A stretch of 64,000 bases of DNA, taken from NCBI GenBank assembly GCA_020724465.1, contig DYGX01000011.1:101262-165261 (forward strand), read 5' to 3'. The position numbers and the translations under genes were made by a program. Shown here one piece after another: positions 1-64,000 of this stretch. Within the stretch, counting starts at the first letter, position 1. The number at the start of each line of letters is the position of its first letter. The stretch comes from Thermoflexus sp. Lineage in GTDB: Bacteria; Chloroflexota; Anaerolineae; Aggregatilineales; Aggregatilineaceae. The notes beneath the pieces were generated by a model. That model was not told the origin of the DNA. It did not search any database and worked only from the letters and a program-made list of their open reading frames with translations.

Positions 1-913
1 TGACGCTCGTGCCGCCGATGAAGACGGCCGCAATGACATCCAACTCGTAGCCCGAGGCCGCCGTGGGAGCCGCAACACCCAGGCGCGCCGTCATCAGCGT
101 GCCGCCGATGCCTGCCATCAGGCCAGACAGCATAAACGCCATCAGCTTGACGCGCCGCGTGTTGATGCCGGACAACTGCGCCGCCTGTTCGTTGCCGCCC
201 ACCGCATATATCCGATAGCCCCACACCGTCCGCGTCAGGAAGATGGTCATCACCACGGCGAGCACGATCATCACAATGAACGGTATTGGAATGTCTACAC
301 CGAGGGCCGTGACGTTGTTCTGCCCGATCTTCAAGAATTCGTTGTTCAACTTTTGAAACGGCCAGCCGCTCGACCAGCCATAGCAGATGCCGCGGGCGAT
401 GCTCATCGTGCCCAGCGTGGCAATGAAGGCCGGTAGATTCGCCCGTGATACCAGCAGGCCGTTAACCGTCCCGACAAGCAGCCCCATCAGCGGACCGGCA
501 ATCAGCGCCAGAGGGACGTATTCGTCTGGTCCCATCTGCTGCAGCCGCCCGCTGATCGTCTTCTCGATCATCCACGGCGACGGTTGGCCCTCGATATTGC
601 CGCTAATCAGGTAGGCGGCAGCCAGTCCGGACAGGGCCATAGTCGATCCGGCTGACAGGTCGATGCCGCCGGTGATGATGACCAGCGTTTGTCCGAAGGC
701 AGCGATCGCAATCCACGAGAACGACAGCCAGATGTTGCGCAAGTTCTGCGCGGTGGCGAAGGTGTCCGTCTTCCACGTGAGGTACAGAATCATCGCTACC
801 AGGACGATAAAGACGCCAAGTTCCTGGCCCGAGGCGATCCCGCGCCACCACGCGCGTGACGCGCGGCCAAACGCTTGTCGGCGCGTCAATTCATCGGCTG
901 TTTGCTCGTTCAT
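1..913 (-). CDS. Ribose-type sugar ABC transporter permease (RbsC family), cut by left window edge
   Basis: This is the membrane channel subunit of a monosaccharide importer. I translated it by hand from the complement; about 304 residues are visible and the C-terminus lies beyond position 1. The ATG at 913 overlaps the TGA of the upstream ATPase (ATGA). The family signature GGIDLSAGS follows the second hydrophobic segment (about residues 82-90), and the visible end reads VIAAVFIGGTSV, the conserved BPD_transp_2 motif. Several hydrophobic segments are evident (for example EQTLG-type helix near residue 30, ALIAGPLMGLLVGTVNGLLV, FIVMIVLAVVMTIFL). It is the third gene of a minus-strand operon behind the binding protein and ATPase. 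The substrate cannot be read from sequence; ribose, xylose or a related sugar is likely. Confidence 0.9.
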   Translation of the reverse strand, partial: MNEQTADELTRRQAFGRASRAWWRGIASGQELGVFIVLVAMILYLTWKTDTFATAQNLRNIWLSFSWIAIAAFGQTLVIITGGIDLSAGSTMALSGLAAAYLISGNIEGQPSPWMIEKTISGRLQQMGPDEYVPLALIAGPLMGLLVGTVNGLLVSRANLPAFIATLGTMSIARGICYGWSSGWPFQKLNNEFLKIGQNNVTALGVDIPIPFIVMIVLAVVMTIFLTRTVWGYRIYAVGGNEQAAQLSGINTRRVKLMAFMLSGLMAGIGGTLMTARLGVAAPTAASGYELDVIAAVFIGGTSV

Positions 914-2460
914 GCTGCGTGTCCTTCTGTGACCAGTTTCGTGTTTGTCAAATGGGTCTGTCCGCTGGCGTACGCCATGATGCGCTCTTGGGTTGCTTCT
1001 TCACGATTCAGAATAGCTGCGATCCGGCCTTCGTGCATGACGACAATCCGGTCGCTCATCGCCAGAATCTCTGGCATCTCAGACGAGATCATGATGATGC
1101 CGATGCCCTGCTTGGCAAGCTCGACCATAAGCTGGTGAATCTCGGCTTTGGCCCCAACGTCGATGCCGCGCGTCGGCTCATCGAGAATCAAGACTTTGGG
1201 ATTGACCATCAGCCACTTGGCGAGCACAACTTTCTGCTGGTTGCCGCCGGAGAGATTCTTGACGGTCTGCTCCATGCCGGGCGTGCGCACCCGCAGGCGG
1301 TTGACGTACTCACCTGCCGCGCGGCGCGCCAGCGCCCGCCGGACCCACCCGTACCGGCTGAACCGCTTGAGCATCGGCATAATCATGTTGAACAACACCG
1401 TGTTCTCCAGGATGAGCCCCTGGTTGGCGCGATCTTCCGGCACCAGACCGATTCCGTACAGCATGGCATCTTCGGGCGAATGGATCTCGATCTCATGGCC
1501 ATCCAGCCAGATGTACCCGTGATCCTTACGGTCGGCTCCGAAGATCAGGCGCATCGTCTCGGTGCGTCCGGCGCCGATCAACCCGGCGAAGCCCAGGATC
1601 TCGCCGCGTTTGAGGTCAAACGTCACGTCTTCGACCACACCCCGCCGCGTCAGTCCCTGCACGGCCAGCACCGGCTCTGTGATGGGCACCGTTTCTTTGA
1701 GGAACAGATCGTCGATGTTGCGCCCGACCATCAGGCGAATGATCTGCTCGGCATCGGCTTCTGCGGTCTTCAGCGTGCCGACGCGCTCGCCATCGCGCAG
1801 GACGATGATCCGGTCGCTGATCTCCAGCACCTCTTCCAGGCGGTGCGTGATGAAAATAATCGCCAGGCCGCGCTCCCTGAGATCACGGATAATGTCGAAC
1901 AGAGACTTGGTTTCGTCCGCCCCCAGCGCCGAGGTCGGCTCGTCCATGATAATCACCTGTGCTTCAATGGCCAGCGCCTTGGCGATCTCGACCTGCTGGC
2001 GCTCGGCGACAGACAGCTCTCCGACCAGGGCGGCAGGGTCGATCCGCGCGCGCACGCGCTGAAGCAGCTCTGCCGCGTCGCGCTCCATTTTGCGCCGGTT
2101 CACCAGTTTGAACGGCTTAAGCAGGCCGCCATACCGCGGCTCGCGACCCATGAAAATATTGGCAGCCGCCGTCTGGTTGAGCGTGAGCGTGAATTCCTGG
2201 TAAATGGTCGAGATGCCGAGTTCCTGCGAGTGCGCAGGGTTGCGGGGCCGGATCTCCTGGCCGTTGAGGTAAATGTGCCCGCTGTCTTTCTGATAGGCGC
2301 CGGCCAGGATCTTCATCAGTGTCGATTTGCCAGCGCCGTTTTCGCCCAACAGCGCGACCACTTCCCCACGATAGACTTCAAAGTCCACATTCTTGAGCGC
2401 CTGAACACCGGGGAAGGATTTCGACACCCCTTCGACGCGGAGGATGGGTTCCTGATTCAA
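910..2460 (-). CDS. Sugar ABC transporter ATP-binding protein, duplicated ATPase (RbsA/MglA/XylG type)
   Basis: This subunit powers the sugar importer encoded with the neighbouring permease and binding protein. The 516 residues contain two ABC domains, as usual for the family. Domain 1 has Walker A GENGAGKST at residues 39-47, the degenerate signature LSVAERQQVEIAKAL, Walker B VIIMDEPTSAL and an H-loop ITHR. Domain 2 has a degenerate P-loop (GLIGAGRTE), the canonical signature LSGGNQQKVVLAKWL and LILDEPTRGIDVGAK. Such asymmetry is normal for RbsA-like proteins. The stop overlaps the start of the permease by four bases, indicating translational coupling. The long open frame on the other strand here is a GC shadow. 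Confidence 0.95.
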   Translation of the reverse strand: MNQEPILRVEGVSKSFPGVQALKNVDFEVYRGEVVALLGENGAGKSTLMKILAGAYQKDSGHIYLNGQEIRPRNPAHSQELGISTIYQEFTLTLNQTAAANIFMGREPRYGGLLKPFKLVNRRKMERDAAELLQRVRARIDPAALVGELSVAERQQVEIAKALAIEAQVIIMDEPTSALGADETKSLFDIIRDLRERGLAIIFITHRLEEVLEISDRIIVLRDGERVGTLKTAEADAEQIIRLMVGRNIDDLFLKETVPITEPVLAVQGLTRRGVVEDVTFDLKRGEILGFAGLIGAGRTETMRLIFGADRKDHGYIWLDGHEIEIHSPEDAMLYGIGLVPEDRANQGLILENTVLFNMIMPMLKRFSRYGWVRRALARRAAGEYVNRLRVRTPGMEQTVKNLSGGNQQKVVLAKWLMVNPKVLILDEPTRGIDVGAKAEIHQLMVELAKQGIGIIMISSEMPEILAMSDRIVVMHEGRIAAILNREEATQERIMAYASGQTHLTNTKLVTEGHAA

Positions 2461-2552
2461 GGTGTGCCTTCCTAAATTCTTTCCATACGAACTTCCCTGC
2501 GGTGGGAACTATACTCCCACCGCAGGGATAAAGCGAACTGGCCAGGGGCAAA

Positions 2553-4523
2553 TTACTCGCCAGGGAATGGCGGCGGCAGAGGCTTGGTGAAGTCGCTGGT
2601 CGCCCAGGCTTCGGCCATCGCGTCCACGTTGTGGATGGTCACGATGTCCATGCCGCTGTCGGTCCAGTCCGGATAGGGGTAGAGGTTGGTCACATGGTTG
2701 AGCGCCATGAAGACCGTGTCATAGCCCCAGCCCCAGTACTTCTGGCCGACGAGACCGTGCAGCAGCCCATCCTGCACCCACTCCAGCTCGACCGGCAGGG
2801 TGTCGAACGCGACCGCCTTCATGCCCCGGTTGAGGACAGCATCCTCGAACTGCGGCATGGCACCGCGTCCGGCGAAGACCGGCCACAGCCCGACGAAGAA
2901 CCAGCCGTCCAGGTCGGGGTTGGCGAGCATGGTCTCTTCGACAACCTGGACACCCAGGTTGATGTCGTCGTTGCACGCCACCGTCGCTACGATCTCGATG
3001 CCAGGATACTGCGCGACATAGTCCCGGAAGCCACGCATGCGCTCTTCGAGGTTGAACGCACCCGGCACGCCGGTCAGCATGGCAACCTTACCTTCTTCAC
3101 CCATGGCGCGGACGAGCAGTTCACCCGCGGCCCAACCACCGGTGTAGTTATCGACGCCGAGGTAGGTGAAGCGACCGGAGTCGGGGGAGTCGGAGTCCCA
3201 GGTCATGACCGGGATGCCGGCGGCGATCGCGGCGTTGATCGGGTCGACGCAGCCGTCAGGGTCGTTGCAGCTCACGCCGATGGCGTCCACACCCTGCGAG
3301 ATGGCGTCCTCGATGACGCGCGCCTGCTCGGCCATGTCCGAGTTGACCGACCCCATGTACAGACACTCGACGGTCCGGCCCGTCTGCGCGCTGAGTTCAG
3401 CCGCGGCGGCCATGCAGCCGTCACGTCCCAGCTCGAAGACCGGGTTGTTGAGCGCCTTCGGAATCCAGGCAATAGTAAACTTGCCATCTTCGGGCGGATA
3501 GGCGGGTGGCAGAGGCTTGGTGAAGTCGCTGGTCGCCCAGGCTTCGGCCATCGCGTCCACATTGTTGATGGTCACGATGTCCATGCCGCTGTCGGTCCAG
3601 TCCGGGAACTGCTTGCCGTTCACGACATAGTCGTACAGCATGAAGACCGTGTCGTAGCCCCAGCCCCAGTACTTCTGGCCGACGAGACCGTGCAGCAGCC
3701 CATCCTGCACCCACTCCAGCTCGACCGGCAGGGTGTCGAACGCGACCGCCTTCATGCCCCGGTTGAGGACAGCATCCTCGAACTGCGGCATGGCACCGCG
3801 TCCGGCGAAGACCGGCCACAGCCCGACGAAGAACCAGCCGTCCAGGTCGGGGTTGGCGAGCATGGTCTCTTCGACAACCTGGACACCCAGGTTGATGTCG
3901 TCGTTGCACGCCACCGTCGCTACGATCTCGATGCCAGGATACTGCGCGACATAGTCCCGGAAGCCACGCATGCGCTCTTCGAGGTTGAACGCACCCGGCA
4001 CGCCGGTCAGCATGGCAACCTTACCTTCTTCACCCATGGCGCGGACGAGCAGTTCACCCGCGGCCCAACCACCGGTGTAGTTATCGACGCCGAGGTAGGT
4101 GAAGCGACCGGAGTCGGGGGAGTCGGAGTCCCAGGTCATGACCGGGATGCCGGCGGCGATCGCGGCGTTGATCGGGTCGACGCAGCCGTCAGGGTCGTTG
4201 CAGCTCACGCCGATGGCGTCCACACCCTGCGAGATGGCGTCCTCGATGACGCGCGCCTGCTCGGCCATGTCCGAGTTGACCGACCCCATGTACAGACACT
4301 CGACGGTCCGGCCCGTCTGCGCGCTGAGTTCAGCCGCGGCGGCCATGCAGCCGTCACGTCCCAGCTCGAAGACCGGGTTGTTGAGCGCCTTCGGAATCCA
4401 GGCAATGGTGAATGTGTCGTCCTGCGCCTGAACGGCGGGGACGGACACTCCGCTGCCCGCAAGCGGCGATAGCGTGATCACCGCCAGGGCCAAAGCAGTA
4501 ATTAGACGTAACCCATTCTTCAT
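2553..4523 (-). CDS. Tandem-duplicated periplasmic sugar-binding protein (two RbsB/XylF-type domains in one chain)
   Basis: This is the solute-binding component of the sugar ABC operon. The 656-residue product starts with a signal peptide (about residues 1-34, cleavage after AVQA) and then carries two copies of a periplasmic-binding-protein-like I domain. They start at TFTIAWIPKALNNPVF (about 37) and KFTIAWIPKALNNPVF (about 348), 311 residues apart. The copies look identical at protein level for about 270 residues. They differ mainly in a short segment near each C-terminus (LYDYVVNGKQF versus ALNHVTNLYPY before PDWTDSG) and in the tail. A normal family member is a single domain of about 320-350 residues, so this is twice the expected length. 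The second copy lacks a signal peptide. It could be a genuine recent duplication or an assembly artefact of two tandem genes. Confidence 0.88.
   Translation of the reverse strand: MKNGLRLITALALAVITLSPLAGSGVSVPAVQAQDDTFTIAWIPKALNNPVFELGRDGCMAAAAELSAQTGRTVECLYMGSVNSDMAEQARVIEDAISQGVDAIGVSCNDPDGCVDPINAAIAAGIPVMTWDSDSPDSGRFTYLGVDNYTGGWAAGELLVRAMGEEGKVAMLTGVPGAFNLEERMRGFRDYVAQYPGIEIVATVACNDDINLGVQVVEETMLANPDLDGWFFVGLWPVFAGRGAMPQFEDAVLNRGMKAVAFDTLPVELEWVQDGLLHGLVGQKYWGWGYDTVFMLYDYVVNGKQFPDWTDSGMDIVTINNVDAMAEAWATSDFTKPLPPAYPPEDGKFTIAWIPKALNNPVFELGRDGCMAAAAELSAQTGRTVECLYMGSVNSDMAEQARVIEDAISQGVDAIGVSCNDPDGCVDPINAAIAAGIPVMTWDSDSPDSGRFTYLGVDNYTGGWAAGELLVRAMGEEGKVAMLTGVPGAFNLEERMRGFRDYVAQYPGIEIVATVACNDDINLGVQVVEETMLANPDLDGWFFVGLWPVFAGRGAMPQFEDAVLNRGMKAVAFDTLPVELEWVQDGLLHGLVGQKYWGWGYDTVFMALNHVTNLYPYPDWTDSGMDIVTIHNVDAMAEAWATSDFTKPLPPPFPGE
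2581..3470. repeat. Direct repeat copy A (C-terminal binding domain)
   Basis: This block is repeated 933 bases to the right at 3514-4403. From about 2707 onward the two copies match almost base for base; I saw only isolated differences (for example tcatagcc versus tcgtagcc). The stretch around 2630-2705 diverges. The 933-base offset is exactly 311 codons, so the frame is kept. Confidence 0.93.
3514..4403. repeat. Direct repeat copy B (N-terminal binding domain)
   Basis: Partner of the block at 2581-3470 with a constant offset of 933 bases. Synonymous sites are also conserved, which points to a very recent duplication or gene conversion rather than an old domain duplication. Confidence 0.93.
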
Positions 4524-4682
4524 GCTGAGAGGTCCTCCTTAAATAAAAGACACACCGGGAGCGCAGTGACCCCCATCGAAACGATTGAGGCGAATAACCC
4601 CCTGATCCCGGCGCATCAGTACAAGAGTCCGTTTGTGGACAGCGAGGTGCGCTGCCACAGCGGTTCCCGCACTGCAACCGGG

Positions 4683-4707
4683 ATTTTGTTAATTAATGCA
4701 ACAAAAT
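4683..4707. promoter_or_regulatory. ROK/XylR-type operator, perfect inverted repeat
   Basis: Two perfect 8-base arms, ATTTTGTT at 4683-4690 and AACAAAAT at 4700-4707, are separated by 9 bases. The TTTGTT...AACAAA pattern resembles known operators of XylR-like ROK repressors. It sits between the divergent ABC operon and the ROK regulator and overlaps the putative -10 of the ABC promoter. Confidence 0.7.
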
Positions 4708-4721
4708 TAACCGTTTGTCAA
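4692..4721 (-). promoter_or_regulatory. Candidate sigma70 promoter of the sugar ABC operon
   Basis: On the minus strand a perfect TTGACA (4721 to 4716) is followed after 18 bases by ATTAAT (4697 to 4692). It lies upstream of the binding-protein gene, and its -10 region falls inside the inverted repeat at 4683-4707, as expected for a repressed promoter. Confidence 0.5.
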
Positions 4722-4774
4722 GTAGGCTGTGCAGGCGCTGTTAGGTGATCCATAACTCCCTTTACCGGGGTTGC

Positions 4775-4803
4775 TTGACAGCGCGATCGCCTGAGCCTAT
4801 ATT
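4775..4803 (+). promoter_or_regulatory. Sigma70-like promoter of the ROK regulator
   Basis: TTGACA at 4775-4780, a 17-base spacer and TATATT at 4798-4803 make a near-consensus promoter about 30 bases ahead of the regulator start. Confidence 0.75.
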
Positions 4804-4825
4804 TTGTTTTGAGTCTATACGAAAT
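4801..4825. promoter_or_regulatory. Second, imperfect ROK operator over the regulator promoter
   Basis: The arm ATTTTGTT (4801-4808) is repeated exactly, again with a 9-base spacer, followed by TACGAAAT (4818-4825), which matches 6 of 8 bases of the partner arm at 4700-4707. It overlaps the -10 and the likely transcription start, suggesting autoregulation. Confidence 0.55.
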
Positions 4826-4836
4826 GGATAAGGGTG

Positions 4837-6057
4837 ATGCCGCCGGTTCGCGCCGATCAAAATCTGGTTAAGCAACTGAACTGCGCATTGATCCTCGATC
4901 AACTGCTCGCCAGCTCGCCGCTGTCGCGCGCCAACCTGGCGGAGCAGACCGGGCTGACACGCAGCACCGTTTCATCACTGGTCGGCGAACTGATCGAGCA
5001 GGGGTTGATCCGGGAAGTCGGCCTCGAATCGGCTGGCTCGCGCGGCCGCCCCGGAATTCTGCTGGAACTGAACCCATATGGGGGATCGATTGTCGGCATC
5101 GAGATCAACGTCGGCTATGTGACCGTTATCCTCACCGACTTCACCGCGCGGACCTTGTGGCGGCGGCATGTGCAGATCCCCGAGACGACGGACCGCGCGG
5201 AGATGCTGGCGCTGGCTGAGGGCCTGATCGGCGAGGCGATCCGGGCCGGGGCCGCCAATAACCTCAGGTTGCTTGGGATTGGGCTTGGCGTGCCGGGGCT
5301 GGTCGATATCGGGCAGGGCGTGCTGCGCTATGCGCCAAACCTCGGCTGGCGCGATGTGAACTTCCGCGAGCAGTGGGGGAACAAATTTGGTGTGCCGCTG
5401 TATATCGAAAACGATGGCAATGCGGCGGCACTTGGGGAGCACTATTTCGGGGTGGCGAAAGGCCACCAGCATTTTGTCTTTCTGGGGACGGGGGTTGGCC
5501 TGGCCGGTGGACTGATGCTCAACGGCGAGGTCTATCGCGGCGTGGGAGGATACGCCGGCGAAGTCGGCCACATGATCGTCGAGTCGGGCGGGGACCTGTG
5601 CAGTTGCGGTCGGCGCGGTTGCTGGGAAACACTGGTCGGGCCGCGCGCCGTCATCCGTGGGATCGCGCAGGCGTTGGAGCGCGGCGCGCCGTCTCGCATC
5701 CCCGAGCTGGTCGGTGGCGACACCCGGCGGATCACGATGGATGTGGTCGTGAGTGCGGCCAACCAGGGCGACCAGCTCGCCCTGGACACTCTCTCAGATA
5801 TCGCGTTGTACCTGGGCGCGGGCATCGCGAACCTGATCAACCTGTTCAATCCGGAGATGATCGTCCTGGGCGGCACGCTGATCGCCGCGGGCGACTATCT
5901 GCTGCGACCTATCAGTAAGATCATCGCGGCAGAAGCTCTGCCCGAACCGACGCGGATGGTCGCGCTGGCGCTGTCGGCGTTGGGGACGGACGCCTGCGTC
6001 AAGGGCGCCGTGGCGCTGGTTATCGATGGCATTGTTCGCGAGCCGGTCTTCTGTTAG
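4837..6057 (+). CDS. ROK-family transcriptional regulator (XylR/NagC type)
   Basis: A sugar-responsive repressor, probably of the divergent ABC operon. The N-terminal winged helix-turn-helix (about residues 10-60) includes SRANLAEQTGLTRSTVSSLVGEL. The ROK sugar-kinase-like domain follows, with GLGVPGLVD, ENDGNAAALGEHYFG, GTGVGLAGG and the ROK zinc motif GHMIVESGGDLCSCGRRGCWE, whose cysteines and histidine are all present. Length (about 406 residues) is typical for XylR-like ROK proteins. GTG at 4834 directly precedes the ATG at 4837; I prefer ATG, although neither has a well-spaced ribosome site. Two operator-like inverted repeats with identical arms lie upstream, one at each of the divergent promoters. 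Confidence 0.92.
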   Translation: MPPVRADQNLVKQLNCALILDQLLASSPLSRANLAEQTGLTRSTVSSLVGELIEQGLIREVGLESAGSRGRPGILLELNPYGGSIVGIEINVGYVTVILTDFTARTLWRRHVQIPETTDRAEMLALAEGLIGEAIRAGAANNLRLLGIGLGVPGLVDIGQGVLRYAPNLGWRDVNFREQWGNKFGVPLYIENDGNAAALGEHYFGVAKGHQHFVFLGTGVGLAGGLMLNGEVYRGVGGYAGEVGHMIVESGGDLCSCGRRGCWETLVGPRAVIRGIAQALERGAPSRIPELVGGDTRRITMDVVVSAANQGDQLALDTLSDIALYLGAGIANLINLFNPEMIVLGGTLIAAGDYLLRPISKIIAAEALPEPTRMVALALSALGTDACVKGAVALVIDGIVREPVFC

Positions 6058-6064
6058 ACTGAGG

Positions 6065-6090
6065 GGGCGGCGGGCCGACGGACGCCGCCC
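6065..6090 (+). other. Stable hairpin without U-tract
   Basis: GGGCGGCG (6065-6072) and CGCCGCCC (6083-6090) form a perfect 8-bp stem with a 10-base loop between the ROK gene and the response regulator. No run of T follows, so termination is uncertain. Confidence 0.4.
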
Positions 6091-6126
6091 GATCGTCCAC
6101 CGGCAAGTTTGAGGATGTAGGATCCG

Positions 6127-6498
6127 ATGGGCACGATTCTATTGGTCGAAGATAACCAGAACACGGCCGACTTCATCATTCGCATCCTCGAATCCGAAGG
6201 GCACACCGTGCTCCACGCGACGCGCGGCCTGGAAGGGGCACGCTGGGCGCGGGCGGCCCATATCGATCTGGTGCTGATGGACATCGACCTTCCAGATGTC
6301 AACGGGCGCAGCGTCGTGCTCAGCCTGCGCCGCCAGAAGTCCGCCAGCGCCCTGCCGATCATCGCCGTGACCGTGCAGGCCGACGAGGAGTCGGTTCGGC
6401 TGGCGGAAGGTTTCGGCTGCAACGCCTTTCTGGCCAAGCCATTTCTGCCCGAAGAGCTGATCGGGCTGGTCAATCATTTTCTGAAGCCCGCCGACTGA
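6127..6498 (+). CDS. Single-domain response regulator (CheY/DivK-like receiver)
   Basis: This 123-residue protein is a lone receiver domain with no output domain. Acidic residues E8 and D9, the phosphoacceptor D52 (VLMDIDLPDVNG), a T at the switch position (AVTVQA) and K104 (FLAKPF) are all in place. The polar-differentiation DivK/CheY style MDIDLPDVNG suggests a role relaying phosphate between kinases rather than controlling transcription. No histidine kinase is adjacent; the nearest ones in the window are at 18.4-20.3 and 24.2-27.5 kb. A short hairpin follows the gene. Confidence 0.9.
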   Translation: MGTILLVEDNQNTADFIIRILESEGHTVLHATRGLEGARWARAAHIDLVLMDIDLPDVNGRSVVLSLRRQKSASALPIIAVTVQADEESVRLAEGFGCNAFLAKPFLPEELIGLVNHFLKPAD

Positions 6499-6505
6499 TC
6501 TGGGT

Positions 6506-6529
6506 GGGACGCCGCGAGCGTCCCCGTTT
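6506..6529 (+). terminator. Possible intrinsic terminator after the receiver gene
   Basis: GGGACGC (6506-6512) pairs with GCGTCCC (6518-6524) around a 5-base loop, followed by CGTTTC. The U-tract is short, so this is a weak call. The rest of the gap to 6755 holds only AT-richer, promoter-like sequence (TTTACA at 6623-6628) with no gene. Confidence 0.45.
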
Positions 6530-6755
6530 CGTCTCCCTCTCGCATTGCCCCCGTGCCCAACCGCAGCCAGTGTTTGTGGCCTGATCGGGCAGGAACCGGG
6601 AGCGGTACGCCTGTTCGCGCTGTTTACAAATATCGCCTGTTCTGATGATATATGGCCCCCGCGCGCGCGGCTGACTTGGCATATACTCCGTTCACACATT
6701 CTCCGCGAGTGGGGCGTGCTTTCGACGCGCCGTTGGCCTATCCCTGGAGTGTTCT

Positions 6756-7487
6756 GTGACCGCATCCCGTTCTTCCCTGACCGATCACGCTGATTGGGCG
6801 CCTGTTCTGATGGGCGAAGCACTGCTGTTTGGATTGCTGGGCCGGGTGCTGTACACCAACCCGGCGCGCGAGTGGCTCGAGCCGCTGGCGACCGACGGCC
6901 TGTTTGACGATGTGCCGTTTGCTGGCAGCCAGGACAGCACTCGGCACGGCTTGGCGCTGCTCTCCGGCTGGGCGGCGGCGGTGTCCGAGGCAGGTCTGAG
7001 CGACGAGATGCTCAAGGCGCTCAGGGTCGATTTTGCGCACCTGTTCGTTGGCGAGCGCCGAATGGCCGTCCCGGCGTGGGAGTCGGTCTACTTCAGCCCG
7101 GAGCGCCTCACGTTCCAGGATGAGACGGTGGACGTGCGCCGGTGGTATGAGCGTTTTGGCGTGCAGCCGAGCATGCAGGGCAAAGAACCCGAAGATCACA
7201 TCGCCTTCGAGCTGAGCTTCGTCGCGTATTGCGCCGAGCGCGCTGTCGAGGCGCTGGAAAGCGGCGACGAGGCCGCGTTCGGCGAACTGCTGGCAGCTCA
7301 ACGCGCGTTCCTTGAGCAGCACTTGCTGCGCTGGGGCTGGAAGTGGGCCGAGCTGGCTCACGACCACGCCGCGACGGACTTCTACCGCGGGCTGGCGCTG
7401 CTGGTCAGGGGTGGACTGCTCGAGCTGTCGGACGTGTTTGGCCTGCCCATCCAGTGGGAAACCCGCTTCCCTGGCTTGCTGGCATGA
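6756..7487 (+). CDS. TorD/DmsD-family molybdoenzyme maturation chaperone
   Basis: Cytoplasmic chaperones of this family bind the Tat leader or apo-form of molybdopterin oxidoreductases and help insert the cofactor. The 243-residue product is all-helical in character and contains the family core: DFAHLFVG, then AVPAWESVYFSPERLTFQDE (the P..ES.Y motif), RRWYERFGV, and PEDHIAFELSFVAYC (the E.PDH..EL motif). Start is GTG at 6756 with CTGGAG a few bases upstream. It is followed 16 bases later by a radical SAM gene, forming a two-gene unit. No molybdoenzyme catalytic subunit is in this window, so its client must lie elsewhere. Confidence 0.85.
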   Translation: MTASRSSLTDHADWAPVLMGEALLFGLLGRVLYTNPAREWLEPLATDGLFDDVPFAGSQDSTRHGLALLSGWAAAVSEAGLSDEMLKALRVDFAHLFVGERRMAVPAWESVYFSPERLTFQDETVDVRRWYERFGVQPSMQGKEPEDHIAFELSFVAYCAERAVEALESGDEAAFGELLAAQRAFLEQHLLRWGWKWAELAHDHAATDFYRGLALLVRGGLLELSDVFGLPIQWETRFPGLLA

Positions 7488-7503
7488 ATGAGGAGCGCGG
7501 CCC

Positions 7504-8826
7504 GTGATCGTTGACATCACGCGGGAGACACATGGCCAGATTCGTAACCCGGTCTTTGCCCGCTACGCGGCAATGTATCTGGACATATACGACCGGTACA
7601 TGGAGCAGATCCGCGCGACCGGTATCGAGATCGACCCGCACGACTATAGCCGGGAAGTCGCGCAGCGGCGCGAGCGTCTACGCCAACGGGGTGCGCATGT
7701 GCGCAATGAAGGCCGCAGCGTGTACATCAACGCCATCTCGCCCGCCTGCGTCGCGTGCAAGAAGGGGGTGGGCAGCGCCACGTTTTTTGTCTCGCTGCGC
7801 TGCCACCGCGACTGCTATTACTGCTTCAACCCCAACCAGATGGATTATGAGTTCTACAAAACCCATACGCGGGACCTGATTCGGGAGCTGGACGAGATCG
7901 CCGCGCAGGGCGGGCAGTTGGAGTGCCTGGCGCTGACCGGGGGTGAGCCACTGCTCCACCAAGATGAAGCCCTGGCGTTCTTCCGCCACGCACGCGCGCT
8001 GTATCCCGGCGCCCATCTGCGCCTGTATACATGCGGTGATTATGTCGATGAGCCGATCTTGCAGGAATTGCAGGCGGCCGGGCTGGATGAAATCCGCTTC
8101 AGCATCCGCATGCACGATGCGCCAAAAGCCCGCGAGCACACTCTGCACCGCATTGAGCTGGCTGGCCGCTATATCCGGCTGGTGATGGTCGAGATGCCCG
8201 TCCCGCCCGGCACGCAGGACGAGATGCGCGCGCTGCTGCTGGAACTCGACCGGATCGGCATTTTCAGTATCAACCTGCTGGAGTTGTGTTACCCGCTCAT
8301 CAACGCGGAAGATTTCAACGCGCGCGGCTTCAAGGTCAAAGCACGCCCCTTCGAGACGCTGTACGATTACTGGTACGCGGGCGGGGTGCCGGTCGCACGG
8401 AGCGAGCTGGAGTGCCTGGACCTGCTCGAGTTCGCGCTAGAGCAGGGGCTGTCCATCGGAGTACACTACTGTTCGCTGGAAAACAAGTTCACCGGGCAGA
8501 ACTACCAGCAGAACGCCGGGCGGAAGCTGCCGCGTGTGGCGCTGCTATCCAACCGCGACTACATGCTGAAATCCGCCAAAGTCTTCGGCGACGACATCCC
8601 GCGCGTGCTGGACGTGTTCGCGCGTGCTGGCGTCCGCGACTACGAGCACGACCCGGCTCACGGCTACCTGGAATTCAGCGTCAGCCACATCCGCGCGCTG
8701 AAGAAGCTGGACGTCGAGATCGGCATCTCGACCAGCACCCTTGAGCAGCGCGAAGATGGCGTCTATCTGCGCGAGCTGAAGATCGACCTGACCACACCTG
8801 CGTGGTTCAAGCCGGCTGACATCTAG
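7504..8826 (+). CDS. Radical SAM protein paired with TorD chaperone
   Basis: A radical SAM enzyme of unknown substrate. The [4Fe-4S] cluster motif is CHRDCYYC (CxxxCxxC, about residues 101-108), with a SAM-binding GGEPLL (about 147-152) downstream. Two further cysteines in ACVACKK (about 81-86) and others near the C-terminus (ELCYPL, HYCSLENK) could bind extra iron or zinc. An N-terminal helical extension of about 75 residues precedes the barrel. At 440 residues it is longer than simple activating enzymes. Start is GTG at 7501 or ATG at 7504. The coupling to the TorD gene suggests maturation of a molybdenum or tungsten enzyme, but this is inference. Confidence 0.85.
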   Translation: MIVDITRETHGQIRNPVFARYAAMYLDIYDRYMEQIRATGIEIDPHDYSREVAQRRERLRQRGAHVRNEGRSVYINAISPACVACKKGVGSATFFVSLRCHRDCYYCFNPNQMDYEFYKTHTRDLIRELDEIAAQGGQLECLALTGGEPLLHQDEALAFFRHARALYPGAHLRLYTCGDYVDEPILQELQAAGLDEIRFSIRMHDAPKAREHTLHRIELAGRYIRLVMVEMPVPPGTQDEMRALLLELDRIGIFSINLLELCYPLINAEDFNARGFKVKARPFETLYDYWYAGGVPVARSELECLDLLEFALEQGLSIGVHYCSLENKFTGQNYQQNAGRKLPRVALLSNRDYMLKSAKVFGDDIPRVLDVFARAGVRDYEHDPAHGYLEFSVSHIRALKKLDVEIGISTSTLEQREDGVYLRELKIDLTTPAWFKPADI

Positions 8827-8852
8827 GCCGCTATCATCCGCGCTGGCGGGAA

Positions 8853-8881
8853 TTGACAGGCCGCCGGAAAACCGGTAATGT
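8853..8881 (+). promoter_or_regulatory. Sigma70-like promoter of the LacI gene
   Basis: TTGACA at 8853-8858, a 17-base spacer and TAATGT at 8876-8881, immediately upstream of a LacI-type operator. Confidence 0.65.
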
Positions 8882-8884
8882 GTA

Positions 8885-8896
8885 GAAAACGATTTC
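8885..8896. promoter_or_regulatory. LacI-family operator
   Basis: GAAAACGATTTC is a palindrome with 10 of 12 matching positions and the central CG typical of LacI/GalR operators. It lies just after the -10 element, so the downstream LacI protein probably represses itself here. Confidence 0.55.
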
Positions 8897-8942
8897 CCGG
8901 CGCGCGTAATGTGCGGTGCGCCGCTGTTCGGGTGATCGTACT

Positions 8943-9968
8943 ATGAGGCAGCACTCGTTCCGTCCGGTCACCATTGCCGAAGTCGCCCGGCACGCGGGCG
9001 TTTCTCAGGCGACCGTATCGCGCGTGATCAACGGCAACGCGACCGTGGCCGCCGAGCTTCAGGCCCGGGTCCGCCGCGCCGTCGAGGAGTTAGGCTACCA
9101 GCCCGACCGCGCCGCGCGGCGCCTTCGCTCGAACGCCAGCCAGGTGCTGGGCTTAATCGTCTCGGATATTCAAAACCCCTACTTCACGGCCGTGGTGCGC
9201 GGCGTCGAGGACGCTGCCTACGCGCAGGGCATGGCTGTGCTGCTGTGCAACAGCGACGGTGATCCCGACAAGCAAGCCAGCTATATCCAGGTGCTGCGCG
9301 CGGAACGCGCCGCCGGGTTGATCGTCGCCCCGACGAGCGTCCGCGACGGGCCGATGCTGGTTGCGGTGCGGGCCGGCGGCACGCCGGTGGTGCTGCTCGA
9401 TCGCCAGATTGAAGGCGGGGCTTTCGACAGTGTGGTGGTCGACAACGTGCATGGGGCAGAGATGGCGACCATGCATCTGCTGGCGCTGGGGCGGCAGCGC
9501 GTGGCGCTGATCGCGGGCGCGCTCGACACCACGACCGGGCGCGACCGGCTGCGCGGCTATCGCCAGGCGCTCGAAGCGCACGGCGTCCGCTCAGACCCGC
9601 GGTTGATCAAAGAAGGGGACTTCAAGTACGACGCCGGGTACACGCTGGCCCGCGTGCTGCTGGAGCAAGATCCACGGCCCGACGCGCTGTTTGTCGCCAA
9701 CAATCTGATGACCCTCGGCGCGCTCAAGGCCTTGCGGGAGGCAGGGGTGCGCGTTCCGGACGACATCGCGCTGGTTGGGTTCGACGATTTCCCCTGGGCA
9801 TCCGAGCTTCAGCCGCCGCTGACGACGGTCGCCCAGCCGACGTACGAGCTGGGCCGCATCGCTGCGCAGCAGCTCTTCGAGCGCCTGCGCGACCCGGACG
9901 CCCCGGCCCGCACGCACGTGTTGCAGACCCGGTTGGTGGTGCGCGCGTCGTGTGGCGCGCGCCTTTAG
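8943..9968 (+). CDS. LacI/GalR-family transcriptional regulator
   Basis: A sugar-responsive regulator of about 341 residues. The N-terminal helix-turn-helix and hinge read [22 protein letters not shown] and [15 protein letters not shown]. The C-terminal periplasmic-binding-protein-like domain follows ([53 protein letters not shown]). I use ATG 8943; an in-frame GTG at 8916 would add nine residues with no family similarity. Promoter and operator candidates lie upstream. The next gene on the same strand is a fucose-isomerase-like protein, its likely regulon partner, 76 bases downstream. Confidence 0.93.
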
Positions 9969-10044
9969 CCCTGGTGCATCAGGGCGCTTCGTGATTTCGC
10001 CGGCGGCCAGGCCGCCCCTGTGGCTTAGAAGAGGCGAGAAAAAC

Positions 10045-11700
10045 ATGTCAGCTTACCAGTTGCCCCAGTTACCCCAACCCGAGCCGGTTGGCCCGAACGA
10101 GGCCATCCTGGTTGCCAGCGGCGACCTGCGCCTGTCAGCCAACCAGAACTGCTGGCCCGCGCAAGAAGCCATGGAGCGCCAGCTCGTTGCCGCCTTCGCC
10201 CGCGAGGGCGTGACCGTGCGCCGCGGTCACCCCTATGACCCGGTTGAGAAGCACGGGTTTATTTCCTCGCAGCGCATGGGGATGGATATTTTCAAGACCA
10301 TTCACCCTGACGCGCCTTTGATCGTCGCCGAGGCGGTGTGGCAGTATTCTCATCATGTGCTGGCAGGGCTGCGCAGCCACCGCGGCCCGATTCTCACGGT
10401 AGCTAACTGGAGCGGCCAGTGGCCAGGACTGGTTGGGATGCTCAACCTGAACGGCTCGCTGACGAAAGCCGGGGTGCCTTACAGCACGATCTGGAGCGAG
10501 AACTTTGACGACGAGTTCTTCATCCGCGGAATCCGCCAGTGGATTCGCGAGGGGCGCATCGATCACGACACCAGCCATGTCCGCCCGCTCGATCCCGGTA
10601 AGCTGCCCCCCCCTGAAGCTGAACTGGGGCGCGCGCTGGCCGCACAGCTTGCCACCGAGAAGGCGATCCTCGGCGTCTTCGACGAGGGCTGCATGGGGAT
10701 GTACAACGCCATCATCGACGACGAGCTGCTCAACCCGATGGGCATCTACAAGGAGCGCCTGAGCCAGTCCGCGCTGGTGGCGGCGATGCGCACGGTAAGC
10801 CGGTCCGAGGCACAGGCCGTGCGCGACTGGCTCGACCGCCGCGGTGTAACGTTTAAGACCGGCACGGATCCGGCCACCGAGCTGACGGACGAGCAGATTT
10901 TGGAGCAGTGCCAGATGTACATCGCGGCAGTGCGCATCGCGGCTGCCTTCGGTTGCGCGGCGATCGGCATTCAGTACCAGCAGGGGCTGAAGGACATGGC
11001 GCCCGCGTCCGATCTGGTAGAGGGTCTGCTCAATAATCCCGACCGCCCGCCGGTCTACCACGCCGACACGGGCGAGGAGCTTTACCCCGACGAGGCCTTG
11101 CCGCACTTTAACGAAGTTGACGAGGGGGCGGCGGTGGACGCACTGGTCACCAACCGGATCTGGACGGCGCTGGGGCTGGATCCGTCGACCACGCTTCACG
11201 ACGTGCGTTGGGGCGAGCACTACTCCGGTCACGGCGTGGACGATTACGTCTGGGTGTTCGAGATCTCGGGCGCGGCGCCCGCGTCGCATTTCATCGGCGG
11301 GTATGCCGGCGCGAGCAGCGAGCGTCAGCCCCCGATGTACTTCCCCTATGGCGGCGGCACGCTGAAGGGCGTCAGCAAGCCGGGCGAAATTGTCTGGAGC
11401 CGCGTGTTTGTCATGGACGGCGCGCTGCACGTTGACATCGGGCGCGGGCATGTCGTCGAGCTGCCGCAGGAAGAAACCGAGCGCCGCTGGCAGGCGACCA
11501 CGCCGCAGTGGCCGATCATGCACGCTGTGCTGCACGGCGTGACCCGCGACCAGATGATGGCGCGGCACAAGGCGAACCATGTCCAGGTGGTTTATGCGCC
11601 GGACGCGACGATTGCCGACCGGGCACTGGCTGCCAAGGCGGCGATGTTCGACGCGATGGGCGTGACCGTCCACCTGTGCGGGGACGTGCGCGTCGGTTGA
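10045..11700 (+). CDS. L-fucose/L-arabinose isomerase-fold protein
   Basis: Likely a ketose-aldose isomerase acting on a deoxy or pentose sugar. The 551-residue product has the three-part organisation of the family: an N-terminal Rossmann-like part ([20 protein letters not shown]), the central part with [18 protein letters not shown] and [23 protein letters not shown], and a C-terminal beta-rich part ([18 protein letters not shown], then [26 protein letters not shown]). Acidic residues in the EGCMGM and DDE segments are candidates for the metal site. Start is ATG 10045 with AAGAGGCGAG upstream; the longer frame from 9952 overlaps the LacI gene. The exact substrate cannot be assigned from sequence alone. 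Confidence 0.72.
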
Positions 11701-11746
11701 GGTTGCCGCCGGCGTGGCTTGTTGTTAAGATTTGAGCACACAACAT

Positions 11747-11932
11747 GACCTTCGGGGCAGGGTGAAATTCCCGACCGGCGGTAGGGCGCTGCTCAGGCTG
11801 GCGCCAAGCCCGCGACCCGAGTCACCGGCACCCCGTTGAGGGGAAGCAGGTGCGCGCGGCGGATCGTCCGCTGCGCCGGTGGATCTGGTCCGAAGCCAGA
11901 GCCGACGGTGAGAGTCCGGATGGGAGAAGGTC
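11747..11932 (+). ncRNA. FMN riboswitch aptamer (RFN element)
   Basis: All conserved blocks of the RFN element are present in order: TTCGGGGCAGGGTGAAATTC, CCGACCGGCGGT, AAGCCCGCGA, GCCGACGGTGAGAGTCCGGA and TGGGAGAAGG. Closing helix P1 pairs GACCTT (11747-11752) with AAGGTC (11927-11932). The variable arm is long: CACCGGC (11823-11829) pairs with GCCGGTG (11875-11881) and encloses smaller hairpins, giving an aptamer of 186 nt. It lies directly upstream of ribY and an intrinsic terminator, so FMN should switch transcription off. Confidence 0.97.
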
Positions 11933-12041
11933 TTCTGCAGAGCGCAGACGGTGCAGCTCGCGCCGTCCGTTGCGGGCTGCGTGCTATGCCCAGGTGGTGA
12001 GCGCGGCGGCCTGATCGATGTGCGCCCCTGTCGGAACCCCT

Positions 12042-12074
12042 GCCCCGAAGAGCCACGTTCGGGGCTTTTGTTTT
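12042..12074 (+). terminator. Riboswitch-controlled intrinsic terminator
   Basis: GCCCCGAA (12042-12049) pairs with TTCGGGGC (12058-12065), with an 8-base loop and the U-tract TTTTGTTTT. It stands between the FMN aptamer and the ribY start, forming the expression platform. Confidence 0.92.
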
Positions 12075-12093
12075 GAGAGGGGAGCGCCTTCTT

Positions 12094-13158
12094 ATGCGTA
12101 CTCAGCGAGCAACAAACACTTCTCGCATGCGCCTGATTGCGGCGGCGGCCCTGCCGGTCATAGCCGCCGTGCTCGCCGCGTCGATCTGGCTGACGCGTGA
12201 TGATAACGCCACGCAGGATGCGGACCTCACCCCCGTCACCCTGTTCATGAGCTATATCCCCAGCGTGCAGTTCGCGCCGGTTTACGTGGCCGACCACCGG
12301 GGCTACTTTGCCGACGAGGGAATCGCCGTGACCTTCGAGCACAGCCTGAACGAGGCAGACGGAATCGACCGGCTGGCGGTGAACGATTTGCAGTTCGGGT
12401 TGGCGAGCGGCGAGCAGGTGCTGCTAGCCCGTGCGAACGGCCGCCCCCTGGTCTACGTCTTCGCCTGGTATCACCGCTTCCCCGTCGGGATCGCCGCGCC
12501 GAAACAGCTTGGGATCACGCACCCCGAAGACCTGGCCGGGCGGGTAGTGGGCATCCCGGCCATCTACGGCGCGAGCTACATCGGCTTGCGGGCGCTGCTG
12601 GACGCGGCGGGCCTGACAGAAGCGGACCTGGCCGAGCTGCGTGCCATCGGCTACACCGCGCCGGAAAACATCTGTGCGGGCGAGGTCGAGGCGGCGGTGG
12701 TGTACGTGGTCAACGAGCCGCTGGCGATCGAAAGCCAGTGCACGCCGGTAGACGTGATCGAGGTGTCCGACTATGCGGATTTGGTCGCCAACGGGCTGCT
12801 GACCAATGAGCAAACTATACGGGACCACCCCGAACTGGTCGCCGGGATGGTGCGGGCGCTCAAGCGCGGGCTGGAAGATACGCTGCAAGACCCCGAAGCT
12901 GCGTTCACTATCAGCGTCGAGCATTACGTGCGCGATCTGCCGGCGGAGCAGTATCCGGTCCAGCGCCAGGTTCTGCTGAACTCGATCGAGCTGTGGCGCG
13001 CCGAGACCCTGGGGCTGACTGACCCGGTAGCCTGGGAGCGCACGCAGCAGATCCTGATCGATGCGGGCTTGATCGGCGCGCCGCTCGACGATCTGGCGGC
13101 GGCCTACGATATGCACTTTGTGCGCGAGGCATCGGCGCGGGCCAGCAGCGGTCAGTAG
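12094..13158 (+). CDS. ribY: Riboflavin ABC transporter substrate-binding protein (NMT1/THI5-like)
   Basis: Predicted extracytoplasmic binding protein for riboflavin. It is an NMT1/THI5-like domain with an N-terminal membrane or signal segment (LIAAAALPVIAAVLAASIWLT). Family features include FMSYIPSVQFAPVYVADHRGYFADEGI, LQFGLASGEQVLLARANG and GRVVGIPAIYGASYIGLRALL. RibXY systems controlled by FMN riboswitches have been described from Chloroflexi by comparative genomics; the riboswitch immediately upstream supports RibY rather than a thiamine-precursor binder. Start is ATG 12094 with GAGAGGGGAG upstream, placed just after the terminator. No permease (RibX) or ATPase follows; the next gene is convergent, so the partners must be elsewhere. 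Confidence 0.88.
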   Translation: MRTQRATNTSRMRLIAAAALPVIAAVLAASIWLTRDDNATQDADLTPVTLFMSYIPSVQFAPVYVADHRGYFADEGIAVTFEHSLNEADGIDRLAVNDLQFGLASGEQVLLARANGRPLVYVFAWYHRFPVGIAAPKQLGITHPEDLAGRVVGIPAIYGASYIGLRALLDAAGLTEADLAELRAIGYTAPENICAGEVEAAVVYVVNEPLAIESQCTPVDVIEVSDYADLVANGLLTNEQTIRDHPELVAGMVRALKRGLEDTLQDPEAAFTISVEHYVRDLPAEQYPVQRQVLLNSIELWRAETLGLTDPVAWERTQQILIDAGLIGAPLDDLAAAYDMHFVREASARASSGQ

Positions 13159-13172
13159 CAGACCCGGCCCGG

Positions 13173-14342
13173 TCAGGGCACCTGAAAGGAGCAGATCGCC
13201 TCGATCACACGTTCCTGATCGCGGGCGCTGAGCGTGTTATAGAACGGCAGCCGCAGCAGCCGGTCGCTGATGTCTTCCGTCACGGGGCAGTCACCCGGCT
13301 TGCCCCCAAAGCGCACGCCCATCTCGGACAGGTGCAGGGGCACGTAGTGGAAGACGGCCAGAATGCCTCGCGCCCGCAAATGCGCGATCAGCGCCTGGCG
13401 CGCTTCGAGCGACGGCATGAGCAGATAGAACATGTGATAGGACTGCGCGCAGTGCTCGGGGATCACAGGCAGCCGGATCCCATTGGCTGCGGCCCAGTCT
13501 GCAAGCTGCGCGGCGTAGGTATGCCAGATCCGCCGCCGGCGTCCCTGGATTTCGTCGCGCGCTTCGAGCTGAGCGAGCAGAAACGCCGCCAGCAGGTCTG
13601 AGGGCAGGTAGCTCGAACCGACGTCGACCCAGGTGTATTTGTCAACCTCGCCCCGGAAGAAGCGGCTGCGGTTGGTTCCCTTCTCGCGCAGGATCTCGGC
13701 ACGCTCGATGTAGCGCGGGTCGTTGATCACCAGCGCCCCGCCTTCGCCGCAGTGGAAATTCTTTGTCTCATGGAAACTCTGCGTGGCCAGCGCGCCGAAC
13801 GACCCCAGCGGACGGCCCCGATAGTGCCCGAAGAGTCCGTGCGCGTTGTCCTCGACAACCGGCACGTTGTGCTTTTCGGCCAGCGCGAGAATGGCGTCCA
13901 TTTCGCAGCCAACACCGGCATAGTGCACCGGCACGATGGCGCGCGTGCGCGGCGTGATCAGCCCGGCAAGCTGGACCTCATCCATGTTCAGGGTGTCCGG
14001 CCGGATGTCGACAAACACCGGCCGGGCGCCCCGCAGCACGAATGCGTTGATCGTCGACACGAACGTGAATGACGGGACGATCACCTCGTCGCCCGGTTCG
14101 ATGTCGAGCAACAGCGCGGCCATCTCCAGGGCGTGCGTGCAGGATGTGGTGAGAAGCACGCGCGGCGCGCCAAGAGTTTCCTCCAACAGGCGGCTGCACT
14201 GGCGCGTGAACGGGCCATCCCCCGAAATATGGCCGTTGGCGATGGCCTGCGCCATGTATGCCTGCTCGTTGCCGGCGAAGCATGGCCGGTTAAACGGAAT
14301 CTGGATCGGCTGGGGCTGTTCAGCGCTGGGTGATTGGCTCAT
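13173..14342 (-). CDS. wecE: dTDP-4-amino-4,6-dideoxygalactose transaminase (WecE/RffA-like)
   Basis: A PLP-dependent DegT/DnrJ/EryC1 aminotransferase that makes a dTDP-4-amino-4,6-dideoxyhexose for surface glycans. The N-terminus IPFNRPCFAGNEQAYMAQAI..NGHISGDGPFT closely matches the WecE pattern. The Schiff-base lysine is K194 in SFHETKNFHCGEGG, with the cofactor-stacking segment VEDNAHGLFG before it. Length (389) is normal. Its ATG overlaps the stop of the upstream acetyltransferase (ATGA), so the two are translationally coupled. It is convergent with ribY, with only 14 bases between them. No other nucleotide-sugar genes are adjacent. Confidence 0.88.
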   Translation of the reverse strand: MSQSPSAEQPQPIQIPFNRPCFAGNEQAYMAQAIANGHISGDGPFTRQCSRLLEETLGAPRVLLTTSCTHALEMAALLLDIEPGDEVIVPSFTFVSTINAFVLRGARPVFVDIRPDTLNMDEVQLAGLITPRTRAIVPVHYAGVGCEMDAILALAEKHNVPVVEDNAHGLFGHYRGRPLGSFGALATQSFHETKNFHCGEGGALVINDPRYIERAEILREKGTNRSRFFRGEVDKYTWVDVGSSYLPSDLLAAFLLAQLEARDEIQGRRRRIWHTYAAQLADWAAANGIRLPVIPEHCAQSYHMFYLLMPSLEARQALIAHLRARGILAVFHYVPLHLSEMGVRFGGKPGDCPVTEDISDRLLRLPFYNTLSARDQERVIEAICSFQVP

Positions 14343-15082
14343 GTGTCATACCATTTGTGGAAGGTGTAGTAGGCGTGGCTCGGCTCGAACCCGAGGCGCA
14401 CCCAGACCTTTTGCACGGCGAGATTGGTGATCTGCGTCGAGACGATCATGGTCCGGCGCCCGTGCTCTGCACACCACTGCATGCTGCGCACCATGAACGA
14501 GCGGTAAATCCCGCGTCCTTGCGCGAACGGCGCCACACCGAACAGCACGCCTTCGCCTTCGTCGGCGCTGTTGAAGCGAAGCGTGGCGAACCCGGCAATC
14601 CGGCCGTCCAGCTCGGCGACCAGCACTTCATCCGCCACCTCGCGCGACGTCGCCGAGCGCTCGGCCCACGAAGTATAGACTTCGTCGCACTGCGCGCGGT
14701 CCAATCGCGGGTCGGCGTGGTAGTGACCGAAGTATCCCTGGAAAGCCTCGACGGCGATCGCCACCACTGCTGCCTCGTCGCCAGGGCGGATCGGGCGGAT
14801 GGGGACGGATCCTTCGTCAGCCGGGATAGGCGTCTTGTGAAGATCGCGCCGGTAGTAGATCAGCGTGTCCATCAGTTGGAAGCCGTCGCTCTCCATCGTC
14901 TGGACGGTCTGCAGCGCTGACGCCGGACAGCGCGCAATTAAGAAAGTAACGTCGTTCTCAAGGCAGAAACGGTTGACAATTGCCAGGTCGCTTTCATTCG
15001 CCACATGGGCGCGCGCACTGCGTACCCCGAAACGCGTCTCGTCCAGCGGCGAAAGATCAACCTGCACGCGCGCATCGTGCAT
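14339..15082 (-). CDS. GNAT acetyltransferase, WecD-like
   Basis: Probably N-acetylates the amino sugar made by the coupled WecE-like enzyme, as WecD does in enterobacterial common antigen synthesis. The C-terminal half is a GNAT domain: VAIAVEAFQGYFGHYH, DEVLVAELDGRIAGFATLRF, the acetyl-CoA loop GVAPFAQGRGIYRSFM (Q/RGxG type) and TQITNLAVQKVWVRLGFEPSHAYYTFHKWY, the usual C-terminal asparagine-containing motif. The N-terminal 100 residues resemble the extra domain of WecD-like enzymes. I start at the ATG at 15082 because a strong ribosome site (GGGGGGAAG) lies six bases ahead; the frame can extend to 15121 without support. Confidence 0.8.
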   Translation of the reverse strand: MHDARVQVDLSPLDETRFGVRSARAHVANESDLAIVNRFCLENDVTFLIARCPASALQTVQTMESDGFQLMDTLIYYRRDLHKTPIPADEGSVPIRPIRPGDEAAVVAIAVEAFQGYFGHYHADPRLDRAQCDEVYTSWAERSATSREVADEVLVAELDGRIAGFATLRFNSADEGEGVLFGVAPFAQGRGIYRSFMVRSMQWCAEHGRRTMIVSTQITNLAVQKVWVRLGFEPSHAYYTFHKWYDT

Positions 15083-15239
15083 GTATTTCTTCCCCCCATT
15101 AGCGTGCCCTGCTCCCAGCACCGCGCCCGCCCGTCCTTGCCGATGCGCGTTCGGCCCGGCCCTCAGGCGGCGCGGCGCTCATGCGGGTCATTATAGCAGT
15201 CTCCACGAATTTCTGCTGTCGTGTGGGATACGATCTGGC

Positions 15240-16465
<1,226 letters not shown>

Positions 16466-16469
<4 letters not shown>

Positions 16470-17683
16470 CCGGGCCGCGACGCTGTCCGCTGCTGGCGTT
16501 CAAGCAGGGATCGCGCGCGGGGCGGGAGCTGCGAGCCAAACGGATTGGCCCGGCGGAAGGCGCAGACTTCGCATAGTCCTTCCGGAGTCAGCGTGCCTTC
16601 GGCGACCCGCGCCTTGCAGCGTTTGCAGCGATCAAACCGTCCTGTGGCGATGGCTTCCTCGGCGGGGGTTTGCAGCGCGCCCGTGAAGGGCACCCCGCGC
16701 GAATAGAGCACGCCCGGATCGCATAGATGCAGGCAGACCTCGCAGCCGGTGCAGATCGCCGCCAGATGCGTCAGGCGAAAGGCGCGGGTATGGTCGTCGA
16801 TCTCGAGGCCGAGCGCCCCGGTAGGGCAGGCTTTTTCGCACGCGCCGCAGGCCGTGCAGCCGTCTTCCGCACCGACGCGCATGAAGACTTGCCCTGCCTG
16901 CGGCGCCGGGCAGAGCGCCTGCCCGGCAGGCGGCAGCAGCGCGAGCGCATGGAGCAGGCGCAACCGCTCATTCGGGACGCGCTTGGGGCCGGGCAGCGCG
17001 GCCGGGTCGATGGCCAGCGCGTCCAGGCGGTCGTCGGCGTCATTCGCGGCAAACGGGTTGAGCAGTCGGCGGCGCGAAATGGGCGGCTGGTCCGCGAAGT
17101 AAACCGTCCAGCGCGGGCCGGTCGTGCCGTCCGCCAGCCCGGTGATTGCCACGATCGGCTCCGCTTCGACCCAGGGCCGCAGCACGCCGCGTGCTTTGTC
17201 CAGCGTGCGCTCGATGCTGGCACGGGCGCCAAGCGGGCAGTCCGCGCAGGCATCCAGGTAGACGTCGATCCGCGTCACACCCAGCGCCGCCAGCCCGGCA
17301 TAGGCCGACGGGCCGAGCGCGGCGAGGCACTCCCCGATCACGATCGCCGCGTCGACCGGCTGCGCGCCGTGCTCAGTCGGCGGATGATGGGCACACAGCA
17401 GGGCGATGGCGCCCTCGGACCCGGCGCGGGACGCGCAGCGCAGGACGTCGTGCGTCACATCCCGTGCTTCAAAAGCGCCTACCGGACAGGCATGCACGCA
17501 CGCGCCGCACGCGGTGCAGTGCACCGGATCGAGCACCACCGTTTCGTCGATGCGCAAGGCATTTGCCAGGCACTCGTCTGCACAGATCCGGCATTGCGCG
17601 AAGGCGTCCAGAGCGTGGACGCACCGCTCCGCACGGACCCGCACGCCAGCCGTAGCGCCCGGCGCTAACGGGTCAAACGCCAC
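16466..17683 (-). CDS. Multi-cluster 4Fe-4S ferredoxin-like protein
   Basis: A cytoplasmic electron carrier or redox adaptor with several clusters. Cysteine motifs seen in order: CRICADEC, CTACGACVHACP (N-terminal), CADCPLG in the middle, CTACGACEKACP and CTGCEVCLHLCDP (C-terminal pair), and a terminal ribbon CKRCKARV ... CEVCAFRR. The central part (LLCAHHPP, VIGECLAALG) resembles a degenerate HdrA/MvhD-like or rhodanese-like spacer, which I cannot assign. GTG start at 17683 with GAGGAG upstream. It is translationally coupled to the FmdE-MobB gene and follows a two-component system by about 40 bases, suggesting one redox-responsive transcription unit. Confidence 0.82.
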
Positions 17684-17723
17684 AGCATAAACTCCTCACT
17701 TCACCACCAGCAGCCGCAAGCCC

Positions 17724-18386
17724 TCACTCGTCCTGCGCCACCAGGCCGTTTTGCACGGCGTAGGCCGCCGCCTGGGTGCGGTTGTCGAGCTGGAGCTTGG
17801 ACAGGATGTTGCGCAGGTGGACCTTGACGGTATTGACCGTGATGTGCAGCTCGTCCGCGATCTGCGGGTTGCTTGACCCCTGCGCTACCAGCCGCAAAAC
17901 GTCTACTTCCCGCTCGGTAAGCGCCTCAGATCCGTCGGTATCGGGCGTGCCGGCGTTCCTCAGCTCGCGCAGCAGCCGTGCCGCGATCGCGCGTGTCAGC
18001 GCGACTTCTCCCCGCGCGACGCCTTCCATCAGATCGAACAACTCATGTGCATCCAGGCTTTTCAGCAGATAGCCCGCCGCGCCAAGCTGAACGGCGCGGT
18101 AGACGTGTTCGTCCAGCTCGGACGCTGTCAATATGATAATCGCAGTGTCCGACTGGGTTTTGCGCAGGCGGTCAGCCGTCTGCAAGCCGTCCCCTTCAGG
18201 CATCAGGATATCCATCAGGACCACATCCGGATGAAGCTGCCCGGCCAGGGCCAGGGCTTCGGCGCCGCTTTCGGCCTCGCCGACGACCTGCACCAGATCC
18301 GGACGGGTGCGCATCAGGCTGATCAACCCCTGCCGGAACAGCACGTGATCGTCGGCCACTAGAACTCTGAGAGGTAGCTCGCGCAT
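17724..18386 (-). CDS. NarL/FixJ-family response regulator
   Basis: Transcription factor activated by the histidine kinase encoded just upstream. Receiver domain with D12/D13, phosphoacceptor D59 (VVLMDILMPEGDG), a T/S switch (ILTAS) and K109 (GYLLKSLDAHEL). The C-terminal LuxR-type helix-turn-helix reads ALTEREVDVLRLVAQGSSNPQIADELHI followed by TVKVHLRNILSKL. Length 220 is standard. The start is 24 bases after the kinase stop. Confidence 0.95.
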   Translation of the reverse strand: MRELPLRVLVADDHVLFRQGLISLMRTRPDLVQVVGEAESGAEALALAGQLHPDVVLMDILMPEGDGLQTADRLRKTQSDTAIIILTASELDEHVYRAVQLGAAGYLLKSLDAHELFDLMEGVARGEVALTRAIAARLLRELRNAGTPDTDGSEALTEREVDVLRLVAQGSSNPQIADELHITVNTVKVHLRNILSKLQLDNRTQAAAYAVQNGLVAQDE

Positions 18387-18410
18387 TGGAACCGGTCCCT
18401 TCTATCGATC

Positions 18411-20315
18411 TCACTGCTGAATCCGCGGCAGCCAGAAGCTGACCTGCGTGCCCTGATCGGGCGCGGATGTAATGGTCAGTTCGCCCCTGGCGCTCTCCGA
18501 GCGCTCGCGCATCGTCTCCAGGCCGAAGTGACGGCGCACGGCGCGCGGTACAAAGCCGATGCCGTCGTCCGTGATCGTCACGTGCAGCCGCCCGTTATGG
18601 GCTGCCAGATGAAGCTGGACGTGTTTCGCGCGCGAGTGCTTGCGCACGTTGGCCAGGGCTTCCTGCACGATGCACACCAACTGCGTCTCGCCCAGCGGCG
18701 AAAGATTCGGCGGCTCGTCCAGCTCGTTCACGAACTCGGTCGCGATCCCGGTCTGGATGCCGAACTCGCGGATGTAGTTTTCCAGCGATTGGACCAGCCC
18801 GGCTTCGCCCGCCAGGGTGGTTCGCAGGCTGAGGATGTTCTCACGCACGTCCGCCTGTGCGGAAGTGATCAGATCGCGCGCCTGCCGCAGCTCGCTCAGC
18901 GTCGCCTCTGTGTTGCCCTGGCGGACCAGAGCTTCCAGCGTCTGCACTTCGAGGCTCATGTAGCCCAGAATCTGCGCCAGGCCGTCGTGCATCTCGCGCG
19001 CGATGCGCGCCCGTTCCTCGATGACAGCCAGCGACTGCAGGCGCCCCGCCATCAGCGCATGCTGGATTGCGATCACCGCCTGATCGCTAAGATGCTCGAT
19101 GTGATCGAGGTCCGTCCGCGTGAAGGTGTCGGGATCCGTGCTGACCATCCACAGCGCGCCCAGGGTTTCGCCTTCGAAAGCCAGAGGCACGATTGCCGCG
19201 GAGCGCACCGTCCCCACGCGCGGGCATTCCCAGCTTGTTCCGTTCGGGAGCAAGGTGCCACGCCCCGACCGCACCGCGCTGAGAATGATCGGCTCGGTGA
19301 CGCGCACGTTGAGAATGGTCGCCTCGCTGGCCGATGCAAACGCCTTGACGATCAGCCCGCTGTAATCTTCATCCCACAGGGCGATCGCCGCGCCGCTGGC
19401 CCGCAGCAGCAGCCGCCCGCGATCGACAATCGACGTCAGCACCTGTTCGAGCGGTTCCAGCGTCGCGATCTGACGGCTGATCTGGACCAGCGTTTCGCTC
19501 CAGCGTTCCGCGATCTGGCGCGCGTCGCGCTGGACGACCAGGGCGGCGTGCTGAGCGCGCTCGCGCTCGCGCTGCAAGGTTTCAAGCTGGAGCCGGCGCT
19601 CGCTGGCAAACACACCCAGCGCGCGGATCACGGCGAGCGTGAGCGTGACGGCGGCCAGCGTGCGCCACAACTGGACGGGAACGTGCGTCAGCCGCTCGCT
19701 TGCTTCGTAGTTGATCCAGGCGGCCAGCCCGTAAACCCCTTTCTCGACGACCAGTCCGGCGACGATCGCGTAGAGGAAAGCGGCTGCCGCGGCCAGAAGC
19801 AGCCAGCGATAAGGGCCGCGGGACTTGCGGTGTGCCGCCCGATGCCAATGCCGGGCAAAGCCGAACGACATCATCAGGCTTCCGGGCAGGAATAGCAGAT
19901 AGCGCGACCAGGTATCTGCGGTCCGCTCCGGCTCGCTTTCGGTCATGATCACGACCAGCGCATAGGCCACCACCAGCATCACGGGGACGAACAGCACCGC
20001 CCGCGCAAACGTTACCCAGGCGGGCAGCGGTCCCACTTCGGCCAGCAGGCCGACGCCGAACCGGATCAGCATTACCGCCGAGATGGGCAGCAGAACCGTC
20101 CGGGTGATGAGCAGGGCCTGTTCCAGGTGCGGCGGCTGCGCGCTGAGCAGGAACATATCGCTCCACTCGACGGCGCTGTGAGTCAAGCCGAAGAGCGCCA
20201 GCCAGGGAAGCTGCCGGCCAAGGGGCAGCTCGCTCGACTCGCGCATTTCGAGCAGCGAGGCCAGTCCCAGGCTGAAGAAGGCAAGGCCGTAGACAAAGTA
20301 CAGGTGCTCAATCAT
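18411..20315 (-). CDS. Membrane sensor histidine kinase with GAF domain (NarX/DesK-type HisKA_3)
   Basis: Senses an unknown signal and phosphorylates the adjacent NarL-type regulator. The N-terminal 240 residues hold about seven hydrophobic segments (for example FVYGLAFFSLGLASLL, AVLFVPVMLVVAYALVVI, WLLLAAAAAFLYAIVAGL, LAAVTLTLAVIRALGVF). A coiled linker and a GAF domain (about residues 270-420) follow. The HisKA_3 box ERARIAREMHDGLAQILGYM contains the phosphoacceptor histidine, and the HATPase part has EALANVRKHSRA and DDGIGFVPRAV. A short-chain kinase of this type works with LuxR-type regulators, consistent with the neighbour. Confidence 0.93.
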   Translation of the reverse strand: MIEHLYFVYGLAFFSLGLASLLEMRESSELPLGRQLPWLALFGLTHSAVEWSDMFLLSAQPPHLEQALLITRTVLLPISAVMLIRFGVGLLAEVGPLPAWVTFARAVLFVPVMLVVAYALVVIMTESEPERTADTWSRYLLFLPGSLMMSFGFARHWHRAAHRKSRGPYRWLLLAAAAAFLYAIVAGLVVEKGVYGLAAWINYEASERLTHVPVQLWRTLAAVTLTLAVIRALGVFASERRLQLETLQRERERAQHAALVVQRDARQIAERWSETLVQISRQIATLEPLEQVLTSIVDRGRLLLRASGAAIALWDEDYSGLIVKAFASASEATILNVRVTEPIILSAVRSGRGTLLPNGTSWECPRVGTVRSAAIVPLAFEGETLGALWMVSTDPDTFTRTDLDHIEHLSDQAVIAIQHALMAGRLQSLAVIEERARIAREMHDGLAQILGYMSLEVQTLEALVRQGNTEATLSELRQARDLITSAQADVRENILSLRTTLAGEAGLVQSLENYIREFGIQTGIATEFVNELDEPPNLSPLGETQLVCIVQEALANVRKHSRAKHVQLHLAAHNGRLHVTITDDGIGFVPRAVRRHFGLETMRERSESARGELTITSAPDQGTQVSFWLPRIQQ

Positions 20316-20571
20316 ACTGCTACGTCGATGCTTCCTGGGTCGTATGGCAGCTCGATTTGGGCTACGATCAGGGACGTGTTGAGCGCCGCCAGTGCGGGCG
20401 GCTCAGCGACTGACCCGCTTGGTCGCACGCGGGGCGGATAATGCCCCGAACGAATTTGCGAGATTAGCGTGGTGTTTGTCACATAAAAATTCTAGAGGCG
20501 CGCACCGCACTCTACCTGTCCCAAAATGCACCTGTTTTGGCGCGATCCTGCACATGCAGCGCGGCATCGCC

Positions 20572-20612
20572 TGAAAAAGAGCGGGGCGCGCTCGCCACGA
20601 GCGCGCCCCGCT
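20572..20612 (-). terminator. Strong intrinsic terminator of the SH3 lipoprotein gene
   Basis: A perfect 15-bp stem (20580-20594 with 20598-20612) with a 3-base loop; on the minus strand it is followed by TCTTTTTCAG. The rest of the gap 20316-20571 contains nothing I can assign. Confidence 0.9.
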
Positions 20613-20632
20613 GCGGGCCGGACGGCTGGCGA

Positions 20633-22144
20633 TTAGATCCCCGGCCCTGTTTTCGGCTCGGTAAGCGCAGGATCGGCGGAGACGAAACATTGCGTCGGCC
20701 CGTCGCCGGGGCAGGGGACCTGCCACCAGGCGTAATCGATGGTGATGCCCAGCACGCGCGCCGTCTGCCCGGCGAAGACTGTCCCGGCGGCGTTCCCGGC
20801 TGGCCCCAGGCCGACGTAGATCGTGACATCCGCTTTGGCCTGCACGTAGTTCATGGTCGTGGCAACCACCATGGGCGTGGAACCAGTCGGGGTGGACGGG
20901 TCGAAAGGCTCCGCGACGGACGGCGCCGCCGTGATCCAGCAGTTGCCGGTGACGTTGGGTGCGCAGTCGATGCGGTACCACAACTGGTCTGGCGTGATGC
21001 CGTTCACGCGCGCGAGCTGCCCCGCTGCGACCAGGCCCACGGCCTGATACTGCGTGCCTGGCCCGCTGCGGATGTAGATATCGGCCAGGGCTTTGGCGTA
21101 CCGGACGGGCGTATCGACCACCGGCCCAGAGTCGGGCGGCGGGCTGTCGATATCGCGCGGCTCCGTTACGCCAGGCTGGGCCGGGACCCAGCACGCCCCG
21201 GCCATGTTCGGCGCGCAGTCGGCCCGATACCACAGGCGGTCCGGGCTGATGCCGTTGACATAGCCGATCTGGCTGGCCGGAAGCACGCTCACGCCGCCGT
21301 ACTCGATCCCCGGCCCGGTGCGCACAGTTACATCCTGCAGCGCGATGATCGTGCGGATCGGCGTGTTCAGTACCGGCCCGGCATAGGGCGGCGGTTCGTA
21401 GGGATTGGCCGGTTGCGTCACCGATCCTGCCGCGGTGATCCAGCAGTTCCCGGCAGGGTCGTGAGTGCACTCGATCCGATACCACTGCCCGTCCACGCTC
21501 ATCCCGGTGACGCGCACGACCTGCCCCCCGCTCAGCAATGCCAGCGCCACGTATTGTGTCCCTGGGCCGTTGCGGATGCGGACATCGGCCAGCACGCGGA
21601 CCGCAGCAACCGGCGCGGGAACGACCGGGATGCTGCCGCCGGGATTGCCCGGCTGGCCAGGGGCATACGCGGGCTGCGTGAGCAGCGGGTCCGCGGTGAC
21701 CCAGCAGTTCCCAACCGAACCGTCCGGGCAGATCACGCGCCACCACTGGCCGTTGCTGCTGATCCCCGTCACGGCTGCGATCTGCCCGGCCATCACCTGA
21801 CCGATCACCCCAAAGCCGGTTCCAGGTCCCGTGCGGATGCGCACGGTCTGCTGCGCCATGATGTACTGGACGCTGGTGGGCACCACGCTGACCGGCTGCG
21901 CGCCTGTTCCGCCGCCCGCGGTCTGCAGCGGGGTGCTGGTCGGTTGGGGGGTTGGCGTCGGCGTCTGAGTCGCGGCGGGTGTGGCCGAAGCCTGCGCTGT
22001 CGCGAACGGTGTTGGCGACGCCTGACCCGGGTTGAGCACGACCGGCTGCGGCGTTGGCTGCGCCTCGTTGCTCAGCGTACAGGCCTGAGCCGCGATCAGC
22101 AGCATCAGACCGGCCAATCCGATTGCTATCCACTGCCGAGACAT
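20633..22144 (-). CDS. Lipoprotein with five SH3-like repeats
   Basis: A cell-surface protein of 503 residues. The N-terminus is a lipoprotein-type signal (IGLAGLMLLIAAQAC, lipid-modified cysteine about residue 22), followed by a Pro/Thr/Gln-rich linker. Then come five bacterial SH3 (type 3) repeats of about 80 residues, each with a pattern such as VRIRTGPGTGFGVIGQV ... GQWWRVICPDGSVGNCWV. The paired cysteines in each repeat probably form a disulphide. The last repeat is degenerate. SH3b repeats commonly bind cell-wall or glycan ligands; the specific role is unknown. A strong terminator follows. Long overlapping frames on both strands are shadows caused by GC-rich repeats. Confidence 0.85.
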   Translation of the reverse strand: MSRQWIAIGLAGLMLLIAAQACTLSNEAQPTPQPVVLNPGQASPTPFATAQASATPAATQTPTPTPQPTSTPLQTAGGGTGAQPVSVVPTSVQYIMAQQTVRIRTGPGTGFGVIGQVMAGQIAAVTGISSNGQWWRVICPDGSVGNCWVTADPLLTQPAYAPGQPGNPGGSIPVVPAPVAAVRVLADVRIRNGPGTQYVALALLSGGQVVRVTGMSVDGQWYRIECTHDPAGNCWITAAGSVTQPANPYEPPPYAGPVLNTPIRTIIALQDVTVRTGPGIEYGGVSVLPASQIGYVNGISPDRLWYRADCAPNMAGACWVPAQPGVTEPRDIDSPPPDSGPVVDTPVRYAKALADIYIRSGPGTQYQAVGLVAAGQLARVNGITPDQLWYRIDCAPNVTGNCWITAAPSVAEPFDPSTPTGSTPMVVATTMNYVQAKADVTIYVGLGPAGNAAGTVFAGQTARVLGITIDYAWWQVPCPGDGPTQCFVSADPALTEPKTGPGI

Positions 22145-22230
22145 AGATTTGCCTCTCTTGCTGCGGACCGTGCCAATGCGGATGGCACGGTCGATGCATG
22201 TCTCTCGCTTGTGCAGCCGCCCGGTGGCTT

Positions 22231-23130
22231 TTACTTCCCCGGCAGCGACCGCAAATACAGGAAGATGGTGCTCAGGTCTTCGTCGGTCATCTGGCCATAG
22301 AGCGGCCAGTGCATCTGCTCAGGGTCCAGCAGGCGGCCTTCGGGGGTCGTCCCAAAGCGCAGCGTGTCGATAAACTGGGCTTCGGTCCACGCGCCCGGAT
22401 GGCCGGACGAGGTCAGGTCTGGTGCGGGGAGCGCGTCGGCGGCCGGAGACTTGCCCCCGTGCAGATTCTCCCCGTGGCAGTCCTGGCACAGCCCGATCGT
22501 CACCAGGTATTCGCCATAGGCAAGCGTGCCGGGTTCCGGCGCCACACGCGGCGCGGTGATCGGCTCCCCGACGGCGCCGGGTGTCAGCAGGTGCAGCGCC
22601 AGGGCTGCCTTGCCGAAGATATTGCCGGACATCGCTGGCAGTTCGTTGCGCACCGGTTCCAGGCTGCGCAGATAGCCAACGATCGCCGCCACATCGGCGT
22701 CGCTCATCTCGTGAAACATCTGCGACGGCATGATGTACAACTCGCGGCCATCGCGGCCAATGCCTTCGCGGATGGCCCGTGCGATCTCCGCATCGGACCA
22801 CGCCCCCAGCCCGGTTTCAACGTCCGGCGTCAGGTTTGAGAAACTGATCGTTCCCCGGATGGGGCCAAGCGAGACGTTCTCGTATGTTCCGCTCAGCACC
22901 CCGCCGTCATGTTCCGAGTGGCAGCCGCTGCACGCGATCACGCGCTCGACCAGGTATTCGCCCCGTGCGATCCCCTCGGGGCTGGTGTCTGCTTCGATCG
23001 GGTAGAGGTCGCGCTCGATGGTGCGCCCGAAAGTGAGCTGCCCATAAGCCAGTGCCGCGCCAACGGCCAGAACCAGCACGCCGACCAGCACCCCTACCAC
23101 TAACAGTCCGCGCTTCAACCATTTGTTCAT
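22231..23130 (-). CDS. Membrane-anchored diheme cytochrome c
   Basis: An electron-transfer protein on the outer side of the membrane. An N-terminal anchor (LLVVGVLVGVLVLAVGAALAYG) is followed by two heme c motifs, CSGCH and CQDCH, each in a cytochrome-c domain starting with GEYLV (ARGEYLVERVIACSGCH and AYGEYLVTIGLCQDCH). Candidate axial methionines include MPSQMFHEMSD and a late M (QMHWPLYGQMTDED). The domain order resembles the cytochrome c subunits associated with alcohol or aldehyde dehydrogenases, but no such enzyme is adjacent. I start at ATG 23130, which has the ribosome site AGGGGGG about nine bases ahead; the frame otherwise runs 68 unconserved residues further. Confidence 0.87.
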   Translation of the reverse strand: MNKWLKRGLLVVGVLVGVLVLAVGAALAYGQLTFGRTIERDLYPIEADTSPEGIARGEYLVERVIACSGCHSEHDGGVLSGTYENVSLGPIRGTISFSNLTPDVETGLGAWSDAEIARAIREGIGRDGRELYIMPSQMFHEMSDADVAAIVGYLRSLEPVRNELPAMSGNIFGKAALALHLLTPGAVGEPITAPRVAPEPGTLAYGEYLVTIGLCQDCHGENLHGGKSPAADALPAPDLTSSGHPGAWTEAQFIDTLRFGTTPEGRLLDPEQMHWPLYGQMTDEDLSTIFLYLRSLPGK

Positions 23131-23498
23131 CTGTGTGTTCCCCCCTGAAAATGATGCCATGTATGCTTGTTGTGGCCGCTCAGCCGGACATTCCGGATGG
23201 GCGGCTCGGTGCCAGGCATCGGCCCGGTGCCTCGCCCGATCCTGGCCAGAAGCGCACAGGCCGTGCTGGTCGACAAGGTCCTTCAGCTCCACGGTTGGGC
23301 GCACCGTCGAGCGCGCACCCGCGCCGCCACACACGGTGCTTTTCCAGATACCACCAATTCGGCTTTCCTTATTGTTATGGCGGGCGGCGGATACAGCGTC
23401 TGGAAAAGGTCGTATCTTGCGCTCAGACTTTTGGCGGAGCCAGGCTGGCTACAGGGCCGCCAATAAAATAAAAAGCTGTTTCAGAAATGATTGATCAA

Positions 23499-23507
23499 TG
23501 TTATAGT
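23499..23507 (+). promoter_or_regulatory. Extended -10 promoter of the response regulator
   Basis: TGTTATAGT is a TGn extended -10 element 44 bases ahead of the regulator start at 23551. The remainder of the divergent gap 23131-23498 shows no gene or other signal I can support. Confidence 0.45.
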
Positions 23508-23550
23508 GAGGGTGTTTCACAGATGGTATGGGCTGGCGAAAGGAGCAGGC

Positions 23551-24183
23551 ATGACGATCCGTGTGCTGGTTGCAGATGATCATGCCGTGGTGCGCCAGGG
23601 CTTGCGGATGTTTCTGAGCCTGGATGACGAGATCGAGATTGTGGGGGAAGCCTGTGACGGGCGGCAGGCGGTTGAGCTGGCCCACGAACTGCGGCCCGAC
23701 GTGGTGTTGATGGACCTGCTGATGCCCGAACTGGATGGCATTCAGGCGATCTCCATCTTGCGCCGCGAGCTGCCAGAGACCGAGATCATCGCCCTGACGA
23801 GCGTGCTGGAAGACAGCTCGGTGGTGGGCGCGGTGCGCGCCGGCGCGGTAGGCTATCTGCTCAAGAATACCGAGGCCGACGAGTTGGTGCGGGCCATCAA
23901 AGCGGCGGCGCAGGGTCAAGTACAGCTCTCACCGGAAGCCGCCGCGCGGCTGATGCGCGAGGTGCGCATGCCGGACAGCCCCGAAACGCTCACCGAGCGC
24001 GAGATCGAGGTCTTGCGCGAGATCGCGCTGGGCTTTTCCAACAAAGAAATCGCCCAACATCTGAGCATCGGCGAGAAAACGGTCAAGACGCACGTGAGCA
24101 ATATCCTCAGCAAACTCAACGTCGCCAGCCGGACCCAGGCGGCGCTCTATGCAGTACGCCTGGGCTTGGTCGATAGCCTCTAG
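23551..24183 (+). CDS. NarL/FixJ-family response regulator
   Basis: Partner of the large kinase 12 bases downstream. Receiver domain with D9/D10, phosphoacceptor D55 (VVLMDLLMPELDG), T (ALTSV) and K105 (GYLLKNTEADEL). LuxR-type DNA-binding domain: TLTEREIEVLREIALGFSNKEIAQHL then EKTVKTHVSNILSKL. Start at ATG 23551 is fixed by the ribosome site AAAGGAG seven bases ahead; upstream extension to 23491 is unsupported. Confidence 0.95.
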   Translation: MTIRVLVADDHAVVRQGLRMFLSLDDEIEIVGEACDGRQAVELAHELRPDVVLMDLLMPELDGIQAISILRRELPETEIIALTSVLEDSSVVGAVRAGAVGYLLKNTEADELVRAIKAAAQGQVQLSPEAAARLMREVRMPDSPETLTEREIEVLREIALGFSNKEIAQHLSIGEKTVKTHVSNILSKLNVASRTQAALYAVRLGLVDSL

Positions 24184-24195
24184 AGACTGAAGCCG

Positions 24196-27100
24196 ATGAC
24201 GAATGCGACCCGGCCGCGTGACGAAATCGGTATTCTTTACTCCATGTCGAACAAGCTCACGCAGGCTTCGACGCCTGCCGAATGGCTTGAAGCGGTGAGC
24301 GACTACGCCCGCGACAACGAGGCCGCCGCCGGGATTCTGTTTTACATCCAGCCGGACGCCGACGGCGAACCATCCGCGCTCCAACTCGCCGCCCAATGGA
24401 CGCGCGGTGTGCCGCGTCCGTGGGCAGAAGGCACGCCGTTTGACCTGGATCGCTACCGTCCCTTTATCCACCAGTGGATTACGACGCCCAACCGCCCCCT
24501 GATCGTCTCGGATGCCGAGACATCGGACCTGCTCGATACAACGACACGGCGGTATTTCGAGCAGGCCGGCGTGCGGAGTGCGGTCATTCTGCCGCTGCAC
24601 AAGAGCGGCAACTGGATCGGCCTGCTGGTCTTTAGCTGGCGCGAGCCGATGCTATTCAACGAGCGCGACGTGCGAATCTTTACCGCGATTATCCAACAGG
24701 CCGCTCCGGTGATCGCCGCGGTGCGCCTCAGCGATCAGAACCGCGAGCGCGCCCGGCGGGCTGAGCGCCTGCTGCAGGTGAACACGGCGCTCTCGCAGGC
24801 AACCAACGAGGCGCAAATCGTCGGCGCGGTGGCGCTGTATGCCGACCAGGACCCGCCGGACCTCATCATGCTTAGCTATGTGATACCCAATGAGCAGGGC
24901 AAACCGGTGCAGGTGATCAACGTCGCGCGATGGCAAGACGGGGCGGTGCAAGATGACGCCCTGCGCATGGGGCGCCCGATCGCGATTGCGGACTTTGCGC
25001 TATCCGACCGTTGGACGGCGCGCCCGGAAGAACCCATTCTGGTTGCGGACAGTACATCCGACGAGCGCGTTGACCCGATCGGGCGCGAGCTGCTGCATCT
25101 GCACGGGCTGCGGGCGGTGGCTCTGCTGCCTCTGCACAGTTATGGACGGTGGCAGGGGCTGCTCAGCATTGGCTGGCGCGAGCCGCACGTGTTCACTGAG
25201 CAAGAGGTGACGATCTACACGGGGCTGCTGCAAACCCTACCATCGGTCGTCGCCAGCCGCCGCGCCTATCTGGCCGCCGAGGACGCGCGCGAAGAGCGCG
25301 AACTGCTCTACCGGGCCAGCCGGGGAATCAACGCCGCGCGCACCTATCAGGAGCTTGTCGACGCGTTGGCGCAGCTTGAGATGAGCGCGCTCAGCATCGT
25401 GCTGTGGGTCTGGGAAGCCTTCGATTTCGATGCGGCGCGCTATATGACCCTGGTCGCCAAAACGCCCGATAACCGCTGGCCGTTGGGGGCGCGGGTTCTC
25501 ATCGACGAGATCCCCTTCGTGCGGCAGCTTGACCGCACCCGGCTGCTGGCCATCGATAACACCGCCGACCGCGCTCTGCTCGACGCGACCACCGCCGCCA
25601 CAACCGAGCGCTATGGCTATCACTCGCTGCTGGCCGTTCCGCTGTGCCTGGAAGACCGTTTTGTCGGCTTGCTGGGTTTTGAATCGGAACAGCCGCGCCA
25701 CCATTCAGAGCGCGAAAAACGGCTGGCGGCCAGCATTGGCGAGCTGGTCACGGCGGCGCTGGAACGGATCCGCTTCCGAGAGGAGATCGAGCAGGCGCGG
25801 GCCGAAGCCGAAGCCCTGGCCCGGGTCAGCGCCGCGCTATCGCAGGCAACGGACGAGCAGGCGATTCTGGACGCGGTCGCGCAGGTGGTCGAGCCGTACG
25901 GTGTGGCGCTCTCGTCGCTGGCCTATTCCGACGCAACGGAAGACGACCCGCCGACGGAAGTCCGCAGCGTAGCCCTGCGGATGCACCGCCCGACCCGTGG
26001 CGACGTCATACCTCTGCCGGTCGCCTCGTATCGTCTGGACGACTATCCACTGCTGCGCATGACGCACGATGCACCGTATGAGCCGGTCTTCATCGAAAAC
26101 GTGCTGGACGATCCACGTCCTGATGTGCAGCGGGCGAAGTCTATCGCGCAGGCGCTGTCCTGGCCGGCGCTGATCGCGCTGCCGCTGATGGCCGGTGATC
26201 TGTGGCACGGGCTGTTGATTCTCGTTTGGGAAGAGCCGCAGACCTTCCCCGCAGACCTGCGCCGGCTGATCCGCGCCATCCGGCCGACGCTGGCCTCGGT
26301 GGTGACCAGCCGCCGCGCCTATCTGGCGCAGCGTGAAGCGCATATCGAAGCGGCGCAGCGCGCGCTGGAACTGGAAACCGTTGCGAAAGTCAGCGCGGCG
26401 GCGGCGCACATCCTGGACCTGGAACGCCTGCTGAGCACAATGATCGAGCTGACCCGCGCCAGCTTCCCCGCCTATTCGCTCGACATCTATCTGCTGGATG
26501 CTGAGGCCGGCCAGTTTGTGTCGGTGCCAGAGTCGGACAGCCAGCCGGTGCACCGCATCGCGCTCGATGACCCGCGCTCGCTGGTGGCCCGCGCGGCGCG
26601 CATTCGCCAGGGTGTCATGGTCAACGATGCGTCGATCGCGCCAGAGGGCGTGTTGTCTTTGGGACTGCCCGGCGCACGCTCCGAGATGGCCGTGCCGATG
26701 ATCGCTGCCAAGCAGGTTGTTGGCGTGCTGGCGGTCCAATCACCGGAGCCGGATCGCTTTCTGCAGGCGGATATTCGCGTCATGTCCACCCTGGCCGACC
26801 TGATGGCCGTGGCCGTTGAAAACGCGCGCCTGTATCGGGCGGCTCATGATCTGGCCGTGTACGAGGAGCGGAACCGGCTGGCCCGCGAGCTGCATGACTC
26901 CGTCTCGCAGGCGCTGTACGGCATCGCGCTGGGCACGCGCACCGCTCAGAAACTGCTTGAACGCGAGCCTGCCAAGCTGGCCGAGCCGCTCGATTACGTG
27001 CTGTCTCTGGCCGAGGCCGGGCTGTCGGAGATGCGCGCGTTGATTTTCGAGCTGCGCCCCGAACTGTTGGAAAACGACGGGCTGAAGGCGGCCCTGGCTG

Positions 27101-27462
27101 CTCAGGTTGCGTCGCTCCAGGCGCGCCACATGATCGACGTGGACGCCGATCTGTGCGACGAGCCGGACCTGCCGATCGCCGTTAAAGAGGCGCTCTATCG
27201 CATCACGCGCGAGGCGCTGAACAACACCGTCAAACATGCGCGGGCTACGCGCGCCAAGGTACACATGCACTGCACGCCGGGCGGGGTCCGGCTTGAGCTG
27301 GGCGACAACGGCATCGGATTCGATCCGTCGGCCTCGTATCCGGGGCATCTGGGTCTGACGTCGATGCGCGAGCGCGCGCAGGCCGTCGGCGCCCGTTTTG
27401 AGCTGGCCAGCGCGCCCGGCCAGGGCACGCATATTCTGATCGAGGTTCACCCGGCGGGATAG
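24196..27462 (+). CDS. Soluble multi-GAF sensor histidine kinase
   Basis: A 1088-residue cytoplasmic kinase probably signalling to the regulator encoded just upstream. I count about five GAF-like modules in series (approximately residues 15-175, 190-355, 370-530, 545-715 and 735-890). Successive modules share WREP...F..RD type ends (VFSWREPMLFNERDV, SIGWREPHVFTEQEV, LVWEEPQTFPADLRR), indicating internal duplication. The last is a canonical GAF (MAVPMIAAKQVVGVLAVQSPEP). HisKA_3 follows with ERNRLARELHDSVSQALYGI, then HATPase with REALNNTVKHARA and DNGIGFDPSASYPGHLGL. No membrane segment is evident. It overlaps the convergent gene at 27447 by 16 bases. Confidence 0.93.
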   Translation: MTNATRPRDEIGILYSMSNKLTQASTPAEWLEAVSDYARDNEAAAGILFYIQPDADGEPSALQLAAQWTRGVPRPWAEGTPFDLDRYRPFIHQWITTPNRPLIVSDAETSDLLDTTTRRYFEQAGVRSAVILPLHKSGNWIGLLVFSWREPMLFNERDVRIFTAIIQQAAPVIAAVRLSDQNRERARRAERLLQVNTALSQATNEAQIVGAVALYADQDPPDLIMLSYVIPNEQGKPVQVINVARWQDGAVQDDALRMGRPIAIADFALSDRWTARPEEPILVADSTSDERVDPIGRELLHLHGLRAVALLPLHSYGRWQGLLSIGWREPHVFTEQEVTIYTGLLQTLPSVVASRRAYLAAEDAREERELLYRASRGINAARTYQELVDALAQLEMSALSIVLWVWEAFDFDAARYMTLVAKTPDNRWPLGARVLIDEIPFVRQLDRTRLLAIDNTADRALLDATTAATTERYGYHSLLAVPLCLEDRFVGLLGFESEQPRHHSEREKRLAASIGELVTAALERIRFREEIEQARAEAEALARVSAALSQATDEQAILDAVAQVVEPYGVALSSLAYSDATEDDPPTEVRSVALRMHRPTRGDVIPLPVASYRLDDYPLLRMTHDAPYEPVFIENVLDDPRPDVQRAKSIAQALSWPALIALPLMAGDLWHGLLILVWEEPQTFPADLRRLIRAIRPTLASVVTSRRAYLAQREAHIEAAQRALELETVAKVSAAAAHILDLERLLSTMIELTRASFPAYSLDIYLLDAEAGQFVSVPESDSQPVHRIALDDPRSLVARAARIRQGVMVNDASIAPEGVLSLGLPGARSEMAVPMIAAKQVVGVLAVQSPEPDRFLQADIRVMSTLADLMAVAVENARLYRAAHDLAVYEERNRLARELHDSVSQALYGIALGTRTAQKLLEREPAKLAEPLDYVLSLAEAGLSEMRALIFELRPELLENDGLKAALAAQVASLQARHMIDVDADLCDEPDLPIAVKEALYRITREALNNTVKHARATRAKVHMHCTPGGVRLELGDNGIGFDPSASYPGHLGLTSMRERAQAVGARFELASAPGQGTHILIEVHPAG

Positions 27463-28322
27463 GCAGATGTGTCATCCGGCGCGGCGGTCAGGGCCAGGAC
27501 ATAGCGCCGGCACCAGGCCAGCGCGGGCGCTTCGTCTTCGACCGGATCGTCAGCAAAGTGCTCGATCACTGGCAGCAGCAGCGGGATCGCCTGTGGCACG
27601 TCACCGGCTTGTGCCAGCAGCCACGCGCGGCGCGCGCCCGGCGGCACGGCGAGCACCTGCCGGCAGGCTGTCTCAAACAGCTCCAGCATCCAGCCGTAGC
27701 CCCATAGCAAAACGCGCCCCTCCGGCGTCAGGTGGCGCAGCGCGTGATCGCGCAGGGTGTTGACGTAGGGCAGGGCGGCGGCGTCCAGCGTATCCCACAC
27801 GTCCAGAAAGATCGTGTCGAAGCGAGTGATGACCGGCCCCGCCAGATAGGCAGCGATATCTCCGAGATGGATTTCCAGAGGGGCGTCCAGCGCCTGGGTG
27901 AGCGTCGGCGCGACGATGTCGCACACGACCGCGCTGCGCTCGATAACGGTGAAGGCCGTGGCTTCGCCTGCCGCGCCAGCAACCGCGTACTGCGGATACA
28001 GGCCGAGGCCCAGACCGCCGATCAGGACGTGCCCGCGCGAGCGGCCCCCGTTGTTGACCATCATGATCCGCTCTTGCGGCGTGTCGGACATCCACAGACG
28101 GCCGTCCGGGTCAAAGAGCAGGCGGCAGTCCAGCGGCGCGCTGAGCTGGTAGACGCGGTCGAAAATGGGAATGGCGCGCACTATCTGCCGCACAACGCGA
28201 TAGCCGCCAGGATGCCGTCCGGGCGGAATTGGCGCGATGGGCAGGTGCTGCCAGGCGTCATTCCAGGCGCGGTCGTCGAAATCGGGGTCGAACCCGGCAC
28301 GGATTAGCTCATCAGTGGACAC
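27447..28322 (-). CDS. Spermidine-synthase-like SAM-dependent methyltransferase-fold protein
   Basis: A 291-residue Rossmann protein. The nucleotide-binding loop HVLIGGLGLGLYPQYAV is followed by an acidic strand end (FTVIERSAVV) and a DxxxD-like segment (FDTIFLDVWDTLD), the layout of spermidine synthases and related methyltransferases. Canonical polyamine-binding residues are not clearly present, so the reaction is unknown. GTG start at 28322 with AGGAAAG upstream. It follows a cupin gene by about 35 bases on the same strand and probably shares its transcript. Confidence 0.7.
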   Translation of the reverse strand: MSTDELIRAGFDPDFDDRAWNDAWQHLPIAPIPPGRHPGGYRVVRQIVRAIPIFDRVYQLSAPLDCRLLFDPDGRLWMSDTPQERIMMVNNGGRSRGHVLIGGLGLGLYPQYAVAGAAGEATAFTVIERSAVVCDIVAPTLTQALDAPLEIHLGDIAAYLAGPVITRFDTIFLDVWDTLDAAALPYVNTLRDHALRHLTPEGRVLLWGYGWMLELFETACRQVLAVPPGARRAWLLAQAGDVPQAIPLLLPVIEHFADDPVEDEAPALAWCRRYVLALTAAPDDTSAYPAG

Positions 28323-28356
28323 GGATCGTTCTTTCCTACGGGTACGCCGGCGGCGC

Positions 28357-28662
28357 TTAGTACGCCGGCGGCGCGTAAATGTTGACCGAAACCAGCGGCT
28401 CGTTGCCCTCGTTGGCGATCTCGTGCGCTTCTCCGGCCTCGATCAGCAGCAGAGTTCCCGGCTGGAGCGAGACACGCTGACTCTCGACCTGTGCGGAGCC
28501 GCGCCCCGCGATCACGAAGAGCCACTGGTCGCTCCCGGCATGGCGGTTATCTGGGCCGCCGGTTGACTCGCCGGGGGCCAGGACCATTGACGCGGCCTGT
28601 GAGCGGCTTGTTGTCGCCAGCACCTCGAATCCCTCTTCCGCAGCGATCATCATTCGTTTCAT
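28357..28662 (-). CDS. Small cupin-domain protein
   Basis: A 101-residue single cupin barrel. The first motif GGPDNRHAGSDQWLFVIAGRGSAQV and second motif GTLLLIEAGEAHEIANEG supply the usual histidines and glutamate-like ligands, although motif 1 has only one clear His. Start ATG 28662 has AAAGGA six bases ahead. The final codons sit in a short tandem duplication (TACGCCGGCGGCGC repeated at about 28343 and 28361), which places a second copy of the last residues after the stop. Possible role as a small-molecule-binding or isomerase domain; not assignable. Confidence 0.8.
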   Translation of the reverse strand: MKRMMIAAEEGFEVLATTSRSQAASMVLAPGESTGGPDNRHAGSDQWLFVIAGRGSAQVESQRVSLQPGTLLLIEAGEAHEIANEGNEPLVSVNIYAPPAY

Positions 28663-28817
28663 GCCGCATCCTTTCTGCACAGCGTGTACACTTCACTCAG
28701 GTTTTAGCAGAACGACCCGGCATGCGGGATTCGTACCCAGGCCGGTTGTCCGGTATCCCCCTGACGCGCATTTTCTATTATGATGAAGGGATGCGACAGG
28801 TGCAGCAAGAGGCAGTC

Positions 28818-29666
28818 ATGCTGGGCAATCGGTTACACCAGATTCGTTATCTTCTTCCCTACAACACATCTTCTTCGCTATGGCTTGAGACGTTTGTCCC
28901 GGTTGTGGAAAGCGTGCCCCAGGCGGAATGGCTGGGCGATCGTCTGGTGATCGTGCCGGATTATCCGCCCGGCGCGGTCCCGGCGACGACGCTGGAGCTT
29001 TCCCGCGTGGATCGCCCGACCGTGGTTCTCGATACCATCGGCCTGGTGGTGATCGAGATGGGGGGCGTGCGCGTCGTGGGCTGGGACTCGCGCGATCCCG
29101 TGCGGCTGCCCGCGCCTGAGCCGGTCACGCCAGACCATCCCCCGCTGGAAGTGACCGAGATCGCCGCACGCCTGCGGGGGCACGTCATCCGTGTCGACCA
29201 CAGCGGGGTCGAGTTCCCAACGGCGCGCGTGCCCATCTCGGCCTGGGAGCGCCTGCTCGATGTGCTGGGCGCCGCCGCCAACCTTTACCACTATCCGGAC
29301 TTGGATACCGAAATGCCGTTTGTGCTTCCGGCCAGTGGGGACGAGTTCAGCGGCGAAATTGCGGCGTTTGGCGGAGCGCGCGTGCCGAAGTTTGAGCTGA
29401 CCTACGGCTATGTCACGTCGCCCCTGCTGCAGATCCACTGCGATACCGATCTGGACCGCGCCTCGCTCGACGCGCTGATTCCAGAGCCGCACGGCTTCAA
29501 TTTGCCTGGGGTTGAGACGTTCCGCAGCGTGTACGCTGCCGTGCCGTGGCCGGGGGTGATCCTGCGGCTCGATCTCACCTATGCTGTGCCGGGCGAGCCG
29601 CCTGAGGTGTGGATCACCGGAGAATGGCTGGTGCGCGAAGGGCGGCGCTTGCGCGGGCGCCCCTAG
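28818..29666 (+). CDS. Conserved-looking hypothetical protein
   Basis: I do not recognise this 283-residue protein. It has no signal peptide, membrane segment or known motif. It is rich in beta-prone segments (RPTVVLDTIGLVVIEMGGVRVVGWD, HVIRVDHSGVEFP) and in aromatic, proline-containing loops. The start is uncertain: ATG 28818 has AAGAGG at proper spacing, while ATG 28791 and 28722 are in frame further up; the frame itself extends to 28491 antisense to the cupin gene, which is unlikely to be coding. It is divergent from the cupin gene. Confidence 0.6.
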   Translation: MLGNRLHQIRYLLPYNTSSSLWLETFVPVVESVPQAEWLGDRLVIVPDYPPGAVPATTLELSRVDRPTVVLDTIGLVVIEMGGVRVVGWDSRDPVRLPAPEPVTPDHPPLEVTEIAARLRGHVIRVDHSGVEFPTARVPISAWERLLDVLGAAANLYHYPDLDTEMPFVLPASGDEFSGEIAAFGGARVPKFELTYGYVTSPLLQIHCDTDLDRASLDALIPEPHGFNLPGVETFRSVYAAVPWPGVILRLDLTYAVPGEPPEVWITGEWLVREGRRLRGRP

Positions 29667-29719
29667 TCGAACGGCCGCGCTACCACTCTTCTTATTTCTG
29701 CATCCCTAAAGGGTGTTAT

Positions 29720-29915
29720 GACCTTCACGAGGGTTCGCCCCTCACCCTCGACCCTTTCCGCCTGCGACGGCGGCGCGGGGAGCGATTCATCCCTCTCCCT
29801 CTGCGACGGGGTCGCGGGGCGAGGGGCTTTGAGCCGCCGTGTGCTCCCCTTCTCCCTCGCGCGCGAGGGAGAAGGGGCCGGGGGTTGAGGGGGAGTGAGG
29901 GCCGAAAAGTGCATC
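29720..29915. repeat. GC-rich palindromic intergenic repeat element
   Basis: The gap 29667-29922 consists of CCCTCACCCTCG/CCCTCTCCCT-like C-rich blocks (about 29738-29830), a perfect 32-base palindrome at 29846-29877 (arms CCCCTTCTCCCTCGCG and CGCGAGGGAGAAGGGG), and a matching G-rich block ending near 29900. Outer blocks CCCCTCACCCTCGACCC and GGGGGTTGAGGGGGAGTGAGGG are also roughly complementary. This looks like a dispersed REP/MITE-type element located between convergent genes; copy number cannot be seen from one window. It could also end transcription of both neighbours. Confidence 0.7.
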
Positions 29916-29922
29916 ACGCGCT

Positions 29923-31104
29923 CTAAATCCAGGTCGCGCGCTTGTCTGCTCCGCCGGCAGGCTGCTGAGATGGCTTGCGCGAGACGCTTGCCAGCAGTTG
30001 AGCGACCAGCTCCGGGATCAGGTTGAGCGTCAGCACCACATTCTGCCCGGCCGTCGTGGCTTCGTCGAGGAAGCCGAAGATGACCGGCAGCGGGCTGCGG
30101 CGGAAAAGCGCCCCGAAAAGCGGCTTGATCCAGGTGGGGCGCACGCGCATCAGGCGCAGCATCTGCGCGTCGCAGAAGCGGAAGAACGGCTTGCTGCCCG
30201 GTACGTCGAAGGGGTGCCCAGCGCGCAGCAGCGAGGCGACGATCGCTTCGGCGTCCGCCAGCATCCGGGTGAAACCGTAGCCGGACGATGGCTTGATGCG
30301 CCCCCCGGCTGTGCCGATCCGCATGACATGCGGGCTGCTGCGGCGCGGAAAAGCGCCCGCGCTCAGCGGCGATGCCCCGCCTTCCTTCGCGATGATCTGG
30401 TAGGCGCGAATCCCCAGCGTTTTCTCGATATACCGCTTCAAGTGCAGCTCGGCGCCGGGTTCCGGGCTATGCGAGACGAACTCGACCAACGCGTGCCGCG
30501 CCGAATAGGGCAGGACGTAGCAGAAGCGCACGTCGCCGCGCTGTGGAACCCGGAAGTCCATGAAGATCGGCGTGGTCGGGTCGAACGCGTCGTGCGGCGT
30601 TTCGATTTCCCACCCGACGAAACGCTGCACAAGCGCCCCTTTGTGAGCGGGGTCCGCCGCCAGCTCGGCCAGATGGAAGCGGCTGTCGAACACCCATCGC
30701 CCGGTGTAAGTCTGTCCTGCGGCGTGTACAAGCGCGCCTGCGGGGCCGTCTTCGATCCGGTCGACGGCAGCCTGCACGCGGGTCACGTTGGGGAAGCGCA
30801 CCAGCTCGCTGTCCACGTACCGATAGAAGTCGATGCCGCGAATCACATGGTAGCGGAAGCGGCCGCAGGGATGAACCTGCTCTGTCTCCCCGGCGGCGAC
30901 GCGCAGCCGGTCCCACGATCGGTAGATCAGGCTGTCGAAGGGAGTGGGGCCGTCCGACCAGAAGCCGAGCGTGCGATCGTTCCGCGTCTTGGGCTGCGGC
31001 TCGATAATCAGGATCGAACGCTGGGCGAGCGGGCTGGTGACCAGCGCGTGCGCCAGACTCAGCCCGGCGATGCCGCTTCCCACAAGAATGAAATCGTACG
31101 TCAT
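29923..31104 (-). CDS. crtY: Lycopene beta-cyclase family flavoprotein (CrtY/CrtL)
   Basis: Predicted to cyclise the ends of lycopene to form beta- or gamma-carotene. The N-terminal FAD/NAD fold reads YDFILVGSGIAGLSLAHAL, followed by EPQPKTRNDRTLGFWSD, matching the R/N-rich N-terminus with FW of CrtY-type cyclases. Further signatures are VFDSRF, GWEIET..DAFDP, MDFRVPQ, FCYVLPYS..HALVE (the conserved LPxxxxxALVE) and GTAGGRIKPSSGYGFTRM. Length 393 is typical. I start at ATG 31104 with GGAG upstream; the frame runs to 31374 but that part overlaps the divergent oxidase. No other carotenoid gene is nearby. Confidence 0.88.
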   Translation of the reverse strand: MTYDFILVGSGIAGLSLAHALVTSPLAQRSILIIEPQPKTRNDRTLGFWSDGPTPFDSLIYRSWDRLRVAAGETEQVHPCGRFRYHVIRGIDFYRYVDSELVRFPNVTRVQAAVDRIEDGPAGALVHAAGQTYTGRWVFDSRFHLAELAADPAHKGALVQRFVGWEIETPHDAFDPTTPIFMDFRVPQRGDVRFCYVLPYSARHALVEFVSHSPEPGAELHLKRYIEKTLGIRAYQIIAKEGGASPLSAGAFPRRSSPHVMRIGTAGGRIKPSSGYGFTRMLADAEAIVASLLRAGHPFDVPGSKPFFRFCDAQMLRLMRVRPTWIKPLFGALFRRSPLPVIFGFLDEATTAGQNVVLTLNLIPELVAQLLASVSRKPSQQPAGGADKRATWI

Positions 31105-31321
31105 GACACGCGCTCCAGCCCTGGGCCGGACCTTCCGGCCGTGTGCCCTTCCATGCAATAGTACGCAGTGGCTGCTGGCGGGTTGCGGCGAAGTTGCCAG
31201 GTGGGTGACGAATTGGGCTGAAATGCCGACGCTGACTCTGCGCTCTCTATGCGTTTGGCCCGTAAAGTGCCAGTATGTCACAAAGCGACACAGTCCCGAA
31301 TGGAGAGCTAGAGGACGCACC

Positions 31322-32749
31322 ATGGCCAGCATCGAAGCACAGAATCGGAATGGGCAACGGATCGCGCTGGACACCCGCGCTGTTGACGAATTCGGCGCTC
31401 AATTGCAGGGGGCGCTGCTACGCCCCGGCGACGCGGCCTATGGCGAGGCGCGCCAGGTGTGGAACGGGCTGATCGATCGCTATCCGGCGCTGATCGCCCG
31501 CTGCGCCAACACGGCAGACGTTGCGCGGGCGATCCAGTTTGCACGCGCTCATCATCTGCCGATCGCGGTGCGCGGCGGGGGGCACAATGTCGCCGGGACC
31601 GGAACGGTTGACGGCGGGCTGGTGATCGATCTCTCGCCGATGAAGGCGATCGAGGTCGATCCGGTGTCGCGCACCGCCCGCGCGGAAGGTGGCGTCATCT
31701 GGGGCGAGCTGGATCGCGCGACGCAGGCTTTCGGACTGGCGACGCCGGGCGGCGTTGTCTCGGATACGGGCATCGCCGGGCTGACGCTCGGCGGCGGCTT
31801 CGGGTGGCTGCGTCGCAAGTACGGCCTGTCGTGCGACAACTTGATCGGCGCCGAGATGGTCACGGCGAGCGGCACCGTCGTGCGCGCGTCCGAGACGGAG
31901 AATCCGGAACTGCTGTGGGCCTTGCGCGGCGGCGGCGGCAACTTCGGCGTGGTGACCTCGTTCGAGTACCGCCTGTTTCCCGTTGGCCCGGAAGTCATGG
32001 TGGCTTTTGTGCTCTATCCGGGCGAGCTGGCGGTGCCCGCGCTGCGCTTCTTCCGCGAAACGATGGCTTCCGCGCCCGATGAGTTGAGTTCGTTCGCGAT
32101 CTTGCAGCGCGTGCCTGCTGCCGAGCCGTTTCCTGAGACATGGCATCACAAGCAGACGGTGATCTTCATGTCGGTCTACAGCGGCTCTGTCGACAAGGGC
32201 GAGCGCGTTGTGCAGCCTTTGCGCCAGTTCGCTACGCCGATCGCCGATCTCAGCGGCCCGATGCTGTATGTGGAAGCGCAGCGGTTATTCGACGAGGACT
32301 ATCCGCGTGGCGCCCGCTACTACTGGAAATCAACCTATCTCGACAGCCTGAACGATGAGGTCATCGAGCGGCTGGTCGCCCAGGCCGAAGCCGCCCCGTC
32401 CGACCATTCGACGCTGGATGTCTGGCATATGGGCGGCGCGGTGGCCCGACTGGGTGAGGGAGCGTCCTTCCGCGGCCGGGGCGCGCCTTACCACCTGGGC
32501 ATCGAAGCGAACTGGACCGATCCCGCCGGCGATGACGCCAATGTGGCGTGGGCGCGGAGCGTGCATGCGGACCTGCGGCGCTTCTCTGGCAGCGGGCAGT
32601 ATTTCAACTTCCCCGGTTTTCACGAAGAGGGCGACAGCGCCCTGCGCCAGTCTTTTGGCGACGCCTACGACCGGCTGGCGGCGGTCAAGGCCCGCTACGA
32701 CCCGGACAACATCTTCCGCCTGAACGCGAACATCAAGCCGGCGGTATAG
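31322..32749 (+). CDS. FAD-linked oxidase, berberine-bridge-enzyme-like (BBE domain)
   Basis: A flavin oxidase or dehydrogenase acting on a sugar, alcohol or natural product. The N-terminal FAD_binding_4 domain contains LPIAVRGGGHNVAGTG, with the histidine that is usually covalently linked to FAD, and TPGGVVSDTGIAGLTLGGGFGWLRRKYGLSCDNL, with a cysteine suited to the second, 6-S-cysteinyl link. The C-terminal BBE motif is YFNFPGFHEEGD ... YDRLAAVKARYDPDNIFRLNANI. Length 476. ATG 31322 has AGAGG seven bases ahead. It starts an operon with the two small genes that follow; a terminator lies after them. Confidence 0.9.
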   Translation: MASIEAQNRNGQRIALDTRAVDEFGAQLQGALLRPGDAAYGEARQVWNGLIDRYPALIARCANTADVARAIQFARAHHLPIAVRGGGHNVAGTGTVDGGLVIDLSPMKAIEVDPVSRTARAEGGVIWGELDRATQAFGLATPGGVVSDTGIAGLTLGGGFGWLRRKYGLSCDNLIGAEMVTASGTVVRASETENPELLWALRGGGGNFGVVTSFEYRLFPVGPEVMVAFVLYPGELAVPALRFFRETMASAPDELSSFAILQRVPAAEPFPETWHHKQTVIFMSVYSGSVDKGERVVQPLRQFATPIADLSGPMLYVEAQRLFDEDYPRGARYYWKSTYLDSLNDEVIERLVAQAEAAPSDHSTLDVWHMGGAVARLGEGASFRGRGAPYHLGIEANWTDPAGDDANVAWARSVHADLRRFSGSGQYFNFPGFHEEGDSALRQSFGDAYDRLAAVKARYDPDNIFRLNANIKPAV

Positions 32750-32801
32750 CCGGCAACCACCGCCCCGTCGAACATCGGGCGGGCAGACAAGGAGCAGGAG
32801 C

Positions 32802-33341
32802 ATGTCGACGAGTTCACTCGATCTCTTGAGCGCAGGGCACAACGCCATCATCCGGGCACTGGACGAGCTGGTTGCCGGAGCCTGGACCGGTTACAGCGCC
32901 TACTGGTATACGCGTGGCGTGCGCGGCGACTGGTCGGTCAAGGATCTCGTGTCGCTGCTGGCAGCATACGAGCAGCTGCTGGTGGATGTGCTCGGCGCGC
33001 TGGAAGATCCGCGTCCGACGCCGATGCTGGATCAGTACTGTGCCGACGCGGAACGCTTCGCGCAGCGCGAGATCTCGCGCCGCCGCGATCGCTCGATTGG
33101 GGAAGTGCTGTACGAGTATGAGGCGACGCACGATGAGGCCAGGCGGTTGATCGCGCGGCTGCCGGTTGATCTGCGCCGCCGTTCAGGTCTCATTCCCTGT
33201 TACGGCGCTGAAGCCGATCTGGACGATCTTCTGCTGGACCGGTACTACGGCCACAAGCGCGAGCTGGCTGCCCAGATCGAGGCTTTTGGCCGCCACCTGC
33301 AGCGCATGCTCGAGGTGCGTGACGCTGGCGCTGCTGCCTGA
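32802..33341 (+). CDS. DinB-fold protein, ClbS/DfsB-like
   Basis: A 179-residue four-helix-bundle protein. WSVKDLVSLLAAYEQLLVDVL matches the DinB/DfsB pattern of W..KD...H/Y, and the last third has DDLLLDRYYGHKRELAAQIEAF, with Y, H and E where family members often have metal or substrate ligands. ClbS, the colibactin self-protection protein, belongs to this family, but function cannot be inferred from similarity alone. It lies 52 bases after the FAD oxidase, with AAGGAGCAGGAG as ribosome site. Confidence 0.78.
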   Translation: MSTSSLDLLSAGHNAIIRALDELVAGAWTGYSAYWYTRGVRGDWSVKDLVSLLAAYEQLLVDVLGALEDPRPTPMLDQYCADAERFAQREISRRRDRSIGEVLYEYEATHDEARRLIARLPVDLRRRSGLIPCYGAEADLDDLLLDRYYGHKRELAAQIEAFGRHLQRMLEVRDAGAAA

Positions 33342-33399
33342 TCGGACGAGCAGGACGGCCCCGGGGCGCCAGCCGCACAAGATAGAAAGGTAGGCCAGA

Positions 33400-33759
33400 A
33401 TGGACACGCAGGTCTTGTCGCTTGTCGCCGGCACAATCTCGACGATCCTCTTTGCCGGGGGCAACGTGCCGATGCTGCTGAAAGCACGACGCACCAAAGA
33501 GCTTGGCTCGTATAGCCTGGCCCAGCTTGCCCTGAACAACGTGGGGAATGCCGTCCACTGGCTGTATATCAGCCAGCTCCCATTCGGACCGCTCTGGTTT
33601 CTGCACGCATTCTACACCGTGACAACGGCCCTCATGCTGGGCTGGTACCTGCGCTATCGCGGGCCGGCGGCGCGGCGAACCAGCCGGGCTGCACGGCCTC
33701 GTCTGTATGCGCCCTCTTTCGCGGCACCGGAGCGCGCCAAACGCGAGACATGGATCTAG
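33400..33759 (+). CDS. PQ-loop/SemiSWEET-like three-helix membrane protein
   Basis: Probable small-molecule (possibly sugar) facilitator that works as a dimer. The 119-residue product has three predicted transmembrane helices (about 7-27, 40-57, 62-85). Helix 1 leads into NVPMLLKARRTKELGSYSL, the PQ-loop-like motif in which the conserved P and the following K/R-T-K...S pattern are visible. A basic C-terminal tail of about 35 residues is unlike typical SemiSWEETs (about 85-100 residues). Third gene of the FAD-oxidase operon; AAAGG precedes the ATG. Confidence 0.75.
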   Translation: MDTQVLSLVAGTISTILFAGGNVPMLLKARRTKELGSYSLAQLALNNVGNAVHWLYISQLPFGPLWFLHAFYTVTTALMLGWYLRYRGPAARRTSRAARPRLYAPSFAAPERAKRETWI

Positions 33760-33791
33760 CGGTCGCCGTTCGATTCCGAGCCGTGTTCCAG

Positions 33792-33819
33792 CCGCCCGTT
33801 CTGACGCCGGGCGGTTTTT
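33792..33819 (+). terminator. Intrinsic terminator of the FAD-oxidase operon
   Basis: CCGCCCG (33792-33798) pairs with CGGGCGG (33808-33814), 9-base loop, then TTTTT. Confidence 0.88.
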
Positions 33820-33939
33820 CTGCGATTTACCGCCGGAAATTCGATTCCACCCCATCACTTATGGCATAATGACAGTAACACAAAACAGAAGCGCGGCCAG
33901 CGCACGCCGTCTTCGCCAGACTTGCCGGAGCACCGCACA

Positions 33940-36900
33940 ATGGATCGCCTGACGATTACGACGCTTGGAAGTGTGCATATTCAGGTTGGCCGCGCGCCGG
34001 TGACCGGCTTTATCTCGCGCAAGGTCGATGCGCTGCTGATCTATCTGGCGGCGAACCCCCGCGAGCACCCCCGCGAAATGCTGGCTGACCTGCTGTGGGA
34101 CGATCTGCCGCAGAACCGCGCCCTGTCGTACTTGCGGACGGCGCTGGCCAGCCTGCAGAAGCAGCTTGCGCCCTATCTGCTGGTGACGCGTCACTCGATC
34201 GGGATCCATCCTGAGCGCGACGTGTGGCTCGATGCGGCGGTGCTGGAGCAGGCGTTGGACGCCGCCGAGGCGCACTGGGCGCAACACGGCAGTTTCTCCC
34301 GCGCGGCTGCGGCGGCGCTCGAAGAGGCGCTGGCGCTGTACAGAGGCGCGTTCCTCGAAGGCTTCTACCTGCGCGACAGCCGCGAGTTCGAAGGCTGGAT
34401 GATCTTGCAGCAGGAGCGCCTGCGCGCGCGGGTGCTCGAAGCGTTCTTTCGCCTGGGCGCCAGCGCGCTGGAGCGCGGCATGTACGATGCCGGGCTGCGC
34501 CACACCGTCCGCGCGCTGGAGCTGGATCCGCTCTGGGAAGAGGCGCACCGCCAGCAGATGCAGCTTCTGGCCGCCTCGGGGCAGCGCAGCGCGGCGCTGG
34601 CCCAATATGAGACGTGCCGCCGCCTGCTTGATGAAGAGCTGGGCATCGAACCGGACGAGAAGACGACCGCGCTCTACCGGCAGATCCAGGCCGGGGAGAT
34701 GCCGGTTCAGGCACCGCGCGCAGTGCTGCATAACCTGCCGACTCCGGCCACGCCGTTTGTGCCGCGCCCCGCGGCCCTGCAGCAAATCGCTGCGCAGCTT
34801 GACCGGCCCGACTGCCGCCTGTTGACGCTGATCGGGCCGGGCGGGATTGGAAAGACCCGTCTGGCGCTTGAGGCGGCTCGCCAGATGCTCAACGATTATC
34901 CACACGGCGTCTTCTTTGTGCCGCTGGAGCCGCTTCAGGCCGCCGAGCAGGTCGCCAAGAGCATCGCCGACGCACTCCGGCTCGATCTGCGCGCGGATCG
35001 CTCGGTCGAAGACACGGTGTTCGAGTATTTATGCGACCGCGAGCTGCTGCTGGTGCTGGACAACTTTGAGCTGTTGCTCGACGCCGCCGGGCTGCTGAGC
35101 CGTTTGCTGGCCGCCGCGCCGGGCGTTAAGCTGCTGGTCACCTCGCGCGAGCGCCTCAATTTGCAGGAAGAATGGCTCTACGCGGTCGAGGCGCTGCCGG
35201 TGCCTGCCGAGGACGATCCGGAAGCGGGTCGCTACGCATCAATTCAACTTTTCGTCCAGAGCGCCCAGCGCATGCAGCCGGACTTCGTGCTGGAGCCGCA
35301 GCAACGCGAGATCGTGACCATCTGCCACCTGACCGAGGGGATCCCGCTGGCGATTGAGCTGGCCGCCTCGTGGGTGCGGCTGATGACGCCGGAGCAGATC
35401 GCAGGGGAGATTGCGCGCAGCCTGGACTTCCTGACCACCTCGGTGCGGAATGTGCCGGAGCGCCATCGCAGTATGCGCGCCGTGTTCGAATCGTCGTGGA
35501 ATCTGCTCGGCGACGAGGAGCAGCGCATTTACCGCCGGCTGGCCGTCTTTCGCGGCGGGTTCGCGCTGCCTGCCGCCGGGGATATTGCGGGAGCGTCGCT
35601 GCTGACGCTGTCGGCGCTGGTGGACAAATCGCTGCTGACAGCGTCTGGCGGGCGCTATGAGATGCACGCGCTGCTGCGGCAGTATGCCGAAGAAAAACTC
35701 GATGCGGCGGATGAACGGCAGGCGGTCCTGGCGCGGCACGCGCGCTATTACGCCGACTTTCTGCGCGAGCGCGGCCGGCAACTCTCGCGCGTGATGACCA
35801 ACAGTGTCTATGCCGAGGTCATGCGCGAGATCGAGAACATTCGCGCGGCGCGCCAGTTTATGCTGGACCATGGCACTGAGGCCGAGTTGGATGCGTTCCT
35901 GGTGCCGCTCTACCGCCTGTACGATATCCGCAGCGACTACAAATCCGGCGAGCAGTTTTTCGCGCAGGCGGCCGCCCGGCTCGGCGCAGTGCCCGGTGGA
36001 GAGCTTGGCCTGACACAGGCGCGCGCGCTGCTTTTTCAGGCGCTGTGCTGCGAAGCAATTGCCAGTTACGACCTCGCCTCGGCGCTGGCGGCGAGCGTCT
36101 TGCCAGTCTTTGAGCGGGCCGGCGCCGCCTGGGAGACACAGCTGGCCTTGCGGTGTGTGGGCAATGTGGCTTACGCCACCGGACACTATCTCAAGGCGCG
36201 CGACTATTTCGAGCGCGTCTGCGCCATTCTGAAAGACCTGGACGAACCGCTGGCGCTGGCGCCGACGCTGTTCCGGCTGAGCGACATCGAAGCGGTGCTC
36301 GGCGACTACGCGCGCGCCAAACAGATTCTGCAGGAGAGCGAGCGCGTGCTGCGCGAAGACAGCGGGCCGCAGTACCTGATGCGCTATTTGCTGACGCTGG
36401 GGGACGTGAACTTCAAGCTGGGGATGTTTGAGGAAGCGAAAGTACACTTCGAGCAGACACTGGCGCTGACGCAAGAACTTGACACACGCACGACGACGGC
36501 GGTGGCGCTGGTCAGCCTGGGGCGGGTGGCGTACGCGCAGGGCGACTTCGCGCAAGCTGCGACGCTGTGCCGGGAGAGCATCGCCATCTGCGACGAGATC
36601 CGCAACCGTTGGGGCAAGGCGTTTGCGCTGATGCACCTGGGACGGGCAAGCGCCGCCCAGGGCGACTACGCGCTCGCCAAACTGCACTATCGCTCCGCCC
36701 TGGCGCTCAGCGAGGCGATCAGCGGGCGCTGGATCATGGCAGCGGTGCTACGCTGCCAGGGGATCGCCAATCTGCACCTGGGCGCGCACGAGGAGGCTCG
36801 CCTGGATCTGCGCCGGGCGCTCGAAACGGCGCGCGAGACGCAGGCATGGCCCCTGGTGTGCGATGTGCTGGTGGCGGTCGCGCAGCTTGAAGCGGTCGCG

Positions 36901-37098
36901 GGCGATCCCGTCCGGGCGATCAGGCTGGCGGATGTAGTCGCGTCCAGCCCCTATTCGGAATATGAAACGCGCCATGCCGCCGGGCAGCTTCTCACGTCGC
37001 TGGCCGGGGATACCCCGGCGGCTCCGCCGCTGTCGGTTGAGCAGGCGCTGGACCAGACCCTGACCTCGCCGGAATCCCTGCTGTTTCTCCGCGCTTAG
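33940..37098 (+). CDS. SARP/AfsR-like regulator: BTAD, NB-ARC ATPase and TPR domains
   Basis: A large 1052-residue signal-integrating transcription factor. The N-terminus (about 1-95) is an OmpR-type winged helix (TITTLGSVHIQVGRAPVTGF ... KVDALLIYLAANP). A bacterial transcriptional activator domain follows (about 100-245; ALYRGAFLEGFYLRDSREFEGW, LIEPDEKTTALYRQI-like end). The NB-ARC module (about 265-560) has P-loop LIGPGGIGKTRLALEAA, Walker B-like LLLVLDNFELLL and EGIPLAIELAASWVR. The rest is a TPR array (about 600-1020). ATG 33940 has GGAG upstream. No target is evident; a globin-like and a LysM lipoprotein gene follow on the same strand. Confidence 0.93.
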   Translation: MDRLTITTLGSVHIQVGRAPVTGFISRKVDALLIYLAANPREHPREMLADLLWDDLPQNRALSYLRTALASLQKQLAPYLLVTRHSIGIHPERDVWLDAAVLEQALDAAEAHWAQHGSFSRAAAAALEEALALYRGAFLEGFYLRDSREFEGWMILQQERLRARVLEAFFRLGASALERGMYDAGLRHTVRALELDPLWEEAHRQQMQLLAASGQRSAALAQYETCRRLLDEELGIEPDEKTTALYRQIQAGEMPVQAPRAVLHNLPTPATPFVPRPAALQQIAAQLDRPDCRLLTLIGPGGIGKTRLALEAARQMLNDYPHGVFFVPLEPLQAAEQVAKSIADALRLDLRADRSVEDTVFEYLCDRELLLVLDNFELLLDAAGLLSRLLAAAPGVKLLVTSRERLNLQEEWLYAVEALPVPAEDDPEAGRYASIQLFVQSAQRMQPDFVLEPQQREIVTICHLTEGIPLAIELAASWVRLMTPEQIAGEIARSLDFLTTSVRNVPERHRSMRAVFESSWNLLGDEEQRIYRRLAVFRGGFALPAAGDIAGASLLTLSALVDKSLLTASGGRYEMHALLRQYAEEKLDAADERQAVLARHARYYADFLRERGRQLSRVMTNSVYAEVMREIENIRAARQFMLDHGTEAELDAFLVPLYRLYDIRSDYKSGEQFFAQAAARLGAVPGGELGLTQARALLFQALCCEAIASYDLASALAASVLPVFERAGAAWETQLALRCVGNVAYATGHYLKARDYFERVCAILKDLDEPLALAPTLFRLSDIEAVLGDYARAKQILQESERVLREDSGPQYLMRYLLTLGDVNFKLGMFEEAKVHFEQTLALTQELDTRTTTAVALVSLGRVAYAQGDFAQAATLCRESIAICDEIRNRWGKAFALMHLGRASAAQGDYALAKLHYRSALALSEAISGRWIMAAVLRCQGIANLHLGAHEEARLDLRRALETARETQAWPLVCDVLVAVAQLEAVAGDPVRAIRLADVVASSPYSEYETRHAAGQLLTSLAGDTPAAPPLSVEQALDQTLTSPESLLFLRA

Positions 37099-37178
37099 CG
37101 CGCGCGCTCTATGCGTTCTCTCGGCGCGCGGCGACTAGACTGGGTGAAAAGACAGTGAGTTTCGGCGAGGTTAGCTCT

Positions 37179-37586
37179 ATGGAAAAGGCGCCTGTTCTGC
37201 TGTCTGCCCGCCAGCGCGCGCTTGTCCGGCGCACGTTTGGCAGCCTGGCACGCTGCCAGGGCGAAGCAGAGATTTTGTATTTCGATAAGTTATTTGAACT
37301 CGATCCTTCCCTGAGACCCTTCTTCCCCGCGTCCCTATCCGCCCACCAGCATAAGATAATGCATGCCCTGGCCCGCGCCGTGCACAGCCCAGATGACCCG
37401 GACGCGCTGCGGCAGTTCCTAGCCAGCACAGGCGTCCAGCCGCCGGACCCAAAGGGCTGCGTCCCGCTCGTGCTGTGCGAACAGGCGCTGCTGTGGACGA
37501 TCGCTCGCTGCCTGGGTGCGGCATACACACCCGATGTCGGCGCGGCGTGGGAGACGTTCTTCCGGCAGGTGAAGGCGGCGCTCTGA
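37179..37586 (+). CDS. Globin-fold protein lacking the usual proximal histidine
   Basis: A 135-residue globin-like protein. Helices A-E fit flavohaemoglobin-type globins: ALVRRTFGSLARCQGEAEILYFDKLFELDPSLRPFF, then HQHKIMHALARAVHSPDD. The segment that normally carries the F8 histidine (LG..H..YGV..E.Y) reads LRQFLASTGVQPPDPKGCVPLVL here, with no histidine, followed by a normal G helix (CEQALLWTIARCLGAAYTPDVGAAWETFF). Heme binding in the usual way is therefore doubtful; H63-H65-like residues before KIMH could be an alternative. Start: ATG 37179 with CGAGG upstream; GTG 37155 is possible. Confidence 0.75.
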   Translation: MEKAPVLLSARQRALVRRTFGSLARCQGEAEILYFDKLFELDPSLRPFFPASLSAHQHKIMHALARAVHSPDDPDALRQFLASTGVQPPDPKGCVPLVLCEQALLWTIARCLGAAYTPDVGAAWETFFRQVKAAL

Positions 37587-37712
37587 GCGCCGCGCCTCGG
37601 CGGGGAGTCGGCGCTTTCTCGGCGCTGCGGGCGTAGGATGGCGCTTGGATTGACCGACAAGCGCAGGCAGCGCCCCTCTCGCGGCGTCACCGCCTGCAGG
37701 AAGGAAACCCGC

Positions 37713-39014
37713 ATGCGCACAACCTATCTGCTGATCGCGTTTGTGGCGCTGAGCATGGCAGCGCTCGCCTGCAACTTCAGCAGCCAAGCGGCCGATTTTC
37801 CGACGGCTACCCCACCCGCTTTGAGTAGCCTCGGTGTGGTGCCGGAGTTTGACTCGGAAGCTGATACGCCGGAAGCGTCTGAAGAGCCGCCGCAGGCGGC
37901 TGATGTCGAAATCGACAGCCAAGAGGCAGCGCGGGCGATCGCGCAGGCTGAGGCCCAGGCACCCGGCGAAGCCACTGCGCTCACCAGCGCGGCGAGCGCC
38001 AGCGCGGTGACTTCGCTCTACGTGCCGAACTGCGTGGCGCGCACCGACTGGCCTCTGTATATCGTCGTCTCGGGAGACACGCTGAGCAAGGTCGCGCAGC
38101 GCACCGGGACCACCTGGCCGGTTCTGGCGCACGCCAACTGTCTGGTGAACCCGAACCTGATCTATGTGGGGCAGGGGTTGCGCGTGCCGTCGCTGCCGTC
38201 GCGGCCGGCCCCGCCGAACCCCATCCCGGTCCCGATCGTCACGTATCCAGGCGTGCCTGCCCCGCGCGATTGCAGCGTGGTTGTGGTCGATACCCGCCGC
38301 CTGGTTCCGATCTACAGCGGACCGGGAAGCGTCTACACGCTGATCGGCTATCTGCACAACTACGCACCCTGGCAAGAGACGCGCGTCGGAACATACCGGA
38401 TCCAGCTCCCGACCGGTGGATCGGGTTGGGTCGCGGCGGACAACACGCGGCTGTACGGTGCCTGCGGCCTGGACTTGCCGGAGTTCAACCTGCCGGGCGA
38501 ACCCCCGGCGATGGGTTGCAGCGTGGTGCCGGCGCCGGGGCGCGGGCTGGTCCTGATCTACCCGACGCCGCAGGCGGGGCAGGGCGCTATCGGCAAGCTG
38601 GGCAACTACGCCCCGGTGCTGCGCGCGGTCAACGGCGGCTACGAGCTGAGCCTGACGCACTGGAACCGCACCGGCTGGGTCAAAGGCGACGACGTCCAGT
38701 TGTGGGGTGCGTGTCACATCCTGCACCCACCCACGCCGGAGCCGCCCACCGTGCCGAACCTGCCGGTGCTGGAAACACCCGGCATGCCGCTGCCGGAGCG
38801 GTGTGCGGTCGTGCGCAAGCCAATGGCGAGCGTGCTGATCTACCCTGGTCCCATCTCCACCGGCCCGATCGCGCTGCTCGGCAACTACGCCTACTACGTG
38901 GACAGCGTGGACGGCGGCTACACCATCCTGCTGCCGGAAGGCCGGCAGGGATGGGTCAGCGAGCAGGGTGTGAGCCTGGAAGGCGCCTGCGTGACGACCT
39001 TCGACGAAGCGTGA
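37713..39014 (+). CDS. Lipoprotein with LysM and SH3-like repeats
   Basis: A surface-anchored, probably cell-wall-binding protein of 433 residues. Lipoprotein signal with lipobox MAALAC (Cys about residue 20). After an acidic, Ala/Glu-rich linker comes one LysM domain (LYIVVSGDTLSKVAQRTGTT ... NPNLIYVGQGLRVP, about 135-180). Three degenerate SH3-like repeats of about 90 residues follow, each starting with CSVV/CAVV and ending GxVxxxxxxLxGAC; the paired cysteines suggest disulphides. Architecture is related to the five-repeat lipoprotein at 20.6 kb. ATG 37713 has GGAAGGAA upstream. A terminator follows. Confidence 0.87.
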   Translation: MRTTYLLIAFVALSMAALACNFSSQAADFPTATPPALSSLGVVPEFDSEADTPEASEEPPQAADVEIDSQEAARAIAQAEAQAPGEATALTSAASASAVTSLYVPNCVARTDWPLYIVVSGDTLSKVAQRTGTTWPVLAHANCLVNPNLIYVGQGLRVPSLPSRPAPPNPIPVPIVTYPGVPAPRDCSVVVVDTRRLVPIYSGPGSVYTLIGYLHNYAPWQETRVGTYRIQLPTGGSGWVAADNTRLYGACGLDLPEFNLPGEPPAMGCSVVPAPGRGLVLIYPTPQAGQGAIGKLGNYAPVLRAVNGGYELSLTHWNRTGWVKGDDVQLWGACHILHPPTPEPPTVPNLPVLETPGMPLPERCAVVRKPMASVLIYPGPISTGPIALLGNYAYYVDSVDGGYTILLPEGRQGWVSEQGVSLEGACVTTFDEA

Positions 39015-39040
39015 GCCGCAGCGTCTGAACCCGCACAAGC

Positions 39041-39082
39041 CCACCAGCCCGGATCGACCTGTCGATTCGGGCTGGTGGTTTT
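39041..39082 (+). terminator. Intrinsic terminator after the LysM lipoprotein
   Basis: CCACCAGCCCG (39041-39051) pairs with CGGGCTGGTGG (39068-39078), extended by GATCGAC/GTCGATT within the stem, then TTTTC. Confidence 0.92.
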
Positions 39083-39099
39083 CGCATAGAGTCGCGTGC

Positions 39100-39129
39100 T
39101 TGACAATCGCTCTGACGCGGTGGTAATGT
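39100..39129 (+). promoter_or_regulatory. Sigma70-like promoter of the inositol-locus LacI gene
   Basis: TTGACA (39100-39105), 18-base spacer, TAATGT (39124-39129); the same -10 hexamer is used by the other LacI gene at 8876. Confidence 0.65.
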
Positions 39130-39156
39130 TCGACCAGACCAGGGTTGAGGGGAATC

Positions 39157-40188
39157 ATGCGGCCAGGGCACCAGGAAGACCGATCCGGCATTGCGACCAT
39201 CCGCGATGTGGCGATCGCGGCGGATGTCTCGATCGCAACCGTGTCGCGGGTGATCAACGGCACGCGCTACGTCAGCCCGGACCTGCGTGCGCGCGTTCTG
39301 AACGCCATGCAGGCGCTGGGCTACCAGCCGAACGCGATCGCGCAGGGGTTGCGCCGCCAGGCGACTCATTCGGTGGGGCTGCTGGTGCCGCGCATCAACG
39401 AGCCGTTCTTCAGCCAGTTCGCCTTTGCGCTCGAAAAGACGTTATTCTCCAGCGGCTACCGCACCCTGGTGTGCAGCACCGAAGAAAGCCCGGAAAAAGA
39501 GCAGGCGTACGTGTCGATCTTGCTCGGCCAGCAGGTCGATGCGGTGGTGTATTTCCCGTCCATCGCCGGCAGCGACGACAATGTCGCGCGCCTGATCGAG
39601 CGGTCGGTGCCGGTGGTGGTCGTCGAGCGGCAATTGGCGGGCTTTGAGGTCAGCCAGGTGCTGGTGACCAACTTCCAGGGCGGCTACGATGGAGTCCGGC
39701 ATCTGGTCGATCTGGGCCACCGGCGGATCGGCGTGATTTGCGGCAGCCTGGACAATATCCCGCACGAACGGTTGGGCGGCGCGCAGCAGGCGGCGCTGGA
39801 ATCCGGCGTGAACGCCGACATTCGCGTGATCGACGCGCTGCCCGACTTCAAGACTGGCTACGATGCCGCGCTGGCAATGCTTCGCGACAGGCCGCGCCCA
39901 ACCGGGGTCTTCGCGCTCACCGACTCGATGGCGGTCGGCGTGCTGCACGCCGCGGCGGAGCTGGGGCTGCGTGTGCCGCAGGATCTGTCGATTGTAGGGT
40001 TCGATAATATCCCGCTGGTGTCGTTTCTGATCCCGCCCCTGACCACGATCGCGCAGCCTATCTACACCATGGGAGAGACGGCGGCGCGCATCCTGCTGCA
40101 GCAGCTTGAAGGCGGCGACCCTGGTCCGCAGACGGTGCTGCTGGAGACCGAGCTGATCGAGCGTGCCTCAACCGCCACGCCCGGCTAG
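39157..40188 (+). CDS. LacI-family regulator, probable repressor of the inositol locus
   Basis: A 343-residue regulator. HTH and hinge: [27 protein letters not shown] and LGYQPNAIAQGLRRQ. Effector domain: VGLLVPRINEPFFSQFAFALE, VVVVERQ, FALTDSMAVGVLHAAAELGLRVPQDLSIVGFDNIP. ATG 39157 is preceded by GAGGGGAATC; the TTG at 39145 is less likely. Its stop overlaps the stop of the convergent aldolase gene within CTAG. A LacI-type operator lies in the aldolase-iolA intergenic region one gene away, making this the likely regulator of inositol catabolism in place of the DeoR-type IolR of Bacillus. Confidence 0.92.
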   Translation: MRPGHQEDRSGIATIRDVAIAADVSIATVSRVINGTRYVSPDLRARVLNAMQALGYQPNAIAQGLRRQATHSVGLLVPRINEPFFSQFAFALEKTLFSSGYRTLVCSTEESPEKEQAYVSILLGQQVDAVVYFPSIAGSDDNVARLIERSVPVVVVERQLAGFEVSQVLVTNFQGGYDGVRHLVDLGHRRIGVICGSLDNIPHERLGGAQQAALESGVNADIRVIDALPDFKTGYDAALAMLRDRPRPTGVFALTDSMAVGVLHAAAELGLRVPQDLSIVGFDNIPLVSFLIPPLTTIAQPIYTMGETAARILLQQLEGGDPGPQTVLLETELIERASTATPG

Positions 40189-41159
40189 CCGCCGAAGCCC
40201 GGATAGCTTGCGTACCAGTCGACCGCCAGATCGGGCGGCGCGACCTTGCGACGCCAGTCGACGGCGCTCTGCGCCACAATCGACGCCAGCCGCGCCATGC
40301 GTTCGCGCCCGGTCGAGCGCAAGAACTGCTCGCGCGCATCGCCGAAAAGGGTGGTTGCTTCAGCCCATACTGCGCGCCCCACGATGACTCCGCTGGCACC
40401 GGCGGCGCAGGCCAGCTCGACCTGACGCTCGAAGGTCGCGTAGTCCACCCCCGCGCTCAGCAGCGCCCAGGGGACCCGGCAGGCGGCGTTCAGCTCATCG
40501 AGCGCGTCGCGCCAGATGGCCTCGTCCGGTTCCTGTTTGACATCGACCGGGAACTCCGTTTTCAGCACGTCGATCCCCATCCGGCTGAACATATCCGCGT
40601 TGTTGACGACGGCCTTGCGTCGCCCGGCCGGGCTGAGCGGACGCGACGGATCGGGTGAGAAGACGAGCGGCTCCAGGAAGAACGGGATATCCCAGCGCGC
40701 GCAGTCCTCGACGATGCGGGCGACAGCGTCGCGCTTGGCGTCGGCGTCGGGAGCATCCGGGTGATAGAAGAGCAGCAGCTTGACGCCCGCGCCCCCGGCC
40801 CGCTTGATTTTCTCGACCGACCAGCCGGGGATGAACGCAACACCCCGCTCGTGCGGTTGCACGTCGTAGTTGGTCACCTCGATGGGTGAGAGAAACCCCT
40901 GCTGCCCGCTGAGGATGGATTGGGCGATGGCGGGGCCGAACCCGTAGCCCGGATCGGCCAGCACAGCGCTGCACGCCGGGCCAAGGTGAGCCATCACCTG
41001 GAGCTTGAACGCGCTGAAGTCGGCGTCCGACAAGGGGGCCGGGGCGTGCCGGTTGAGGCTGGCGAGCAGATTTCCGCGGTGATCGATGGCGAGGATGACG
41101 AAATGCCCGGCGGGGGTGCTGGTCTGGGCAAGGTGGCGATATTTCCCTGGGCTGGTCAT
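40185..41159 (-). CDS. LacD-family class I aldolase, candidate 2-deoxy-5-keto-gluconate-6-phosphate aldolase
   Basis: A Schiff-base aldolase of the tagatose-1,6-bisphosphate aldolase (LacD/YihT) family. Signatures: FVILAIDHRGNLLASL near the N-terminus, AVLADPGYGFGPA, GVKLLLFYHPDA, FFLEPLVFSPD, and DVLKTEFPVDV with candidate catalytic lysine K200; ending AGASGVIVGRAVWAEA. Length 325 is typical. I choose ATG 41159 because AAGGAG is eight bases ahead; the ATG at 41165 would leave only two. It is divergent from iolA and no FbaA-type iolJ is in the locus. It therefore most likely performs the IolJ step, producing dihydroxyacetone phosphate and malonate semialdehyde for IolA. This functional call is inference. 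Confidence 0.75.
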   Translation of the reverse strand: MTSPGKYRHLAQTSTPAGHFVILAIDHRGNLLASLNRHAPAPLSDADFSAFKLQVMAHLGPACSAVLADPGYGFGPAIAQSILSGQQGFLSPIEVTNYDVQPHERGVAFIPGWSVEKIKRAGGAGVKLLLFYHPDAPDADAKRDAVARIVEDCARWDIPFFLEPLVFSPDPSRPLSPAGRRKAVVNNADMFSRMGIDVLKTEFPVDVKQEPDEAIWRDALDELNAACRVPWALLSAGVDYATFERQVELACAAGASGVIVGRAVWAEATTLFGDAREQFLRSTGRERMARLASIVAQSAVDWRRKVAPPDLAVDWYASYPGFGG

Positions 41160-41211
41160 AATCATGTCTCCTTAGGGTGGGTGCGCACCGGGCGTGTGGG
41201 GTGCGGCCCGC

Positions 41212-41238
41212 TTGACAAGCGGTCAAAACTGGTATAGT
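41212..41238 (+). promoter_or_regulatory. Candidate promoter of the iol operon
   Basis: TTGACA at 41212-41217 and TATAGT at 41233-41238 (15-base spacer, shorter than optimal), just upstream of a LacI operator. TAGTCT at 41235 would give a 17-base spacer. Confidence 0.45.
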
Positions 41239-41242
41239 CTCA

Positions 41243-41256
41243 GGAAAACGTTTACA
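41243..41256. promoter_or_regulatory. LacI-type operator of the iol operon
   Basis: GGAAAACGTTTACA contains the perfect palindrome AAACGTTT and the central CG of LacI/GalR operators. It follows the putative -10 and would block iolA transcription; it is also placed to affect the divergent aldolase gene. Confidence 0.6.
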
Positions 41257-41322
41257 TATGGTTTGTGCCGTCCAGTTTAATGCGTCTCGTCACCGCACGC
41301 AATCAGTCATTGAGGATCGGCC

Positions 41323-42798
41323 ATGAACGAGCGCCAGATTCGCAATTACATTAACGGCCACTGGCATTACTCCGCTTCTTCTTCCCGACTCGACGTCATC
41401 AACCCGGCCACTGCCCAGACGCTCGCGCGGGTGGCGCTGTCGCCTGCGGATGAGGTCGCCGCCGCTGCTGAGGCCGGGCACGCCGCTTTTCTGGAGTGGC
41501 GCCGGGTGCCTGTCGGCGAGCGCATCCAGCCGCTGTTTCGCCTCAAGGCTCTGCTCGAGGAGCATCTAGACGAGCTGGCCCGCATCGTCACCAACGAGTG
41601 CGGCAAGACCTACGCTGAGAGCGTCGGGGAGATCCGGCGCGGGATCGAAAACATCGAAGTCGCGTGCGGAACCCCGATCCTGATGCAGGGCCACAACAAT
41701 GAGAATATCGCACGCGGCATCGACGAGCACATGATTCGCCAGCCGCTCGGCGTGGTCGCGGCGATCACGCCGTTCAACTTCCCGGCCATGATCCCGCTGT
41801 GGTTTCTGCCCTACGCGGTGGCGACCGGTAACGCGTTCATCCTCAAGCCGAGCGAGCGGGTGCCGATGGCGAGCGAGCGACTGTTCGAGTTGATCGACCA
41901 GGCCGGCTTCCCACCGGGGGTGCTGCAACTGGTCAACGGCAGCAAGGACACGGTGGACGCGCTGCTCGATCACCCGCTGGTTCGAGCGTACAGCTTCGTT
42001 GGTTCGACGCCGGTCGCGCGCTACATCTACCGCCGCGCGGCGGAGAACGGCAAGCGCGCGCAGTGCCAGGGTGGGGCGAAGAATCCGGTTGTGATCATGC
42101 CGGATGCCGATATGGACATGACCACGCGCATCATGGCGGATTCGGCTTTCGGATGTGCGGGACAGCGTTGCCTGGCTGCCTCGGTCGCCATCACGGTCGG
42201 TGAGGCGCGTCACAGCTTCACCGAGCGCATCGCCGACGCGGCGGTGAGCCGCAAGGTGGGCTACGGCCTTGATGACGGCGTGGAGATGGGGCCGGTGATC
42301 AGCGCGGCGAGCAAAGAGCGGATCGAGCGGCTGATCGAGCAGGGCGCGCGCGAGGGCGCCGGGCTGCTGGTCGATGGCCGCGGCAAGCGGGTTGAGGGCT
42401 ATGAAGACGGCTACTTTGTCTTCCCGACGATCTTGACCGATGTCCCGCCGCACAGTGAAGTCGCGCGGACCGAGATCTTCGGTCCGGTGCTGAGCCTGAT
42501 GCACGCCGAGACTATCGACGAGGCGATTCGCCTGGTCAACGATCGCGCCTACGGTAACATGGCGTGCATCTTCACCTCGGACGGGGCGGCGGCGCGGCGC
42601 TTTCGCAACGAAGCGCACGCCGGCAACATCGGGATCAACATCGGCGTTGCGGCGCCCATCGCCTACTTCCCGTTCAGCGGCTGGGGCGAGAGCTTCTTCG
42701 GCGATCTGCACGCCCAGGCGCGGCACGGCATCGAGTTCTACACCCAGACGAAAGTCGTCATCGAGCGCTGGCCCAGGCAGTGGAGCCGCCAGTTCTAG
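41323..42798 (+). CDS. iolA: Methylmalonate/malonate-semialdehyde dehydrogenase (CoA-acylating)
   Basis: Converts malonate semialdehyde to acetyl-CoA at the end of inositol breakdown. An aldehyde-dehydrogenase-superfamily protein of 491 residues with the MMSDH features: [10 protein letters not shown] at the N-terminus, [58 protein letters not shown] in place of the ELGGK motif (family-typical absence of the general-base Glu), and catalytic C283 in GCAGQRCLA. The C-terminus has [19 protein letters not shown] and [17 protein letters not shown], also typical. First gene of a seven-step iol operon behind a LacI operator. Confidence 0.94.
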
Positions 42799-42812
42799 GG
42801 GGATGAGCCGCC

Positions 42813-43841
42813 ATGACGCAGCCGCAGGGGGCAAAGCAGTTCGATCTGTTAAACATCGGCCGCAGCTCCATTGATTTGTATTCGAACGACGTCGGCGCGC
42901 CGTTCGTCGAGATCACGAGCTTCGCAGCCTATGTCGGCGGCTCGCCGACCAACATCTGCGTGGGCGCGCGCCGTCTGGGGCTGAACACCGCTCTGCTCAC
43001 CGGCCTGGGTGAAGACCCGGTCGGTGATTTTATTCTTCACTTCCTGGAGCAGGAACGCGTCGAGACGCGCTATATCGTGCGCAAACCGGGTCACCGTACC
43101 AGCGCCGTGCTGCTCGGCATCGAGCCGCCGGACAAGTTTCCCCTGGTTTATTACCGCGACAACTGCGCGGATATCGAGATCACGATCGATGACGTGCTGG
43201 CGGCGCCGGTGCAGGACGCGCAGGTGGTGCAGTTCGCGGGGACCAACTTCTCAAAGGATCCCAGCCGCAGCGCGACGATCTTCGCGGCGGAACTGGCGCG
43301 CCGGTCTGGGGCGAAAGTTGTGCTCGACATCGACTTCCGTCCCGATCAGTGGCACGACCCGCGCGCCTTCGGTGTGGCGATCCGCTCGGTGCTGCGCCAC
43401 GTGGATGTGGTGCTGGGCACGCAGGATGAGATCAACGCCGCCATGCTGACCGATCCATCTCAGATGAGTCTGACGCACTCGCAGGTATCGGACACAAAAG
43501 TGCGCGGGGATATTGAAGCCGCGATTGCCGGGCTGCTGGCGCTCGGCCCCGAGGCGCTGGTCGAGAAGCGCGGCGAGCAGGGGGCGCGTGTGCACTTGCG
43601 CGGCGGCGAGGTGATCGACGTGCCGGGCTTTCCGGTAGAAGTCTACAACATCCTGGGCGCGGGCGACGCGTTTGGCGCCGGGTTCCTGTATGGCTACATC
43701 AAGGGGTGGGATTGGTACCGGGCGGCGCGGCTGGGCAACGCCTGCGGCGCGATCGTCGTCACCAAGCACGGCTGCGCGAACTTTATGCCCACGTTTGACG
43801 AAGTGATGGCGTTTGTGGCGGGTTACGGCGGGCTGGACTGA
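42813..43841 (+). CDS. iolC: 5-dehydro-2-deoxygluconokinase
   Basis: PfkB-family sugar kinase that phosphorylates 5-dehydro-2-deoxygluconate. Motifs: FDLLNIGRSSIDLY and FVEITSFAAYVGGSPTNICVGARRLGL at the N-terminus (GGSPxNxA type 1 signature), DIDFRPDQW, GTQDEINA, and the PfkB type 2 signature NILGAGDAFGAGFLYGY with catalytic Asp. Length 342; it lacks the C-terminal DUF2090 aldolase-like extension found fused to IolC in some bacteria, which fits with a separate LacD-type aldolase nearby. Spacing to iolA is 14 bases. Confidence 0.94.
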   Translation: MTQPQGAKQFDLLNIGRSSIDLYSNDVGAPFVEITSFAAYVGGSPTNICVGARRLGLNTALLTGLGEDPVGDFILHFLEQERVETRYIVRKPGHRTSAVLLGIEPPDKFPLVYYRDNCADIEITIDDVLAAPVQDAQVVQFAGTNFSKDPSRSATIFAAELARRSGAKVVLDIDFRPDQWHDPRAFGVAIRSVLRHVDVVLGTQDEINAAMLTDPSQMSLTHSQVSDTKVRGDIEAAIAGLLALGPEALVEKRGEQGARVHLRGGEVIDVPGFPVEVYNILGAGDAFGAGFLYGYIKGWDWYRAARLGNACGAIVVTKHGCANFMPTFDEVMAFVAGYGGLD

Positions 43842-43851
43842 GGACGACACA

Positions 43852-44739
43852 ATGCAATATACATCCGAGACGATGCTGATTCGCTCGCAAGACACCGGTA
43901 ACACAGGTGTATTCGCGGAAGTGCGGGCCGAGCAGGCGGGCTGGGAGTTCCTCAACATGCAGGTGCGCCGTCTCAACCGGGGCGAGCGCTGGGCGCACGC
44001 GACCGGCGAGCACGAATACGCGCACGTGATCCTGGGCGGGCGCTGCACGATCCGAACCAGCCAGGGTGATTTCGCGAACATCGGGCGCCGCCCGGATGTG
44101 TTCAGCGGGATGCCCTACGCGCTCTATTTGCCGCGGCGGACCGACTTCGAGATCGAGGCGTTCACCGACGGCTTCGAGGTGGCGACCTGCTGGGTGCCGA
44201 CCGACGAAGATCACCCGGCGCGGCTGGTCACGCCCTGGGATAGCGCGGTCGAGTTGCGCGGCGGCGGCAACGCATCGCGCCAGATCAACAGCATCATTCC
44301 ACCGGGCTTCGACTGCCACCGGATCGTGGCGGTCGAGGTCTATACGCCCAGCGGCAACTGGTCGAGCTACCCGCCGCACAAGCACGACGTTCACCGCGTG
44401 GACGAGCGGGGCAGCCTGCTCGAAGCCGACCTTGAGGAAATCTACTTCTACAAATTCGACCGGCCGGGCGGCTACGCCTACCAGCGGGTTTACAACGAGG
44501 ATCGCAGCATCGACGGCCTGATGCTGGCCCAGCAGCACGACGTGGTGCTGGTGCCCGAAGGCTATCACCCGGTGGTCAGCGCGCACGGCTACACAACCTA
44601 CTATCTGAACTTCCTGGCCGGGTCTGCCCAGTCACTGGCAAACAGCGACGATCCAGACTACGCGTGGGTCAAGGCGACGTGGACGTTTATCGATCCGCGG
44701 CTGCCGGTGGTTGATCTCGGCATGGAGCCGCGGCGTTAG
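43852..44739 (+). CDS. iolB: 5-deoxy-glucuronate isomerase
   Basis: Isomerises 5-deoxy-glucuronate to 2-deoxy-5-keto-gluconate. A bicupin of 295 residues with family hallmarks: GWEFLNMQVRRLNRGE, GEHEYAHVILGG, WSSYPPHKHDVH (metal-binding His cluster), EEIYFYKFDRPGGYAYQRVY and YHPVVSAHGYTTYYLNFLAG. ATG 43852 follows the iolC stop by ten bases with GAGG as ribosome site. Confidence 0.95.
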   Translation: MQYTSETMLIRSQDTGNTGVFAEVRAEQAGWEFLNMQVRRLNRGERWAHATGEHEYAHVILGGRCTIRTSQGDFANIGRRPDVFSGMPYALYLPRRTDFEIEAFTDGFEVATCWVPTDEDHPARLVTPWDSAVELRGGGNASRQINSIIPPGFDCHRIVAVEVYTPSGNWSSYPPHKHDVHRVDERGSLLEADLEEIYFYKFDRPGGYAYQRVYNEDRSIDGLMLAQQHDVVLVPEGYHPVVSAHGYTTYYLNFLAGSAQSLANSDDPDYAWVKATWTFIDPRLPVVDLGMEPRR

Positions 44740-44756
44740 GAAAAGCGAGGCGAGCG

Positions 44757-46622
44757 ATGGCGACCAAACGACTGACAATGGCGCAGGCGCTGATTCTGTT
44801 CCTGCAAAATCAGTACGTCGAGCGCGACCGGCGCGAGAATCCGTTCTTCGCGGGCTGCTGGGGGATCTTCGGGCATGGCAACGTGGCGGGGATCGGCCAG
44901 GCGCTCCAGCAGTATGCAGATACGTTCCGCTATTACCAGACGCGCAATGAGCAGGCGATGGTTCACACGGCGGTGGCCTACGCCAAGATGAAGAACCGCC
45001 TGCAAACCTTCGCCTGCACGACTTCGATTGGCCCCGGCGCGACCAACATGCTCACCGCTGCGGCGGGCGCGACCATCAACCGCATCCCGGTTCTGCTGCT
45101 GCCGGGCGATATCTTCGCCGAGCGGCGACAGGCGCCCGTGCTCCAGCAGCTTGAGTCCGAGCACTCGCAGGATGTCTCGGTCAACGACTGCTTCAAGCCA
45201 ATCTCGCGCTACTGGGACCGGATCAACCGCCCGGAGCAGTTGATCACCGCGTTGCCCGAAGCCATGCGCGTGTTAACCTCGCCCGCCGAAACCGGCGCGG
45301 TGACGCTGGCGCTGCCGCAGGATGTGCAGACGATGGCCTACGACTACCCGGCCGAGCTGTTCGAAAAGCGCGTGTGGCATATCCCCCGCAACCGGCCGGA
45401 CGTCGACGCGCTGCGCCGCGCGGCGGAGTGGATCCGCCAGAGCCGTCAGCCGCTGATCGTGGCCGGGGGCGGGGTGCTGTACAGCGAGGCGACCGAGATT
45501 TTGCGCCGCTTCGTCGAGCAGACCGGGATACCCGTCGGCGAGACGCAGGCGGGCAAGGGCGCGCTGCCCTACGATCATCCGGGCGCCCTGGGCGCGATCG
45601 GCACGACCGGGACGCTGGGCGCAAACATCCTGGCGCGCGAAGCCGATCTGGTGATCGGGATCGGGACGCGCTACAGCGACTTCACCACCGCTTCGAAGAC
45701 CGCCTTCCAGCATCCAGACGTGCGTTTCATCAACATCAACGTGGCCGAGTTCGACGCCTACAAACACAGCGCGATCCCGCTGGTGGGCGATGCGCGTGTG
45801 ACGCTGGAAGAGCTGTTGACCCTGCTCGAAGGCTGGCAGGTCAGCGCCGGGTACCGGGCGCGCGCGGCGCAATACAACCGCGAGTGGGACGCCGAGGTGC
45901 AGCGCATCTACTCTCTGGAGCACGGGCCGCTGCTCAGCCAGGGCGAGGTGATCGGCCTGGTGAACGCCTTCTCGCGGCCAGAGGATGTTGTGCTGTGCGC
46001 GGCGGGCAGCCTGCCTGGCGACCTGCACAAGCTGTGGCGCACGCGCGATCCGAAGGGCTATCACCTCGAATACGGCTATTCGTGCATGGGCTACGAGATC
46101 CCCGGCGGGATCGGCGTGAAGATGGCCGCGCCGGAGCGCGAAGTCTACGTCATGGTGGGCGATGGCTCGTATCTGATGATGCCCAGCGAGATTGTGACCG
46201 CCGTCCAGGAGCGGCTGAAGATCACGATCATCCTGCTGGATAACCACGGCTTCGCCAGCATCGGCGGGCTGTCGGCCAGCGTCGGCAGCGGCGGATTCGG
46301 CACGCACTATCGCTACCGCACCGAGGATGGACGGCTTGAGGGCGACGTGTTGCCGATTGACTTTGCGGCTAACGCGGCCAGCCTGGGCGCAAAGGTGCTG
46401 CGCGCTGATTCGCGCGATGCCCTGGCCGAGGCGCTGGCGGCGGCGCGCGAGCATCAAGGCGGGCCGGTGTGTATTGTGGTCGAGACCGACCGCGAGCAGC
46501 GTGTGGGTGGGTACGAAAGCTGGTGGGATGTGGCCGTGGCTGAGGTGTCGGAGAACCCCGATGTGCAGCGGGCACGCGCCGAATACGAAGCGGCCAAGGC
46601 CAAAGAGCGTCATTACCTGTAG
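44757..46622 (+). CDS. iolD: 3D-(3,5/4)-trihydroxycyclohexane-1,2-dione hydrolase
   Basis: ThDP-dependent ring-opening enzyme of myo-inositol catabolism. 621 residues with the N-terminal [19 protein letters not shown] and [17 protein letters not shown], the acidic ThDP activator in [27 protein letters not shown], the central domain ([15 protein letters not shown]) and the C-terminal ThDP motif [15 protein letters not shown] ... [18 protein letters not shown]. All parts match IolD. In operon with iolB (17-base gap). Confidence 0.96.
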
Positions 46623-46662
46623 GTCATTTTTGGGGCGGGACTACCGCGGAGAGAATTCACCT

Positions 46663-47571
46663 ATGACGTACACGTTTCGCGTCGCAAACGCGCCCTGCTC
46701 GTGGGGCGTGCTGGAGTTCGACCTGGAAGGCGAGGCCGCCAGTTACGAGCAGGTGCTGGACGAAATTGCCGAGACCGGCTATGCCGGCACGGAGCTTGGG
46801 GACTGGGGCTTTATGCCGACCGATCCCGCCACGCTGCGCGCCGAGCTTGACCGGCGCGGCCTGGCGCTGCTGGCGGCGTTTGTGCCCGTGGCGCTGTCGC
46901 AGGCGGACCAGCACGCCGCAGGCGAAGAAGTTGCCGTCCGGACGGCGCGCCTGCTGGCCGACACCGCCGGGCCGGAGTGTTTCATTGTGCTGGCGGATGA
47001 TAACGGCAAGGTTCCGCTGCGCACGCAGAACGCCGGGCGCGTCACCCCCGAGATGGGCCTGAGCGACGCCCAATGGCAGGTGTTCGCCGAGGGCGTCAAT
47101 CGCATCGCGCGGGCCGTCAAAGAGCAGACCGGCCTGCGGACGGTCTTCCACCACCACTGCGCGGGGTATGTCGAGACTCCGGCAGAGATCGACCGGCTGA
47201 TGGCGCTGACCGACCCGTCGCTGGTTGGGCTGGTGTGCGACACCGGTCACGCCATGTTCGGCGGCGGCGACCCGCTGGAACTGCTGCGCCGCTATCCGGA
47301 GCGCATCTGGCACGTTCATTTCAAAGACTTCGATCCGGCGGTGGCCGGGCGGGCCAAAGCGGAGAACTGGGATTACTTCGGCGCGGTGCGGCACGGCGTG
47401 TTTTGCGAACTGGGCAAGGGCGCGGTTGATTTTCCGGCGGTGGCCGCAGAGATGGCGAAGATCGGCTACAACGGCTGGATCGTGGTCGAGCAGGATGTGC
47501 TGCCGTCGATGGGCCAGCCGAAGGAAAGCGCCCGCCGCAACCGCGAATATCTGCGCAGCATTGGCATCTAG
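46663..47571 (+). CDS. iolE: Myo-inosose-2 dehydratase
   Basis: Dehydrates 2-keto-myo-inositol to the diketone used by IolD. A xylose-isomerase-like TIM barrel of 302 residues: [13 protein letters not shown] (family N-terminus), [57 protein letters not shown] and [14 protein letters not shown], giving the E, D, H and E metal ligands. ATG 46663 is 40 bases after iolD; GCGGAGAG precedes it. Confidence 0.95.
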
Positions 47572-47615
47572 GAGACTTTCACCCCGAGAGGGGCTGCAGA
47601 GGGCAGGTGGTTGAT

Positions 47616-48623
47616 ATGACCGTCAATCTTGGCGTGATCGGCGCCGGGCGGATCGGCAAGGTTCATGCGGAGAATCTCGTCTATCGCATTCCTGAGGCGC
47701 GCGTGACGGCGATCGCGGATGTGCGCCTGGATGTGGCGCGGTCGCTTGCCAGCACGCTGAATATCCCGCTGGTGACGGCGGACTACCGGGACGTGCTCGC
47801 CAGCCCGGACGTTGACGCGGTGCTGGTCTGCTCGTCGACCGACACGCACAGCGAAATCATTGAAGCGGCGGCGCGCGCCGGCAAGCATATCTTTGCCGAG
47901 AAGCCGATCGATCTGGACCTAGCAATCATCGACCGCGTGCTGGCTGCCGTGGCGCAGGCGGGTGTGAAGTTCTTTGTCGGGTTCAACCGGCGCTTCGACC
48001 CCACCTACGCCCGCGTTCACGAGGCAATCCACAGCGGCATGCTGGGCGAGGTCCATCTGCTGCACATCATCAGCCGCGATCCCTCGCCGCCGCCGATTGA
48101 GTATGTCAGGGTTTCCGGCGGCATCTTTGTGGACATGATGATCCACGACTTCGATATGGCGCGCTTTCTGGTGGGCAGCGAGGTTGAAGAAGTCTACACC
48201 CGCGCCGCGGTGCGTATCGATCCACGCATCGGCGAGGCAGGCGATGTCGATACCGCCGTGGTCATGCTGACCTTTGCCAACGGCGTGATCGGGACGATCG
48301 ACAACAGCCGGCAGGCTGTCTATGGCTACGACCAGCGCGTGGAAGTGTTGGGCAGCAAGGGCGCGGCCTCGACCGGCAACGTCTATCCCAACCAGGTGAC
48401 GTTCAGCACAGCGTCGAGCATTTGCCGCGACCTGCCGCTGAATTTCTTTATGGAACGCTACACCGAGAGCTACGAGCGCGAAATGCGCGCTTTCGTCAAG
48501 TCGATCGTCGAAGACACACCGCCGCCGGTCGGGCCGTCCGATGGGCGCATCCCGGTTGTCATGGCGCTGGCGGCAAAGAAGTCGCTGCTCGAAGGGCGTC
48601 CGGTCAAGCTCAGCGAGATTTAG
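47616..48623 (+). CDS. iolG: Inositol 2-dehydrogenase
   Basis: NAD-dependent oxidation of myo-inositol to 2-keto-myo-inositol, the first catabolic step. Gfo/Idh/MocA family, 335 residues: LGVIGAGRIGKVHAENLV nucleotide-binding loop, CSSTDTHSEIIEAAARAGKHIFAEKPID with the catalytic-motif lysine, GFNRRFDPTYARVH, and GGIFVDMMIHDFDMARFLVG with the conserved Asp and His. GTG 47607 is an alternative start. Last catabolic gene; a hairpin and the transporter genes follow. Confidence 0.92.
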   Translation: MTVNLGVIGAGRIGKVHAENLVYRIPEARVTAIADVRLDVARSLASTLNIPLVTADYRDVLASPDVDAVLVCSSTDTHSEIIEAAARAGKHIFAEKPIDLDLAIIDRVLAAVAQAGVKFFVGFNRRFDPTYARVHEAIHSGMLGEVHLLHIISRDPSPPPIEYVRVSGGIFVDMMIHDFDMARFLVGSEVEEVYTRAAVRIDPRIGEAGDVDTAVVMLTFANGVIGTIDNSRQAVYGYDQRVEVLGSKGAASTGNVYPNQVTFSTASSICRDLPLNFFMERYTESYEREMRAFVKSIVEDTPPPVGPSDGRIPVVMALAAKKSLLEGRPVKLSEI

Positions 48624-48638
48624 CATCGCGCGTCGCAA

Positions 48639-48675
48639 GGTGGGGAAACCGCCTCCGTGCCGCGGTTTCCCCACC
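48639..48675 (+). other. Perfect hairpin between iolG and the transporter genes
   Basis: GGTGGGGAAACCGC (48639-48652) pairs perfectly with GCGGTTTCCCCACC (48662-48675), 9-base loop. No T run follows, so it may reduce or process the transcript rather than end it. The gap to 48847 otherwise contains CATAAT at 48706, a possible weak -10, and the ribosome site AAAAAGGAG. Confidence 0.6.
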
Positions 48676-48847
48676 GGCTGACCGGGGCCGACAGCGCGAG
48701 CCTGGCATAATAGACGTTCAGGCGCGAGAACGGCGTTCGACAGGCGTGACCCGCTTCTGAACGGTTCCGTTTTTCGCTGTTGAACCGGTGCGCTGCGCCG
48801 GAGATACAGAAGATAGGCAGAGTATTTGAGTAAAAAGGAGCTGTCAC

Positions 48848-50197
48848 ATGCAAGCACGTCGTATTCTCCCCCTGTTACTGGTCACCGCGTTGATTCTGTC
48901 CCTCGCGCCGCTTTCAGCGGCACTCGCGCAGGAAACGGTCACAATCCGGATCCGCTGCAAGTCCACACCACCGACCGAAGACTGGCGCTGCAATAATTTT
49001 GCCGAGGTTGAGGAAGAAGTTGAGGCTGCTCTGGGCATCGACCTGAACCTGGTGCTAATCCAGGACAACGCCGCCTGGGGCGACTATAAGCAGGAATTCC
49101 AGCTTTCGGCGGAAGCCGGCCAGGCGGTGGATATCATCCTGTCCGGCCACGAAGACATCGGCGCCTGGTCGGCAGCCGGGTTCATCATCCCGCTGGACGA
49201 TCTGATCCCGAACTATCCGGAGTTCGAGGATGTCGTCCCCAGCCTGTGGGAGTCGATGAAAGGGCCAGACGGCAAGATTTACGGCATTCCGCAGGACGCC
49301 GAGGCGCGCCCGATGTATTTCAGCAAGCTGCTTTTGAGCGACCTGGGCTGGAGTGATGAGGAGATCGAGGCGCTGCCGGAGCGTATCGCCAGCGGTGAGT
49401 TCACCATGGCCGATCTGTTCGACGTGGCCGAGCAAGCTGTCGAAGAAGGCGTCGTCGAAGAGGGCTATGGCTTCTGGCACCGCCCGGTGAATGGCGGCGA
49501 CTTCCTGTATTTCTACTACGGGATGGGCGGCGAAGTCCTTGACGAGAATGGTGCGCTTGTTTTCGATCAGGATGCCGCGCTGAAGGTCTTCCAGATGCTC
49601 GAAGAGGCGCGCAACCGCGGCATCATGAACGGCTCGCATCTGGGGATCGAGTGGCCGGACTGGCACACGACGGTCGCGCCGGGCGAGCGGGTTCTGTTCG
49701 CTGCCGGTGGTACCTGGTTTTGGGGAGACTGGGCGGTGAACTATGTCGCGGATCGCGGCGGCGAGGAGTATCTGTGGGAGAACATCGGCTTCGCGCTGAT
49801 CCCGGCGATGGAGACCGGCCGGCCGATTACCCTTACTCATCCGCTGGCGTACATGGTCAGCTCCAGCAGCCAGCATCCGGACGTGGCGATGGCGCTGATC
49901 GCGGCGATCACCACGCCCGAAGCCAACAACCGCCACGCCATCGGGAGCGCTCACCTGGGCATCCTCAACGCGCAGCTTGAGTCGCCGGATTATCAGGCGA
50001 GCGAGTTCCTGGCTAAGGCTCACCCGATGCTTGACTTCACGACGTTCTTGCCGAATCACCCGAGCTGGGGCGCCTGGTCTGAGGCGTACTGGACCGGGAT
50101 CGAAGCCGTCGAGAGCGGCGAGCTGACCGCTGAAGCGGCGCTGGCCGTGGTTGTGGACCGGCTCCAGAATGAGGTGCCTGGGATCACCATCCGCTAG
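48848..50197 (+). CDS. Extracellular sugar-binding protein of an ABC transporter (MalE-like)
   Basis: Captures a carbohydrate, plausibly inositol or a derivative given the adjoining iol genes, for import by the three genes downstream. 449 residues with a signal peptide (LLVTALILSLAPLSAALAQ) but no clear lipobox cysteine. The mature part has the layout of family 1 solute-binding proteins: AEAGQAVDIILSGHEDIGAWSAAGFIIPLDDLI, YGIPQDAEARPMYFSKLLL, YLVSSSSQHPDVAMALI-like region and C-terminal LAVVVDRLQNEVPG. AAAAAGGAG precedes the ATG. Substrate is inferred from context only. Confidence 0.88.
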   Translation: MQARRILPLLLVTALILSLAPLSAALAQETVTIRIRCKSTPPTEDWRCNNFAEVEEEVEAALGIDLNLVLIQDNAAWGDYKQEFQLSAEAGQAVDIILSGHEDIGAWSAAGFIIPLDDLIPNYPEFEDVVPSLWESMKGPDGKIYGIPQDAEARPMYFSKLLLSDLGWSDEEIEALPERIASGEFTMADLFDVAEQAVEEGVVEEGYGFWHRPVNGGDFLYFYYGMGGEVLDENGALVFDQDAALKVFQMLEEARNRGIMNGSHLGIEWPDWHTTVAPGERVLFAAGGTWFWGDWAVNYVADRGGEEYLWENIGFALIPAMETGRPITLTHPLAYMVSSSSQHPDVAMALIAAITTPEANNRHAIGSAHLGILNAQLESPDYQASEFLAKAHPMLDFTTFLPNHPSWGAWSEAYWTGIEAVESGELTAEAALAVVVDRLQNEVPGITIR

Positions 50198-50237
50198 GCT
50201 TTCGCGCACTCCGTCAACTGCGCGGACGCTGTCATGC

Positions 50238-50264
50238 CGGGCCGGGGGCGTCCAGCCCTCGGCC
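50238..50264 (+). other. Hairpin between binding-protein and permease genes
   Basis: GGGCCGGGGGC (50238-50248) pairs with GCCCTCGGCCC (50254-50264), including one G-U pair, around a 5-base loop. A stem at this position commonly stabilises the binding-protein mRNA so that it outnumbers the permeases. The rest of 50198-50353 shows nothing else. Confidence 0.55.
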
Positions 50265-50353
50265 CTTCGACGATCACCGGATCGGCGGCAGTGCGCGCTT
50301 GCCGTGTGCCTGACCGCGCGATCAAGCCACCGCAGATAGGAGCCTGATCGGAC

Positions 50354-51421
50354 ATGGCAAACCAGCGATCCGTTGTACAAGATGCCGGCCTGGCTGGCGA
50401 GCAGGGCACGGCTGTTCTGGCGCGCAGCCGGCGCCGGACGCTGCGCGCGCAGCTCACGGCCTATGGGTTTCTGGCGCCCGCCGGAATCCTGGTCATCCTG
50501 TTCTTCTTCATTCCGATGCTCCTGATCTTGTTCCTGAGCATCACCAATCTGTCGACCACCAACTTCACGACGGACATCGTCCGGATGCTGCGCTCGGATC
50601 TCGATATTGATCTGGTCTCGTTCCGTTTCGTGACCGACCAGCCAGCGTACATTGTGGGGTTCGACAATTTTGAGCGCATGTTCCGCGACGAGTTCGCGCC
50701 CAAGATCCTGTTCAACACGCTTTTTTACGTCTTCTGTACGCTGGCGTTTTTCAACGTCGGGCTGGCGCTGGTGATCTCGCTGCTGACCACGCACATCGAC
50801 CGGCGCGCCGGGTTCTTTTTCCGCGCGTTGTGGATTCTCCCGCGCATCACCTCGCCCGCCGTGTATGTGCTGATGTGGCGGCGGATCATTGCCGCGGCGC
50901 CGTTCGGAATCCTCAACCAGTTCAACGAGCTGGCGGGCCGCTCGGAGGTGAATTACTACCAGGACCACCCCTGGGTCTTCGTGATCCTGGTGAACGGGTT
51001 CATCGGCGCATCGTTCGGCATGATCATCTTTACATCCGCGATTGAGTCAATTCCCAAGGACCTGCTCAATGCCTCGCTGGTCGATGGCTCGTCCGTCTTC
51101 CAGCGTATCCGGTACGTGATCCTGCCGCTGCTGCGCTGGCCGCTGTTGTTCGTCGTGACGTACCAGACTCTTTCGCTGCTCACCTCGTTCGAGTACATCC
51201 TGCTGCTCACAGGAGGCGGTCCTGGGTTGTACCAGACTGAGGTGTGGTCGTTGACCGCTTATAACCGCGCGCTGAACACGTATTTCGCCAACGCGCAGTG
51301 GGGCTATGGCTCCGCGTTTGCGGTGGTGCTGGTGATCATCGGCGTTGTCATGGCTATTGTGTACATGCGCGCGTTCCGCTTCAACGAGCTGGTGGCCGAG
51401 CCAAAGATCGAGGTGCTGTGA
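50354..51421 (+). CDS. Sugar ABC transporter permease, MalF-like
   Basis: Membrane subunit of the importer. 355 residues with six main hydrophobic helices (GFLAPAGILVILFFFIPMLLILFLSI; LFNTLFYVFCTLAFFNVGLALVISLL; and others). The EAA loop is AIESIPKDLLNASLVDGSSVFQRIRYVILPLLRWP, followed by LLTGGGPG typical of MalF-like permeases. A roughly 60-residue loop between helix 1 and helix 2 (MLRSDLDIDLVSFRF) is longer than in minimal family members. Its TGA overlaps the ATG of the second permease by one base. Confidence 0.92.
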   Translation: MANQRSVVQDAGLAGEQGTAVLARSRRRTLRAQLTAYGFLAPAGILVILFFFIPMLLILFLSITNLSTTNFTTDIVRMLRSDLDIDLVSFRFVTDQPAYIVGFDNFERMFRDEFAPKILFNTLFYVFCTLAFFNVGLALVISLLTTHIDRRAGFFFRALWILPRITSPAVYVLMWRRIIAAAPFGILNQFNELAGRSEVNYYQDHPWVFVILVNGFIGASFGMIIFTSAIESIPKDLLNASLVDGSSVFQRIRYVILPLLRWPLLFVVTYQTLSLLTSFEYILLLTGGGPGLYQTEVWSLTAYNRALNTYFANAQWGYGSAFAVVLVIIGVVMAIVYMRAFRFNELVAEPKIEVL

Positions 51422-53028
51422 TGGCGACGGCGACTCCTCAACACGAGCCGTACATGGGTTCCCCAGCCGACGACCTAGCGTTCGAACGCATCAGCACCGG
51501 CGAGCTGGTGTTCCAGGCCGTCTACAGCGCCCTGGTCACGGTGATGCTGCTGGAGATCGGCGTGATTGTATTTCGGGTGCTGGAGCCGCTGGTGCATCAC
51601 GCGCCGGCGCTGTTCGGGTCCGGCGCGACCATCGACGAGACGTTCACCCGCACGATCGGCAACGCGCTGATGACGCTCGCGCCGTTCCTGGCTTACGCGG
51701 TGGCCGGGCACAAGATGAAGCCGCTGGCGTCGGTCAACCGGGCGCGCGCTTTGGGCGCGGCGCTTGCGGCGGCGGCGATTGTGTTCGTGCTGGTGACCAT
51801 GGGCCAGTACGTCTTTCGGATCGGCCCCTTTGCCGAGCGCCCGTCGCTGGAGATGACTCTGCGCCAGACCGATGCCGGCATTCTGGTTGAGGAAGTTGTG
51901 TCTGGTGGGACGGCTGACCGCGCCGGGATCCGCCCTGGGGACCGGATCACCGCTATTCGCCGCGTCGAAGTGACGCTGGCCGAGTTGAACACAGCGGTCC
52001 GGCAGTCGAAGGTGGGCGATGTGATCCGGCTGCGGGTCGAGCGCGGCGACGAGGAAGAGCAGTTCCCGGTTGAGGTCGCAGCGACGATGGAGATCCGCCC
52101 GGCGGCGCTGGTGGCCGGGTTGGTGATCGCCCTGCTGTTTGCGGCGGTGGCGGTGTTCTGGCCAGGCGGTTGGACGCCCTATGCGCTGTTGATCGCGATC
52201 ATGCTTCCGCTGGCGGTCGGGTACCTGTGGCTGATCATCGCCACCTTCTCCTTCCGCACCGAAGGGCTGTTGCCGGTGAACGCTCAGGGCGAAGTGGGCG
52301 GGCTGACACTGCGCAACTGGGAGTTTTTGTGGCGCGAGGCGACCGGGTCCAATCCCAGTATCTGGCGCGTCACGCTGAACACGCTGGTCATCGCGACCGC
52401 GATGATGGCGATCGTGCTGCTGGTGTCGTCGATGGCAGGCTATGCGCTGTCGCGCATGAACTTTCCGGGGCGGCGCACGTTTCTGTCGCTGACGCTGATC
52501 CTGCACGGGTTCCCGGCGGTGACGCTGCTGATCGCCATCTTCTTCGTGCTGCGCAACATCGGGAACATACCGGTTCTGGGCGACTACTTCGGCTTCAACA
52601 CGCGCGGCGGGATCGCGCTGGTGATGGTGGCGTTTGAGCTGCCGCTCGGCGTGTGGCTGATGAAGGGCTTCTTCGACGGCATCCCGTGGGATATCGAGCG
52701 ATCGGCTCTGATCGACGGCGCGTCGCGCTGGCGCACCTTTTATGAGATCCTGCTGCCACAGATTCGCCCGGGGCTGCTGGCGTTGGGGATATTCGCGTTC
52801 ATTTCCGGCTGGGGTGCCTACCTGATCCCGCAGACGTACAGCATTGGGACCAAGACCGCGACGCTGGCGGTCTACATCAACCAGCTTACTTCGGACACGG
52901 CGCCGGTGAACTGGAATGAGATCGCGGCCGTCGGCCTGTTTCAGATGCTGCCCGTGTTCTTGCTCTTCATCTTCGCGCAAGAGTATCTGCTGAACATCTA
53001 CGCGGGTGGCACGAAAGGTAGCTCATAG
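51421..53028 (+). CDS. Sugar ABC transporter permease (MalG-like) with inserted PDZ domain
   Basis: Second channel subunit with an unusual architecture. Residues 1-135 contain about three extra hydrophobic segments (VYSALVTVMLLEIGVIVFRVL, TLAPFLAYAVAG, LGAALAAAAIVFVLVTMGQYVF). A PDZ domain follows at about 151-219: DAGILVEEVVSGGTADRAGIRPGDRITAIR, then the beta strand VIRLRVERGDEEEQFPVEV. Two helices (228-247, 253-275) and a standard MalG-type permease come next, with EAA loop GIPWDIERSALIDGASRWRTFYEILLPQIRPG (about 420-450) and C-terminal QEYLLNIYAGGTKGS. Typical MalG proteins are about 280-300 residues; this one has 535. The PDZ domain would lie between helices; its side of the membrane cannot be decided. 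Start overlaps the previous stop (TGATG). Confidence 0.9.
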   Translation: MATATPQHEPYMGSPADDLAFERISTGELVFQAVYSALVTVMLLEIGVIVFRVLEPLVHHAPALFGSGATIDETFTRTIGNALMTLAPFLAYAVAGHKMKPLASVNRARALGAALAAAAIVFVLVTMGQYVFRIGPFAERPSLEMTLRQTDAGILVEEVVSGGTADRAGIRPGDRITAIRRVEVTLAELNTAVRQSKVGDVIRLRVERGDEEEQFPVEVAATMEIRPAALVAGLVIALLFAAVAVFWPGGWTPYALLIAIMLPLAVGYLWLIIATFSFRTEGLLPVNAQGEVGGLTLRNWEFLWREATGSNPSIWRVTLNTLVIATAMMAIVLLVSSMAGYALSRMNFPGRRTFLSLTLILHGFPAVTLLIAIFFVLRNIGNIPVLGDYFGFNTRGGIALVMVAFELPLGVWLMKGFFDGIPWDIERSALIDGASRWRTFYEILLPQIRPGLLALGIFAFISGWGAYLIPQTYSIGTKTATLAVYINQLTSDTAPVNWNEIAAVGLFQMLPVFLLFIFAQEYLLNIYAGGTKGSS

Positions 53029-53040
53029 GGAGACGGACCG

Positions 53041-54123
53041 ATGCGGATTGCGCTTGAACATCTGACCAAGAAATTTGGACACGTCGTCGGCGTTGAGGAT
53101 GTGAGTCTCGACATTCGCGATGGTGAGTTTGTGGCCTTTCTCGGCCCGTCCGGCTGTGGCAAGACGACCACCCTGCTGATGGTGGCGGGTATCTATCGCC
53201 CGACGGCGGGGATCATCCGCTTTGGGGACCGGGTGATGAACCAGGTTGCGCCCAAGGATCGCAACATCGGGATGGTTTTCCAGAGCTACGCGCTCTACCC
53301 GCACATGACGGTTTTCGGCAATATCGCGTACCCGCTGAAGCTGAAAAAAGTTCCCAAACAGGAACAGATCGCCCGTGTCCAGGCGGTGGCGGATAAGATG
53401 GGGATCGGCGATTTGCTCGATCGGCGGCCGGGCCAGCTTTCGGGCGGGCAGCAGCAGCGTGTCGCGCTCGGGCGCGCGCTGGTCAAGCAGCCGGATGTGC
53501 TGTTGTTCGACGAGCCGCTCAGCAACCTCGACGCGCGGCTGCGGCTGGTGATGCGCGCCGAGATCAAACATTTGCAGAAGGAGCTGGGCATCACGTCGAT
53601 TTACGTGACGCATGATCAGGTCGAAGCGATGACGATGGCGGATCGCATCGCGGTCATTCAGAACGGGCGGCTTCAGGCGTTCGACACGCCCGACGACCTG
53701 TACGACCGCCCGAAGACGCTGTTCATTGCGGGGTTCGTCGGCAACCCGCCGATGAACTTTGTGGATGTTGAGATCGAACAGGCTAACGGTGCGTATTATG
53801 CCGTCAGCCCTGCGCTGCGAGTCGAGGTGCCGCCGGATCGTGGAGCGGCGGCAGCGGCGCACGGCGGGCGCGTGGTGATGGGCATTCGCCCGGAGGATAT
53901 CACGATCGATCCTACAGGCGCGGTGCGCGGGCGCGTGTTTGTGGTCGAACCGCTTGGGCGGGATGACCTGCTCGACGTGGAGCTTGACGCCCACACGCGC
54001 CTGCACGTCCTGGCCGATCCGAAGCTGAAAGTCGGTGCGGGAGATCCCGTCTTGCTGAAACTGGACACGCAGAAGGTGCAGTTCTTCGACGCTGCAACAG
54101 AGCGATCGCTGCTGTGGCAGTAG
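53041..54123 (+). CDS. Sugar ABC transporter ATP-binding protein (MalK/UgpC type)
   Basis: ATPase for the importer. 360 residues: Walker A GPSGCGKTT at 35-43, Q-loop VFQSYALYPHMTV, signature LSGGQQQR at 133-140, Walker B VLLFDEP ending at 159, D-loop SNLD and H-loop H191. The C-terminal TOBE/OB-fold regulatory region (VVMGIRPEDITID, AVRGRVFVVEPLGRDDLLDVEL) is the MalK type. It completes a MalEFGK-like set and ends three bases before a convergent gene. Confidence 0.95.
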   Translation: MRIALEHLTKKFGHVVGVEDVSLDIRDGEFVAFLGPSGCGKTTTLLMVAGIYRPTAGIIRFGDRVMNQVAPKDRNIGMVFQSYALYPHMTVFGNIAYPLKLKKVPKQEQIARVQAVADKMGIGDLLDRRPGQLSGGQQQRVALGRALVKQPDVLLFDEPLSNLDARLRLVMRAEIKHLQKELGITSIYVTHDQVEAMTMADRIAVIQNGRLQAFDTPDDLYDRPKTLFIAGFVGNPPMNFVDVEIEQANGAYYAVSPALRVEVPPDRGAAAAAHGGRVVMGIRPEDITIDPTGAVRGRVFVVEPLGRDDLLDVELDAHTRLHVLADPKLKVGAGDPVLLKLDTQKVQFFDAATERSLLWQ

Positions 54124-54125
54124 AG

Positions 54126-54851
54126 CTATCCGGCGCGTTCGGCGTGAAGCCGCTCTACCCACCACGCCACCCGGCGCGGAATCCACTCGCACAGATACGG
54201 CCAGGGGACGAGATGTTCCGGGCCGATCTGGAATGTCTGCGCGAACTGGTAGGTTGGCTCAAAGGCGAAACGCGCCAGATACGCCTGCACATCGCGGTCG
54301 GCAGCGGGCGACTTGCTGTGAATGGCCGCCTCGAACAACGGCGTGATCCACACGCCGCCTCTGCCTGGCTGCAGACATTCGGCGCGCGTCTCTGCCCGGC
54401 GTACCTCGAACCAGTCTTCGGCGGGTGCCAGCGCGTGCTTGCCCGGCTCGGAGAGCAGCCGGACGTGTCCATCCTGGAGCGGGATCGCCTCGCCGGAGCG
54501 CATGGTGTGGTAGCCCCCATGCCAGCTCGCCTCGGCATTGACAACCTGGCCGGCAGCATCCAGGTAAACCCAGACGTGCTCCAACTCGTACAGGTGGCCG
54601 ATATCCCAATCCCACCAGATGGCGTATTCGACTGCCTGGGTTGCCGGCGTGTGGGCGTTTTCGCCCAGCAGGATCTGGCGCGGGAACGAGGGCGAGGGGC
54701 CGCTGGCGCGGAACACCGTGTAGCCGGCAGCGGCGGGCAGAAACGGCTCGCGGGTGTCGAAGCAGAGCAGCGGCGCGGCATGCGCAGCCAGCGCGCGATC
54801 GCCGTTGGCCGGCGCGGCGGCAAGCAGGCTTTCGATGGTTGGTTCTATCAT
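54126..54851 (-). CDS. Hypothetical protein, aromatic-rich
   Basis: I do not recognise this 241-residue protein. It has no signal peptide or membrane helix. It is rich in Trp, Tyr and His (YAIWWDWDIGHLYELEHVWVYLD, ASWHGGYHTMRSGE, EWIPRRVAWWVERL), which suggests a beta-sandwich binding a carbohydrate or similar ligand. The start at ATG 54851 has AAGGA about nine bases ahead. It is convergent with the transporter ATPase gene and divergent from the HAD fusion gene. Confidence 0.72.
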   Translation of the reverse strand: MIEPTIESLLAAAPANGDRALAAHAAPLLCFDTREPFLPAAAGYTVFRASGPSPSFPRQILLGENAHTPATQAVEYAIWWDWDIGHLYELEHVWVYLDAAGQVVNAEASWHGGYHTMRSGEAIPLQDGHVRLLSEPGKHALAPAEDWFEVRRAETRAECLQPGRGGVWITPLFEAAIHSKSPAADRDVQAYLARFAFEPTYQFAQTFQIGPEHLVPWPYLCEWIPRRVAWWVERLHAERAG

Positions 54852-54999
54852 GCAGGGCAATCCTTCGCACAGGGCGAGGCAGGTGAGAGGCAGACGCGTA
54901 GAACTCAGGCGATTATAACTCCAACGGTTGGCGCGGTGAAGAGGCCCGCGCCACTTTGGTGTCTGTGCGTGCGGGGTTTGTGGATGCGAAAGGAGGGAG

Positions 55000-56511
55000 G
55001 TGCACGGCGGGCCAGTGCCAGAGCCGCTGCACCGTGTGGGTATGGATGACTGGATGGCAGCCCTGGCTGCCCATTTCCGGGCGATGCGCCGGCGTTATCC
55101 GAACGACCGGCTCATGATCTTGTTCGACATTGACGGCACGATCCTGGATATGCGCTACATGGTGTGTCATACGCTCAAAGCCTACGACACGGCGCACGGG
55201 ACACACTTTTTCGACGACCTGCAGCCCGAGACCATCGACGTTCACGAAGATCACGTCCCGCGGCTGCTGGCCGAGCTGGAGATCCGGCCACTGGACCAGC
55301 AGGCGATCCTCGACTGGTATCTGGAGAACCGCTGGACGCGCGAGGCGGTGTTGCGCTCGCACCAGCCCTATGAGGGCGTTTTCGACGTCATTCGCTGGTT
55401 CCAGATCCAGCCCAACTGCGCGGTTGGGCTGAACACCGGGCGCCCCGAATCGATCCGTGCCGAGACGCTTGATTCGCTCAACCGGCTTGGCGCGCCCCAT
55501 CGCGTCCGGTTCCGCGACGAGCTGCTGCACATGAATCCGGACGGCTGGCAACACAACGTGCAGGATGCGAAAGTGGCGGGCGTGCTGGCCTTTCAGCAGC
55601 AGGGCTATCGCATCTTTGCGGTGATCGACAACGAGCCGGAGAATCTGGCCGCGATCAGCGCCCTGAACGCCGCGCGCGAATTCCTGCTGCTGCACGCCAA
55701 CACGATCTTCGAGTCGAAGCGATCGCTGCTGCCGCCGGGCGCGCTATCGGGTGACCGCTACGATCTGACCGAGCTGATCTCGCCCCGCAGCCTGCCGCGC
55801 GAGGTGGATCTGGTGTGGCACGGCATCAACGACGATGCCAATCTACGCCAGTTTCTGGCGTCGGATATTGTCTGGGGGGAATGCGACATTCACCGCGACG
55901 CGCGCAGCGGCGAACTGGTGCTGCATCACGATGAACTGGCCGAAGCCAGCGCAGAAGACGCGGACGAGTGGCTGCGCCTGGACGATCTGCTCAACAGGCT
56001 CGCCAGGGCGGGAAAGTCGGTCAAGCTGGATCTCAAGGCCGGGCCGGAACTGATCGAACCGGTGCTGGCGCTCGTGGACCGGCACGGTTTCTCCGACGAC
56101 CGGCTATGGTTCAACGCGTACATCCCGCTGATGGGCGAAGCGGGCTTTCGGCGGCTGGCCGAAGCACACCCCGGCGCTGTGTTGCAGGCGCCGATCGATT
56201 TCCTGGAGCCGCTGGTCGTCAGCGTGCCGGACAAGACGCACGATCTGCTGCAAACGTTCTGCTCGTGGGGTCTCAATCGCTTCTCGATCGACTGGCGCTG
56301 CCGCCAACGCGGCCCGTTCTTCGACCGGATGGAAGCGTGGGGGCTGGAAGTCAATCTGTACGGCGTGACCGATCTGCATTCGTTCCTGCAAGCGATTCTG
56401 CTGCTGCCGCGCTCGGTGACGGCTGATTTCAACTTCCCCAAGTGGCACCACTACGGGCGCGGATCCGGCCAGCGCGGCGTCTACTACGAATACGAGCTGC
56501 GTCGCCCGTAG
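55000..56511 (+). CDS. HAD-like hydrolase fused to a menorin/FAM151-like phosphodiesterase-fold domain
   Basis: A two-domain cytoplasmic protein of 503 residues. Residues about 38-235 are a HAD phosphatase: LFDIDGTILD (catalytic Asp 43 and 45), LNTGRPES (motif II), K190 (DAKVAGVLAF) and VIDNEPEN (motif IV acidic). Residues about 268-500 resemble the menorin/FAM151 TIM-barrel fold related to glycerophosphodiester phosphodiesterases: LVWHGINDDANLRQFLASD, VWGECDIHRD, LVLHHDELAE and SVKLDLKAG, with H274, E294, D296, H309/H310, D344 and K346 as candidate site residues. GTG 55000 directly follows AGGAGGGAG; ATG 55042 is an alternative start. A phosphate-ester substrate is likely; identity unknown. 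Confidence 0.72.
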   Translation: MHGGPVPEPLHRVGMDDWMAALAAHFRAMRRRYPNDRLMILFDIDGTILDMRYMVCHTLKAYDTAHGTHFFDDLQPETIDVHEDHVPRLLAELEIRPLDQQAILDWYLENRWTREAVLRSHQPYEGVFDVIRWFQIQPNCAVGLNTGRPESIRAETLDSLNRLGAPHRVRFRDELLHMNPDGWQHNVQDAKVAGVLAFQQQGYRIFAVIDNEPENLAAISALNAAREFLLLHANTIFESKRSLLPPGALSGDRYDLTELISPRSLPREVDLVWHGINDDANLRQFLASDIVWGECDIHRDARSGELVLHHDELAEASAEDADEWLRLDDLLNRLARAGKSVKLDLKAGPELIEPVLALVDRHGFSDDRLWFNAYIPLMGEAGFRRLAEAHPGAVLQAPIDFLEPLVVSVPDKTHDLLQTFCSWGLNRFSIDWRCRQRGPFFDRMEAWGLEVNLYGVTDLHSFLQAILLLPRSVTADFNFPKWHHYGRGSGQRGVYYEYELRRP

Positions 56512-56517
56512 CGCCCG

Positions 56518-56550
56518 GCGGCCCGGCACAGACGCCGGGCCGCTCTTGTT
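56518..56550 (+). terminator. Intrinsic terminator after the HAD fusion gene
   Basis: GCGGCCCGGC (56518-56527) pairs perfectly with GCCGGGCCGC (56534-56543), 6-base loop, then TCTTGTT. Confidence 0.8.
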
Positions 56551-56566
56551 ACAGTGATGCATGTGC

Positions 56567-57652
56567 CTAGATGACGTCGAGGAAATCGCGATCCGGCAGG
56601 GCAGGGAACGGCGCGTGCGGCTCGGCCTGGTACCAGAACGCGGTCGAGGCGATGTCGTCTTGCAGCGGCAGGTAGCGACCGTCTCGCCGCCAGCCGAGCG
56701 CCTGAATCGTCACCCGCAGATTCTGCTGGAAGCGGATCGGGTCCATGATGTGCCAACGGTACATCCCAAAGCGCATCTGGCTGCGATACAGCCCGTCAGG
56801 CAGGATCACCTGCGGCAGGCCGCTGTAGGGTGACGCGAAGACGCCGTACTGCCCTTTGGGGTGTTCGAAGTTCCACGCGCCGCCGAAGTAGTCCTCGGTC
56901 CCGGTCCCGCAGATGGTCGGAAAATCCTGGTCGCCGTCCAGATAGAACTTGATCTCGCCCTCTCCCCACCAGCCGTTGTTGTTCACGCCCCAGGCGATAT
57001 AGGTGCCGACATAGTGTCCCTGGCCGCGGACGCCGTCGAGCAGGGTGTGTACGGTCTGGTAGGGAAGGGGGTTGCTGCGTCGCCATTGCGCGTGCAGATA
57101 GGCGGCGTCGTCCGGCACCTCGGTGAGCGTATAGGTAATCTGGTAGAAGAAGTTGCGGCACTGCTCAGACGCCAGGTTTTCGAGGGTGATGCGGGCGCTG
57201 CGGCGGAAGGGCATCTCCCAGTAGCAGTTGAAGCCGCCGGCGGGGTTGACTGTGACGGCCAGCGAGCTGATGTTGCAGCGCTCGCCCCAGCCGTTGCAGA
57301 AGAAATCGCCCAGCGGGACCTCAACCGAAGGCGATTCCTCGCCGTCCCAATAGCAGCGCAGAATCAGCTTGCGCCACCACGCCGGATCAACCGTCATCCA
57401 GATATGCTGGATCGCGCCTGGCCCTTCGATGGCGGCCAGCGTTGCCGTGCTCTCCGCTTCAATGTGGATCGAGGGCGAGACCTTCCAGCCCGGCCCAAGA
57501 TCGCGCGAGGCGCGCGCCCCTGTCCCATCGGTTGCCATCCCGCCGCGGCCTTTCTCGCCGGTGGGATTCTCCGCGCTGATCGAGCGGGTCACCGCGCCGG
57601 AGAGGCGCGAGAGGTTGCCGAGGCTCATGTGAAGTCCGTTGAAGCCAGTCAT
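56567..57652 (-). CDS. DUF2961/GH172-family glycoside hydrolase
   Basis: A 361-residue intracellular protein of the DUF2961 family, now GH172, whose characterised members act on difructose dianhydrides and on arabinofuranose- or fructofuranose-containing glycans. Family signatures visible: GPGAIQHIWMTVDPAWWRKLILRCYWDGEESPSVEVPLGDFF near the N-terminus, GGFNCYWEMPFRRSARITLEN, and CGTGTEDYFGGAWNF, with the glutamates that serve as catalytic candidates. ATG 57652 has AAGGAGTG ahead; the longer frame to 57727 is unsupported. No signal peptide, so it acts on imported oligosaccharides. Confidence 0.9.
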   Translation of the reverse strand: MTGFNGLHMSLGNLSRLSGAVTRSISAENPTGEKGRGGMATDGTGARASRDLGPGWKVSPSIHIEAESTATLAAIEGPGAIQHIWMTVDPAWWRKLILRCYWDGEESPSVEVPLGDFFCNGWGERCNISSLAVTVNPAGGFNCYWEMPFRRSARITLENLASEQCRNFFYQITYTLTEVPDDAAYLHAQWRRSNPLPYQTVHTLLDGVRGQGHYVGTYIAWGVNNNGWWGEGEIKFYLDGDQDFPTICGTGTEDYFGGAWNFEHPKGQYGVFASPYSGLPQVILPDGLYRSQMRFGMYRWHIMDPIRFQQNLRVTIQALGWRRDGRYLPLQDDIASTAFWYQAEPHAPFPALPDRDFLDVI

Positions 57653-57773
57653 GATCACTCCTTCGGGCGCCGGCGATCGGGCCGGCGGTCTGCGGATGCG
57701 GCGCACGTGTGGTTTGCTGCGCCCCATTGTACTCGCATCTGGTTGCAGACGAGAACCGACCGCGCCAGGCGCA

Positions 57774-58208
57774 CTAGTCGCTGCCGGAGCTTTCGAGCAG
57801 TGCCTGTGCGCGGCGGACCACCGCCCGCGCGCCTTCGTAGGCCAGCAGGTTGAGCGCGTCCTCGATGGGAATCCAGCGCACCTCGTCCAACTCGAAGTCG
57901 TGGTCTTGCTCGCTGCCCTCGACGCACTCCATCAGGAAGTAGTGCACAGTTTTGAAGACGCGCACGCCGCCGGACGTGTAGATATAGCGCTCCGGGTCGC
58001 CGAGCGGCGCCACGATCCGCGCCCGGACTCCGGTTTCTTCCTCGGTTTCGCGCAGGGCAGCGGCCTCGATGCTCTCCCCGCGCCCGACGAGTCCCTTCGG
58101 CAGCACCCAGCGCTGATAGCCGGATGCCTTGCCAATCAAGATCTCGATCCCGCCGGGTGTGCGCCGGAAGACCACGCCCCCCGCCGAGATTTCCTGCCTG
58201 GATTTCAT
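57774..58208 (-). CDS. Nudix hydrolase
   Basis: Hydrolyses a nucleoside-diphosphate-linked compound. 144 residues with the Nudix box GLVGRGESIEAAALRETEEETGV (Gx5Ex7REUxEExGU; all acidic ligands present), preceded by ISAGGVVFRR and LIGKASGYQRWVLPKG. It resembles Ap4A/ADP-ribose-type small Nudix proteins; the substrate cannot be fixed. ATG 58208 is chosen because upstream sequence is unconserved, although the frame extends to 58355. Confidence 0.9.
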   Translation of the reverse strand: MKSRQEISAGGVVFRRTPGGIEILIGKASGYQRWVLPKGLVGRGESIEAAALRETEEETGVRARIVAPLGDPERYIYTSGGVRVFKTVHYFLMECVEGSEQDHDFELDEVRWIPIEDALNLLAYEGARAVVRRAQALLESSGSD

Positions 58209-58401
58209 GGGTTCCGTTCCCGTTGTCTGCTTCGTCAGCCACACAGGTTGTAGCACACCGCGCCGCCGCAGGCCGCGTCGTATGCGCGTAGGGCAGGCGC
58301 AGGACGGGCACGCGGCGCCCGTCCATTGGCGAGTGTCGCGCCCGGATAAAATCAATACAGATTATCGAAATACTGGCGTCATCACTCAAGGACCATCCGG
58401 T

Positions 58402-59601
58402 ATGTCTATCCAGTCCCGACCTATCTACGGCTCACCTGCACCCGCTCGCCCGGCGGCGCGCCGGCCCGCCGCGCCTCGACCGCGCCGGCGTGCGTCGCCG
58501 TGGCTGCTGGCTGGCGGCCTGACCGCTAGCGCGCTGGCGGTGACGCTGACCTTGATCGCTGCTATCGCCTATCTGCTGACCGGCGGCGCGGCGATCCCGG
58601 CGGGGGTTACGGTGGGCGGCATCGCGATTGGCGGGCAGCCGGTCGAGCGCGCGCAGCAGCGGCTGGTGAGCGAAGATTGGGCCTCGCACCCCGTCACACT
58701 GGTCGACGGCGATCGCCAGTGGACGCTGACACTGGGCGCGCTCGGCGTGCAGGTGGACCTCGCCGCGACGCTCGACTCGGCGCGTCGGACGCCTGCCGGG
58801 GCCAGCCTGACGCCCTGGTACACCATCGACCTGGTGCAGACACAGCAGGCCCTGATCGACCTGAGCGAGCGCACGAATATTGCGCCGGGTGCCGGTGCCG
58901 AGCCAACGCCGGGGCGCGCGCTGGATGTTCCGGCCCTGCTGGATCGCCTGTATCGGGATCTGCATGGCGAGCTGGCGGACGGGCGGTTGGAGTTGCCGAT
59001 GCTCGTTGTGGAGCCGCCCGAACCGGAGCCGGAGCAGGCTGCCTATTCCGGCGCGACGACCGTGCATGTGGTCGAGCGCGGCCAGGAACTGGCATTGATC
59101 GCGCGGCTGTATGGGGTCGATATGCAGGATATCGTCCGCCTCAACAACCTGAGCAATCCGGACCTGCTGTACGTCGGCCAGGAACTGACCATCCCTGCGG
59201 CCGGGATCTACCAGCCCAGCGCCGGCGAGGCGCCGCCCGCCCCGGCCAGCACTGGAAAGTCGATCGTCGTCGACACGGGCAAGCAGCGGATCTACGCCTA
59301 CGAAAACGGCCAGTTGGTGCGGTCGCATCTGGTCTCCACGGGCCGGGCGGAGACGCCGACCGTGCGGGGCGACTACCGCATCTACGTCAAGCATGTTGCG
59401 ACGGATATGCGCGGGCCGGACTACTATCTGCCTCAGGTGCCATACACCATGTACTTCTACCAAGGCTATGGCATCCACGGGACATACTGGCACAATAGCT
59501 TCGGGCGACCGATGAGTCATGGGTGCGTCAACCTGCCGGTGGGCGAGGCGGAGTGGTTCTTCAACTGGGCCGAGGTCGGCACGCCGGTGCGGGTCATCTG
59601 A
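58402..59601 (+). CDS. L,D-transpeptidase (YkuD) with LysM domain
   Basis: Cell-wall crosslinking enzyme anchored in the membrane. 399 residues: a Pro/Arg-rich cytoplasmic tail, one transmembrane helix (about 34-60, WLLAGGLTASALAVTLTLIAAIAYLL), a putative peptidoglycan-binding domain beginning VTVGGIAIGGQPVERAQQRL, a LysM (TVHVVERGQELALIARLYGV ... LLYVGQELTIP, about 220-265) and a YkuD catalytic domain (SIVVDTGKQRIYAYENGQLV; IHGTYWHNSFGRPMSHGCVNL with the active-site His and Cys). AAGGA lies ten bases before ATG 58402. A terminator follows. Confidence 0.93.
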   Translation: MSIQSRPIYGSPAPARPAARRPAAPRPRRRASPWLLAGGLTASALAVTLTLIAAIAYLLTGGAAIPAGVTVGGIAIGGQPVERAQQRLVSEDWASHPVTLVDGDRQWTLTLGALGVQVDLAATLDSARRTPAGASLTPWYTIDLVQTQQALIDLSERTNIAPGAGAEPTPGRALDVPALLDRLYRDLHGELADGRLELPMLVVEPPEPEPEQAAYSGATTVHVVERGQELALIARLYGVDMQDIVRLNNLSNPDLLYVGQELTIPAAGIYQPSAGEAPPAPASTGKSIVVDTGKQRIYAYENGQLVRSHLVSTGRAETPTVRGDYRIYVKHVATDMRGPDYYLPQVPYTMYFYQGYGIHGTYWHNSFGRPMSHGCVNLPVGEAEWFFNWAEVGTPVRVI

Positions 59602-59627
59602 GGCAGGGGCAAACGGACGGAAAGCAG

Positions 59628-59659
59628 CGGCCGGGGCGCGTGAACACCCCGGCCGTTTT
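59628..59659 (+). terminator. Intrinsic terminator after the L,D-transpeptidase
   Basis: CGGCCGGGG (59628-59636) pairs with CCCCGGCCG (59647-59655), 10-base loop, then TTTT. Confidence 0.9.
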
Positions 59660-59695
59660 GGCGTGCGTGGTGATAAGCCGGCCAGCGTCTGCAGC

Positions 59696-60958
59696 CTAAG
59701 ACGCGGCGGGGCGCGGCACCGCGGCGGTGATATCCTCCAGCACCGGCTGCGGCGCGCCGCCCGCCAGCGGAACGCGGTACAGCACCGGCGCGACCATGCT
59801 TTGCTCCTGCAGGAAACCGGCGCGGCTTTCCATATCCACCGGGTTGGCGTTCAGACCGTCGATCCACACCTGCGCGCCGGGGATCAGGCTGAAGTAGAGG
59901 GCGTCACTCCAGGTGAACAGGCGGCCGATGGCCCAGGCTGCGTCCGTCTCGTAGAGCAGCGTTTCCTGCCCGCTGGCCGGATCGAGGCGGTAGAGCGCGA
60001 CCCGGTAGCGCGGCACCTGCGAGTCCGGACCCAGGCGCCCTGCTTCGATCATCATCTGCATCTGTTCGGGCGCGACGGGTAACGGCTCTTCGAGGGGCTG
60101 GCGCACGCTGAAATAGATCGCGCCATCTGCGCCCCAGACCACCTGGTCGGGCGTCTCGCTGGTGGCGAGCGGCGTCACGGCCAGAGTGGCGAGGTCGACG
60201 GTGACCAGCTCGGCCTCGACGGGAAATTGCTGGAAGCGAACGGCCGCCAAGCGCGTTCCATCCGGCGCCAGAGTCGCGCGCGCCAATCCTTCACCCACGC
60301 CGGTAGTCTGCCCGGTCTGGAGATCGAGCAGGGCCAGGCCCACGCCGGCGCAGCTCACACTGTGCAGCAGCCCGCGATTGGTCATGTGCAGCGTCAGTTC
60401 GTTGCCCATGAACCCGGCGTCCATGCTGTAGATCGCGTCCATGGGGAAGGGCGAGCCACCGCCGCATCCTGTCCCGAACGGGACCTCGGCGATCTTCTCT
60501 GGCGCGGCGCCAGCATCCAGGTTTTGCGCGTAGAGGCTGACGGTCATGTGGGGTAGCTGGCTGCCATCCTGCGCCGGCCCGATCTCGCCGGGGGTGGCAT
60601 ACACGACGCGGCCATCCGGCAAGAAGGCAACCGGCATGTACATCAGGTTATCCGCGACCGGCGCTGCCGTGCCGCCCTGCGCGCCGCTCATCATCAGACT
60701 GTAGCCCGCCGCGCCTGGCGTGGCCGCCAGGAAGAGCAGATGCTGGCCGTCAGGCGTCCACTTGAGATGCGTGGGCAGGGTCAGACCGTCGCCCCGGTAG
60801 ACCTGGATTGGCGCGGCGCCAGGATTGAAGAGGTACACGCTGCCTTCCCGGATGCCGCCCAGGGCCGGGGTGCCGGGGGCCTGCGCGGATGCAAGAGGAA
60901 GGCCGAGCACAAGCAGCGCAGCGATAGCCGCGGCCTGCAGAGTCCAACGTATTCGCAT
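59696..60958 (-). CDS. Secreted TolB/WD40-like beta-propeller protein
   Basis: An exported protein of 420 residues with a signal peptide (AAAIAALLVLGLPLASAQA). Repeating units such as PTHLKWTPDGQHLLFLAAT, MPVAFLPDGRVVYATP, LARATLAPDGTRLAAVRF and DQVVWGADGAIYFSV are PD40-type propeller blades. It resembles TolB-like or LpqB-like propellers without an enzymatic domain. AGGAGG lies nine bases before the ATG at 60958. Specific role unknown; it is convergent with the L,D-transpeptidase. Confidence 0.8.
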   Translation of the reverse strand: MRIRWTLQAAAIAALLVLGLPLASAQAPGTPALGGIREGSVYLFNPGAAPIQVYRGDGLTLPTHLKWTPDGQHLLFLAATPGAAGYSLMMSGAQGGTAAPVADNLMYMPVAFLPDGRVVYATPGEIGPAQDGSQLPHMTVSLYAQNLDAGAAPEKIAEVPFGTGCGGGSPFPMDAIYSMDAGFMGNELTLHMTNRGLLHSVSCAGVGLALLDLQTGQTTGVGEGLARATLAPDGTRLAAVRFQQFPVEAELVTVDLATLAVTPLATSETPDQVVWGADGAIYFSVRQPLEEPLPVAPEQMQMMIEAGRLGPDSQVPRYRVALYRLDPASGQETLLYETDAAWAIGRLFTWSDALYFSLIPGAQVWIDGLNANPVDMESRAGFLQEQSMVAPVLYRVPLAGGAPQPVLEDITAAVPRPAAS

Positions 60959-61233
60959 GATGGGAATCCTCCTGAGATTCCATAGAGCCGTACCGGACGC
61001 AATGCCTTATTATAGGCCCGCAGCCGGGCGCACACCCAGCGCCTGCCCGGCGGTTCAGCGCTGGCTCCCCGCCCGCGGGCTGCTGGATCGTCTGCTGATA
61101 GAAGTATCGCAGAAGCGGGGTTTCGCTACACGCCTGGCCATTGAAGAGAGCCGTATTCCCTGCTATGCTTTCCCCTGATCGTTACTGCCGCCGAGATGGC
61201 GCGCTGCACGGCTTTCAGGAGAGAGAAATCCCC

Positions 61234-62133
61234 ATGGATCTCAAGCTCACGCGGCACCCGCTGAGTCCGCTGCTGTATCCGAACCCCCTGCATGACTGGG
61301 AAGCGCTCAACGTCTTTAACCCCGCTGTGATCCAGCACAACGGGTTGTTTCACATGTGGTATCGGGCGCAAGGAAGGGATTATGTCTCGCGCATCGGGTA
61401 CGCCGTCAGCGCGGATGGGCTGCGCTGGAACCGGCTGTCCGATCCGGTGCTTGTGCCGCACCATGGGGAAGACGACCGGCGCGGCGTCGAAGATCCGCGC
61501 GTGACCCCGCTGGACGGGGAGTTCTACATGACCTATACCGCCTATGGCACGCGGCGCTATGGCGGCAATACCTATTTCCCGATGATCGCGCGCTCGGATA
61601 ACCTCATTGTGTGGCAAGACATCGGGCCACTGGAGCGCGCCGAGAACAAGGATCACGTGCTGTTTCCAGAGAAGATCGGCGGACGCTACGCGATTCTGCA
61701 CCGCCGCCCGCCGAATATCTGGATCGCGTTCAGCGACGATTTGCAGAACTGGACCGATCACATGGTCGTGATTGAGCCGCGGCCCGGTGACAACTGGGAC
61801 AACACCCGCGTCGGCGCGAACGGAGTTCCGCTGAAGACAGAGCACGGCTGGCTGCTGTTTTATCACGCCTATGACGAAGGGCACGTCTATCGCCATTCGG
61901 TCGCGCTGCTCGACCTCGACGACCCGGCCCGTGTGATCAACCGCCCGCGCGGGTTCATCCTTGAACCCGAAGAGCCGTGGGAGTTCAAGGGTGACGTGCC
62001 GAACGCCATCTTTAGCTGCGCCAATATCCTGGTGGGCGACGAGGTCTGGGTGTATTACGCCGGTGCCGACCGTCTGATCGGCCTGGCGACCGCGCCGTTT
62101 CAGGACGTGCTCGACTACGCCCGGCACGGCTAG
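61234..62133 (+). CDS. GH130-family beta-mannoside phosphorylase/hydrolase-like protein
   Basis: A five-bladed beta-propeller glycosidase of 299 residues. Characteristic elements: NVFNPAVIQHNGLFHMWYRAQGRD, RIGYAVSADGLRWNRLSDPVL, GVEDPRVTPLDGEFYMTYTAYG (with the EDPR motif containing the catalytic Asp), KDHVLFPEKIGGRYAILHRRPP and WLLFYHAYDEG. GH130 enzymes phosphorolyse or hydrolyse beta-mannosides; whether phosphate-binding residues are all present I cannot establish by eye. ATG 61234 has AGGAGAGA ahead; the frame to 61141 is unsupported. A GH38 mannosidase fragment lies convergently next to it, so a mannan-derived substrate is plausible. Confidence 0.88.
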   Translation: MDLKLTRHPLSPLLYPNPLHDWEALNVFNPAVIQHNGLFHMWYRAQGRDYVSRIGYAVSADGLRWNRLSDPVLVPHHGEDDRRGVEDPRVTPLDGEFYMTYTAYGTRRYGGNTYFPMIARSDNLIVWQDIGPLERAENKDHVLFPEKIGGRYAILHRRPPNIWIAFSDDLQNWTDHMVVIEPRPGDNWDNTRVGANGVPLKTEHGWLLFYHAYDEGHVYRHSVALLDLDDPARVINRPRGFILEPEEPWEFKGDVPNAIFSCANILVGDEVWVYYAGADRLIGLATAPFQDVLDYARHG

Positions 62134-62155
62134 CGCCCGCCAGTTGTAACGACCG

Positions 62156-62197
62156 ACGCCCGGCTACCTGGACAGATGAAGGCAGCCGGGCGTTTTG
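62156..62197 (+). terminator. Intrinsic terminator after the GH130 gene
   Basis: ACGCCCGGCT (62156-62165) pairs with AGCCGGGCGT (62184-62193), then TTTTG. Confidence 0.9.
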
Positions 62198-62222
62198 TTG
62201 CCGGCAGGCGTGGTGTGGCTGT

Positions 62223-63980
62223 TCAGTCCGGCCGGGCCGCAGGCCGGACGCGCCAGGTCACGATCCGTTTGGGTGGGACCTGGACCGCCGCCCGTTGCCC
62301 CCCGTCCACGCTGATCATCCCGCCCTGAGGCTCTTCCAGCAGATTGACCGGCTCGATGCTGGCGATCGGCACGCCGAGCGTGATCGTCCCGCTCTGGGGC
62401 GCCTCGCTGCTGTTATAGAAGCGCACGATCATCCCGTCGCCATCTTCGGCGGGCTTGATCGCGCTCAGCACCAGTGCTTCCGGCTCGATCGACAGAAGCT
62501 GCGCCTCTGGCGGCAGCGCACCTGCGCCAGGCGTGCAGACCGCGGCCTGCAGCGGTGCTTCGAAGGCGTAGGCTTCGGCAGCGGCAGCGTCCAGCTCGCC
62601 CGCGGCGAACGGGATCAGGCTGTACTCGAAAGCCGCCGGGCCGAGGCACTGCGCGCCGGGCGTCGCCAGTTCCGGGCCGGCGTGCCCCACGCGGCAGGGG
62701 AAATCGTCCCGCGAGAGCCATCCGACACAGCGCAGCAGGGTGAGGGCCAGCACCGCGCCCTCGCTTTCAGTGAGAAGCTCGTATTCGGGCAGTCCGCGCG
62801 CGGCGAGCAGCAGGCCCATCCCGTCCTCGTCCGCCACGCCGGCAAACACGCGCATGGCGTTGGTGGGCTGCGGTTGATCGACCCAGCCCTGAGTGTTTAC
62901 CTCTGGCAGAGGCTCGCGCCGCAGGCGGTCAAAATGACCGTCGACGACGGCGGTGCGGGTCGCGATTCCGGTGGGGAACAGCGCGCGCAGCCGGTGATCG
63001 CGGGCGCGGTTGTCCAGCTCGGTGCGGATGTCCACACGGCGCGCGCCGGGCGGCAGATAGACCGTGACGGTCACCGGCAGATCAACTGTGTCATCCGAGC
63101 GGGTCCGGCGGTCCGGTGAGAGCGACGCGGGCAGCCGGTACGCCAGCCGGACACGCAGCCGGTCGCCGTCGCGCTCGATCTGGCGGACCTGATCGGGTTG
63201 GGCGATCAGGCGATCCGTTTCCGGGGGGCAGTAGTTGTATTCATCACCCCGGTCGCCCCCATCGACAAGGCGGTTCAACCCGCTGAAGCGCCGCCCCGAG
63301 CGTTTGTCCGCCAGCGCGACCGTCCCGTCATCCGGGTCGATCTCCACTCGAAGGAATTCGTTTTCGAGCCAGAGATCCGCCGGGGTATGCTGCGCGGGTG
63401 CGGTGGGACGGCCTGACTCGCGCCGCAGGCGGAATACGCGGTAGCCCACGCCTGGCACGCGCGGCGCGTGGAAGGTCAGCACACGACGCACGGCGAAATA
63501 GGTCGTCAGCGTGCAGCGGTCGATGGGCTGCGCGGCCAGCCGGGCGCGTACATTTCGCCCAAACGCGAACAGCCCGTTGACGTCGCGCGGGTGCGACTCG
63601 GTCAGCACGATCTCTGCGCGCGCCTCAGCGCCGTCCAGCCACAGCCGCACGTCGCGGATCAGCCGCGAGCGGTACGCGCCCACGCCGATGGCGTCCAGCA
63701 GCGCGTCGAAGCCAGCCGCGTCAAGCACGCGCTTCTCAAGCAGCGCTTCGCGCTCGTCAGCCCACTCGCCCGCAATCCCCTGTCCGTCCGCTTCGTAGAG
63801 CGCCGGGCGCTGATCGGGCGGCAGCCAGGGGACCTCGACGGTCACGGCTTCGCTGCGCGGGCCGGGCGTGGGGTTGAAGACGATGACTCCCAGATCCGCA
63901 GGGACAACTGTGACGGCAAAGTCCGGCTCGTCCTCTGCCGGGGCCAGGGCTGAGGGGGCGACAGTAGAAAAAAGAAGGGT
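62223..63980 (-). CDS. GH38 alpha-mannosidase, middle and C-terminal domains only
   Basis: About 586 residues homologous to the non-catalytic two thirds of GH38 alpha-mannosidases: GVIVFNPTPGPRSEAVTVEV (start of the middle domain), DLWLENEFLRVEIDPDDGTVALADKRSGRRF, RLVDGGDRGDEYNYCPPE, VYLPPGARRVDIRTELDN and a C-terminal beta domain ending KRIVTWRVRP. The N-terminal catalytic barrel with its nucleophile and zinc site should precede this part, but the frame meets a TGA at 63983-63981, next to a six-T run (63966-63971). So the gene is truncated, frameshifted here, or continues in another frame past 64000. Within the fragment GTG 63845 is the first conventional start. Confidence 0.8.
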   Translation of the reverse strand, partial: TLLFSTVAPSALAPAEDEPDFAVTVVPADLGVIVFNPTPGPRSEAVTVEVPWLPPDQRPALYEADGQGIAGEWADEREALLEKRVLDAAGFDALLDAIGVGAYRSRLIRDVRLWLDGAEARAEIVLTESHPRDVNGLFAFGRNVRARLAAQPIDRCTLTTYFAVRRVLTFHAPRVPGVGYRVFRLRRESGRPTAPAQHTPADLWLENEFLRVEIDPDDGTVALADKRSGRRFSGLNRLVDGGDRGDEYNYCPPETDRLIAQPDQVRQIERDGDRLRVRLAYRLPASLSPDRRTRSDDTVDLPVTVTVYLPPGARRVDIRTELDNRARDHRLRALFPTGIATRTAVVDGHFDRLRREPLPEVNTQGWVDQPQPTNAMRVFAGVADEDGMGLLLAARGLPEYELLTESEGAVLALTLLRCVGWLSRDDFPCRVGHAGPELATPGAQCLGPAAFEYSLIPFAAGELDAAAAEAYAFEAPLQAAVCTPGAGALPPEAQLLSIEPEALVLSAIKPAEDGDGMIVRFYNSSEAPQSGTITLGVPIASIEPVNLLEEPQGGMISVDGGQRAAVQVPPKRIVTWRVRPAARPD

Positions 63981-64000
63981 TCATCTGGCATACTTTTGTG

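Follow-up and report, generated by a model that had tools for sequence, protein, structure and literature searches.

What would a PDZ domain do inside a membrane-spanning subunit of an ABC importer? The question arises from PermG, the second permease subunit (535 aa, 51421..53028, + strand) of a transporter encoded in the window, by which we mean the whole stretch of 64,000 nucleotides under analysis. Its gene is one continuous frame, with a start codon that overlaps the stop of the preceding permease gene, PermF, by one base (TGATG), and Pfam and PDB searches identify its parts. PermG exceeds the usual MalG-type permease of about 290 aa and six helices, and in the AlphaFold2 model four extra helices precede the core. 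Added helices 1-3 (residues 26-60, 73-97 and 107-132; 51496..51816, +) come from that model, with block pLDDT of 61-97 across residues 21-140; hydropathy detects segments 33-51 and 110-128 and leaves helix 2 under its threshold, and the basic loop GHKMKPLASVNRAR that joins helices 2 and 3 is compatible with a cytoplasmic side. The PDZ domain follows at residues 138-222 (51832..52086, +), as placed by Pfam, the AlphaFold2 model and fold searches. Pfam gives a PDZ_2 match over residues 145-219 (E 6e-11, 42.8 bits, cut-off 27) and two other PDZ models above cut-off, and the structure prediction for the insert gives a PDZ fold, so that the initial annotation is borne out on this point by domain match and predicted fold alike. 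Added helix 4 (residues 227-246; 52099..52158, +), seen by hydropathy and AlphaFold2, leads into a MalG-type core from about residue 249 to 535 (52165..53025, +). The core is recognised by Pfam (BPD_transp_1, residues 336-523, E 2e-13, 50.8 bits against a cut-off of 26.4), by a PDB search that aligns residues 259-533 to MalG (E 9e-25), and by relatives, most PDZ-less ones aligning to PermG only from residue ~248-257 onward. Foldseek returns 3puz_G as the best match, fold searches on PermG being informative for little besides the PDZ part. Residues 426-446 of the core (ERSALIDGAS...ILLP) form the EAA-type coupling loop; across 54 aligned rows E426-A429, I431-A434, R436, R438 and P446 are invariant and the other positions of this loop nearly so.

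The architecture is not confined to the window. Among 7999 candidates scored, 1192 are PermG homologues at E <= 0.001, and the 120 homologues listed have lengths of 486-555 aa, 97 of them with a precomputed PDZ Pfam entry. A set of 80 loci, from at least 584 relatives in genome contigs, falls into two groups: in 41 loci (L009-L049) the N-terminal part is included in the match, whereas in 39 (L050-L088) the match starts no earlier than residue 198. This second group consists of orthologous permeases, mostly 290-310 aa, with matches to the solute-binding protein (SBP), PermF and the ATPase where the contig allows. Of 154 genomes from the window's order, 51 have a PermG match at E <= 1e-60 and the other 103 have none at that threshold; the match starts no later than query residue 70 in 49 of the 51, while one (G483) is truncated by a contig end and one (G016) is PDZ-less. 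At the level of the class, matches occur in 60 of 396 genomes, and here all 13 from the same order extend back to residue 64 or before, whereas all 47 from outside it begin at residue 218 or later, so that none of the 47 has the PDZ part. In a 400-genome sample of the phylum the N-terminal 250 aa of PermG reach 520 bits against its own genome; no other genome exceeds 44 bits, and those alignments mostly cover the PDZ. Protein searches with the PDZ region are swamped by HtrA-type PDZ domains and are a weak test for free-standing or otherwise fused copies. With one continuous frame, Pfam matches to both PDZ and permease core, and retention in relatives, the embedded PDZ domain proposed from the window is genuine, and the fact that 49 of the order's 51 matching genomes share it makes an artefactual fusion unlikely, as had been argued.

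How the domain was acquired is partly visible in a permease-core tree of the 80 rows, built by a quick method, in which one change explains the PDZ label (SH-aLRT 94). No secondary loss of the PDZ is seen in this tree, the PDZ-less form within the order being a sister branch. That branch is L078, the nearest PDZ-less row to the PDZ clade (SH-aLRT 98), which belongs to the window's order since it is identical to the G016 contig; with so long a branch, its position is uncertain. The L078 permease (L078:1415-2524, on the same contig as L290) has its first core loop extended by ~80 residues, two stretches of which are hydrophobic, a different elaboration at what is probably the docking side. One locus labelled Bacteroidetes, L048, nests within the PDZ clade and is likely a mis-binned contig.

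PermG is encoded as one of four genes, all on the + strand, in the order SBP (48848..50197), PermF (50354..51421), PermG and ATPase (53041..54123). The SBP has a plain signal peptide (ALA|Q) and lacks a lipobox, PermF is the first permease subunit and of MalF type, with no P2-like domain seen in domain searches, and the ATPase is of the MalK/UgpC type. The full set is present in 35 of the 41 PDZ loci; the incomplete ones lack a match to the ATPase (three), to the SBP (two) or to both SBP and PermF (one), several of the contigs being short. Inositol catabolic genes adjoin the transporter (41323..48623, +): IolB (43813-44739, +), IolD (44757-46622, +) and IolG (47607-48623, +) score above their NCBIfam cut-offs, an IolE-like gene (46657-47571, +) falls under its own, and IolA-like (41323-42798, +) and IolC-like (42813-43841, +) genes are named by a reading of their translations only. 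With a LacI-type regulator (39145-40188, +) and an aldolase-like gene (40185-41165, −) they make up a complete-looking inositol catabolic locus (39145-48623) that runs into the transporter genes. This neighbourhood does not extend to the homologues at large, for which an adjacent iol or sugar locus had been put forward as a check: iol genes were found at just one of the 41 PDZ loci (L009), several other contigs being short. The JGI annotation of several PermG homologues reads 'inositol-phosphate transport system permease', and it is through such labels and the iol genes of the window that the system is likened to InoEFGK, the inositol importer named for Thermotoga maritima (PMC3750489). In one spirochaete locus (L087:8432-11025) the transporter is of the PDZ-less form and iolD- and iolE-like genes lie close by, which suggests an inositol link for the wider transporter family.

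A further property of the PDZ loci concerns how the SBP is held at the cell surface. None of the 36 SBPs with a readable start in the PDZ loci has a lipobox (5 of 41 are unreadable, and for L015, where the gene is split over two frames, the first part was taken). Among PDZ-less loci outside the spirochaete group a lipobox is found by rule in 20 of 24 readable cases, 8 of 32 being unreadable; in two of the four cases missed by the rule, L054 and L055, a clear lipobox lay beyond the stretch searched and was added by eye, L051 has an atypical AAQC, and L074 is without its start. The spirochaete group (seven loci, one labelled Desulfurobacterium) has a lipobox in none of three readable SBPs. That the PDZ substitutes for the lipid anchor of this particular SBP was considered and rejected on controls with other SBPs, which show lipobox absence to be general in the order and to include the PDZ-less sister: a lipobox was missing from 29 of the 30 own-genome SBPs examined, from 30 of 30 in three related PDZ genomes and from 19 of 19 in the genome of the PDZ-less sister, whereas two Caldilineaceae genomes have one in 29 of 30. 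The SBP loci taken for these controls were 30 of 31, 30 of 144, 30 of 171 and 19 of 19 matches, those of the order being L089-L118, L187-L216 and L271-L289. Frames were chosen by length; L196 (PDZ set) and L234 (other set) look to be in the wrong frame, and L211, L212 and L285 are without a clear signal peptide, all doubtful frames being counted as lipobox-free. Lgt is detected in the own genome and in all 20 relatives searched. Unanchored SBPs are by these controls general in the order and, on the tree, predate the gain of the PDZ; their absence of a lipobox does not single out the PDZ transporter, and PDZ and missing anchor are linked by setting, with no one-to-one exchange between them.

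The reading that we favour, tentatively, is that the PermG PDZ serves as an outward docking domain for an unanchored SBP, in the manner of the P2 domain of MalF. By predicted topology the PDZ, lying between added helices 3 and 4, would be placed outside the cytoplasmic membrane, where it would contact the soluble SBP of its own importer as P2 does MalE, and this contact would raise the local concentration or dwell time of an SBP that has no lipid anchor. Because the added helices are four, an even number, they keep the MalG-like orientation of the core, which we assume from MalG topology, and so put the PDZ on the SBP-docking side; from this analogy we infer the outward orientation of the PDZ, and likewise its SBP contact and the effect of that contact. 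Both P2 and the PDZ are then folded domains on the outward side of a permease. P2 sits between the third and fourth helices of MalF and has a fold other than PDZ, and it is on the MalF subunit whereas the PDZ is on the MalG-type subunit, which makes the PDZ an analogue at most; further, the contact with MalE is established for P2, in contrast to the SBP contact supposed for the PDZ. For the maltose importer, contacts of MalE with MalF-P2 and with MalG-P1 are named in the Daus 2007 title cited in PMC3150292, which itself has MalG residues 70-72 directly contacting MalE, and PMC3328499 speaks of high-affinity MalE binding by that importer.

The clade that gained the PDZ also changed elsewhere in the transporter. 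Relative to the PDZ-less relatives, insertions amount to 6-7 residues in the PermG P1 loop, three in a PermF loop, one in the ATPase and none in the SBP. The P1 insertion, in the loop after the first core helix, lies at residues 304-309 (52330..52347, +), and the surrounding stretch W300-V317 spans 14-20 aa in each of the 41 PDZ rows; of the 39 others, 38 have 12-13 aa there and L078 has 93. The PermF insertion is at residues 76-78 and is longer still in some members of the clade, and that of the ATPase is residue 275. Taking MalF/MalG topology as the guide, the lengthened PermG and PermF loops probably both face outward. Deletions of the clade affect the linker columns after SBP position 23, single SBP residues after 63 and 325, and one place near the PermF start. 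Fixed differences between PDZ and PDZ-less forms, in a count that omits the spirochaete-group rows included in the insertion and deletion comparison, number five in the SBP, five in PermF (one within the insertion), nine in the PermG core and one in the ATPase. A docking patch on the SBP was sought, and the five fixed differences (130, 313, 353, 361 and 446, known as sequence positions only) are all that 449 columns offered. For docking one can count that PermG is kept with its partner genes, that conservation is higher in the PDZ than in the added helices, that the insertions fall in permease loops that probably face outward, and that a lipobox is absent throughout the readable PDZ loci; against it count the other lipobox-free importers of the order, which in the two genomes searched with PDZ_2 do without a PDZ, the few SBP changes, and the position of the most conserved PDZ residues outside the usual peptide groove. 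In its broadest form, an order without lipid-anchored SBPs in which the outward PDZ of one importer captures a soluble SBP as a new mode of retention, the proposal is possible and rather doubtful.

The main rival to docking is that the PDZ acts within the transporter as a brace or gate, set on the lengthened PermG P1 and PermF loops and stabilising or gating the permease with no external ligand; this we regard as a possibility of some weight, if less than probable. It draws on the insertions that the same clade has in both permease loops, on the scarcity of SBP changes, and on where the PDZ is most constrained. R181 is invariant and R180, R203, R205, R208, E211 and Q214 are each present in 51-53 of 54 rows, all of them residues outside the usual peptide groove. 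The loop changes would fit a remodelled docking face equally well, however, and the core model is not confident enough to argue a contact. The groove itself is the concern of a third reading, an unlikely one, in which it binds some other protein of the envelope, for instance a protease of the HtrA type or a surface protein, and couples transport to quality control or attachment. The nearest known relatives of the PermG PDZ are indeed the PDZ domains of HtrA/Deg proteases, the PDZ proteins encoded by the own genome include some with a trypsin-like GNSGG motif and one with four PDZ matches and a signal-like start, and the presumed pocket positions stay hydrophobic (143, 189 and 193 in 54 of 54 rows, 145 in 52). 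On the other hand, no protease was recognised among those recurrent transporter neighbours that could be identified from their sequence starts, and the carboxylate-binding loop is atypical. That loop we equate with SLEM, residues 142-145 (51844..51855, +), as the counterpart of GLGF, with the help of the start of the PDZ_2 match, and its third position is normally Gly; the 54 rows have Q in 38, E in 12 and G in 4, the window having E. Loss of this Gly weakens the argument that C-terminal peptides are bound in the classic way, though not that for a PDZ fold, and the usual peptide mode looks altered as far as residues can tell.

The same loop bears on the suggestion, made when the domain was first noticed, that it recruits the C-terminal peptide of the binding protein. 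The SBP tail is conserved and is the sole operon partner tail that would lie outside the membrane. Yet in the SBP model (mean pLDDT 93.6) the last C-terminal block is ordered (pLDDT 96), and the tail in PDZ loci ends in R, K or Q and resembles that of PDZ-less relatives, so it is unlikely to be a PDZ ligand; with Q or E for the loop Gly in 50 of 54 rows, we hold classical binding of the SBP tail to be highly improbable and do not retain that suggestion. Drift, with the PDZ as a lineage-specific addition that has no transport role, would suit a single change on the tree confined to one order, and is improbable too given that 49 of the order's 51 matching genomes retain the domain, that no secondary loss appears among the 80 rows, and that its conservation exceeds that of the added helices. 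Of the parts compared, the core has the lowest mean column entropy (0.62), followed by loop 61-72 (1.23) and the PDZ (1.44), with added helices 1-4 highest (1.62-2.06), which argues that the PDZ is under constraint.

Set against known systems, the components of PermG are familiar and their combination, a PDZ domain in an ABC importer permease, appears new. The MalG of MalFGK2-E (PDB 2r6g, 3puz) shares the core and the same kind of four-gene system, and differs in its 296 aa, with neither a PDZ nor the four added N-terminal helices. The closest known PDZ domains, those of the HtrA/Deg family (HtrA2, DegQ, DegP, DegS, HhoA), differ from that of PermG, which has no protease domain, bears Q or E in place of the loop Gly in most rows, and stands between the membrane helices of a transporter. 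In GlnPQ-like importers binding domains are fused to the permease (PMC8025302), so that there the binding domain itself is joined whereas in the PermG system a PDZ is fused and the SBP remains separate, both being possible means of SBP retention. No description of a PDZ-bearing ABC permease was found in literature searches that covered few subscription papers. The main text of a survey of 7,852 microbial PDZ proteins (PMC6411480), where 93% fall in 12 families and 88% of those classified have protease domains, contains neither 'transporter' nor 'permease', and within this coverage the initial annotation's remark that it knew of no such permease holds. PermG would, if true, be the first ABC importer permease with a PDZ domain, and a PDZ borne by an importer would widen the known roles of bacterial PDZ domains. 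It opens the testable question of how an importer functions with a free SBP, not a lipid-anchored one, in cells of an order that we presume to have one membrane (monoderm), and the orthologous transporters with and without the PDZ provide a natural comparison set.

PDZ proteins of other kinds accompany PermG in these genomes. In a PDZ_2 search of two genomes, PermG is in each the sole transporter among the PDZ proteins found, the others (nine and seven open frames) including trypsin-like, HExxH-type and multi-PDZ proteins. The frame L186:1229-2839 of the own genome (contig C28) encodes a protein of 537 aa, signal-like at its start, in which PDZ is matched four times; the first of these domains is the best-scoring other PDZ of that genome against the PermG PDZ (44% over residues 137-209), and from this resemblance a PDZ of the L186 type is a possible donor. 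None of the other long permease frames of the own genome is among the PDZ_2 matches; two of its permease-like frames, L183:1034-2191 and L185:769-1926, both 386 aa, have apparent extra N-terminal helices and no PDZ.
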